Source: Datnioides undecimradiatus (Eukaryota > Chordata > Actinopteri > Lobotiformes > Datnioididae). Taken from it: DNA of 64,000 nucleotides. Made by a program: the position numbers and the translations under genes. How positions within the stretch are numbered: the stretch's first letter is position 1; the number at the start of each line of letters is the position of its first letter. The stretch is from the NCBI GenBank assembly GCA_008933995.1, contig WARS01000016.1, positions 10,402,348-10,466,347 on the forward strand, given 5' to 3'. Under the pieces are notes generated by a model. That model did no database searches. It saw only the letters and a list, made by a program, of their open reading frames with translations, and was not told the DNA's origin. Of the stretch, positions 1 to 64,000 are shown piece after piece.

Positions 1-216
1 GCAAAAAAAAGAAAAACAAAAAAGTGAAAAAAAAAAACCTGAAGAGCTTCTCAAGTCGAGTGGCCATGATAAGGTGGTGTTTGCAAAGGCTGACCTGCAA
101 AGCTTTTAAAAATATGTGGCTACATCATATATTGCAAAAAAGACTAACATCACCCAACTGATTCTGTAGTTTTTTATGAAGACTTGGATTTTCTACAAAA
201 ATATATACACAGTTTT

Positions 217-255
217 GTATATATATATATATTCATTGTTTCCACACACACACAC

Positions 256-294
<39 letters not shown>
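217..294. repeat. Compound TA/CA/TA/TG microsatellite with a 40-bp palindrome
   Basis: A TA run at about 217-232 is followed by (CA)7, (TA)6 and a long TG run. Positions 243-282, (CA)7(TA)6(TG)7, form a perfect self-complementary palindrome. This is alternating purine-pyrimidine DNA able to form a cruciform or Z-DNA. No gene is associated with it. Confidence 0.95.
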
Positions 295-295
<1 letters not shown>

Positions 296-889
296 TCTTA
301 TTTATTTTAATGGAAATACTTTAGACAGAACTGGACTTTACTGAGCATTTAGGTGGAATTAGTCAAAGGGATTTGGATACCTGGTGCAATACATTAAATG
401 GCTACGCCTATGCAGCTCTAAACAAAGGTATTTAGAGAAAATTAGATGTGTTTATATGAGCTCTCTTAGGCCTGATTTGACAGTGTCATTGTTTCCACAC
501 ACAAAACAATGATTAAAACTATTCTTAAATCTTCCACAAATGGCCCCTGAGCTATCACTCAGCTATGAGAATATAAGTCTCATCAGCAGTGTCTATGTAT
601 TCACTCTGCAGACCTGTTAACCACAGGATGGGCTCGCATATGGATGAGCAAAGCCAGAGCATGTACTGGTCTATGTGACTTCCATTATACAGTATATGTG
701 CTAATGAAGGAGTATATAACGTTTGCATTAGTCTGACTGGATTAATAAGCACCTTCTTTATTAAAATTTGCTAAATTCTGGTGTTAATGGGAAGAGTTAT
801 TATGCCATGATGTGTTTTTATCAATCATCATCTTCTATCATCTCCTTGTTTGTTTTAATGAATACACATTACATCATTTTCCCAACAGG
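295..889. other. Intergenic, no gene seen
   Basis: AT-rich DNA with only short spurious open frames (for example 555-752 minus). None resembles a known protein, and I see no splice-supported coding pattern or RNA gene. Confidence 0.6.
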
Positions 890-1180
890 GAAACCTGTGA
901 GGCAGGTGTTCTGAATCCAATGTTATTTTCCATTAATGTAAATGATTTAGCTTCACAAATTAAAGCTTCTAAGGTGGTTGCTGCTGCTTGATGCTATGTG
1001 GATGATGTAGTTTTACTTGCTGAACATCAAAAAGAGACAATGTGTTCAAATACCACACAAACCACTGTTTTTACGATTTTCATTTTAGGCATTACTGAAC
1101 TCAGGGATGGCTGCAGTATCCCAGACCTATTTACAGAATTACACCATTTCAAAAAGGGACAGAAAGGTAAATGTACCTAA
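890..1180 (+). mobile_element. Decayed non-LTR retrotransposon reverse transcriptase fragment
   Basis: Read in the plus frame from about 892, the translation contains GVLNPMLFSINVNDLA followed some 15 residues later by CYVDDVVLLAEHQKE. These match the two central RT motifs of LINE elements: the x-LxPxLFxxxxxDLA block and the catalytic Y-x-DD box (usually YADD). A TGA stop lies between them at about 990-992, so the copy is dead. Only about 50 RT residues are recognisable; the rest of the open frame to 1180 resembles nothing I know. The LINE clade cannot be fixed from so short a piece. Confidence 0.72.
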
Positions 1181-4100
1181 CACATATCTTTCAACATATT
1201 TTGGTGGTATCGCATGAGAAACCTAAAACTGGTATCTGAATGTTTTCTGACCAAAAAGTATTCTTGCCGGGTTGTGTGTGTACTATTGAATGTTTCGTTG
1301 TGCCCTGCCTGTGTTTACTCAATAAAGATCTAGTTTTCAGTAAATCTGTTGAAGTGCTCTCTGTGTCTGCATCTTCACTCTCCTTACTGAACACAACACA
1401 ATGTCATTTTTCTAGCCGAAAATCATATCTGTCTGCTCTTGTGTTCTGAATGTTGTGTGGGTGGAAGTGGGCATGAGGGGTGCCATGAAAAAACAAATCA
1501 CTGTTATGGCTTTAAAAATTTCTGAGAATCAGTGGTTCGTGAGCATTAAATAGAGACAATTCTGATAATCATCCATTTAGTACAAAGTTTCCTTTTTGTA
1601 TCAGTTTCACTCCACTGCAGCTCCAACACACAGTCAGAGGAAAGACAACAAGAGAGCTTTGCTCTAAAATTAGAGCTGAAGTCTCGGGGCTGAAAGCCAT
1701 TATGTGGTTTTGCACCAAGTGAGTACTATAGATTTCTTTTCTTACATGGACCAGTATAGAAAGCAGGGAAGATTACATTGACTAGTAACACCTTCATTGT
1801 ATATATACGTTATAAACAGTAGAAGCCTAGTATAAACTCAGTGGCATTCATGGTTGTTACTCCATGGGAATCAATTCCTCCACAGTCATGAACAGAACTG
1901 TAATTATTTTACAATTGCTCTGTCTTGACACAGCCTCCAACAACGCACTGTAATTGTTCCAGTGATTCTCATCTTTTATGAAACCACATAACGTCCCTCA
2001 GGCTGCTGCAGCTACACAAAGTCACCCTGCAATCTGCGAACCGTGCAAACTTACTGGACACTCTAAAGTGAATGTGCTGCATAATTATAATATACGTAGG
2101 TGCATCTAAGGATTCCTTCATCTCAAGTTAAAGCTTTTACGATAAATCTTGAAAACTGAATATCGATCAGTATTCACTAAGACCAAACCTCTGCCACTTA
2201 AAGTGTTAATGGTTTGTTTTTATATGCTTTCAGGTTGGCCTCCACCTTCTCAGCAGATGCATAAGAGGTAAAGCATGGGAAGTGTAGATGTGCTGAAAAG
2301 TCAACAACATTTTGCCAGTTAGCAACAGCTTGATTGTCTGTCGCCCACATTGCGCTTGTTTTATGCAACCGTGACTTCAGTTTGAGACATGCAGAAACCA
2401 CATTATGTGAGCCAGACAGATAACATAAGCGGCATGAACTGTAGGTTTAACATAAAAAGTAAAATGTCTACTTGTCAAATGTCAACATACTTTACTGCAA
2501 AATGAAGAGAAGATAAATGTTTATAGAAGAGAGCAGGGCCAAGGAGGCGTTCGGTCTTTTATCCTGTTCAGACCGAAGCAGGCAAAAGGAAAAATGATTA
2601 TAAAAACAGACAAACTGAAATGGTTATTTTGTGAGCACCAGTAAGTTTGTGAGTTGCAAACTTTGGTCAGTATAAGTCGGTAAAGGTGTTTGAGGGGATC
2701 ATTTCAAAACCTGGTAGTAAGGGTAAACGTTCAGAGAAGCTGATGGACATGTGGAACACCTGTGGGAACCACCATGGCTGAGTGTTGAAGCTGCTGTCAA
2801 ACCATCTCAAGCGGCATTTACTCAACTGACTGAGGAACTCCAACTGTGTAGTAAATGAGGAAAAATTCAACTTTCCTCTGTGGAAATTCAGCTTTTTTTC
2901 CCTCCTCCACAAAAACGCTGGGTCTCAAAAGACAACATAAGTGCTCTTTTGATGCCTGGTTTCATGATTAAGAAGTGGCACATACAAGCATGTGAGGGGC
3001 TCCTTTCCCCTTTAATGCATCCACTGGCACACCTGTCAAACAACTTACTTATAGCTAAATCAACAAGTGTGCTTCTGTAATGACTGTTAGAGAACAGTTA
3101 TGAAGTGTTAATCATGCATTTTAAAGATCTATGCATTTGGAAATTTGACCATATGTCAGTCCTCTTTTTTCCACTGGAGAAAACATTAATGTTTTTTAGT
3201 AAATGTACCACAATGTCAAGATACAGCATGGCAAGTAAAGTTCTTGCGCTGAAAATGTATGTAGCATGAGTATGAACAGGAAGATGTACTAAATGCTTTT
3301 ATACTGATAGAGGGAGTGCTCAGGGTTAATTATTTTTCTCTGATTCAAAAGTGGATTTATCTTCACTCTCATTTTGCCTGCAGCAGTGAATCACATAGGT
3401 GGCAATCTCTGCTGCCGGGTGCGATAATGTAATTAGCCTTTCTATATGCACATTGACTGCTGACCGCAGGGGAAATGTACAGAGTGTAACATTTATGCAT
3501 TCATGGAACAGGAATAATCAAAGAGTAAGGGAAAGGGGAACACACAGGCTAAATCCACTTGGGAGGGAAGGTTAACAAAAAACAGGTGCTTCTTAAAAGG
3601 TTTCATTCCCATATCAGTCACACCAGAGTCACTGTAGCTGAAATAACTGTGAGATGACATGGTACAGAAAAGACACAAGGTTGGTAGAGCCATTAATACC
3701 ATGATGGTCAAAACACAGGGCCCTCTGAAGTACCAGAATAATAGATCAGAGAAAATTTAACTTGAAGTGAATTGTCAGTAAGAGAGCAGGTCCTGCTGAC
3801 TGGGTCAAGAATATTGACATCAGACCCATTGAAGCTCTCGACATGTTGACATTTTGTGTTTCACTGAATATTTCACTTGTTTTCAACTAATGATAGACTG
3901 ATCTTCAGTCAAAGAAATGGGAAGCCAGTGAGGGATAAGTTCCTTGTTGCTGTACCTTAAAGCAAAGTGAGTGCTCTGCAGGGGGGAATGTGATCAGGGT
4001 AAAATGTGTTAAACTAATATGCTGCTGCAAGTCTTCCAGTCTTTTTTGTAAAAATCTTTTCCATCATTAAAGCTTGACCGTGACATTTTCATAATGACCA

Positions 4101-4799
4101 AATGTACTGCAGGTCAGTGTCTGCACAATCAAATGAGGGATGACTCATTGTACGTCGTTCTTCTGTCCCATCATCCTTCCTTTAATACACAAACTTCTGG
4201 AGCATTGATGCTCTGTAAAAGGCACTGTTGGTCAAGATGACCTTCATCAGCTCACAGGCTCTCAGACAATCTATTCAGCATTGCCCACCACATGTCCATT
4301 TCTAGTCAAGGCCTTCCCTCAGTGACACAAATGTGCTACAATTTGAGGCAGATTGTCTGGTTGCAAGAGCAGCTCAGAGAAGGTCTCGACCTTTTTGTGC
4401 ACGTGGGAACATCCAAGTGCTGCAGGTGGGGCTTGACTCGAGGCACGGTGTGCTGGTATGCCATCACCCCCTTACAAAAATAGACATGAATTTCATGAAT
4501 AATGAGACCACCTTTCCAATAAAAATGCTCCTGTTTTTATCTAATTTCAACTGTTGTGTGCACGAGATGAAAAAAATATGACATCAACGGACTTTAGGTT
4601 GAAATAATTCCCATCATTTTCAGCTGCATCAGCCAGTCAAAAGGATTTATTTTTGTGTTCCCTTGTTTTAACATACTACAGTTAAAAATCTTACATCGCC
4701 ACAAAAACTTACCTCATCACTCTGCATCCTGCAACAGCTGAGTCTGAAAAAGAAAAACAGTATTAAAAGTAGTGATAGCTTTAAGTGAAAGACCGTCCA
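1181..4799. other. Intergenic, no gene seen
   Basis: About 3.6 kb with scattered open frames of 60-80 codons on both strands. None has recognisable homology, domains or paired splice sites, and no tRNA-like, rRNA-like or tandem structure stands out. Confidence 0.55.
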
Positions 4800-5410
4800 C
4801 CTGTGCTAGCTTACTGTAAACAAGACAGCCATGCCTGTGGCTCTGTGATGATAAATGCTTAATGCCAACATGCCTAGATTTGGGGGGGTTCTGTCATGGT
4901 TCTGAGTTGAGTCTGTTGTTTCCTGTTTTATTTTGAAAAGTTGTTTCCCATTGCCATTGCCTTTGTTCTATGTTGGTGCATTGTTAGATTAGACTCCATG
5001 TTCTTGCTCTGTTAACGTCCATGTTCATAGAGTTTTTGGATTTTTTTTTGTTTCTTTCTGGATCTTTGATTATTTTGGGATTATTGATTACCTTGTTATG
5101 TTTGGACTGACTCCCTGGACTTCGACCCTGCCTGTCTTGACCATCCTTAAGCCTTTAAATAAACTGTTAAAAGATCTTTTTGCATCCTTGTCCCTGCCTG
5201 CGCCTGGGTCCTGCGCTCCCCTCGTAACCTAGCCCTGACAGGTATAATGTTTAATTGTATAATGGTTTTTGTTTAGCATGTTAGCATGTTAACCAACAAA
5301 CTCGTCTTTACTCAGTTTTTATGGCATTTCATTCAGTAGCTGATATTAATCAAATGTCAACCTCATTATGGCACTCAAAAAAATTTAAGGGATCACACTG
5401 CTGGCATGGC
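4800..5410. repeat. Old teleost interspersed repeat, split by a solo LTR
   Basis: The flanks 4800-4891 and 5241-5410 resemble one widespread teleost repeat that I recognise from memory by phrases such as AAACAAGACAGCC, TAGCATGTTAGCATG and TTTAAGGGATCAC. The 349-bp LTR at 4892-5240 interrupts it. The superfamily cannot be assigned from sequence alone. Confidence 0.5.
4892..5240 (+). mobile_element. Solo LTR, internally deleted copy of the family also at 21565
   Basis: The element starts TGTCATGG and ends CCTGACA, so it has TG...CA ends within a short inverted TGTCA/TGACA. It contains an AATAAA at about 5158 and a closing tail (CTTGTCCCTGCCTGC and following) that is nearly the same as the 488-bp copy at 21565-22052. 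It is about 140 bp shorter in its middle. Flanks read GGTTC on the left and GGTAT on the right, only a partial target-site duplication. No gag or pol sequence is adjacent, hence solo LTR. Confidence 0.75.
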
Positions 5411-8400
5411 TTAACGTCTGCCATTCAGCTGCTTTTCTCATAGTTGTTTTTAGATGTTTTTGGACTGAGAGATGTGTTGAGCTGCGGTAAACTGCTCAAA
5501 GAAAGTTGTTTAGGTTTGGTGACTGACAGCTCTGTGTTTGTGAGATTATAGTTTAATCCTCACCAAACATGCTGCCAGGATGCTGGAGAGTTGCATGCAT
5601 CGTGGAATGCTTCTGGAGAAGATGAGGCATAGGCATTAGGCATTAACCCGATGTAACCCATTGCATTGTAATAACTGCCGACTGGGACAAAATGTCATAA
5701 TGTCATCCCAGTAACAACTTCCTGTTTGGCTCCTGCCTGAAGAACAGTTATGATTCAGTATGAGGAATGTTTGCAGGATGATATTTTGAGGGAACACAAG
5801 TACAACATTTCTGTCGTTAAGTGAACTCCCAATTGCTCTGCAGCTGCTCTGGCCCCTCAGGTCCAAAAATAACATGGGATTCGAAGATGCCGCTCTTTGA
5901 TCGAAGCTACACCAATCGCTGTTGCAAGGTTCACCGGGACCTTGTGATATCCCATCCCCATTTCTCCCGCTTTGTTCAGCAGGTGCAGCAGTTGTATTTA
6001 TTTTCAACCTCAGTTTTTGATTTCACCCATCGGTACCACCAATGCACAGCACCAGTTTGGTCAGTCCCCGCAGTCTCCCATTCACACTGTGATACAGAGA
6101 GATGATATGAATGTTACTGCTGTCTCAAAGCTGCACAGCGATCTGCTACACAAACACGATGTATTTACCTTTTTTTAATTCACTGTAATAATGAGCAACA
6201 ATGGTAGCGAGCAGAAGATAATGACAGAGTGACTCTCATAATGTTGTCTTTATTATATTATATTATATATTATACATTGTATTCATTCCTATTGATTGGG
6301 TTTCAAAGACTGATGGACAGAAACAATTTGATACAGGAAATGTTTACAATGCTTTAATATATCCTTTATTATAAGAAATAAAACACATAACAGTCACTTT
6401 GGATTCAGATTCTCCTTCTCATAGGAAATACCACATGTATCCGAATCTCTACTCACTTCACACAAAAGGCCAAATCCTCTTTTTCAGCAACTCTCTGCTG
6501 GAGACTGTTGATTAAACTGCCCCAGCACAGACTAACACAACAAGCTGATCTACAAGTTGAATCAAACCTTGCACAAAAAGTCATCGAGTGGCACAGCTTG
6601 CTCCAGGCTTGGAGGCTTTTGCACTTTGTCTGCAATTCTGGGATTTTCTGGATCACATAACCCCAACGTGGTCAGGTCATTACTCAGTCTGTGGACAGAT
6701 AACATTATATGTTAGATACAAAAAACTGAACTTGATGCTTTTTCACTTGAGTTATATTCTGTTGCCCCAAGATTTTTTAAAGAAAACTGCTGTTGCATTG
6801 ACCCTGCAGACTAATATAGAAAAACATTTTGCTGTTTGTTGGCTCACTAGTGAGTAGGCCTGTGATCGCTGCAGTGATGATAGTGTTAATGCACTCTGTC
6901 CAAACAAGAGCATTGACACTTTCTACTATCTTTATTGGACGGTGACAGTATTAAAGACAGACAGGAAGCATAAATACAGAGCAAGAAGGTTTTCAGCTTG
7001 TCTTATAGCAAAGTTAACATTATTTTAACATGTGTAAGTATAATATTCACTCTTCTACCACCTGACACTGAGGCAAGTATCTCACTTTTTGCTTGAGGCA
7101 CTTGGATACATTTAGGTAAAAATCATGGTTTGGGTTTTAATGTCTTATTTTTTTAAGGTACTGGGAGCTTTGCCGTTATGGCTACACTAATAAAACAAAT
7201 GGTCAAAGTTATGGAACAATCACGGTCAATTTATTTTACTACCAGTAATCATAAGAGACCAAAACAACACTAATGAAAGTTGTTTTGGTAAGCACGAAAA
7301 AGCAAATCTACTCTGTGATATGAGCATGAGGTCCTGGGTTCATAATGGTTGTTCTGGTGCACCGTGCTGCTTCGATCCATCAGCTCTGATTGCTCTCTCC
7401 CACCAGCCAGACAAATACCTCTCTGTTACCTGCTGATCCCACAGGTCACTTGTCTGGAGCACCTTTCTATCTGTGTCAGGCTGTGGAGCTGCCACTCAGG
7501 CTTACAGCTCCTGGAGGTAAATTAATCAAGCACGTCTTGTGTCACGAATCTAGCATATGTTTCTATACAGCAGCTCTCCCAAGCTGTTATTCAGTCAGCA
7601 TGAAGGGACAAAGGAGGATGTATAAGCAAACCCATGGTTTAAATGCAGATGTTAAAAATCAAATCTGTTGTTGTTCAATCTGTGTCTGAATGTTAAGAAA
7701 CATTTTTTACAACCATGATCAACTGGTTTCATTTAATACATTTTATTTTTCTTCTGATATATTTTAACATTCACAGTTTACAACACAATATTACAAACAA
7801 CAGAGACAAAGACCAAGCTAATATTCTTCAAAGACAAGGACAGACATAGAAATAAGGCAGTGATGATGTTCGACAATTTCTGAATTATTCCCCTCCCTGG
7901 AAGATGAAAGTTGCTGTTCTGCTCTTTAGATGATGTTTTTCATCATGTCATTCATTCCTTTTCTGTTTTATTTTGATACTTTCATCCATCTTCGTGTTTC
8001 AGACGCTTCACTTCCTGCCCTTGTATCATTATCTTTCAGTCTGCTGTTCACCTCTGTCTGTGCCTCTGTTTCCCCCTCGTGTTCAGTGTCCCTGGTATTA
8101 TTAATTCCTATTGGTTTACCTGACCTTGTCTTTTATTCTCTCTGTTGGATTTGTCTGCCTTTTTCCTTTAACTGGCTACCTGTGGACTCAACCTTTCAGG
8201 CAAGTTATTCTTGTCTCTGAGTCGTGATAATGAGGGTAATGAGCTGTTACAGAAAATTTAAAAAGAGAAGCTCTGCAAAGGTTTTATTTTGGCATATCAA
8301 TCATTTCCCTCCAACAAACCAAAATAAACTAAAGCAACTAATACAGTCAGGAATGTGTGTTGCAAATTTCTCTGTTATTCTTTTACATAACTGTGAACAT

Positions 8401-10670
8401 GTAGACACATTTAGACAGACAATGTATTTCATTCACAAGAAACACTAAACACTGAAACAGAACAATTTCATTGCTGAAAATATACAATACATCTTTTAAA
8501 CACTAAATTCTTTTCAGCTGTTTTACGATTGTCAAATGGACAAAGTTTATGATTTTAGCAAACAATTTGAGTCCACATGCTCGATGCTTTAGTTCCCTTT
8601 TACTACAGATGTTGTGAAAACCATCTGCAGTGCAGTTATGTGCCGTCCTTTCAGCAGTGCAGCTGCTTGGGTTGAACACAATCAGACACTGAATTTCATT
8701 TTTCTCAGACTAGTAATGTGACAGGAGGGGAGCGTGTTGCAGTGGAGACAGGCCCTGAACTTTCTTTGTTAGTCTCTTAAAAGGAAAATATGTTTTGGTT
8801 TTCCATGTTTTTAGAAGAATTTCACAACTGTAAAATCTGTCTTTTCATGGAAATGGTCTGTGTTTGCCAAAAAAAGACACAAATATTCTTTTAAACTGGT
8901 GCTTCATGACCAGAGAAAACAGCAGAAAAAGCACTGTGGTCAAAAACCTACAACAACCAGAATGCACTGTGCTGCTCTGGACCTCTGAACTCCCTCCGAA
9001 CGGTTGATGACGAACTGAGAGTTTGCTGGTGTTTGGTTTGGGCTCCTGTTTTTCTGAAGCAGAAAACATTGGGGTCACAACGTCTTCAAACTGCAGCTTA
9101 ATGAGACAGATGTTTATGCCATGCAGAGCCTGTCATGCTGTAAAAGAATTTTAATTAATATTTCACATCAGCACTGGCTAATTTGTTTATACTCAAATAC
9201 AAATACTCAAGAACAGTCTGTAGTTTGAGCAACAGCCTCACAGCCAGCAATAGTCAGCTTTCTACTCCACTCAGACTCCTGCTAGCAAATGAGTGTTGAG
9301 CTCTGTGTGCAGGCAACATGAATGGAAGTTTCACATTGTACATCTGTGCACACTACCCATGATATAATGATGCAAAGCTGGCTGTGAAAATCTAAAGTTT
9401 CCATATAAAAAGCCTTCAGAGCTTTTATAGAAGCATTGGAAAGATGGTCCAGCTGGCATTAACCTACCTACCTACCTAACCTGCTCATATTTTCATGTGT
9501 GCTGATTGTATGTACCCCCAGTTTGCCTTTCGCTGGCAGAGGAAAGGAGCCATAAACACACTGCACAAAAGGTGACATGGTCCCTGTGAAGATGTGAAAA
9601 AGACCACAAAGTGTAGTATGCAATGTAGTACGGTTCACTGGACAACATACAGTTGATGTAGCTGTGAGGCATAATGGGAATAAAATATTCAGAATGGGCA
9701 CTCTGTCTGCAATTCAGTTGAAAGGTACAGCTGAACAAATCGTTTGAGCAAAACATCTCCCAAGCATATGATTATTTGAATATGGGCAGTATGACATGAG
9801 AGAAATTCACAAAAAAGACTGTTGAACCACTGTTGAACCACAACATGCACACAGTGATGCACCTGCACCAAGCTTTTAACAGAGCGGAGCAAATACATGG
9901 CCCTTTAATGTAAGTGCCATATATTTGCTTTGCATATTGTTGAAACTGTCAACCCAAGTGTGCAGACTGTGGGGGACTCACAGACAGGTGAGGTCAACTG
10001 TTGTCAACATCCACCGCGGTGCCTCACAGCATATTTTGTGTTTATTTGCGTGTGTCCTCAATTTGTATTAACCACTTTATGTGTATGGCTTAATAATGCC
10101 TGTGACATCCGCTGCTTTGTCCCAATATTTTTCCTTGTCTATATTGTATAAGCCTTCTGGCTATTTGTGAGTCAAGGATAAACAGAAAACAAATATAGGG
10201 TCGCACAATTGTTGTGTGAATCATAGAAAACATGATTTGATTCTCAATACATTCATATACCTAGTGAGGATCTGTCTTCTGAGGCTGTTAAACCAAATGT
10301 TTGTGAGACCTAAGCTGTCAGCACTTCAGATTCTGTAAAAACCATGTGATATCTTTTTTCATTGTTTCATGGATATTTGGGGGAATGAATGGAGTTTCTT
10401 GGCTCCACCAACCATCCCGTGACAGCTGCTGACAGAAAAGAATCATAAACACAACACACAAATAGTTTCATCAGAACATCAAGATCAGTGTCTGACATTT
10501 CCCAGGATTTTCAGACTATAACAGAACAAACAAACAAAGAATCTGTTTCATTACACAATGAACACATTTGTGTTTTCTTAAGAATATAATGTATGTAACA
10601 CAAATAAATGATGAACGAGCCTATTTTGCCTTCTTTACAATGTGACCACTAGATCTAGCACAATGTTTTG
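5411..10670. other. Intergenic, no gene seen
   Basis: About 5.2 kb downstream of gpr83. The open frames here (for example 5636-6007 minus, 7390-7689 plus, 7930-8220 plus) are not flanked by convincing splice signals and resemble no protein I know. Short AT-rich simple sequence occurs near 6248-6275. I see no RNA gene. Confidence 0.55.
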
Positions 10671-10676
10671 TTTATT
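10671..10676 (-). terminator. Candidate poly(A) signal of gpr83
   Basis: TTTATT on the plus strand reads AATAAA on the minus strand, about 380 bp beyond the gpr83 stop codon. That would give a 3' UTR of plausible length. It is only a candidate because AATAAA is frequent in AT-rich DNA. Confidence 0.4.
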
Positions 10677-11055
10677 ATTGTGTCAGTGTATTCAGACAGT
10701 CTTGTGATCAAAAGCTCCAGAACATCAAGAACAGCTGCTAAATGTTCTTTGTAATGAAATTGTTTCATCCAGTTTCATAAAAGCTGAAGTCTCCATTCTT
10801 GACGAACTATGCCCCCTAGAAAAAGATGAAGTGTGTTGAACAGTGTGGAAAGAGAAAAGGCTGGCCAGAAGCACAGAGAAATCGCTTCATGTTTACAGTC
10901 TCTTCAGTTTAATCTCTCGCTCTGCTGCTCTCCCGTGTAGAGCCCAGTCATACATCTCTGAGATTTTCAGATTTGCTGTCCTCTTTGGAACATGATGAAA
11001 TCCTACAACAGGATTAAGAACCTCACACACAGATATCCTGTCACCCTGTCTCCAC

Positions 11056-20904
<9,849 letters not shown>

Positions 20905-21040
20905 TCATCTGTCCGTCTATCCTCTCTGTGGATTATCTGCCAGCTTAAAACTTGCTCTGTCCCTCGTGTCACTGACGTGAAGTCGAGATGCTGAAGCATG
21001 TGCAACAAGTTGCATGATGCGACTCAGCCGCGCGGCTGCT

Positions 21041-21050
21041 GTTTATAAAC
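21041..21050 (-). promoter_or_regulatory. Candidate TATA box of gpr83
   Basis: GTTTATAAAC, itself palindromic, lies about 150 bp upstream of the gpr83 ATG beside a GC-rich stretch (CCGCGCGGC). A TSS near 21015 would give a 5' UTR of about 120 nt. A CRE-like TGACGT half site is near 20973. Position and sequence are the only evidence. Confidence 0.45.
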
Positions 21051-21229
21051 CTTGAGTGTGCACACGCGCGTGCTTGTGTTTGTGCCTGACAGAGAGTGTG
21101 ACAGAGAGTAAGAGACAGGGAGAGGTGAGGGAGGCTGAGTGTGTATGAAGAGTGGCTGTGTAGGCTAAATCCTTCATTTCGCATTTAAGCAATACATATC
21201 TGCACTTGAAATAATCTATACATAAAATC

Positions 21230-21300
21230 GATCGATCTCTCTCTCTCTCACACACATACACACCCACACGCACGCACGCACGCAGGCACATACAACGCTG
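21230..21300. repeat. Simple repeat cluster (TC, CA, CGCA)
   Basis: TC repeats at 21235-21249 are followed by CA and (CGCA)n units. Low-complexity sequence upstream of gpr83. Confidence 0.85.
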
Positions 21301-21564
21301 AACTTTTTAGTGTTTTTAGCTTTAGCTTTTTTAGTGTTGCTTGTGCAAAACCTTCCCAGCCACTTGAAACTGTAACCTGCATTCTGTATCCTGCATATCC
21401 TGAAACCTGCATCTGTCTGCCTGCCTCCACCCGTCACCCTCAGTTCCTCTTGTTCGGATATTTCACCTGTGTCACTGAACTTATAGACCTTCATTTTATT
21501 AGTACATTCCTGAACTGATCCTGTCTGCACGATTGCCTTTATTCTTTGCTGCTTTGTCAGTTAG

Positions 21565-22052
21565 TGTCAGGGTTTTGATGTTCAGTTCTTCTTCTTTTGT
21601 TATTTCCTGTTTTATTTTGAAAAGTGTTCCCCTTGTGTGTTTCTGTGTACTTGCTTTCTGTTCTTGATTAGTTGATTGGTCTCACCTGTGTCTCGTTTTC
21701 CTGCCCTCACCTGTCTATTTAAGTTATGCCATTGCCTTTGTTCTCTGTCTGTGCATTGCTAAGTTCAAGTCCATGTTCTTGCTCTGTTTGTTGAGTTTAG
21801 AGTCCATGTCCCTACCTAGATTCCGTGTCCATAGTCATAGAGATTTTTTGGATTTCTAGATTTTGCATTTTTGGTTTTTTTGGAGTTTTACTTACCACGC
21901 CTTGTTTCGAACTGACTTCCTGGATTTTTGACCCTGCCTGCCTTGACCATCCGTAAGCCTAATCCCATAAAATAAACTGTTAAAACATCATTTGCGTCCT
22001 TGTCCCTGCCTGCATCTGGGTCCTGCTCTCACCCTGTAGCCAAGTCTTGACA
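21565..22052 (+). mobile_element. Solo LTR, 488 bp, with perfect 5-bp target-site duplication
   Basis: Begins TGTCAGGG and ends CTTGACA. GTTAG occurs directly before (21560-21564) and directly after (22053-22057): a 5-bp target-site duplication typical of integrase-mediated LTR element insertion. An AATAAA lies about 80 bp before the 3' end, as in an R region. It shares its head, AATAAACTGTTAAAA and its tail with the copy at 4892-5240. No internal gag/pol is present, so it is a solo LTR left by recombination. Family (gypsy, BEL/Pao or ERV-like) not decided. Confidence 0.85.
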
Positions 22053-22057
22053 GTTAG

Positions 22058-24600
22058 TGAAGAACTTAATATAATAGTATATTCAGTGGGTGTCCTTTTT
22101 ATGTTTTTTTATCTCTCACCTCCAATGACACGCACACATTTTTTTTTTATCTTTCCTTTTCTTGTTTAGTTTGTTTGATTGTGGCTTTTACACTTCATAG
22201 AAAAGCCTTTTGCGGTTCAGTGTGTTGAGGACAGAAACTCAAGACTGGAGTCCACGTAATCTTCAAAAGACCATCAAGCCTCTTGTTGTCCACTCTTATT
22301 GATTTGCCTTCCTAAAACATAATCTAGCTCAGTCTACCGGGCAGGGTATGGGCAGAGCAGTTTGATTTTATATTTGCCACCAAGGTGGAGTGGGGTGTTC
22401 TCAAAGTCAGATACACCTCTGTCCCATGAGAATCTGCATGCTCTCAGATACAATACTAAAACACTTTTGTCTTGTTACAACATTGTGTGTGCGAGAGAGA
22501 GAGAGCTGGGACGAACTGATATCCTCCACAGCCTGTCCTTGATATGCCTATCTCTTTAACAGAATCCTTGTCGCCCAAGGCAAATAGTGTATGGAATAAC
22601 TCACCCTCAGGCAGACATGCATTACTTCTGGGTTATGTAATACAGCAGGGATCCATGTAGTCTACGTGTATGTGTTTTATTAAGTAAACAGTAATGGAGA
22701 TTTAATGGACCCCCACTGGATGAAAGGGGTGGAGAAAGAAGGAGGGAAGGAAGATCAACTGGCCCCCCACAGAGAGCACCCACATTTGCCTGTGAGTAAA
22801 TTTATGCAGACTAAGTTCTGAAGGCTCCTAAATCTATGATCATAGCCGATGGCACACATTTCTCTGTTCTCTGGTTCCTTTTTTAAAAACCTGTCACACA
22901 GTTCTCTTTGCCATTATGAAGTTTGGCACATTCAAAATGCACCAATGCAACCAAAAACCCTTCATATGCACCTCAGGCTCAACTCCAGCCCCATAACAAA
23001 GTCATTTGAGTGCTAACAATAACACAGTAAAACACTTACAGCAGATATAGTAAAACAAAAAGAATGTAACCTCTTAACTGCATTATTTTCTTATTGATTG
23101 TGGTGCTGTTATTTATTTAATCTTAATACCTTCATGATGAGAAGACTTAAAAGATCTACAATGTGTAGGACTTGATCCATGTTGACTGAGAAAAACTCAT
23201 TTAAGAATTTTCCCTTGTATTGTGCGTGGAAAACCACCTGGACTGTTCTGCTCAAATGGGAATCAGCTTTGGCCTCTGTTCTCTAATTATAGTTTTTTTT
23301 TTATTCGAAACATAACATGGCAAATTGCCATCTAATCTACAGTGATATAATAAAAATATAACATTTTTCCAAGTAGTCTGTAAATACACAAAGTGGTTGA
23401 GTTTGAGCGGGGAAACATTTCATGAATTTCAAAAGATGCATTCATCACAGAAACTGAAAAAAGCGACAAATAGTGTCAGCGACCAACAATGACATATTTT
23501 TTAGCTTCATTGCATGCATGGATTAGGAGCAGATGGCTTCAACTGCTGTGTAATGCTACAAATACAAGCTTTAAAGCAGCCAAACTAATTAAGGTTCTGC
23601 TCCTGCCGAGCCAAATCTGATCAGGCTTCTTGGACTAAAGGAATCATAATTTTTGTTGTTTCATGACATTTGTCTCCTGATAATGTGGTGGTTAGAGGGG
23701 AGCTGCAATCAAAATTTCAGTCACATCTGGAAAGTGAAAAAGACCTATTCCAATGAATTTATAAACACTGATAATCTAAGTCAAAAAATCGATTGTCTGC
23801 TGCAGTGTGGAAAATTTATTCTGCATATTTCCCGCGCTGTAACCACATTTTTTAAAAATAGTTGGGGGTTTTTTGTCCCTGTGACCATGAAGAGGATGTT
23901 ACAATGTATTATTTAGATGACTTGGGAGATTTATCATTGATGGTTGTTTCTCATCAGCATCTGAGTCACAACTATAAACCATGACCAAGCAAACAAGGAA
24001 TAATTTGAGTGGAAACATTCCCACAAAAGCAAAGCAATGGATATAACAGTGTGAGATTCATTCACGCATCCATTCATTCACATAAATATATTAGCCCATG
24101 CTTGAATGATGAATGATACAAAATGAAGTGTGGAATGTGAGGACATGGGGTCCTTATTCACTGCTCATATCAATAATTTAGTATTTTCTACATTTATGTA
24201 ACACCAACCACCAGTTTTTTCCAGGTGTGTTTTGACCTTCTGCTCAGGCATAGAGTGACATATTGACATTGTCTGTATATAAATGTGATTGATGACAGTG
24301 TCTTAAACCAGCACAAACAGACCCAACAACACAGGTGATGGATGAATGGTGGAATACAGCAAAACAAAATTTATTTAAACAATATTGAACTGCAGTGAAA
24401 ATAGAGTGAAACATGCAAATCAGTCTCTTCTGTGATGTAGTGAGTGTGTAGTCAAAGTGTACAGTGAAACTGTACAATACCTTTGACAGCATTAATTAAA
24501 TTTGGTCAAATTTGATGCAACAAATGATTTGTCAAACTTGACAAGCTTTAGGATTGACATTAAGATCTCAATGATTACCTTTAAGGCTCTTTGTGGCCTC
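22058..24600. other. Intergenic, no gene seen
   Basis: Between gpr83 and ankrd49. Only short unsupported open frames (for example 23653-23916 plus). I looked here for mre11, expected between these genes in mammals, and saw no phosphoesterase motifs in the frames available. Confidence 0.5.
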
Positions 24601-24639
24601 ATTCTATGATGTATGTCTAATCTGTTTGTCCCAATCAAA

Positions 24640-24735
24640 ATCTGCCTTCCAGCAGCACCAAAGCTCACTAACTGGCATGTTAAAATAAATCTCACTTGTT
24701 TAATCGGTGCAGATACCAAAGTGAAAAACAAATAA
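24640..24735. repeat. Fragment of a teleost interspersed repeat
   Basis: CCAGCAGCACCAAAGCTCACTAA, then GTTTAATCGGTGCA and ACCAAAGTG, resembles a common fish repeat remembered from many genomes. Short, diverged and unclassified. Confidence 0.45.
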
Positions 24736-25595
24736 GCAATTTTAACAACATAATAAACTTTGCCTATAAGTTTTCTTTGAATTTTTATTGTGAAATGTGT
24801 TTTACAGAAAAATGAGACATCTTATGTCCTAAACACTTATCACTGATGGTCCACAATTCCCCTGTAAGAGCTCCATCGTTGTATTTGTCTTGTGATCAAT
24901 AAATACACTTCTCAGCTTCATTTTCTGACACATGTAACTTAATAATACAGTTTTGAAACAAGGATAGGGACATTAACAGACAAGTGTTATCAGGGATTCA
25001 TCAAATAAGGAATGGATGAAGGGCTTCCTGTAGTATAGCAGTAGATGTGTTAAAGAGCATTATGATTTATTTTTTCCTACATGAAGTGGAAGTTTTACAC
25101 CCATTTCTGGCTTTTAGAAATAGTACCTATCGTCAGAATTGAACTCACGTCTAAATTTACCTCAGTAAAGTGACCCCACTTCACCCCCACAACCTTGCAT
25201 AACCACTTCTTTATAGACGCATGGTTTAGTAAAAGACCCACTGCAGACTTCATTTTAGTCAATATGGGATTTTGGAAATCAATACAATATTTACCAGTAT
25301 TACAAGTATGGAAAATAAAGTCAACTTTGAGCTGGAAGGTAAATAGACCTTTTCTATGTGGACTGATTTTAAACCAACTACCAACCAACCAACCAACAGT
25401 GATACTCAAAAATAGCCAGTATTGAGTTAAATATTCTTGGTAGTAACACCGATATATTCCCATAAGACGTTTTCTTTTTCTGTATTATTTACCAGAAATA
25501 TCAGGATCATATGAACCAGTACTGTTAGGATGCTTATATGTAGTGCAGTGGCATTTAATACATATGTATTTGTCATTTGAACATGTATGCTTTAA

Positions 25596-26100
25596 AGGTC
25601 CAATGTTTCACACTTAGTGGCATCTGGCATTGAAGTTTGAGATGGCAACAAACTGTATACCAATTCACTTATTCTCCTCCCAGACACTGAAATTACAAAT
25701 TTTATTGTCTAAGCCTCTAAAACTCATGATGTGAACAGAGTTATGTATCACACTACAACCTAAGTATGTGTTTACACAACACATAAAATGTCTTTAAAAG
25801 TAAGGAGTTGTTTATACACCATCCCATGAGATTATGTTGACTATGCCAAAGCCATGGCCCTCCCTGCTCTGCCTCTGATTGGTTTACTCAGATAGTCTTA
25901 ATCTAACTCCCTCCAATTATCACCTCTAATGTATAAAGGTAACCAGCCAAACACCAAAGACATGTACCAACCAATCAGAGGCAGTGAAGAGTGGGTAGCT
26001 TCCATGCATGTATTTTGATATTCAGTTTCTATGAATAAATCCCCCAGTTCTGCACAATGGCCCATTAACAATTTGCACATAATTATCCCCTAAAAGGGGC
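25596..26100. repeat. Diverged repeat with 14-bp inverted repeat
   Basis: The start (AAAGGTCCAATGTTTCACACTTAGTGGCATCT) resembles a frequent fish repeat that opens GGTCCAGTGTGTA. GCCTCTGATTGGTT at 25871-25884 is perfectly inverted as AACCAATCAGAGGC at 25969-25982. The right end is uncertain. Confidence 0.45.
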
Positions 26101-26439
26101 ACACACACCATCTAGGCTACAGGAGAGAGAGAATGAAGCTATTGTAACACATCTGAATGAGTTACGGCTCAAGAAACCGGTGCAAAATATTCCTTTGAAT
26201 GGATTCGTTATCATCGGGGTTGAAAGCAAAGATTAATAAAACCGTCTTTCCTACATAACTAAATATGATGTCAAAGATTATCTAAAATATCACTGAAAAA
26301 AAGTTTCATGTTAGCCACAGTAAAATGATGATTTGTGTTTTGTTAAAATATCATGTATACTTAATTTCTTCACATAAAGAGACCAGAGACCAAGGTTCCT
26401 CTTACTCAGGATCTGTTGTGCCTGCATCTAAATCATCAT

Positions 26440-26520
26440 GTCAACTCACAACTCCAAGACATAACATATCATATCAACATATATCATATATCATCATATC
26501 ACATAACATATCAACTGATT
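26440..26520. repeat. ATATCA-rich simple repeat
   Basis: Irregular repeats of CATATCA/ACATATC. Low complexity; nothing else here. Confidence 0.75.
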
Positions 26521-26599
26521 TACATTTCAATTTAGAGTTACAAAGTGAGTTTATTTATCCTAACAGTGCTTCATGCTGAGGACTTTCAGACTTCTTCCT

Positions 26600-28310
26600 G
26601 AAAGGTGGGTTAATTTGAGGTCTTGCAGTTTAAACTGTCCACATCACACATTCTCTTAGTGCCATCACTGAGCCCAGGCAGGTTTAGCTTAGCAGTTTAG
26701 TAGACATTCACCAGTGTGAAAGATGTAAACAGTTTTCACCATCACCAGCCCTAACTCTAATCCTTTATATGCTAGTCAGAGTCACCAGTATGAGCACAAT
26801 GTTACATTATCATTACTCGTTAATGCTGAGCTCTGACACTCAGGGGAAAACAATACAGCACCACCTAAGCAGGGATCGACAGTATTATTACTGTTATTTT
26901 GTTGCGGAGCTCCTTGACACTGGTTCAATCAGGTTTTATTAGCGGGCAGATTGTCTAACTCACAACGTAAGTAGACATAGTCACTGGGCTTACAATGTTC
27001 CTGTCCAATGAAATTAGATGTGGTTCATGTTGTGACTAATCTCTGATGTCTTCTCTGACTGGAAGTGTGAATCGCTTAAATGCATTGCAGAAATGTAAGT
27101 TGTCCCTGCAAGCTTATCGAAAAAGCTTTTGTACGGTCTTCAAAAGGTGTTATTAGTTTCTGTCAGTGCGTTTTGTGCATTTCTGTTGTGCCACTGAATC
27201 TAATCAGGCCCAAGGGTGCTCAGCAACTGAACAACAGCGTCCTGCACTAATATTCATATGAGGACAAGTTGTGAATTGAAATGGTTACAATGCTGCTAAA
27301 TTAAAGTGTTTGGATGACCTGTCCATCACATTATATACTACAATGGTCTCCACTGATACCATATAAGATGGTCTATATGAGTGTTGTATAAACAGATATT
27401 TTTTCACACATTACATAAACATTTGCTAATAAAACTTATAACTGAATAGTATGGCAAGATCACTGATTTGACAACAGGTAGTACATATCTGCATTTACTG
27501 TATATGCTGATATCTGCAAAATTAGCCAAAAAGTTGTAATGTTTCAAGTTGCTAATTAGACCTTTGGCTCAGATATCCATTATCTGTTGTCTGAATATTT
27601 GCCAGCTACACCAGAAACCTCAAAACATTGTTACTGTCGCCCCCAGAGGCTAAATCATGACTAATCACATCTAATCTAATCACACTAACCCATGGGGTGT
27701 TTAATTGACTAAAACTTTTTGACTGTAATCCTACTGAATTGTTGTTGCTCTGTTTATTTGAATGCAATTCACTTGTAGATAATTGTAAAACAAAGTCCAG
27801 TAAAAATTCTGTAAAAAGTCTTGATGACAAAACATACAGTTGGCTGAAAATCAGTCACAACAGATCGTTTGTGAATGTTCTGAGATTAGAACAAAACACA
27901 GGGTTACGGGGACAAGAGCACCTGCAGAGTACAGTGCTCCAGCAGCATATTTAATTTCTGTTACCGTGAAGGTGCTGTCTTTTTTCTGATTAAAAGATGG
28001 CAGGGTGATTCCATCCAGCAGAGTGCATTTACTAATGTAGTATAATGCTGCCTAATTAGGACCTTGGACTGTGTCTTCCTCTCCTGATGGATTTGCTCTA
28101 CACACAAATACCCTCAGGATCAGTTTAATCGGGTTGGCAGTGTTTTCTTTACAACAATAATGAGTTGTGTCATACATTATCTTACAAAAACACTCTAATG
28201 GAAGAGTGTGTTTACAGTCGTGTCATCCAAATGACTATTTTAATGGAGCTGTGGATGCATTAAGTCTAAACTGAAAGTATTTGATTTGATATAGCCTACG
28301 TGTATCTTTC
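26600..28310. other. Intergenic, no gene seen
   Basis: No coding pattern recognised on either strand. The open frames at 27606-27830 and 27739-27954 overlap each other on opposite strands and show no homology. Confidence 0.5.
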
Positions 28311-28319
28311 CCTTCCTCC

Positions 28320-28440
28320 CAGGCTCTACTCAGGATACGTACAATGTGAATAATGACCGATAGGTGGCAGAAACAGGAGACTGCATTACTGGGAATAAAG
28401 CCAAAGAAGAAGACGTCAACAGCACTGTAGCGGTTATGGG
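28320..28440. repeat. Interspersed repeat fragment upstream of ankrd49
   Basis: Contains TAGGTGGCAG, GCATTACTGGGAATAAA and GCCAAAGAAGAAGAC. This is like a vertebrate repeat often found by promoters that runs GGTGGCAGTAATGC... to CCAAAGAAGAAGAAG. Recognition is from memory. Confidence 0.4.
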
Positions 28441-28649
28441 TAGTGATGTCTTTTAACAGTTACCTCTCTAACGCCAGCTTGCAACAAAACTACATATCCC
28501 ACATATCCTGACGAGTGGCTTGTTGTGGACCGGCAAAAGTGGTAGGTGAGAATGAAATTTTAGCAGCTTTTCTTCTTTTAAGTGGTTAAATATTTTGCTG
28601 TTTTGACATTAGAAATGTTGCTTAAAAGTTGGTAGCAATAGTTACGTAA

Positions 28650-28737
28650 GACGTCAGGGTCACGTTGTACGTCAGGTTTCAGCGGTTGTGTTTGTGGACG
28701 TATGTCCGTTGGCTTCGGCTATAACAGTAAACAGCAG
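28650..28737 (+). promoter_or_regulatory. ankrd49: Candidate ankrd49 promoter and untranslated exon 1
   Basis: A local CG-containing stretch holds GACGTCAG and TACGTCAG (CRE-like) sites and ends AACAGCAG before a good donor GTATGTGTG at 28738. It lies 1.3 kb upstream of the first coding exon, whose acceptor is near 30046. The human gene likewise has a non-coding first exon. There is no direct transcript evidence. Confidence 0.35.
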
Positions 28738-30058
28738 GTATGTGTGTTTTACGGTAATTGCAAATGTTGTTTATTGAGGCTACATTTATGTAAATGAAGC
28801 GTTCAACTCAGTGTTTGTTAGGCGTTGTTAATCTTCTTGTCTTCTCTCCAGAAGACTACAGCACTTTAATAGCCACTGGCTGTTTATTAGAAAGACAGCT
28901 AACGCCAATGCTACACTCTTCCTGTACAACAGTCCCGCACAAAACCAAAGTTCTGTTGTAGCTGTTTTCAGAGCTGGTTATTCACCATCCTATCATTTGT
29001 ATTGTATACTGGTATAATGTTTCTATCATTTTGTGTAACTGTGCCCTCGTTTAGATAAGAAGACAAGAGAAGACAAAGTTAGCATTTTATCTAATCCAGG
29101 TATTTAAATTAAAACAATAACTGCTCGATTGTACACAACAAAATTATCTAAAATGTTAGAGCAAAAATCTAGGACTACAAATATCAATTGTTTTCGTTTT
29201 CAGTTGATCTGTGTTATTGTTAATATCTCTTGTGTTTTATTTTTATTTTTTATAATTACAATATAAAATCCTTGATTGATTGTTCTGTAATAAACAAACT
29301 GAAAATACAATGTACAGTTTCTCAGAGTCTAATGCAATGTCATCATTCGTTTATTTTAATCAGCAGACCAAAACAGTTACAGGTAATCAGTAGAATAGAA
29401 ACAAAAACCCTTCACATTTGAGAGGCTGGAAAGGCAGAAGGCTTGGTATTTCTGCTCTAAACAGATAACTCACGATGAAAATTAGCATCAAAATAGTTGC
29501 TAATTCATTTTCTGTTGGTCAGTTGTTTCAGCACGTGCTTTGTATTTCTTTTTAAGAAAAGAATCATACAGTTTTGCAGGAAGAGCCAAAAAAGACACAG
29601 TGCTTCAGGTATTTTGATTATCTGTAATCAGAATATCAGGAGCAAAATAAGCACATGAACTTCTAAAAACATTTTTTTTTTTTTTTTTTTAGTTTAGAAT
29701 TGAACTCTCGATTTTACGAGCTTGGTAATGAATCTTAAATTGGGCAATTGAAGGTCTTCAAAATATAATTTTTGTTTCTTAAATATCAAACCATAACTAA
29801 TTAACACACATCCTGAGGCAGTTAAGCTTTTCAGGGACAGTGTGAATATTGCAATTTTCTTTGAAACTATATACACACTATTAATTATTACCTTAATTAT
29901 CAGTGGGGGTCTGTGTCAACCTCAGTCCAGGGTTAGGTAAAAGTTTTAAACAATAATGTTCCTCAGTTCTGATTTTAATTACCTCAGTTAGGTCAGAGTT
30001 TGTGTTTATTTCTCCGTGTCTTTCTGCACCTTGGGTTCTCTGACAGAACCAGCAGGTG

Positions 30059-30277
30059 ATGGAGTTTCCGGAAGATTTCAACCAGCTTGAGCTTCTGAAC
30101 ACACATGGACACCTGATCCCCCGTGGGGCCAGCAGCCTGTGGACTGGAAGCAAAGATGAGGAGGAAGAGGTGGATGAGGAGGAAGTGGTCCACAGTGAGG
30201 AGTGGTATCTGGAAAAAGAGGAAACACTGAAAGACAAACCAAAGGAGCTCATTCTATGGGCAGCGGAAAACAATCGT
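30059..30277 (+). CDS. ankrd49: ankrd49 first coding exon (intact)
   Basis: 73 codons from ATG at 30059, preceded by acceptor CTGACAG at about 30046, to CGT before donor GTAAGT at 30278. It reads EFPEDFNQLELLNTHGHLIP and later SLWTGSKDEEEE and ELILWAAENNR. Human has FSEHFNQLELLETHGHLIP, SLWVGNSDEDEE and LLLWAAEKNR. The acidic tract is longer here (DEEEEVDEEEVVHSEEW). No frame break. Confidence 0.9.
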
Positions 30278-32520
30278 GTAAGTAATGTTTTGTTCTTGCA
30301 TTTTGTTTTGTTCTTCTCAGAACTTTACATTTGCTTCTCCACTTGTAGGAACTGCATTTATTTAATATAGTCAATGGAACCATTTCAATGGTAGTGATCT
30401 ATTCAAGATCTATTAATCTATTTGAGCTGTAGAGAGCTTGATAACAGAAAAGTCATATTCCCATTACTATTTCCACATTGATTTTCACAGTTGAAGATTT
30501 AGCTGATGCTCTTTTAGTAACACCCCATTCAGTTATGCAATTGCAGGTCATTCTTTTGCTGTGGTTTAATACTTCCTGAGTGGGAAAAGTAGTGCCACCA
30601 CCCGTGAAACTCAAGGCACTTGACTTCTAGTGGTTGTGGATTGAAACGCACATAAATTGTCAACTTGTGTATAAGGTCAAGTGTCAGTAGAAAAACATGG
30701 AGAAAAACAAGCTCAGCTGTCCCTCCGGCCAGAATCTAGATCTCCCATATAAAAGTTACAAGAGAGAAAGCCAAAGGGTTTTGCCATCCCATTGATATGT
30801 CAGGAAATGGTGCATAATATGACTTAATGTGACCCCAATTGTGTTTTGCAGGAGAGAAAACTTTACCAGTAAATAAACTGCTTACCTTACCTTAAGTTGG
30901 ATTTGTTTACAAAGTTTATTCACATTTAATTCTGTCCATTAGCTAAACAGGCTGTTGTGCCCACCCCTCCCCATCCAGGATCTCATCCAACTGCATGTTT
31001 TCCTTGCTTTTTGGCTCAAGTTGTACTACAAATAAACGGTGCAAGCTGCTCGTTGCTGTCCGTGTTTGTTCTGGTATGCAGAGAACAGTTGGTGTCCAGT
31101 CGTTATCGATCGATGGTTCAGTGTGTGTCTGGCGTAAGTTTGTGGAGACAGTCTTCATGTACGTGTTGTACGTCATGTTAGAGGTGAGGAGGTAGAAATA
31201 TATAAAATAGAAATTCTGTCTCCTTGAGCAAGGACTTCCTTTCCTTGGTGTTAAGGATGTAAATAATGCAGAGTGTGTTTTTCACCTGGTGTTTTTTTTT
31301 TTATTTTTGTTCCAACAAATTGATGAAAGTATTTGGCACTATATCAGAATACTTTTTCAACCATATATTTCTTTACCACTAGAAGATTTGAAGCAATTTT
31401 TGCCGGAAAAACATTTTCACTAAAATAGGAAAAATTCTGATTCAAATCAAAGACTACCTGGTCACAGAAAAAGTACGTAAGAATAAGAATCTGACCGGAC
31501 ATTCAGTGCTGACTTTCAGTTTGCTTGATTCAGTTGGAACCAAAAAAGCATGAGGTTTAATACTCTGCCCTCATCATGTTGCATCTCCAGGATTTGAGGT
31601 TTTTTTGTAGCTTTACTGGTGCCAGCAGTTGAATCAGTCAGCGGCATCGAATCAGCATAATTTGACATATAATTATCATTTTTTCTCACTGCTCTTATCT
31701 TAATAACAGCACTCTTCATAACAGCATAACAGCACTTACCCTTCTCTCTTCTCTCTTCCTGTTCCTAGTCATCTCCTTCCGCATCAACAGTACTAGTCGC
31801 GCCTGTCACTGACTGTGCATTTGTTAAAGTTGAATTTGCACATCTGTCTATTACCGTGACAAATCTGATCGATTTGAAATGCAGAGGCCAGTCTTAAGCA
31901 ATGCGTTATTGATTTGTGACTTCCCTTGGTTCCCAGTTACCAAACACACATTTCTTTTTCCCTTGGAGAAAATAAACATACGGCATACAGAATATGAAAA
32001 CATAAAGTCGTTTTAGTCAGGACCGATGCTAAATTCAGAACCTTCTCACAGCGCAAACCACTGAGTGGTCATGTTGGTAAAGAAGCTGATCTGCATTTGA
32101 ATTGTTTGTATAAAAAAAAAAAAAATTACAGAGCTATATTCACCAGTGGAGGAAGCTGATTTTAATTGAGAGAGAATTATTTAGAGGTCAGATTCAGAGG
32201 CATGCAGTTAGTGAGCAATTACTAATATACCAAAGCAGAGTAAATGATTACAGCAGTTAAGCCTCTCACCTTTTAGTGCATGGCAGTTTTTGTTCAAAAG
32301 CTAAGTGAAATCAACAAGTCACTGAGAAATAATTTCAGTTAATACTTGAGCATGAAGGACCACATACAAATACATAGCATGTTAAGACACCAGCCATGTG
32401 TAATTTGCATATAGTACTTTTTTAATAACATTCTTTAACGTGGTGATAAAGGGCATTGTTTTGATAGTTGCATACAGGAATACTTTACAGTTTTAATCAT
32501 TTTTTACTTTTCTACAATTT

Positions 32521-33300
32521 CATTTAGCAGATGCTTTCATCCAAAGCGACACACGTTATAGAGTAAGTAACACAAGCAAAGATCTATATAGGAGAAAACA
32601 ACGCGGACAAGTGCTATGAAACGCTTCAAGGACATAGGCGTTAGCAGGTAGGGCATGATGCTGAGTGCAGGGATTTACTAAAAAAGTCACTTAACACCAA
32701 GTAAATAGTCTTCCATCAGGTGAGCAGCTGTTCATGAAACAATGCGGTCTTTAAGCTGTTCCTCGAGGTCATGATGGACCTCGCAGAATAAATGGAGTTT
32801 CGTGGCTCATTTCGCCACTTGGGAATGACCAGGTGCCTTTCATGGGCAGAGCATAGTGAGCAGGATAGAGTGTAGACCTGAATGTGGGATTTCAGGTAGC
32901 CAGGAGCAGTTTCAGCTGCAGGTTTGTAAGCGAATGTCAGGGTTTTGAATTTGAAGTGAGCAGCAACTGGGAGCCAAAGCAGCATTTTTTGAGTTGGTTG
33001 AAGACCAGATGCGCTGCAGCATTTTGATCACCTGCAATTGTTTGGATGGGCATGTGGGGAGACCTGCCAATAGGGCACAGCTGTAGTCGATGAGAACGAC
33101 ATGACTGAAAAAAACTGAGGCCACATGAACATTAAAGTTGGTCATCAATCATGGCACCCAGGTTTCAGACGACTTTGTGAGAGTGGAGATAATCTGAGTT
33201 GGATATTGATTTGTTGTTGTAGAGAGGGACTGGATGGGATGACAAGGAGCTCAGTCTTTGAAAGTCTGAGCGGAAGGTGGTGTTCTTTCAATAAAGGCAG
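32521..33300. repeat. Long diverged teleost repeat
   Basis: Starts CATTTAGCAGATGCTTTCATCCAAAGCGAC, the signature of a repeat found in many fish genomes. The following sequence (TAGCAGGTAGGGC..., TGTAGTCGATGAGAACGACATG..., GTGAGAGTGGAGATAAT...) fits the same element as I remember it. No coding capacity is recognisable and the borders are approximate. Confidence 0.5.
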
Positions 33301-33952
33301 AAAATCCTCATTGTCAGCTAAAACTATTTCCTTAAATATGAGGATTCACCACTTAACCCTCTACTTGATATTACAGTAAAGTGGATATATAAATAAATCA
33401 CTATATTAATCAACCATAAGAACCATATCTGCCTAGCACTGCACTTCCTCAAGACAATAGTATGTTAGGCTGCAGGATTTTTGTGAAAACTCACTCTGCG
33501 CCTGACGTACAGGTGAGGCAGCTGTGGAGAGAGCAAAGATCCAAAGTAGATGTACAGTAATTCCTGCATCAACCACAACCTGCATCCATCCCGCAGTCAT
33601 CCCCAATGCAATTATTATTTAATACTGTCACTTGGATGCTGTTTGTGTGCCTTTTTATATCATCATCCTATTACACTTAATGAAGAACAGTTGGAGTCTA
33701 ATAAAAGCCTCTGTGAGCTGCCTGCTGCTACGAATGCTGATTAGTAGTAAAGAATGCAGCGTTGCTGCATGAAGTGGGATTTACGTAGTCAAATATTTAT
33801 GTTGCAGGATTACTTATCCAAGTTTGCTGAATAGACAGATCCCAGACTTTTTATCTGCAAATAGTAGATTTTAGGCAAACTTTTCTCAAAATTGATGATG
33901 TGTTCTTTTTTTTTCAGATAAATGGTCCAAAAAAAATGGTCCAAAAAAAATG

Positions 33953-33994
33953 GTATTTCTATGGTTGTATCCTAAGATACAACCATAGAAATAC
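33953..33994. repeat. Perfect 19-bp hairpin with 4-nt loop
   Basis: GTATTTCTATGGTTGTATC (33953-33971), loop CTAA, then its exact reverse complement (33976-33994). It is preceded by a short tandem duplication of AATGGTCCAAAAAA (33920-33950). Confidence 0.97.
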
Positions 33995-34593
33995 TTATAT
34001 GCTCAAATAAATCCTTCAGCATTGAAGAAAATGCCAGAAGAGGAGGGTTTTTTTTTTTTTTATTTCCTGTGGATTGATTTGTTGTTTCAGGTCTAACAGA
34101 TCTGACTAAAATCATCTTAATATAGCAGATTGTACGAGGACAGAGAGCCTCAAGTGGCCCTAAAGTGGATTTGACCACACCTGCAGGGATTTTAATTTGC
34201 CTGATTTAGTAGATTTAGTAGTAGATTTTTGTTGTCAGTGAACGCTTCATAGTGGTTAACTTGATCACGACTGAATAATATCCTTTTTTGTGTACTTCTA
34301 AGATAAAAACCTCTGATAGGCATACTGTAAACAAAGGTTTAATCCTCTGGTAAAGCAGAACAAGCCAGAAATAAAACATTGTAGAGAACACAGCTCTGCC
34401 TTGCAGAAAAGGCACAGTTGCTGTGGGTAAATACAGAAATTACGCTGAAAAATAAAGATGCGGTGTGACTTTGCACACTCAAAGAACAATTGACAAAGAA
34501 TGAACACATTAAATGCACCCTGAAACCTCTCACAGGCCATGAAAAACACATCACCATGTGGATAATTAAACAATGGGGGGAGAGAGAGGGGTG

Positions 34594-34633
34594 GATTGTG
34601 ATTCAATTAGGGCAACCTAATTGAATCACAATC
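34594..34633. repeat. Perfect 17-bp hairpin with 6-nt loop
   Basis: GATTGTGATTCAATTAG (34594-34610), loop GGCAAC, then its exact reverse complement (34617-34633). No flanking TIR-type element is evident. Confidence 0.97.
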
Positions 34634-34750
34634 TATTATGTACATAACAACTCGGTTGCCATGTAACAGTTTTCACAAACAGTCAAAATTGCAAAGAACT
34701 ATGTAATGTTATTTATCTACTCTTTATATGACACATATGTGATTTAAGTA

Positions 34751-35115
34751 CGGTACTACTCGGAAAATTAGAATATCGTGTAAAAGTTGTTTTATTCAGG
34801 CAATCCAACATAAAAGGTGAAACCACTACATTTTATAGACTCATTACATGCAAAGTGAGATATCTCAAGCAGTTTTTGTTGTAATTTTGCTGATTATGAT
34901 TTACAGCTTATTAAAACCTCAAACCCAAAAACTCAGAAAATTAGAATACTGTGAAAAGCTTCAGTATTGTAGGCTCAAAGCGTCACACACTAATCAGGTA
35001 AGTAATCCAAAACACCTGCAAAAGGGTCCTGAGCCTTTAAAAAGTCACCTTTAAAAGTTGAGTTACAGAAATGCATGCACTTTTTCAGGATATTCTAATT
35101 TTCCGAGTAGCACTG
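34751..35115. mobile_element. Tc1/mariner-type MITE, 365 bp, TA target site
   Basis: Terminal inverted repeats: the left end CGGTACTACTCGGAAAATTAGAATATC and the complement of the right end CAGTGCTACTCGGAAAATTAGAATATC differ at two positions. Both ends abut TA (34749-34750 and 35116-35117), the Tc1/mariner target duplication. An internal CAGAAAATTAGAATAC near 34935 repeats the terminal motif. There is no transposase, so it is non-autonomous. It lies in the ankrd49 intron. Confidence 0.88.
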
Positions 35116-36364
35116 TACTTGAGTTGTCTAAGAAGTGAAAGTACATATATGATATTATATTATATTATTTATTATTATATTACATTACATTACTATGTCC
35201 CGGCTAGTATATTTGAAGATAGTAGGCAGAAATTTCTCACTCAGAATTCATGTTTTATCACTGAGTCTTGCAGTACAAAATATAAGTTGAATACATTTCT
35301 CTTCCATGAATAAGTGTTTATTTTGAACCCATTGTTTACATTGGCTTGACTTACATACTACCCCTGCAGTCACATAATATCTGTATTGCATCCCTCAAGA
35401 CACTAACTATGTGTATCTACATCCTGAGAGTTCATTGGACGCTTTGGCTCCATTTAACTGTGCTGCCGTGCCAGTTGTTGGTGTAGCAGCAAAGGAGTGA
35501 AATCCAATGGTAAGTGTGGCTGGCCACTCACGGCCAACTGCTCACTTCAAATAGTAGCACGGTAGACTGTCGTAATTCTTTTATTTAATCTTTTAACCAC
35601 TTTTTAATTGGCACTCAGCCCATTTTACAAACAAAGACCAGTTCACTAGTCATGGTTCATACCACTGTCAAGTCTGAGGACAAGTATTTCAAGTAGGCTT
35701 GGAGGCTACAAATGTATGATGAGTTTGGGAGACACAGGCATACAGAGTGCCGACCAGGTGGGGTTTGAATTAAAATAACATTAATTTTGTGGTTGCATTA
35801 TGGAAAATTTAGGATGTAATTTCTTTTGTTTGATACCAGAAATGGAAACCTATTGTTATTCTAGACTCCGCTGCATTTACAAACCACTTTAAAATTGGTC
35901 TCTTACAAGTCAAACAACAATATGAAAGTGTAATATCAAATTGCTGGAGTATCCTTCATAAGTTGGCAGACAAAATACTCAGAGTACGTTTTCCATGTGG
36001 ATTGCTGATTCACCAGCAAGAGCTGTCGTTTCCAGTCAGCAGAAGTGGCATGTGCCATATTGTGCTGAATACAAATGGAGTCACTATGTTATAAACAGTG
36101 AACAGTTGCCCCATAGCACCACTCATAGCAAGTGTCAAAAAGTCACGAATACATTTTAAAAGTGTCAGGAAACAATGAAAGATAATTCAGCCTGTTTAAA
36201 TAGACAGAGAGGTGTTAGTTACAAAGGCTGAGCACCACTGTAATCATCAACTTAAGGAAAGGATTTTTCTAATTCTAAGGACCCCTTTCAAGCTAAACAC
36301 ATCTAATCAGACTTTTTCATTTGAACTTTTCTGACATTCAACATTTCTGTGTTTTCTTTCTCAG

Positions 36365-36830
36365 CTTTCAACAGTCCATGGTTGTTAACTGTTGGGATCT
36401 TTGTCATGCACCTGCTGTGATGAGGACGTTATACCGCTGCACCGCCGCACAGTGGCCAAGGCAAGTTGATGTGGTTTCTGCTTTACTCACTGCTGGGTCG
36501 AAGGTCAACCCTCGCACAATTGATGGCTGGACACCGCTTCACAGCGCGTGCCGCTGGAGTCACATATTGTGGCTGTAGCCTCTCCTGCAACACGAGCCGA
36601 ACTGGGAACGTCAGACCAACGGGCGTGCTCCCACACCACCATACCCCTGGCAGCATCCTGCACAGCTCCTTGAAAACTGACTCACACACATTAGAGCTCC
36701 TCCTCTCTCAGCTGCACCTGAAGCCAGGGCTCTGGTAGTGGCGGTGGGAGATCGGCCAGTGAGGTGGCCTGACGAGTGGCCCCCATCACTCCTGTTTGAG
36801 ATGGTAGAAGATCAGTCAGTGTGGTGCCCT
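36365..36830 (+). pseudogene. ankrd49: ankrd49 ankyrin-repeat exon, frame-broken
   Basis: Homology is unmistakable in the pieces (for example DGWTPLHSACRWSH against human DGWTPLHSACKWN, and TLELLLSQ with KPGL against human TLELLLMN with KPGL). They lie in all three frames with stops. The splice acceptor and 3' AATAAA persist. Confidence 0.88.
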
Positions 36831-37377
36831 GTTATGAATGAAAACATATGTGCACACACCTCCGCTGTCCTTGCAGGCTCAATAGACAGCAGGTCAATAA
36901 AATTCTTCCAGACGAAAAAGGAGGAGACATGAAGTTAGCATAATATGAATTGCCACTCATTACTTGAACATAGTTATTCATGAAACGCAGCCATATTATG
37001 GGAAGAATGTAAGAATCCTTGTATGGATGTGGATATACTGTGTCCTTGTGTCCTCAACCTTTCTTTACAACTGTATCGATGATCGTGGTCTCAAGGCAAT
37101 GTATATTTTCTATTCAGATATCATAATAAATGAATGTCGTGTTTGAAATAATGTCCTGATGATGACCAGATGTGTTATTTTCTTCATATTTACTATAGAC
37201 CAAGACTCCAGTTCAGTCTCTATATGAACAGACATCAACATTTACAACATTTATTGTTTTGCACTGTTGACTTTGGAGAGAGCAAGAACACAGCTTAAGT
37301 TTCCTGTTGGAAAGGGTTTCAGCAAGGTAAAGCTGTGAAACTACTGTAAATATAAACTTCGTGTTGTTGTTTTTTAG

Positions 37378-37498
37378 GTGACTGAATTACGCCTTGCTGC
37401 TGAACTCATCCACAGCAGTACATTGATCTCCCTCAGTACCCTGCAGCTTCAACAAACTGCGAACATGCAATCAACCATCTACTCCACCCTGACTATGG
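37378..37498 (+). other. Exon-like 121-bp open segment
   Basis: A T-rich tract ending TTTTTAG precedes it and GTAATT follows. The plus frame is open throughout (VTELRLAAELIHSSTLI at the start). I recognise no protein. It could be a lone exon, a remnant from the ankrd49 neighbourhood, or chance. Confidence 0.2.
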
Positions 37499-37499
37499 G

Positions 37500-38800
37500 T
37501 AATTGCCTAAAAAAACCCCAAACTATCTATTTGATTTTCTGTCATTAAAAATATTTAATAAAAGATTAATACAAGATAATTTTTTTAATGAATTCATTGA
37601 TTCATCATTTCAGCTGTACTTACAATACAGCACTACATATTGTTGGGTGGATTCACAAACATTACATCATAGATTTTTGTAAGTTTTATGTGCAAAAATA
37701 TTGATTTTTCAAGTAAGTAGTAACTACAGCTGTGAAATACTCAAGTACACATTTGAGATACTTGTAATTAAGTAAATGTACTTTGACAGGGGTAGAATGT
37801 AACTCATATCAAGTTAATTCCAAACCTGAAAGATGAAATTAATGTGCTGTGAAGAAATTTGCCCCATGTGTACCAACAGTGGTTTTCACACTATTTTCTG
37901 ATTGTTCATTAATAAGTTAGCAAATTATTTTAACAGAGAGGGATAATGTTTTATCATAGAACGGTGGTTCATATCTGTACTTGTTTGTGCTGATCACCTG
38001 CACTCTCGCTTCTCCTGCCTGCACTAAACTAAATGCTGCTCGTGTTTCCAGATGACTGAGACAGAGGCTACTTCACTTTCTCCTGTGTGCTGTTATAATC
38101 TTCCATTTGCATTAAGGCACGGAGAATGTTTTAGTGAAAACAGAACAGAAGATAAAAAGCAAAGTTCAGACTAATTTGTATCCTTATAAAAGTGATGTAG
38201 CAGGTTAAAGACGTCCCTCTGTCCTGTGGGGGAGTGCACGTGCTGTGCAGCCACAGGCCTCTTTTATGACTTTATGTCATCTTTGTGTCCTTATATCAGT
38301 TCATTGTATTTAAATAAGTGAAGTTCTAATTAGAGCATGAAAAGCACAGAGATGTGTGGCTTTAAAAAATAAGATAAATTACAGATAGTTTTCTTAAGCC
38401 TATAAAACCATTTGTATCATATTTGCTTCATCAGTTTCTGAGACCTCTATCTTATCAACATGATCAATACTTTCCTTAAAAACCTGTTGTATATGACCTG
38501 ACACATGTATTCTGCCCTCTAAAACTTTTTTTCTTACTCTCCCCCTCAGAAACACCAAATGTGTCAAATGTTACACAAAAAAAAATCATAAACAAAATGA
38601 CATGGCAAAAAAATTGTTCCAAAAAGTTTTCAAATTGGATCTGATGTAGATTCAAAGATTGAGTAGCTCCAGGCAATGAGGCAAGAGTTAGCTCATGAGT
38701 CATGACCCCTCTCAGACAGTGCATTAAAAATACTCTCTTTTAGTTTATCCAGAATTTATTCAGATACACAATCCAGACACACATACGACATAAAACAGGA
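37500..38800. other. Intergenic, no gene seen
   Basis: Contains short repeat-like phrases near 37735-37800 (TACTCAAGTACAC, AATTAAGTAAATGTACTTTGACAG), resembling the repeat at 13741. Nothing coding. Confidence 0.5.
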
Positions 38801-38806
38801 ATTAAG

Positions 38807-40060
38807 ATTAAGATTAAGATTTAGAAACCTTTATTGTCCCACAATGGGGAAATTGCATTGTTGCAACAGCAATGGTAAGAGCAGCAATAGTACAATATAG
38901 CAAATAAGCAAATATATACAATAACAAACATAAATATAAGTGTTATGCTAGAGCAGTTTCATTTAACTAAGTGAAAGGCACCCTGCAGAGTTTGAATGTT
39001 GAAAAACAGTGCTGAAATATTTTATTGATACAATTTGAATTTCAATTTCCAATCAAAGGTAACATCAATTTTTAGAGTTTTGTTTCTCTTATTGACATGT
39101 GGGCCAGTACACTAGAGAATAACGTTTATTGTAATATCAGGGCCTATAATGAGAAACTCAGTTTTGTCAGAATTTAGACAAACAGAATTAAGCAGCATCC
39201 AGCCTTTCATAATGACTCAACAGTTGCTTCGGAAATCAAAGGTAGTTTTGAAATGCGTCTAAAATAGTTAATCATTAATAGATCAAAGCCATTTTTTAAA
39301 GTAACAGGGCACAAACTCTCTTATATTGATCGAGGACAGCACAGTGAAAGACAGGTTTATAGAAGTGAATACAGAAGGGCCTCTGGACGGTAGAACCTCT
39401 TTAGAGGGCAAACTATCACGCTGGCAAGAGTTCAGATGAAATGACAGATAGAGGAGAAATTGTCTTTATGAGGTTAGACAAGGTGATGGGAGTAAAATGC
39501 TTTTCAGATTTGGAACACTATTGGATGGATCACAAGAGGCGACTGTTGATTTTGTTTATAAAAATTGATAAATACAATTAACAGTCTTCAGCTGAGTGGC
39601 AGAGTTAACAGCAGGAGCAGGTTGTACAAGCTGTTTGATTGTGCTAAACAGATCTCGGGGATTGTGTTTATTAGTATTAATTAATTCTGAGAAGTAATAT
39701 GTTCTTGCATGCTTTATTTTCAATCTGAACAAAGTCAAAAGCTCTTTTATCTGAAGCAAAATGAACATTAGCTCTGTATTTTTGCATCTGTTCTCAGCCC
39801 TCCTGCAGCCGTGCTTACAGCTAAAGATCAGCATGATTTATCCAGGAGGAGGATTGTGCTGCTGGTTATAGGTGCAATAAGTATTTGTCGTCAAGGAACA
39901 CAGGTTTTTATAATCATTGACCAGACTATCAATGTTACAAAGTTGATAAGGACTATTATTTAAGTCTGAGAAACTAGATGAGCAGTTTAGAGCAGACTCT
40001 TTTAGGTTCTTAAAATGTAGGAACATACTGTTTTGCTTCAGAGTTTGAGAAGTCACAAAC
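38807..40060 (-). mobile_element. Decayed LINE (L2/Rex/jockey-like), minus strand
   Basis: On the minus strand, 40056-39556 is one reading frame broken by a single TAA at about 39844. It contains GCRRAENRCKNTEL and ARTYYFSELINTNKHNPRDL then FSTIKQLVQP, the stretch between endonuclease and RT of fish LINEs. Further on, at about 39210-39135, WMLLNSVCLNSDKTEFLIIGPD matches the end of the RT domain (typical form LNSDKTEVLIIG). The 3' side shows an untranslated-like CTTTATTGTCCCACAATGGGGAAATTGC and (GATTAA)n at 38807-38826. The RT core with the YADD box is missing or unrecognisable. Confidence 0.7.
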
Positions 40061-41090
40061 AGAATACATCTATGATCCTAGCCAAGGTTTAACAGTGACA
40101 GCCCAGGAATAATTACAGGGTCAAGAATGTATACTTGGTAATGAGTTTAACTCATAAGCGATGTTTGGCAATGTGCTGCCCCTGACTAAAAGAATTTGCA
40201 TTTCAAGCAATAGTTAGATGGGTCATGGATAGAGAAATTAGAAATCCCCTCTTTAATTATATTATCATTATTATTATGATTGATGACAAAGGAGGATACA
40301 AAATTCAAAAACTTAAAGCTTAAAAGCTATTATTTGGTTTTGATGGATGATAAATTGAAATGTAGCAGGCAGTTGACTTTAAACATGAATATGGAAGTCG
40401 TCAACAGCAATTTGCCCCCAGGCAAAGCAACAGCAAGGTCTCCACTGTGGCTCTTTCAACTCAGAGTTAAAATAACTGGAGTCTGGAGTTTGACTAAACA
40501 GCAGCAGCCCCCAGTCTTTTGCCATGTAAAGCTTTAATGAAAGCTTCAGGACACTGGTTGTGTGTGACAGAAAACTAGCGCTAAAGTGGTGCAAAGTGAA
40601 CAGATAACTGAAGTTGATAGAGAGATGGCCTTCTGACAGAGGAATAAAAACATACTTTTCCTTAGACCTAACCAAACCACAGCAGTGTGGCATGTTAAAA
40701 TGATTTACTACAGGGTTTTATAACAGCTTAAGAAAGCACAAGTCACTCACATTGTGTTGCAGATGGAAATCAGAATGCAAAAAGTTTCTGTGCAGGACAT
40801 ATTTTGTGTGTAATAACAAGCATGAGTCAATGGAAATTTGATATTAATTAAACATGTAAAAACACATGAAAGAACATGAGAAACAAACAAAGAAAATGGA
40901 CTAAATCCAGTCAAACTGAGATCATATGGCAAGCTGGGCTGAAAGCCTCAGACTCCTGACTGCAAAGGCTTGATCACCACCTGTACCTACTGTCAGTATG
41001 AGGACAACCAACAGAGCTACAACAAGTGTGTTTGATGAGGCAGTGATGAGGTATATTTATATAATTATTTGCTTTCATGAATGGTTTAAC
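40061..41090. other. Intergenic, no gene seen
   Basis: Possibly contains more diverged retroelement sequence (40280-40690), but I could not assign it. No gene. Confidence 0.45.
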
Positions 41091-41122
41091 ATTTAATCAG
41101 TGAGGCTGCTAGTGAATCGTAC

Positions 41123-41230
41123 CTTTTGCAAGTCTGGTTCAGACCTAACCACATCCGTCAGTTCGTCTCCTGCTGGTCCAGACACAGGAGGGAGACCACG
41201 GCGCACGGTCCCAAAGGCGGAGGTCAGATA
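41123..41230 (-). other. GC-rich exon-like segment
   Basis: An island of GC-rich, open minus-strand frame (SAFGTVRRGLPPVSGPAGDE then LTDVVRSEPDLQK) ending CAAAAG before donor GTACG at 41122. There is no clear acceptor upstream and I recognise no protein. It may be a first exon, a repeat piece, or chance. Confidence 0.2.
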
Positions 41231-42217
41231 TTTGCATTAAAGGCAGAGTGAAGCAGCACCTTTATTTCATTTATTACTCCCCCACACATACTCGTTAGAG
41301 CTCAACTCATTAGCTTATCTTGTGTCACTCACAGCACATAAGAACATAATCCAAGTAAGACAATATTATTTTTAAAGGAAAGCTTTCTTATCTACAGTTC
41401 ACTCAGTTCGATGAGAATTGACCACATAAACGTTGTTTTTCTTTAGCTCTCTTTGTTATTTTTCAGCTGAACATTAATGGGTCTACGTCATCTCACAGTC
41501 CACATTGAAACTGGATAAATGTGTGGAGGGTTTTTTGTCTTTTTTTTATTACTATTTTTTAAACTAGGTAAAGGAGAGAAATTAAGATAAGAGATAAGTG
41601 CCCACACTTTACTGATGTTACAGATGTATGTGATAATGGCTGCCATCAAGTGAATCTGTGTAGTGAGCTGTTGGTAAATCCATTTTTCAGATATTCTGAA
41701 GGGCAGGTTTGAAGTATCTCATATTGAGTGTTCAATCTTTGAGTTATTTTCTGCACCATAAGCAGTGGCAATTGAGCCATATTAAAGCGGTGCATCACAT
41801 CTTTTGAATCACGTGTCCTTGATCATTCTTAATTTAACCAGGAAAGCAGCACGTGACTAATGCTCAGGTTTTTCGTTCTCTGTGGCTGGATTTGTGCATT
41901 GCGTTTCTTTCTTGATAAACATCGGTAGGCAATTTTGATTATACGATCTGGCAAAGTTTTTGTTTACAAGATAAGAAAAAAGTTATTCTTTTTGACACTC
42001 GGGTCACTCCACAGAAGTTCATATTACACTGCTGAGTCGACTCTACGTGGCATAGATTTTTACCTGATTATCAGAGCTGTGAGCGCAGAGAGCCTCAGTG
42101 TAGCTTTAAGACTCATCAACACCCCAGAGTATAAAATACATATGGAGAATGAAAAGCAAGCTGCAATTGTTGCCTGTTATGAATGATTATGTTCACTGAC
42201 AGTCTTTGTGCTTTTAA

Positions 42218-42384
42218 CCCCTTATTGGGCAAGTGACCATATTTGAGCACTTGATTTTCTGCATGAAAATAAATGTTCTTTCAAAATGTTACAAAAGTAA
42301 AATGGTCACGTTATGTGCTCCAACAACACTCAGGGGGTGGAAATTTTGAATTTACAAGTATTTCAATGAGTGCCCTTTAAAGGG
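42218..42384. mobile_element. piggyBac-type MITE, 167 bp, TTAA target site
   Basis: Both ends abut TTAA (42214-42217 and 42385-42388), the piggyBac target duplication. The termini are inverted: left CCCCTTATTGGGCA and right, complemented, CCCTTTAAAGGGCA. No coding capacity. Confidence 0.8.
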
Positions 42385-42544
42385 TTAAGGACTTAAAGTA
42401 TAGAGTATGAATGAATGAAACTGTAAGCACTGTAATGTTATTCATTGAAGTACGTATGAGAGTTGTTGAAACATGTATACCACATAAGTCAGTGCTGCCC
42501 CAAGTCACAAATATCTGGACACATACCTGGAGCCAGGGTAGCGG

Positions 42545-42900
42545 TTTCCACCTGTTTCCAGTCTTTATACTAAGCAAGGCAAGGTTCTTTAAACAGCACC
42601 ATTCAGACATAAGGCAATTCAAAGTGCTTCACAGTGACATAAATAAATTTGGACATTAGAGAAACATCAGAATTGCAGTTAATTTACAATGAAAACAAAG
42701 ACTTATGCGTCTAAGTTGATGTAAAGCTGCAGTAAACAGTAAAGTTTTAAATCCTGATTTAAACGACTTGACAGTTTTTGCTGACCTCAGATATCCAAGA
42801 AGCTTCTTCAACAGCTGAGAAGCACAGAAACTAAAAGCTGCTTTACCTTGTTCTGTTTCGACTGTGGGAGCGCTGAGTAAACCTGTCACAGACAACCTGA
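42545..42900 (-). mobile_element. LINE 3' end (ORF2 C-terminus plus 3' UTR), minus strand
   Basis: The minus frame reads LLSAPTVETEQGKAAFSFCA and later SQLLKKLLGYLRSAKTVKSF and FKSGFKTLLFTAAL. This is the C-terminal signature of fish LINE ORF2 (R-T-x-x-G-x-x-AFSF...LW-x-x-LP...FK-x-x-LKT-x-LF). The downstream AAGGCAATTCAAAGTGCTTCACAG is typical of the element's 3' part. 5'-truncated and no longer functional. Confidence 0.75.
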
Positions 42901-45900
42901 GTGGTCTGGATTATTCATAACATACAAGTTAATCAGAGATGTATTTGCTCGATGCTAAGCTCGGCTGTTATCCTCTTGGCTCAAGCTCCATTTTAATGCA
43001 CAGACTTGGGAGCTGTGTCAGTGTTCTCAGCAAATTCCCTGCAAGGAAGCAAACAACTGTATTTAAATCTTGAACCTGACAGATTTCATGTTAAGCTTTT
43101 TAAGGAAAATGTCAATAAAGGCAATGAAGAGTTACCATGGGAATGTGACCCTGTCATGTGAGTCACATGAAATATCTGTTTTTATGTCTATCACAGGATT
43201 CTTATTCATTCACCACACAATAGGAGAATGAGCAACAAGCAAGAAAAGCTGTCTTTGCCATGATGATGAGGACACATCAAATGGTTTTTCTAGCACTTGG
43301 ATAATATTTGTAGAGGGAAAGGGCACGCATGAATACTAATTGACTCAGATGCTTCAAGAACAGCAAACATCACGCTGATTGATTTGTAATTTGCACAATC
43401 AAAGGCAGCAAATCAATTAGCATGCAGAAATCATAATTATTGCTTTGGCTATTGAGAGCAACATTAACTAGTCTAGTATGTGATGTATTTCATTTTCATA
43501 TCACCATAATGCTTCTTCTTCTTCAGCAAAGCATAGCTGCAGATGAAATTGTACCCTGTGACCCAACACAACGTTTAAGAGCTGGACCAATGATTTATCA
43601 GCTGGATGGTTTTCATGGCATCACAGTGAGGAATATCTGTCATTTATCAATTATTGCAGGCTGGCTGGCAGTTGATCAAGCAAGAGAGTGAATGCAAAAA
43701 CGTTACCCCATTTTCCCAGTAAGACGACAAGGAGAGACTTTGGACAGATGAGAGGAGCTGTCATGTTGCTGTATCAACCGCTCAACTCGCTGTCCCTCTG
43801 AAGCTGAAGTGTTTGTATAAAGGGAAGTTATTACAGCTCAAGTCTTGGGATTGGAAGATTTGTTGCTCTAACATCGGGCTCATCAACGCCAAATGTCTTA
43901 CCTTCTGCACCAGGAGTCTGATCAGTATAACTAAACAAGATACAGCATTGAGGGAACTTTATTCGCTAACTATGTATTTGTGTAGTCATGTAGTCATTAG
44001 CGGTCACCACATTTGGACAAAGCGCTGCACACAAAGTTTAATGATGTAACACTCTTGACCTTTGAAATAGTTGTTTCACAAAATCATCTTCACACAAGGT
44101 CCACTGACAAGCCTTCTTATTTTTTTTGCAAAATCTGAACCTGCATCTCGCAGTCATTAAAGTCATTAAATCTGTGACAACTAAGCTGTGCTGTTGGCTG
44201 ATGGAGACTGTCACATGCTCTGAGACAAGTCTGCAAGTACCCCTTAGGTCAGTGTTATTATTATGTCTTTGTTAAGACATGTGAACATACTTTAATGCTG
44301 CAAAAACTCTCTTTTATCTTTTTTGTCTGTTGATCTTTTTCGATGAGAACAGCCACCTACTAAGGCTGAGAGCACAATGCTATGAGAGCAGCGAGACTCA
44401 AATAAAACAGTAAAATACAACCAGACAGCTAATCAAAGAAAGAATGAATTATCCATGAAGACATGTGAAGGCAAAGGGAGCTGCAGATTCAGGTGATTAT
44501 TCTCTGTAGGTTCATCACTATAGTCAGCTACTTTCACATTATCCTAATTATTAGTGTCCATTATAACCACTTAAAAATACTATGTTGAGGGTGCATTATA
44601 ATAATGCCTCATAACTGTGTAAATAAAAAAAAAAAAGGTTGAACAAAAGAAAAAGAAAGATTGTACAAGCTACGGTATGTCATCTCATGTCTCATGTGGC
44701 GGCTTAATATTTAATTTATCTGTTGTGTCAAAGTTAAAAATGTATTTTAAATGAATGGAGAATCATATTGCAGTGCACACCAAGTCCTGACAATTCAAAT
44801 CAATATAAATGACTGTTTGCACAGAGGTGCCAAATCAAAAGTCATCTTATTTCTGAAACAAGATGATGCACCGATGTCTGGTTTAATATTGGCTTTCTAA
44901 AAAAGGAACTTGAATTTATTCAAACATGTAGAGAGTTCATTAAGTTTAATATAAAAAAAAAACATATATGAGACACATAACAGTACGTCTCAGACCCTGT
45001 TTACAGACTCACTCCAGACTATGAGTCACTGAGCTGGGGCTCAGTCATCTCACATAAAGACTGCAAATAGGGTCAGTTACAGTCTGATCAGGCATCTGAA
45101 AGCAAGTTGTGAATATTTAGTAAGTTTAAATAGGTCAGAATCTAAAACTTTACCACACTAAATACATTTTCAAATAACAGACTTTAAAATATTTTCATCA
45201 CCCCTGAGAAGTCACACTTTTGAGACTTATCACAGTCACAGCGGGGAAGTGGAGTTCCTGTGAGTCGCTGTTTAGTCTGTGCTGCATTGTGCTTGGTGTA
45301 ACATCACATCTCTCACTGCAGCCAAAAAACAACCAGTTAAATCAATCCTCAAGGAATTCACGTTGGGATTAAAAAATATAGTTTTCACAACTTTTAATTA
45401 CATATATTTTGTGTACAATCAATGGTTTTTGTTAACTTCATTTGACCACAGTATCTTTCAAGGGAAGGAAACAATACTAATTAGCAAACAGGCTAATTAA
45501 CACCGCCCAAGGGTTATTTAGTAGTGTGTGTGTGTGTGTGTGTGTGTGACTAAGTGTTCGTGGCTATAAGAGTGTGTTTAAAGCATCTAGGGGTATGTCA
45601 GTTCACTCTCTCACCAACCCACATGCAGGAATCTCCTAGGAGCCCTTATCAGTGACAGATAAACCAAAATGTTTAATTGTGTTTTTATCCCAGTTGGAGG
45701 TGTTGGCAAATAGAACGAATGTTAAAGACGACTGCAACTTAACCAAGGAATGCAATGGTATGATGGTATCTCTAAAATGACCAAGGGACTAAGGGAGCAA
45801 AGCAAATACCTGCAGATATAATGTCAGAATTTCCTCTGTCGGTAGCACATACATGTCAGGTGTTCAGTGTCAATATGAGATAGTGATGTGAGTGACAAGA

Positions 45901-47160
45901 ATATATTCACAGCCTGCAGGATTGTCAATCAGTGAAGTGCAGCTGCACTGAAGCTCCTCAGACTGTAGAACAAACATGAAAAGCCTTGCTGAGGGGCTGC
46001 CCTGGTGGTTCAGGACATAAAAAATGAGAAGGACTCAACACTTTGTACAAATTACAGCCACTGGAGCATGAAAAGGCCCATGTGGGACTGATCAAACATA
46101 CAAGTCATGTCCACTCTAGCTGAGCTTGTGATCATAACCGCAGCTATTCAATCTACAATTACTGTTTTGTCTTTCAGTACCAGGGAAATTAATTTGTATT
46201 TTATATTACCTGATGATTTCCCCTGGGGAACAATCCAGCAATAAGGATAAACAGTAATTAAGTGTGGAATGAAGATGAAAATGTCTAGATAATCAACTAC
46301 CAAAGTTCAAATCACAAGCTAAAACCTACAGTGACTAAATACTTTTTATTAAAGATAAAAATCTTCCAAAGACAATGAAGCACAGAGGCTGAGGTGCACA
46401 TGAGTGATTCAGGGAAGCTTGGCAGAACAGCTGGAATCTTTTGAAATGCCACTCTCGTGTCCGTCACAGTAAATATAAAGCTGGTGCCAACAGTCGCTTG
46501 GCTCAGCTTCGCATCGAGACTTTTGCATCACCCTACGTAAAACAACAAGTGTCATATTAACACACTGGTTTTTGTATTAATGAAAACAAAGCTAGGAGAC
46601 CATGTGTTGGACGTGCTGGTAGGTGGATTTGTTACCTCTGGGTAGACAGGCTTGCAGTTTTACTCACTTTCTAGCTATACGTGATGCTAAATAGCTTCTG
46701 GTTGTTATTTCACATTAGCTGCACAGATATGAAAATGGTATCAGTCTCTCATGTTTGACTCATGTGATAAGTGCAATTCCTTAAATGTCAAACTATTCCT
46801 TCATGGTGCTCTTAATGGTAACAAAATGGGTCACTGAAAACAAGTTAAAAGGTAATTAAAGGGCTAAATTTGTTTAATAATTTTTTTAATACTTTCGCTT
46901 CCCTGTTGGAAATTAATGCACAAAACTGCGACATAAGTTACCGCTGAGATGTGGCTGGCTTAGTCGTGTGTGTTTGAACTTTTGTGTGTGGGCTTGTGTC
47001 ACAAAAGGGTGCACACGTGAAATCTTTTGTTGACTTTTTGAGAAGCAAAACTGTGTCTGTGTGACACTGTGTGATCTGTCTTCAGTGTCTTCATATATAT
47101 TTTAATCCATGCAACAGAAGTGTCCGATAATGTGCTTTATCGTGCGCCTGCTCTATCAGT
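42901..47160. other. Intergenic, no gene seen
   Basis: About 4.3 kb without a recognisable gene. A (GT)13-14 microsatellite lies at 45524-45548. A stretch at 46210-46250 (GATTTCCCCTGGGGAACAAT) resembles LINE tails. Open frames such as 43440-43691 plus and 43813-44049 plus show no homology. Confidence 0.5.
45524..45548. repeat. GT microsatellite
   Basis: Uninterrupted GT dinucleotides, about 12-13 units. Confidence 0.95.
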
Positions 47161-47168
47161 TTTCTTAA

Positions 47169-47385
47169 CCAGCTTACTTTGCCGAGGATCACGAGTCCTT
47201 GAGCCAGTCCCAGCACGTATTAGGTGAGTGGTAGAGGAGAGAAAATAGACAGATACCCTGGGTCGCTAGGTCCATCACAAGGACAAACAAAATCCATACA
47301 CTGCAAGCAAACACATTCATCCTGCAGACTGTTTGGGTTTCAATTTGCTGACGTGACCAAGAGGGAGAACATACAAAGTTCACAA
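47169..47385 (-). repeat. Teleost interspersed repeat, minus orientation
   Basis: The complement reads TTGTGATGGACCTAGCGACC, CAGGGTATCTG, CTGGGACTGGCTCAAGGACTC, with CTTTGTATGTTCTCCCTCTTGG upstream. These are diverged forms of a widespread vertebrate repeat (GTGATGGACTGGCGACCTGTCCAGGGTGTA ... GCTGGGATAGGCTCCAGC). Class not certain. Confidence 0.6.
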
Positions 47386-47399
47386 AGAAAAGTCTCAGT

Positions 47400-48479
47400 T
47401 GGTCCTGTTGGGGTTCATATCAAGGACAATACACAATGGGAAAAACGACTCACACGGTGAAGGCAGAATGAAATGTGCTTTCCAGAGTGTGTGATTATAT
47501 TTTAATGGTTTTCCTTTTGTTGACTGACAGATGGAGCCAGAGTTCATGAGATGCCTCACACCGTTCGCTTGCTCAGCAGCAGGGCCCTTTTGACCCTTGA
47601 ATTCAGACATCAAAACCCCATAATGTCAAAGTCTGATATCCTCCTGAATTATTCCCACATTAGTGGTAGAGCTAAAACAAGTTGGCATTCATCAGCAGCA
47701 CTTCAGGGAGATATTTTGCAAACTAGCGTTTTTTTAACTTGATGTTTTAGATGTTTTATAACTAGAAAAACTAAAAAGTCAGAACCCTACTCTAGGCTCT
47801 AGGGATGTCTAAGCCATTTGGCTGATATGCAAGGTTTCCAGAGGATAAATCCTTGTAAATTTAAGGATGCACAGACTTTTCAACAAGGCATCAGAATAAG
47901 AGTTTTACATATTGACATAAATCCACATCACTACATTAACATTGTCTGTGTGTACATGATCTAAAGCTGCTGTAGAAAATTTGCCCTCTGTATACTAGAG
48001 AGTGTGCAGCCACACTCGCTCCGTAAAAGCGCTGAAGTCTGACTGAGAGTGACATTTGCATATGTTTTTCGATTTGGTGTAAACCTGTAGGAGGTCCGCA
48101 TAAGCCACTCCTGGAGCATTCAATTTAGTGCATGCAGTGCAATCATCTGTGCAAGTTAAGAGCAGACAATATCCAGCGCATACATGGATGGTGTATCCAA
48201 TCCACCTCACAGATCTGTCCTCACAGATTTCTCACATCACCTTTTATGCCTTCCTGCTGACCTGCCACCTCCACCTGTGTGAAAAGTTCACAGGTTTACT
48301 CATTCGCCACTGCCTCTCAGAGAACTCAGATTCTGTTAAGACTTTAATTACAGCCAGTGTTGCCAGCCCTGACCTTTGACCTCTGACAGAAATTAAACTT
48401 TTATTTACACAGATACCCAGAAGCTGCCGGACATTGCAATATGTTACTATAGTGGATATATTGGTGTAAAGCATTTGTC
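47400..48479. other. Intergenic, no gene seen
   Basis: Open frames on both strands (for example 48128-48379 plus, 48244-48525 minus) overlap and have no homology. Confidence 0.5.
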
Positions 48480-48539
48480 TTGAGAGCAGTGCAAAGAGCT
48501 TTAAAGGCCTGACACTGACCCACATTCACACATACAGTG

Positions 48540-48665
48540 CAGTATATTCATACACCAATGACATGCTCATCTGGAGGTGTTTAAGCTCCAGTGTCTTGCC
48601 CAAGGACACATGTTGTAGGGAGGACCCTGGAATCAAACCACAAAATCTGCAGCTTCTGTTTCAAA
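48540..48665 (+). repeat. Interspersed repeat fragment
   Basis: CAGTGTCTTGCCCAAGGACACATG followed by GGACCCTGGAATCAAACCACAAAATCTGCAG. This is the diverged end of a common vertebrate repeat (GTGTCTTGCCCAAGGACACTTCG ... GGGATCGAACC). Recognition from memory. Confidence 0.55.
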
Positions 48666-48669
48666 ATAT

Positions 48670-49867
48670 ATGATACATGTTCTTGAAACTGAGATGCAAC
48701 TTCATTTATATATTTCTTTATTTCTTGCACAAGCCAAATCTCAGCTGCCTCAAAGGTTAGACATCATTACCGCTCTGCCTCCCTCATCCATGTGTCCTCT
48801 TTTGTGATTCGTTCATGAGGAGAATCAAAAGAATTATGCCTTTTAAAGTTGATTCACCTCCTCGGCACGATGCATGAAAAGCGTTGTGTTAAATGTCAAG
48901 GTTTTTGGTTTTTTTTTTAAAGGTGGGGATGCAGCCAGGCAGACCCACTCTTAGCGAGTAAATAACAGCCTACACCTATTTTGTTTTACAAAAAATTTAA
49001 ATGGTTTATTTTGTCCCTTTACTACCATCTTCAGGGCAAAAGAGAAAACAGCAGCCTGTCCAGTATTTTCAAAATTATTAATATATTACTTACAAAAGGG
49101 AAACAAATCAGGTTATTATGGCTATTCCAACGATTGTAAACAACATTCTTAGACCATATTTACTCAATGTACGGACGCCTTTCTTTCAAACTCTTTTCAA
49201 AGCAAAGCACCAACATTCAATTTGGAAAAGGTCTCTTGAAAGCCAGGGTCCTTGAGTGATTGAAGTGATTATGTCACAGCCTTCAAAAGCTTTTACATTT
49301 AAATGATGCAAATATCTAGCTGGAGATGACAGTTATTGCAGTTTCATCCTAAACACACCGGTCAACAGTAAACATCAATACAATAACACAAGGTTCAGTT
49401 TTCTGCTGTCCTTGGTTTTGTTTTTGTGCTCATCTTGTTGACAGCTTCTGGTGCCGCATTTTTAAATCACAGATAAAAAGCAGCAGATAAGATAAGTTGT
49501 ACAGCTATGTCTGTGTGAGCAGGGGTCCAGGGAAAATGTCATTCGCAGTGTACTGTAGATCTGTTGAGATGAGATTGTAATAAGTGGTGTGCATTATATT
49601 CAGAAAGCACAGAGAGAATAGAAGATAAGACTTTAAAACACACAGAATTCAGTGCAGCTGTTTAGTTGGTTCATCTTCAGGGAATCCTATGAGTCTGACA
49701 ACCAGCTTGATATGAATTTAATGGCTTTGCAATGCTTTGCTATTGCAAGGCCTTTGTAACAGTGCAGTCTGTTACAGACAAAGATCAGATGGTGATGTAC
49801 AGGTTGGACATCACTGCTGCAGCAGCAGAGAGGACAACAAACCACTCACTCTTTAAATACAGTCAGA

Positions 49868-49906
<39 letters not shown>

Positions 49907-52540
49907 AGAGGGCATTCAGCGTTGCACTGCACAGATGAAAAGTGACAAACACACAGTTGATGTGTCGAGAATGAGAAGTAGCTGTTAGTGTGGATGTTTG
50001 GATCAGGTACACGGGGAGTAAATCATGACTTGACAACATGACGTGTCTCTGCTCCAAGATGGTTCTGGTACTAGATGTAAATGTCCTCTTTGACCTTCCT
50101 CCGATCAGCTTCTGACCTCTGACACCTTCGCATTGACCAGGTTATCTCTTGGCATTTTGTCTACTTTGATAGTGACAGTTTAGATAAAGAGTAGGAACTT
50201 CATCCCATGCCAAATGTCCCCAGCTGCAATCACTATGGGCGAGGCTGATAGTGTCTTGCTGGGCCAGCAGAAGGCCACTGTTTCACTGATGGAGGGTCAC
50301 CACAGCCCACCATGTGATGTCATTGGTCACTTAAGTCTTTATCTCAATCATCTTTTTCTCTTCATAAACATAAAACTTATAAACATATAAACAACATATA
50401 TTATAGACATCCAGTTGCTAAAAATATGATTTGGCAACAAAATCACCAGAATGGAGGCCAGATGCTGATGAAATGACCCTGTGCTGTCTTCTCTGGTATC
50501 TACACGAGTCACATATCAATACCTGTACCCAGTTTTACATTCACATGGGAAAGCATTTCTTTTAAGTAGCTGAACATCAGTCAGTGACTGATGTTCTTTG
50601 ATTGATATTGATATTCTCAGAACCAGGCTTTTTGATTTCTCAGAATTACGTGTTTTATGAACCAACAGCTCCACCTGGTGTCAGTAACACTGAACTGCAT
50701 TAAGCTGTGAATACTTTACCAGCTTGTATTTATACATTGATATTTGTTTTAAAGGACTTACACTTAGGTGATAAATTATAAATCTGTCTGGGAGAAACTA
50801 CTCTCTTTGCTGAAATGAAACAATGAAATAAATAACCACAGCACAAATAATCGAGCTTTAAATTTTTATAAGACTTATAAAAAAGAAAAAACCTAACACA
50901 ATAACCAAGGCATGTCATACATTGTGTTTTTTCTTTGTTTCTCTGGGGAGTATTTACAAACAGGCTTATGTACAGATAGCATTAACTCAGAAATGGAAAA
51001 AAGCTACATATAGTCTAGCACAAACAACCAGTTAGCATAATGATAATATATTTGTTATGTACAATGTAACTGGCAAGGCTAGAGCAAGAAAGAACATAAA
51101 GAATCTGCAAAAGGTTTAAATAACTTCAAGTATCTGTCTTGAGGTTTCATGGAGATTTTTTAGTCCAATGCACGCAGATTTCCAGCAACACTGAAGTGAA
51201 AATCTGGTCGAGCTGCAAACCGTGTAGTGTGGCTGGGAAAGGACAGGAGGAGCTCTAGCCGTTGGAAACTCAACACAGACAATGCAACAGACGTGGCGAC
51301 ACAGAACAATCACTTCTCTGATAAATGCCCACTTTTTTAAGAAACTTTTAACACAACCAAAGGAAATCTCCTCTCCACATATAAAGTGATATCCAGCTTA
51401 TTGGCCTATAGCACCTTTTTACTGCTTTGAATAACAAATGTGCAACAGGCTAAAAAAAAACAAACAAACAACAGCAGACGAGAACATACTTTACTGGTCC
51501 TCGGGGTCGGGAGCAGGGGGGGAAATGGTAGCTGTTGACATCTTGAGTTGAGTCCAGCACAACAGGTTTCAGAACAGTTCTTGTGTTTCTGGACTTTGTG
51601 TTTTTAACTAAACATCTTAGGTATCCAAAAGTAACTTCACAACATTCAGAGGCCATTTCATTGTCTCTCACATGAAACCCACAACTCTCACTCTGGAAAA
51701 AACATCTCCGTCGTAAAGTTGTGTTCCACTTAATTTAAAAAAAGAAAAAACAAAAACAAAACAAGAAAACAAAACGTCATAGTAACTGCAAGGTCCCAAT
51801 ATAATGAAACCGAAGTCAGAATTGCACAGTCAACTGTATGAAAAGAAGAACTAGCTTGTTTGAGGAAAGATCTGGCTATTCTTCTAGGTTAGCAGTAGTT
51901 AGGTCTACTCTAATTGTATTATAGCCACTATTAAGAAAAGTGTGGTCCGAGCACAGGCCACTTGTCCTATTAACGTCTCCAAGTGCATAAAACACTAATG
52001 CTACTTCACGACGTTCATATAACAACACTGTAGGGCTCAACTGCCTCCCTTGTTTACATTTCAGTTTAGTGTATCCATTTTGGAAGGAGAGAAAAAGATG
52101 TCCACATACAAACACAACACAGGCTGCGGCCGATGCCATGGTCTCTGCCGTCCCTCCCCACCCGTCCCACCCTGTCCCATCCGTACAAGGCATGTCTCAA
52201 ACGGCACCTGTCCAGCCGCACTGCTTTTGACAGGACTTCACTGTAACCATCAAACCAGGAGCACCATAAAGACTCTAGTGTAAATTTTTAAGACCTTAAA
52301 GAAGAGCAGCAATGACGGTAACTCATATTTCTGTTCTTGTAGGACTCGAAATAAAAATGCCATCAGGTGTCAAATTAGAAGCCGTTCAATAACAAACCCA
52401 CGCTACCAGAAGAGTGGAGTGAAATTCAGGACCGTCCTATCAAAACGAGTGCATTTCCTGGGCAGCAGGGTACCATTTGAGAATCTGCTCTGATCAGCTG
52501 CGTCACACCAGAAGTCCCCGTTCCCTCCCCTAAACACCAC
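48670..52540. other. Intergenic region and probable 3' UTR of the SET/recombinase-like gene
   Basis: The part just below 52545 is probably the 3' UTR of the minus-strand gene. I found no canonical AATAAA on the minus strand between 51000 and 52540, so its end is not set. A (TC)16 repeat lies at 49870-49901. No other gene seen. Confidence 0.5.
49870..49901. repeat. TC/CT microsatellite
   Basis: Uninterrupted CT dinucleotides, about 16 units. Confidence 0.95.
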
Positions 52541-52544
52541 CCTT

Positions 52545-52798
52545 TCAGCAGACAGTGAGGGGCTGCGGCTCACTTTCACGCCGCTGGTTTTTCTTCAGCA
52601 GCTGAATCCGGTTGTGGCAGTAGAACTTGATAGCTCGCCAGTCGCGGTGGTTGCTGACCAGTAGTGGGCACTGCTGCAGGCAGCGCTCGCAGTCAGCCTT
52701 GGCGGGGACTCGGAGCTCAGTGATGTTTTGGGTCAGGTGCTCCTCGACTGCCGCGCGCTCTGCCTCTGACCAGGGCCGCTTTAGGACACCTCGCTTTC
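52545..52798 (-). CDS. Exon h: Myb/SANT-like C-terminal module
   Basis: 254 nt after acceptor CCCTTGTAG to TGA. It encodes [19 protein letters not shown], then [10 protein letters not shown] and [15 protein letters not shown]. The W...E...AVEEHL...W-x-AIKFY-x-x-NRI pattern is Myb/SANT-like. I remember it as the usual C-terminal tail (R-x-WTEEE-x-AV...VPGKADCE-x-C...RDWKA-x-K-x-x-x-x-NRI) of a repeated fish protein family with the exon f region. Confidence 0.88.
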
Positions 52799-55700
52799 CT
52801 ACAAGGGAGGGGAGACCACGTGTTTTAAACAGCTTCTCTTTTTCAGCAGGAGGGTAGTGAAACTTCCAACAGACACAACTTCCCAAAGTTGCAGCCGTGC
52901 ACTCTGAGCATAGTGAGCGTTCACATGAACAAACCTCCCACAAGTGTTGTGCTTTTAAGATATTCACAGAACTATTAGCAGCCTTTCATTTGTCTTTCTT
53001 TCACATAGTTTCAAAATTGTGTCAAACTGATGAAAGTCAGAAATCTCTGATCAGAGAGCTACACTTTCTGAAAGCCTTATATTTTAGTTTGACTTTGTTT
53101 TATTTTAAAGAATTGTGGTTGCAAAAACAATCTCACGGAAAAGCTCCAATAGGTTTGTGTTCTGGAGCTTTCGGTCACACGATCGTTTTTGTCATGTATT
53201 ACAGAAGTAAACATTTTTCTTTAGCATCTGACGGGGACTTTGTGTCCATGCTGAAGTTTGAGCTTTCACTATGTGCTGATAAAGATCAAAAGGTCCAGAA
53301 CTGCCGCTGAATGGACAGACTGAGTGTGATTGTCTTTTAAAGCACTGTTGTCAAGGCCAAGAATAAACTGTCATCCTCAGTGTTGTTGTTAATGTTGTGC
53401 AACTGAAGAATATACAATGTGTGTGCTGAGACTGAGTGTGTTTCTATAAGTTAAAACTCGTAGCAACGCTGTTTTCACAGAAGGAAAATTATTAGTTTAA
53501 AAAAGTAATATACGAGTTCAATATGAGGGCAGAAAGTATTCCACACACGCTCCGTGGCTTTGGCTGCCACCTTTCAGCGGGGAAGTGAGCAGGTGCTGAT
53601 TGTGTTGAAGATGTCACCTCAGACTCTAAGACTCCGTCGGCAGATTAACTGATAAAATAACTTGTTGTGGCCTTTTATCAGATTTACCATTAATCTGAAA
53701 TTGAAATCACTGTACATCAAAAGATTCTTAAATACTTTGCAAATTAGCATCTTCCAATACATTAAACCCCTTGACTGTTTCTCATTAAAAAAGATCCTGG
53801 CAGTGACAGTAACAAATCAGGCTAGATTGGCCAACAACTAGCAGGATGGGAATTGAATTAATCAATGTACCTGATCCAAACTTTTAAGGCCTTTGGAACT
53901 TTGAAATGGGAAACATCGAACCTGTTTGCTGGGTTTTGTTTCTGGTGTACGTGCTCTCAGCAGTGGGCATTTCTTGCAATTTGACCATTGAACTTTGCCT
54001 GCAGGGATGAACATGTACCAGTACACACTGTGCTTCACCTTCAACCACTGACTTGGAGCCAGTGTAAGGAACCAAAGAGCTTGAACTGTCCGTGTCGTGA
54101 ATGTCGTTGGCTTTCTCTCCATGGATGCATTTTTCTATTTAATATTTTCTCCTCTGTTTCCTTTTACTTTTCATATGATGAATCTGTTTTCTCTTTCCCC
54201 TTTCATCATTTCTGGTATTTTGTTTAGTTTTTTCATCGTCTCTTTTGCTTTATTTTGAAATTTGGTTTTCCAGTGTGACTGAAATGTTTTGTCACCTGCA
54301 TCATTTTCTCTATTTATTTATCTTCCTCCCTTTTGTTAAATTGTGCAATTACACTTATACTTGAAACCCAAACAAACCTGATTTGGGCTGACCTGAGCCT
54401 CTCCTGCGATTTGCTGGTGGAGGTGGAGGAGGTGGAGGGGTTGGCTGGCTGTTCTTGAGTTTCTTGGGTCGTCCCACCCGTCCGTTGTTCTTGCCCTTCC
54501 TGACATACAGCAGGGTAGGTACTGGGTTTGGAGCGGGGGCAGGCGCCTCAGGCTTCTCCTTCACCTGCTCTCCTTCAGACTCTCCCTCTGAGTACGAGTC
54601 CGCAGAGTTTCCTGACATAACTGTAAACAGGGAGGGATGGGAAATGTTGCACAGGAGGAGGAGGAGGAGGAGGAGGCAAGAAAGGAGACAAAAGAAAGTG
54701 CAAAACTTCATTAGTGTAATCTGTCACTCACATCCATGTTCTCCTACCAGACACCTTTTATTTATCCCACTAACAAGGTCATGATCCTTTTCCAGCCAGG
54801 AAACATTTGACACCATAGAGGGATGGATGTTCCACCTCATCTTGAAAACCAGTCACACCCATTCATCCATCCAACCATCCATCCAAACATCTCACCATCC
54901 AGCTCCAGGCAGATGTGGTTCAGGCTCATTCCTCTGAACAGCACTCCATCTCTCTCTCCACACAGCACGACTCGGCCCACTCTGCCCATCAGGCCTGGGT
55001 CCTGGCCAATTCCGGCACAGTTCTGTGTCACATGGTACTCCCTCTCCAGGAAGTGCTCGAGCCTCTCTACAGCACTGCCTCCAGGCTGACCGGGCTCCTC
55101 TCCTTCTCCCAGCAGCAGCAGCTGGGTCAGTATAGCCACCTGCCGACGAACCCTGGTCTGGGTCAGGGCACGGGGATTGCGGGTGCCGCTTGAGCGCGCC
55201 AGGCTGCGTAGGAGGTCCGTACCTCGCAGTGGCGTTGCAGGGGAGTGGTAGGGCCTGGCGAAGACATATGGGTTTGCGGGATCGACGCCCACATCCTGCC
55301 GTGTTTGCAGGAGGAGCTCCAGGCAGGGCTCGCAGTGAGGGGGGAGGATGAGGGGCTGGACACGTCCACGTTTCCCTTGGACCCCAACTCTAGGGAGGTG
55401 AGGAAGCACCAGGCGTTCAAAGGGGGACAGGGAGGCCTCCAGCGGGGTGAGCGCTGGAGGAGCTCCAGGTGGGACAGGAACGGGACACTGGGGAGTGACG
55501 CGAGCCCGATATTCAGCGATGGACAGCTTGGAGACCTCACACTCACGTCGCCTGTTGTACAGGATGAGGAGAGCCAGGCTGGAGTGGCAAAGTAGGCGCC
55601 AGGCCTCGGCTGACTGCAGCTGCCGTGACAGAGACAAGAAGGCCGAGTGCTGCAGCCGGCGAAGATACAGCACCAGAGAGGACAAAGACGAGAGGAGGGG

Positions 55701-56591
55701 CAGCAAGTGGTGACGTCCTGAACTACTGGGGAGAAAAAGTAAATTAGTTCATTTAAATTGTATTAAATTACCTTAGAGAAGTAGAGTGGTAGTTTGTTTC
55801 TGTATCCTGCATTGTAGCTGTAGCAAACTTCTAATATAGCAGCTCACCTGTTACTACAGAGTAAACTTTTAGATTAGTAGTTAAAACATCTGGTATTTCT
55901 GAATATTTTCTAAATTAATCATTTTGTTGATAGGATGCATGACAATAGAGGAAAAAGCGCAATATCATTTTTACATACTTATATAATGATAGATTATATT
56001 AGTATGTAATGTTATATAAGTATAACATCAAGATTACCATCAATGTATCAATATCAATATAATATTATCTTCACATAACATACAGCTAATCCTCAGATAT
56101 CTTGTTTTTTCCAACTGTCATTATTCATCCAAATATCTGCCACTTTATTTTTTAAATTGCAGTTCTAATCCCTAAAATCATAAACTGAGCATGAGCTATT
56201 GATTATAATTATAATTTCAACAGATTATTAGAAGACAATAGGACTGATTGATTATAATTGTATAATAATTATTATACAATATATAACAAATATATATAAT
56301 ACTAAAAAATCATCATTAGTTGCCGTCCTACTCTCAAATTTGCTCACAAAGCAGGAAAAGACCTTAAGTTACCTCAGCAAGTCCTTTTCCTTATCTTCTG
56401 TCCCACTTTCATCTTCCACCTCCATCACTCCATTCTCCTCCTCCTCATCCTCCTCCTCATCCTCCTCCTCTTCCTTTGGTGGCTCCAGCTCTTTGGCCAA
56501 CTTGCTGCTGAAGGACTGAGGGCACACCACCTCCACATCCTCCTCCTCTTTGGGCCTCTTCACCTCCACAACCTCTACATCTTCATCTTCG

Positions 56592-56623
<32 letters not shown>

Positions 56624-59506
56624 CTCCACCTCCTGTCTTTCTTTCTTCAGCCTCCTCATCGCTCCCTTCCTAGACTGTGTGACGGCCACAGGGGGCGGGC
56701 TTCTCTTTAACACAGACACTGGCACTGCGTTCTGTCCTCGTGGAGGAGTCATCACAGGTGGGGTGGAGTTTCTTCCAGCGGAGCCAGAGGATTGGCTGGC
56801 TGCTGTGTGAGCAGGCGGGGACATGGAGAGATCCTGGACACCACTCTGTGGAAGTTCTGAACTGCGGCTCTGTCCCACTGCTTGTGATGACTTTGAGTGT
56901 TGCTGTGTGTGTGTGTGCGCTGTCGTGGGGTTTGTGTTCTGTGCGTGCAGGCGGGGCATCTGTGTGTAGCGCTCCACAAGGGCAGAGCACACTTCTGGTT
57001 GGTGCGCGTGGTGTTTGTCTAAGTGCCGGCCCAGGGAACGGAAGTGGCGTCCACAGTACTCGCAGGTTTGGCGCATGGAGTCAATGGACACTCCTCCTCT
57101 GGGGACATTTATGTTGACGCTGCTTGTGGTGCTGGAGCCTAGAGGAGCCGGCGCTTTGAACACGGGCTTCACTGAAGAGGAGGAAGACGAGCAGGGGGGA
57201 GAGGACTGCGCTGAAGGGTGGGACGAAGGAGGCGGACGGCTGTGGGGAGGAATGCTAGTGGGGGAGGCCAGTGGTGGTCGCCCAGGTGGCGTCCGATGGG
57301 GGGTCTTTTTCTTTGAAGGAGTGCCACGCCGTTTTTTGCGACGCCGTAGTGCACGCCCGCGGGGGCTGGTGTTGTCCTCATCTCCAGCATCTGAGTCACT
57401 GGCGTCAGAGTGGGAGATTGGGGAGGAGGAGGGGGAGAGGGACCAAGAGGGGGTGACGTACTCCTGCTGCTGCTGCTGTTGTTGCTGCCGCTGAGCTGTC
57501 AGAGGAAGAGGCTCATCCTCCTGGAAGTGAGAGACAGTGACAGGGTTGGAAAAACATTTTTTTGCAGCATTAAAACAATGTTGAGAAAAATGTGAGAAGT
57601 GTTGAGTTTTGTTGCGCTTAAAATATGTTTTAGTTATAACAAGCAGCCTAATTATCATTAGATTAGTTTTACTATGATCTTTTAAGGCATCGGGGCTCAG
57701 TATCTGAAGTATCTGAAAAAGAAAAACCTACCAGCTTCATAGTGGCACGTCCTAAACAAGAGAGTTCAGTGGCTCAGTGTAAAACTGAGAACTCTTTAAG
57801 TAACTACCAGAAGATGTCACCACCATGACAGGCAGTGGCTCCGTCGCAGTTCGAGTGTCCTAACTGACATTATTGTATGGATGTGCTGCATTTTCACCCG
57901 TCATCAGATGCATAGTCAGGAGAGTCGTTAAATCCTAAAGCAATAAGTAAAAGCTGAGCATCACCGGCAAGAGAATCAACGGTGAATTGTCTGCACACAC
58001 ACAGTGGCTGCTGCAATGTTTCCCAATCAGACCATTTTGGAGACACAACTGGCAGCACTATGACAATAAGCAGGTGAAGTTACTTATGCCGTTTTATTCT
58101 AAAGGAGTTTAACTTCATGATGACTTGAACAATTACTACACATAATAAAACTATTATCCAGAGGAGGCTTGATGATAATGATAATGTGGAGTCCAACATC
58201 AGTGTTGTCCACCCACACCCAGGCAGGTGCTTTCCTGCAGGCAGAGCAGCGCATCGCAACTGCATCAACATTTGCTCACTAACAATGCGCTCGTGTCGTC
58301 CAGCGTCAGTGCTGTGTCTACTCCGTAGAATCCAAAGTGTATCCAAAATAAAAGCCGTACAACAAAGCTCCTGTTGATTTGTTGTACGTTGATTGACTGA
58401 ATATATTTAATTCAGTGAAAACATGATATGGCTTCAGTGAAGAGCAAGCTCTAAGTGTTGTTAGCCACTCAAAAGAGGAAATACGTGTAAACTTTCATTG
58501 TTAAGGAGTTAAAAATTACCCAAATGTAATTAGATTTATATTTGAGTTGATACTTAAGTCAAGAAAATAAAAATAATCTAACTCACAGGTACAGGATAAT
58601 GTTAATAATATAATTATTGTAGTATTATAATTATCAATGGTGATAATATCAGTAATAGGTCACTGGGTAATATTTATGGAAAGTGTGAAGTGTATGTCTT
58701 TACATCATTGATTGTGAGGCAGTTTACATTACATTTGAGGAATGTTATTGTCTTGTTGTTTCTTCATAAAACTGATGTTTTATCAGTTTGTGTGCGATTA
58801 GGAAAAACTGGGAGTTTTCTCTTACCTTCTTAATATTGTTGTTATTCTCTGTGTCTGAGTTACACTCGGGTTGCACTGGAGACACAGTACCACGGAAACC
58901 CTGTGGGACACAGAGCAGTCACATTAAAACAGCCGTCACACTGCTCGTTAATGTTTGCCATCACAATCAGCCTCAGCTGTCGCTCAGAGAGCAGGAGGAC
59001 ACCCCTCCACAGTTGGTCATGAGCGCGGAGGTTGATTAGGACGCCAAATCTCCCACTAACAAGCCAAACGAAAGAACTGAACTGGGCGAAATGTTGTTAA
59101 GCACTGTCGTCTTCTAACGAACAATAAACATGGAGGTTATCAATCAGGCTGGTATACCAGGTACAGCCGAGCAAATCAATCAGCCAATAACAGAAACCTA
59201 AAAAGATCTATTTTAGATTGTATATCAGCCAAATTAAAGAAATTGAAATGTGGCTGTGAAGGAACCGTGGTGGAACCTACTTAATCCTCTGGTGTCAATT
59301 TCGTCAATTCAATTTCCATAAATGGATTCTGGTATCATCATTTTCTTGAGTAAATTGATCCAATCTAATGAGATCCATTAAAGGAACAGATGTCATGTTA
59401 TAACCATGGTTACTGTTGCTAAAGCACTATAGGTAGAGAGAGAACTGGAGCTCAGCCATCACCATGGTAACCCCCTGCCTTGCTTAGGTTTATGTGTGTA
59501 GCATTA

Positions 59507-59560
<54 letters not shown>

Positions 59561-61859
59561 ATGACTGACAGTGAGTGTGTGGAGCTGATCAACAGTGTGT
59601 GAATACACATATGGCTGCGTATCTGAAGTCATCGGAGATGCAGAGTGTGTGAACGTACTGCTATACTTATGAGGTCCAACTAACCAAGGACAGACAGATG
59701 AATCAAACCAAAATGTGAGATTATTTAAAATAATGTGTCTGGTCTGGAAATAATGTTGTGTTGCAGATTAGATTAGGTAAAAAATAAATAATCTGCAGAA
59801 TTAGACTTTAACGTGAGAGTAAACATGAGTAGCTCCGCTCAGTCAAAACATTATGTCCTGCAGCTGCATTGTCTTCTGGTCTATAGAGGCAACTGGTGGA
59901 GGAGATGTCTGATGTCTTTTTCTCTTTTACATTTTCTCTTTTCTCTGTTGAATGTCAGTGTGAAACAGTTCATTCCTTAATCCTTCTTTGTGCTTTTTTT
60001 CTCTGACTTCTTTTTGCTGTAGACGTACACAAGCATACAGATATCGCCATCAACCAACCCCAGCCACGGAGACTGGCTAACATTGTGATAATATTCTTCT
60101 CTTATTAGTATGGTGATGTTTGTACTGTTATTATTGTTTTGTTTTTATTGTAGGGTATTGTTCAGTGTTATCTACCTATTGTCATATTTTGACATTTTGC
60201 CTCCACCTCTGTTCTCTGTTTATGCACTCTTACTCTTGCAACCTTAAAGGCTTTTGCAAGTATATCCCAAAAAACATGTGACACTTAGTGAGGGGTTTAG
60301 TGAAGGGATCTGTTGTTCAAGACCACTGACCAGGTTCTCTCCCCACTCTGTCAGGCTGTAATCCACAGTGATCTCCTCCCCCTTGGTGATGTCTCGGATG
60401 GCGATAACGACCAGCCGCACCTGGCTGCCACAGTGGACCTCTCGGATGCGGCAGTTAGGGGAGGGAGGGAAGGAGCTGGCTGTCGGGGCAGGAGCAGAGG
60501 CCGTCGGAGCAGCCGGAGCTGTGGACGCTGGGGTCAGAGATGGGGCCTGAGCTGAAGTTGCTGTGGCCGGGGCAGGAGCAGGAACTGGTGTTGGGGTTGG
60601 GGCCGAGGAAGCAGCAGGGGCTGGTGCCGGTGTAGAGGCTGAGTAGGAGCTGGTCTTAGATCCGGAGGAGACTTTGCCATAAGCCTGCTCTGATGGACCA
60701 CTAGGAGGTGAAATGGATGGGGGACTGAAAGTTAAATTCACTACCTTCATCAGTTAATGAATGTTGTTCGTCTCTTTATTCCACCATGTGGCTTTTCTCT
60801 CTCTACCGTAGGTTAGACTGGAGAGACATGCTCTGTGTCTATTTTTCATTCTCTAAAATATGAATTATCCATTTTTGTACTGTTAAGGGGACTAAGGCAA
60901 TTTAGGGACTTCACCCTGGGCTCTAAGTCATTTTATCTACAACTTGAATTATTCAGAAAACAAAAAGTCATACTGAATCATAGTGAAAATAATAATTACT
61001 TGCGGCCCTGTTTTTCTAGCTCTGTCATGTTCTAATTCAGCCATTTGATTTCGGCCATAGACACTGTGTAGAGAGGTCAGATGTATGGCTTAAAGTGTGA
61101 TACCAGTTCTATGTTCCAGCTTTGCTCTTGCATCTACAGCCTGATTTGGTCATGTGCGCCACAAATAGCTTTAATAGGGTTTCTTCCAACTAAGGTAAGT
61201 GAAGAGAAGTGACACAGTTGTAACTGTGATGTTTTCTGATTGTACTGTTCGTTCTTCTAGCCACAGGGTTATTTCTTTGAGGTAGAGATCCACTGCAGCT
61301 AAACGAGTGTAAAGCAAACAATCCACACATACAAGCACATGCCAGTGCTTCAGGGCAGTGATTCTCAATCCTATTCCTCACAGCGCTGCTGATATTTTAT
61401 CAACTGCAATATTCTTTCATCTCGGGTATAAATCAGCCTGATTATATGGTTACAATGAACAGGGTTGGCGAGTCCTGAGGACCGGGATTCAGAAGTACAG
61501 CTCTCAAACAAAGCTGTCCTCGAATGCTGAGTTAAGATCAGCGACTATTCGTTCTTTTCTGGGTGGAAAAGCTGAGCGAGAAAAGCTGCCTTTAGACAGG
61601 CATCCAAGATCTGACAATTTATTAGCTTGGGCACACATTTGTATCTGTGTTTTATAGCTAAAAGAGTGAACAAATAAACACACAAACGTAAAAAAAACAA
61701 TCACACAGATGTACACTCACCAGTTGTGAGGACCAGGCTCTGTGTTGTTAAATGGCCCATCCAGTGTGAGCCGTTTATTCTCTGCTGCTTCCTTACGGTC
61801 ACCTGGGAGCACAGCAACAGTCAGTATAAAAGGATTACATACAAGTATGCAAGGACACA

Positions 61860-61912
<53 letters not shown>

Positions 61913-61972
61913 GTCATCACCCCATCTCCTGGAGCACATACACAGGTGCACATCACAGCACATACATAGGCA

Positions 61973-62014
<42 letters not shown>

Positions 62015-62174
62015 TAGGTCACACTCACTTGCACATGCTCCACCCCCATACCAATCACACAGCCACACAGACAGATGCACGTGCACACACAAATACGTAT
62101 ACACACTCACAGAGACACAGACACGCACACACACAGTTGATGGCAGAGAGAATATAGCATGCTGATAAAACCAG

Positions 62175-62216
<42 letters not shown>

Positions 62217-62317
62217 ACACACCTGGGCTGAAGCTGTGTTCAGGCACGCTCTCCTCCTCAGTGTGTGTAACAAAGACTTTGACGGGTGTCCCTTTCCTTT
62301 TCCTTCCACAGCCGCGC
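52545..62317 (-). CDS. Chimeric SET-like / C2H2 / tyrosine-recombinase-like / Myb-like protein, 5' end not found
   Basis: Eight minus-strand exons: 62317-62223, 61802-61721, 60724-60331, 58900-58826, 57520-56373, 55725-54896, 54620-54393, 52798-52545. All introns are GT-AG, all phases agree, and no stop occurs in 1,034 codons before TGA. Counting from the first visible residue: basic start (1-12); Pro/Ala linker (60-142); SET C-terminal half (143-190, NC and GEEITVDYS); polyQ (about 226-233); C-x2-C-x9-H-x3-H finger (368-385); acidic tract (about 520-597); tyrosine-recombinase-like region (about 599-860); AT-hook-like VGRPKKLK; Myb/SANT-like C-terminus (about 957-1018). The last two parts match a repeated fish protein family I remember, derived from a mobile recombinase (Crypton-like is my guess). 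I infer a nuclear DNA- or chromatin-binding role; the actual function is unknown. The first exon is in phase 2, so coding must begin upstream. Confidence 0.85.
52799..54392. other. Intron of the chimeric gene
   Basis: Last intron, 1.6 kb. The plus-strand open frame 52897-53310 has no homology and no splice support. Nothing else seen. Confidence 0.6.
54393..54620 (-). CDS. Exon g: acidic/Pro-rich linker with AT-hook-like motif
   Basis: 228 nt after acceptor CTGTTTACAG; ends GGCTCAG before GTCAGC. It encodes [20 protein letters not shown], a Pro/Ala stretch, [17 protein letters not shown] (an AT-hook-like GRP core with lysines) and a Pro8 run. A (GAG)n tract (plus strand, 54654-54674) lies just upstream in the intron. 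Confidence 0.8.
54896..55725 (-). CDS. Exon f: tyrosine-recombinase-like region
   Basis: 830 nt after acceptor TTCTCCCCAG; ends GGATG before GTGAG. Visible family marks: [21 protein letters not shown] (box I arginine region), a GKRGR turn, [20 protein letters not shown] then TDLLRSLAR, and [13 protein letters not shown] (box II-like). The place where family members, as I recall them, read LGH-x4-H-x2-YYR here reads [13 protein letters not shown], so the catalytic His and Tyr seem to be gone. Confidence 0.85.
55726..56372. other. Intron between exons e and f
   Basis: Very AT-rich (many TATA and ATTAT runs at 55970-56290). No feature recognised. Confidence 0.6.
56373..57520 (-). CDS. Exon e: polyQ, basic/Pro-rich region, C2H2 finger, acidic tract
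   Basis: 1,148 nt after acceptor CACTTCCAG. Order: [12 protein letters not shown]8, a Ser-rich and then basic [10 protein letters not shown], a Pro/Ser-rich stretch, the finger [19 protein letters not shown], Ser/Pro-rich sequence, and long Glu/Asp runs ending DKEKDLL. The finger spacing C-x2-C-x9-H-x3-H is shorter than the classical x12. Confidence 0.9.
58826..58900 (-). CDS. Exon d of the chimeric gene (25 codons)
   Basis: 75 nt in phase 0 with acceptor GTCCCACAG and donor GTAAGAG. It encodes [20 protein letters not shown] and so on. Too short for a start-based scan; accepted because both splice sites and both phases fit and it links exons c and e without a stop. It could be alternatively spliced, as 75 is a multiple of three. 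Confidence 0.65.
59510..59560. repeat. GT microsatellite, about 25 units
   Basis: Uninterrupted GT array in the intron between exons c and d of the chimeric gene. Confidence 0.97.
60331..60724 (-). CDS. Exon c: Pro/Ala linker and half SET domain
   Basis: 394 nt after acceptor TTTAACTTTCAG, ending AACCTG before donor GTCAGT. The first 80 residues are a Pro/Ala/Thr/Ser repeat (APAPA, TPTPV). The last 48 contain [20 protein letters not shown], then [18 protein letters not shown], matching the end of SET domains (NC ... L-x-A-x-RDI-x-x-GEE-x-x-x-DY). Confidence 0.85.
60725..61720. other. Intron between exons b and c
   Basis: About 1 kb; nothing recognised. Confidence 0.55.
61721..61802 (-). CDS. 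Exon b of the chimeric gene
   Basis: 82 nt between acceptor GTGCTCCCAG and donor GTGAGTG. It encodes [20 protein letters not shown] then EPGPHN. The Gly and Cys codons at both ends are split and join correctly with exons a and c. No known domain. Confidence 0.8.
61859..62220. repeat. Cluster of three long CA arrays
   Basis: CA arrays at 61859-61909, 61977-62009 and 62173-62220, with CA-rich degenerate sequence between. They fill most of the intron between exons a and b, and the last one supplies the exon a splice donor. Confidence 0.95.
62223..62317 (-). CDS. Exon a of the chimeric gene (basic segment)
   Basis: 95 nt after acceptor TTCTCTACAG. It encodes [20 protein letters not shown] and ends AGCCCAG. 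Its donor is the first GT of a long GT array (62174-62222 as CA on plus). It begins with the third base of a codon, so an upstream coding exon must exist. Confidence 0.8.
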
Positions 62318-63708
62318 CTGTAGAGAATACACACACACGCGCTCAATTATCATTTAATCAATCGACCTACTGGCCAAACTTCACATCAATCAGGTCAGAG
62401 AGTGATCAATAAGCTGATGGCCACCTAATGGATCAATATTAACAGCTTTAGCACTCTCATTTTAGCAAATGAAACACCAAAAAAGAAACAACAACACAGA
62501 AACAAAGACACAGAAACGAGACAATGATTTTTTTAAACTGATGTTTTGTGTGTTTGACTGGAACATGTGTAAGATGGTTTTAAATTTAGACTAAAACCAT
62601 CTGCACTGAATGATCTGGAGAAAATTCCCTCAGTCTCAGGGAAGACTTCTTGTTTGTAGAACTTTTCTCAACAAACACCAGATTCAGAAATTAAAGACAG
62701 CTCAGGGCAAATGTGCACTTGAACGTTCATAAAATGCCTTACTTTTTCATTTAGAGGCTAAAAACGCCTCCACTAATTAGCAATATGCTCTCTTGCATTT
62801 TAACCTCTTCACTTTTATTCCACCGAGTTGTCAAATTCTCAGATGTGACTGTGAATACTGTTCCCTGTGAACCACCATATGATAAATCTGTCCAGGGCAT
62901 TAACGACCCTTAACCCTGAATTACTAATATTTATTAAGTGAATAATTATTTTACTTTTTACATAGCACAGAAGCTGTACACAGCCTGAACCAGAAGAAGA
63001 TGCTGTCACTGCAAAATAAAATGACTCTGAACAAACTGCATCAGTCAAAAAAGATAAAACAACCACTATCATATAAATAAGGCTGGATATCATTTGGAGT
63101 TTTGATATGACTGCAGAAAAGACTGTTTTTATTACTGTAACAACAAACATAATACTGGTCAACACCGGTTTTAGAGTTTTCTAACTTACCATGAAAAAAA
63201 AACAAACAAACAAAAAAGCGACAAACGCTCTTCCGAACAGAACCACCTGTTCACACATTAACAGCTACAGCACTGTTAGTGTTTTTAAGCATTTCAGAGG
63301 AGAAATCATCACAATGAAATCCAGCTCGCCAAGATGAATACGTAAACCTGAACCCTGAATAATGACCACACTGGCCATAGTAAGATTCAGCGATGTGGTA
63401 CACGCTTATAGTTGAGTGCTCTGACCCCTGGATCACCACTAAGGAGTGCGCAGTTACCCCAGGGAGCTCAAACACAGCCACCTGTGTGAGCCCAGAATGG
63501 CCAAGCGAGATTATCTTCTTCAGACTAAATCCATGCCAAAACCACCTCGCACAGACGAGCCAAACTGATCCTGCCGCTGCCGAATCTGGGCTAGTTTTGT
63601 TACCACAGATCTCAATATTGTTTTCCGTCAGTCTATTTTTTACTCGCATGACATTGGAGGCTCTTAAAACTAGGCCATAGGAAGATCGTGCTTTGGATTT
63701 TGAGGTGT

Positions 63709-63710
<2 letters not shown>
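62318..63710. other. Upstream region of the chimeric gene, no exon assigned
   Basis: The missing 5' coding exon(s) should lie here or beyond the window edge. An open minus frame from 63708 to 63251 (152 codons, starting MNTSKSKARSSYG) is the only long one, but I recognise no protein in it and found no donor leaving the two-base overhang exon a needs. Confidence 0.4.
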
Positions 63711-63715
<5 letters not shown>

Positions 63716-63746
<31 letters not shown>

Positions 63747-63781
63747 GTGTGTGTGTGTGTGTGTGTATACGTGTGTGTGTT
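63716..63781. repeat. GT microsatellite, interrupted
   Basis: GT array with interruptions at about 63742 and 63767-63771. A purine-rich (A/G) stretch follows from 63792 to 63940. Confidence 0.95.
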
Positions 63782-64000
63782 TGCACGCAGACAAGAGAGA
63801 GAAAAAGAAAAAAAACAGACAGAAAGAAGAAAAGAGGGATGGAGGAAAACTAAAGCAGCAGAAAACAGAGGGAGAAAAACAGGAAAAGGGAGCAAAAGAG
63901 AAAAAAGAGACAGAGAGACAACAGAGCGAGCGAGGCAGAGATACTCATTCAGCAGAGATATCAACCAGACCCACTGTCTTTGTATTGATCCACTCCACTC

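Follow-up and report, generated by a model that had tools for sequence, protein, structure and literature searches.

A conserved teleost gene that joins a SET domain remnant to a tyrosine-recombinase-like core lacking its catalytic tyrosine

Vertebrate genes that derive from a recombinase and lack its catalytic residues are known in the Crypton/DUF3504 group, and several Crypton-derived genes are transcriptional regulators whose recombinase-derived domain is devoid of those residues (PMC3212892). Disarmed recombinase genes are thus known as such; what is new here is a branch with a SET domain remnant, the relatives of which keep the recombinase tyrosine and the SET domain. The gene concerned lies in a 64,000-nucleotide stretch of the Datnioides undecimradiatus genome (hereafter, the window) and seems to form a recombinase-derived branch of its own, within a family able to carry a histone-methyltransferase domain. 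We consider it probable that it is an intact, ancient teleost gene, a disarmed recombinase/SET descendant that acts as a nuclear DNA-binding regulator. A literature search returned no paper naming the gene (si:dkey-117m1.4) or its paralogue (Si:cabz01080528.1), and none on a domesticated tyrosine recombinase or a tyrosine recombinase-derived gene under those terms.

Eight coding exons were located on the minus strand, within exactly positions 52545-62317 of the window (Table 1), with AG acceptors at all eight, GT donors at the first seven, and compatible phases. Joined together, they give 1,026 codons and a stop with no inner stop, or 1,031 codons if an alternative exon G donor 15 nt downstream is used. 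P0001, a protein of Symphorus nematophorus, has the same exon chain and is 99% identical over window-protein residues 600-1026. Splice ends, phases, the absence of an inner stop, and the same chain in P0001 bear out the open eight-exon chain described in an earlier note on this DNA; the 1,034 codons counted there were not reproduced with either exon G donor. The same note had taken the chain for a large gene, which holds for the eight exons and is otherwise incomplete, as the first coding exon lies outside the window, approximately 5 kb past its end (L009, 5483-5389, minus strand). This exon sits behind a 5,000-base N stretch and reads MAETVRSLFDYRETHSLDSDGEGIKPPPPLR. It ends in the phase needed by exon A, with a junction identical to that in P0001, and the resulting nine-exon protein has 1,058 amino acids.

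Table 1. Coding exons of the gene inside the window (positions counted from the first base of the window).
Feature	Positions	Strand	Content or support
Coding exon A (second exon of the gene)	62223..62317	-	Basic GRKRKGTP motif; AG/GT ends, phase, and exon 1 junction as in P0001
Coding exon B	61721..61802	-	Splice ends and phase; exon B also in P0001
Coding exon C	60331..60700	-	Low-complexity Ser/Ala/Pro, then C-terminal part of SET domain
Coding exon D	58826..58900	-	Splice ends and phase; exon D also in P0001
Coding exon E	56373..57520	-	Basic and acidic linkers, one C2H2 finger
Coding exon F	54896..55725	-	Tyrosine-recombinase-like core without catalytic tyrosine
Coding exon G	54393..54620	-	Acidic stretch and AT-hook-like GRVGRPKK (motif by eye)
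Coding exon H and stop	52545..52798	-	Conserved C-terminal tail

The earlier note knew of no named vertebrate gene with this layout. The window gene is, however, the already annotated, uncharacterised teleost gene si:dkey-117m1.4, for which database entries frequently bear the name SRRM1, occasionally FLO11, and in many cases "uncharacterized". The names SRRM1 and FLO11 are unrelated to the gene, as is BRD4 on one paralogue entry; recognition of the gene would correct such misleading names. A protein search using window-protein residues 600-1026 as query, in which 7,985 candidates were scored, returned 301 homologues at E <= 0.001. Among the best 120 of these 301, 118 rows bear a species name, in every case that of a teleost, with a range over eels, tarpons, carps, salmons, and percomorphs, and 112 of the 120 carry a SET annotation; judged from these 120 matches, the gene is present in many teleosts. 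Of the matches of a second, length-limited search, the seven that were read all look fish-like, several of them with intron read-through.

Contig C10 of the same genome holds a paralogue whose parts come in the same order (931 amino acids in the model), and proteins of this second type are named Si:cabz01080528.1 in several database rows. In a tree of 35 rows, which was used only for the split of the two paralogues because its root consists of very distant rows, the second type forms one clade (support 100/100), and both types are present in Denticeps, Chanos, Etheostoma, Labrus, and Oryzias. With the root unsure, the split fits the teleost genome duplication, which would provide its date. The clone-style gene names presumably mean that zebrafish has both copies. 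The gene model of the C10 paralogue, as drawn up, has no exon D.

As a measure of constraint, the majority-residue frequency was averaged over each region in an alignment of 55 of the 120 listed teleost proteins. The SET remnant had the highest average (0.946), followed by the recombinase exon (0.935), the tail (0.903), and the finger (0.831), with values of 0.44-0.72 outside the conserved parts. Between the window gene and the C10 paralogue, NG86 dN/dS was 0.057 for exon F, 0.062 for exon H, and 0.089 overall, values that are rough owing to nearly saturated synonymous sites (dS 2.4 to 3.6). The gene is intact, real, and under strong constraint, and the earlier claim of a real, constrained gene is upheld by the frequencies of the SET remnant and the recombinase exon.

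Assignment of the exon F core to the recombinases is based on alignments and a structure model rather than on Pfam, in which exon F matched 0 families at E <= 0.1, DUF3504 included. A full-length AlphaFold model built with the 55 teleost rows (pLDDT 43.1) could be used for the finger and the initial helices of the core but not beyond, and was replaced by a prediction of exon F alone with its relatives, in which the core is predicted to adopt the tyrosine-recombinase/topoisomerase IB fold. A profile of the 55 teleost rows run against the PDB gave no recombinase, its best match being the zinc-finger protein Ros (E 0.0068), and in NCBIfam P0001 had no match and two relatives had stray weak ones. 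Pfam YL1 matched 5 of 68 rows, at best with E 8.4e-7; this was attributed to acidic stretches, and a YL1 identity was set aside. At the position of the nucleophilic tyrosine, 19/19 window-type rows have Ala, Ser, Thr, or Gly; of 48 relatives, 47 have the tyrosine and one has a gap. The box-III histidine, found in 33 of the 48 relatives, is Arg, Lys, or Ser in all 19 window-type rows. Box-II arginine is retained in 18 of these 19 rows (one gap) and the hairpin lysine in all of them; in recombinases, these two residues work at the DNA.

The SET domain of the window protein is matched by Pfam over profile positions 70-104 of 105 only (E 2.3e-6), and a SET profile scan of the genome gave a match at exon C (E 1.1e-4, over the cut-off). 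The remnant retains the end motif GEEIT.DY, as KGEEITVDY, the positions of which are at least 90% conserved in the 55 teleost proteins. When a 133-position SET profile derived from relatives was run on 223 orthologue and paralogue proteins from the two protein searches, 131 matched; every one of these matches starts beyond position 50 (at 80-83 in 124 cases), and in none of the 131 proteins is the SET domain complete. The N-terminal part of the domain has been lost in the window-type branch. The SET domain of the C226 relative is split over two exons, the second of which starts, by eye, shortly before GSLGRLVNDDH, and by the same comparison the window gene retains the end of the last SET exon and the phase-0 intron that follows it.

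In the finger, which follows the pattern C-x2-C and H-x3-H(H), the ligands reach at least 90% conservation across the 55 teleost proteins; the Pfam C2H2 match is sub-threshold (E 0.36), and by eye the finger resembles the first finger of the relatives. AT-hook-like motifs were identified by eye in exon G and, as GPGRPPRKK, in the C10 paralogue, and Pfam gave no AT-hook match in the window protein. The label "Myb/SANT-like" given earlier to the tail is a lead only, because exon H has no Pfam match and the three helices predicted in the P0001 tail (935-949, 956-965, and 974-999; low confidence) come from a poor full-length model. Homologous tails are present in seven relative loci of the genome, and by eye a phase-1 intron immediately precedes the tail in 7/7 of them, as it does in the window gene. 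Of the parts proposed in the earlier note, the Pfam search thus recovered the SET end and, below threshold, the C2H2 finger, and left the core and tail without a match; Pfam, alignments, and the structure model together support the occurrence of half a SET domain, a C2H2 finger, and a predicted tyrosine-recombinase fold in one chain.

A search for the wider family, for which an alignment of three relatives from the genome and exon F served as query and 7,995 candidates were scored, returned 111 proteins. By the SET profile, ten of the 111 have a complete SET domain, and 13 have a homologous tail, all without a SET match; the SET and tail profiles were partly built from counted proteins, so that seven of the ten full-SET rows, and P0268 and P0296 among the 13 tailed ones, match by construction. 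P0296 comes from the stick insect Bacillus rossius. No tail was found in the gene models of the ten full-SET proteins. Nine of the ten, chosen for their SET, were given to Pfam, which recognised a complete SET domain in 9/9, and the SET domain of the one relative compared with solved structures (P0288) was closest to KMT5A/SETD8 (E 2.2e-19). Exon F and P0242 share 29% identity over 268 columns. At the C226 locus, SET, fingers, core, and tail follow each other in order on one strand over approximately 6 kb, with frame changes and a stop breaking up the core; no intact relative that combines all four was found. Because other fish genes carry either a complete SET domain, fingers, and core or fingers, core, and tail, the combination was not assembled at the window locus, and the earlier idea of a chimera made there is not sustained. 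The tie to a repeated fish protein family proposed in the same note is supported by the core, finger, tail, and intron phase shared with relatives. We assign SET, fingers, core, and tail to a single old family, of which the window gene is a derived member.

The reading that we prefer would begin with an ancestor in a fish family variously equipped with a complete KMT5A-like SET domain, C2H2 fingers, a recombinase-fold core, and a conserved tail. The fold and the tyrosine suggest descent from a mobile recombinase. The window branch would then have lost the first part of its SET domain and the nucleophilic tyrosine of its recombinase, with selection retaining the recombinase core, finger, SET remnant, and tail. 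Given a truncated SET domain and a lost tyrosine, methylation by the protein alone or DNA recombination is hardly possible, and since both enzymatic parts appear disarmed and their remains are near-unchanged across teleosts, a non-enzymatic role is suggested. We infer a nuclear protein whose core, finger, and AT-hook-like stretches would bind DNA and whose tail and SET remnant would bind partners, the outcome being presumably regulation of transcription or chromatin. The Crypton-derived genes offer a precedent for such a regulator (PMC3212892).

The protein might instead be a scaffold that does not bind DNA, its recombinase core serving as an oligomerisation surface only. Conservation extends beyond the catalytic residues, with 153 of the 275 columns of the core invariant in the 55 teleost proteins, which fits a protein-protein surface too; retention of the box-II arginine and hairpin lysine, and of C2H2 ligands that are at least 90% conserved, nevertheless argues against it, and we regard a pure scaffold as unlikely. 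We would give a rather small chance to a further proposal, in which the wide family represents a present or former mobile recombinase element that had acquired a KMT5A-like methyltransferase and could thereby mark chromatin where it sits. Teleosts would have kept the window gene and the paralogue as disarmed descendants that bind the same DNA sites, for example to silence these relatives, and the SET remnant would have a docking or regulatory function.

Membership in the Crypton-derived DUF3504 genes (KCTD1, KIAA1958, ZMYM2/3/4, QRICH1, and WOC) seems improbable. The same principle applies to these genes, in that a domain without most catalytic residues is found in conserved multi-domain genes (PMC3212892), and on C480 and C468 the wide-family loci have DUF3504 matches no more than approximately 40 kb away. 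However, exon F has no Pfam match at E <= 0.1, and none of the 16 PF12012 matches in the genome is on the contig of the window gene or of the C10 paralogue. Going by the Pfam profile, the window gene falls outside the DUF3504 group, to which a remote link may still exist.

A working enzyme, which would recombine DNA with a displaced nucleophile or methylate lysine through the SET remnant, perhaps completed in trans by another SET protein, is very doubtful. Its SET remnant is as conserved as the core (0.946 and 0.935) and retains GEEIT.DY, and the core keeps the box-II arginine (18/19, one gap) and the hairpin lysine (19/19), but the first SET part is absent from all 131 window-type proteins with a SET match, and the recombinase tyrosine and box-III histidine are replaced in 19/19 rows. 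A neutral, decaying multi-copy element that is open here by chance can practically be dismissed, for although the genome also contains damaged relatives (e.g. the stop and frame changes at C226), orthologues across teleosts have the same chain, the majority residue of the core reaches 93.5% over 55 proteins, and constraint is seen relative to the paralogue.

Among described systems, the window remnant aligns with the end of KMT5A (SETD8)-like SET domains, of which it has approximately the last 40 residues only; when P0001 was compared with solved structures, KMT2-type chains came first, with a weak match (E 0.0064). In contrast to XerH, XerD, and Cre, the window core lacks the nucleophilic tyrosine, the box-III histidine, and the box-II histidine, and is fused to other domains. 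With the DUF3504 genes (ZMYM2/3/4, QRICH1, KCTD1, and KIAA1958) it has in common a recombinase-derived domain that has lost most catalytic residues, as PMC3212892 describes for that group, whereas its accessory domains are different and the DUF3504 profile does not match. The wide family (e.g. P0241, P0242, and P0264 with SET, and P0268 with the tail) and the window gene both have a finger followed by a recombinase core; the wide family keeps the recombinase tyrosine and, where present, a complete SET domain, whereas the window gene lacks, by eye, the second finger and middle region. Si:cabz01080528.1 is an old paralogue, with which the window gene has in common the order of SET remnant, finger, recombinase core, and tail.

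Three SET places occur on a single 372-kb contig (C226) of the assembly that contains the window, which suggests a cluster. The relative at L034 on this contig, from the wide family (the mostly fish relatives of the window gene si:dkey-117m1.4), has a core interrupted by a stop and by frame changes. Given that the partial copy at L042 on contig C254 shares 83% protein identity over 75 residues with the C226 recombinase piece, sequence comparison suggests that duplication within the family has been fairly recent.

On the contigs C480 and C468, matches to DUF3504, a Crypton-derived recombinase domain, fall no more than about 40 kb away from SET/recombinase loci of the wide family, and MYM zinc fingers are joined onto wide-family parts in two database proteins (P0331 and P0334). 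These associations may come from spread in tandem, from gene models that read through, or from a true fusion.

Within the window itself, the two open frames matching rhodopsin-type GPCRs are presumably GPR83-like. The longer microsatellite region has its start immediately at the exon A donor site (exon A is exon 2 of the window gene; 62223..62317, minus strand).

Features in the window and at wide-family loci of assembly G000
Feature	Position	Strand	Evidence
(TG/CA)n microsatellite, in intron	window about 61835-62239		
(TG/CA)n microsatellite, in intron	window about 59500-59560		
Open frame, rhodopsin-type GPCR	window 11056-11916	minus	Pfam 7tm_1, E 3.1e-26
Open frame, rhodopsin-type GPCR	window 20353-20904	minus	Pfam 7tm_1, E 4.3e-10
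DUF3504 (PF12012) near wide-family SET/recombinase loci	C480:10192976-10219991		Pfam profile match
DUF3504 (PF12012) near wide-family SET/recombinase loci	C468:1860907-1899385		Pfam profile match
Wide-family relative (SET, fingers, core, tail in order)	L034 (C226:239500-249499)		
Partial wide-family copy	L042 (C254:1-10000)		Protein identity to C226 recombinase piece

Fingers, core, and tail, with the core tyrosine kept and no SET, also make up database protein P0296; because this protein is listed from a stick insect (Bacillus rossius), the fingers-core-tail arrangement may predate fishes, or it may have passed from one lineage to another.
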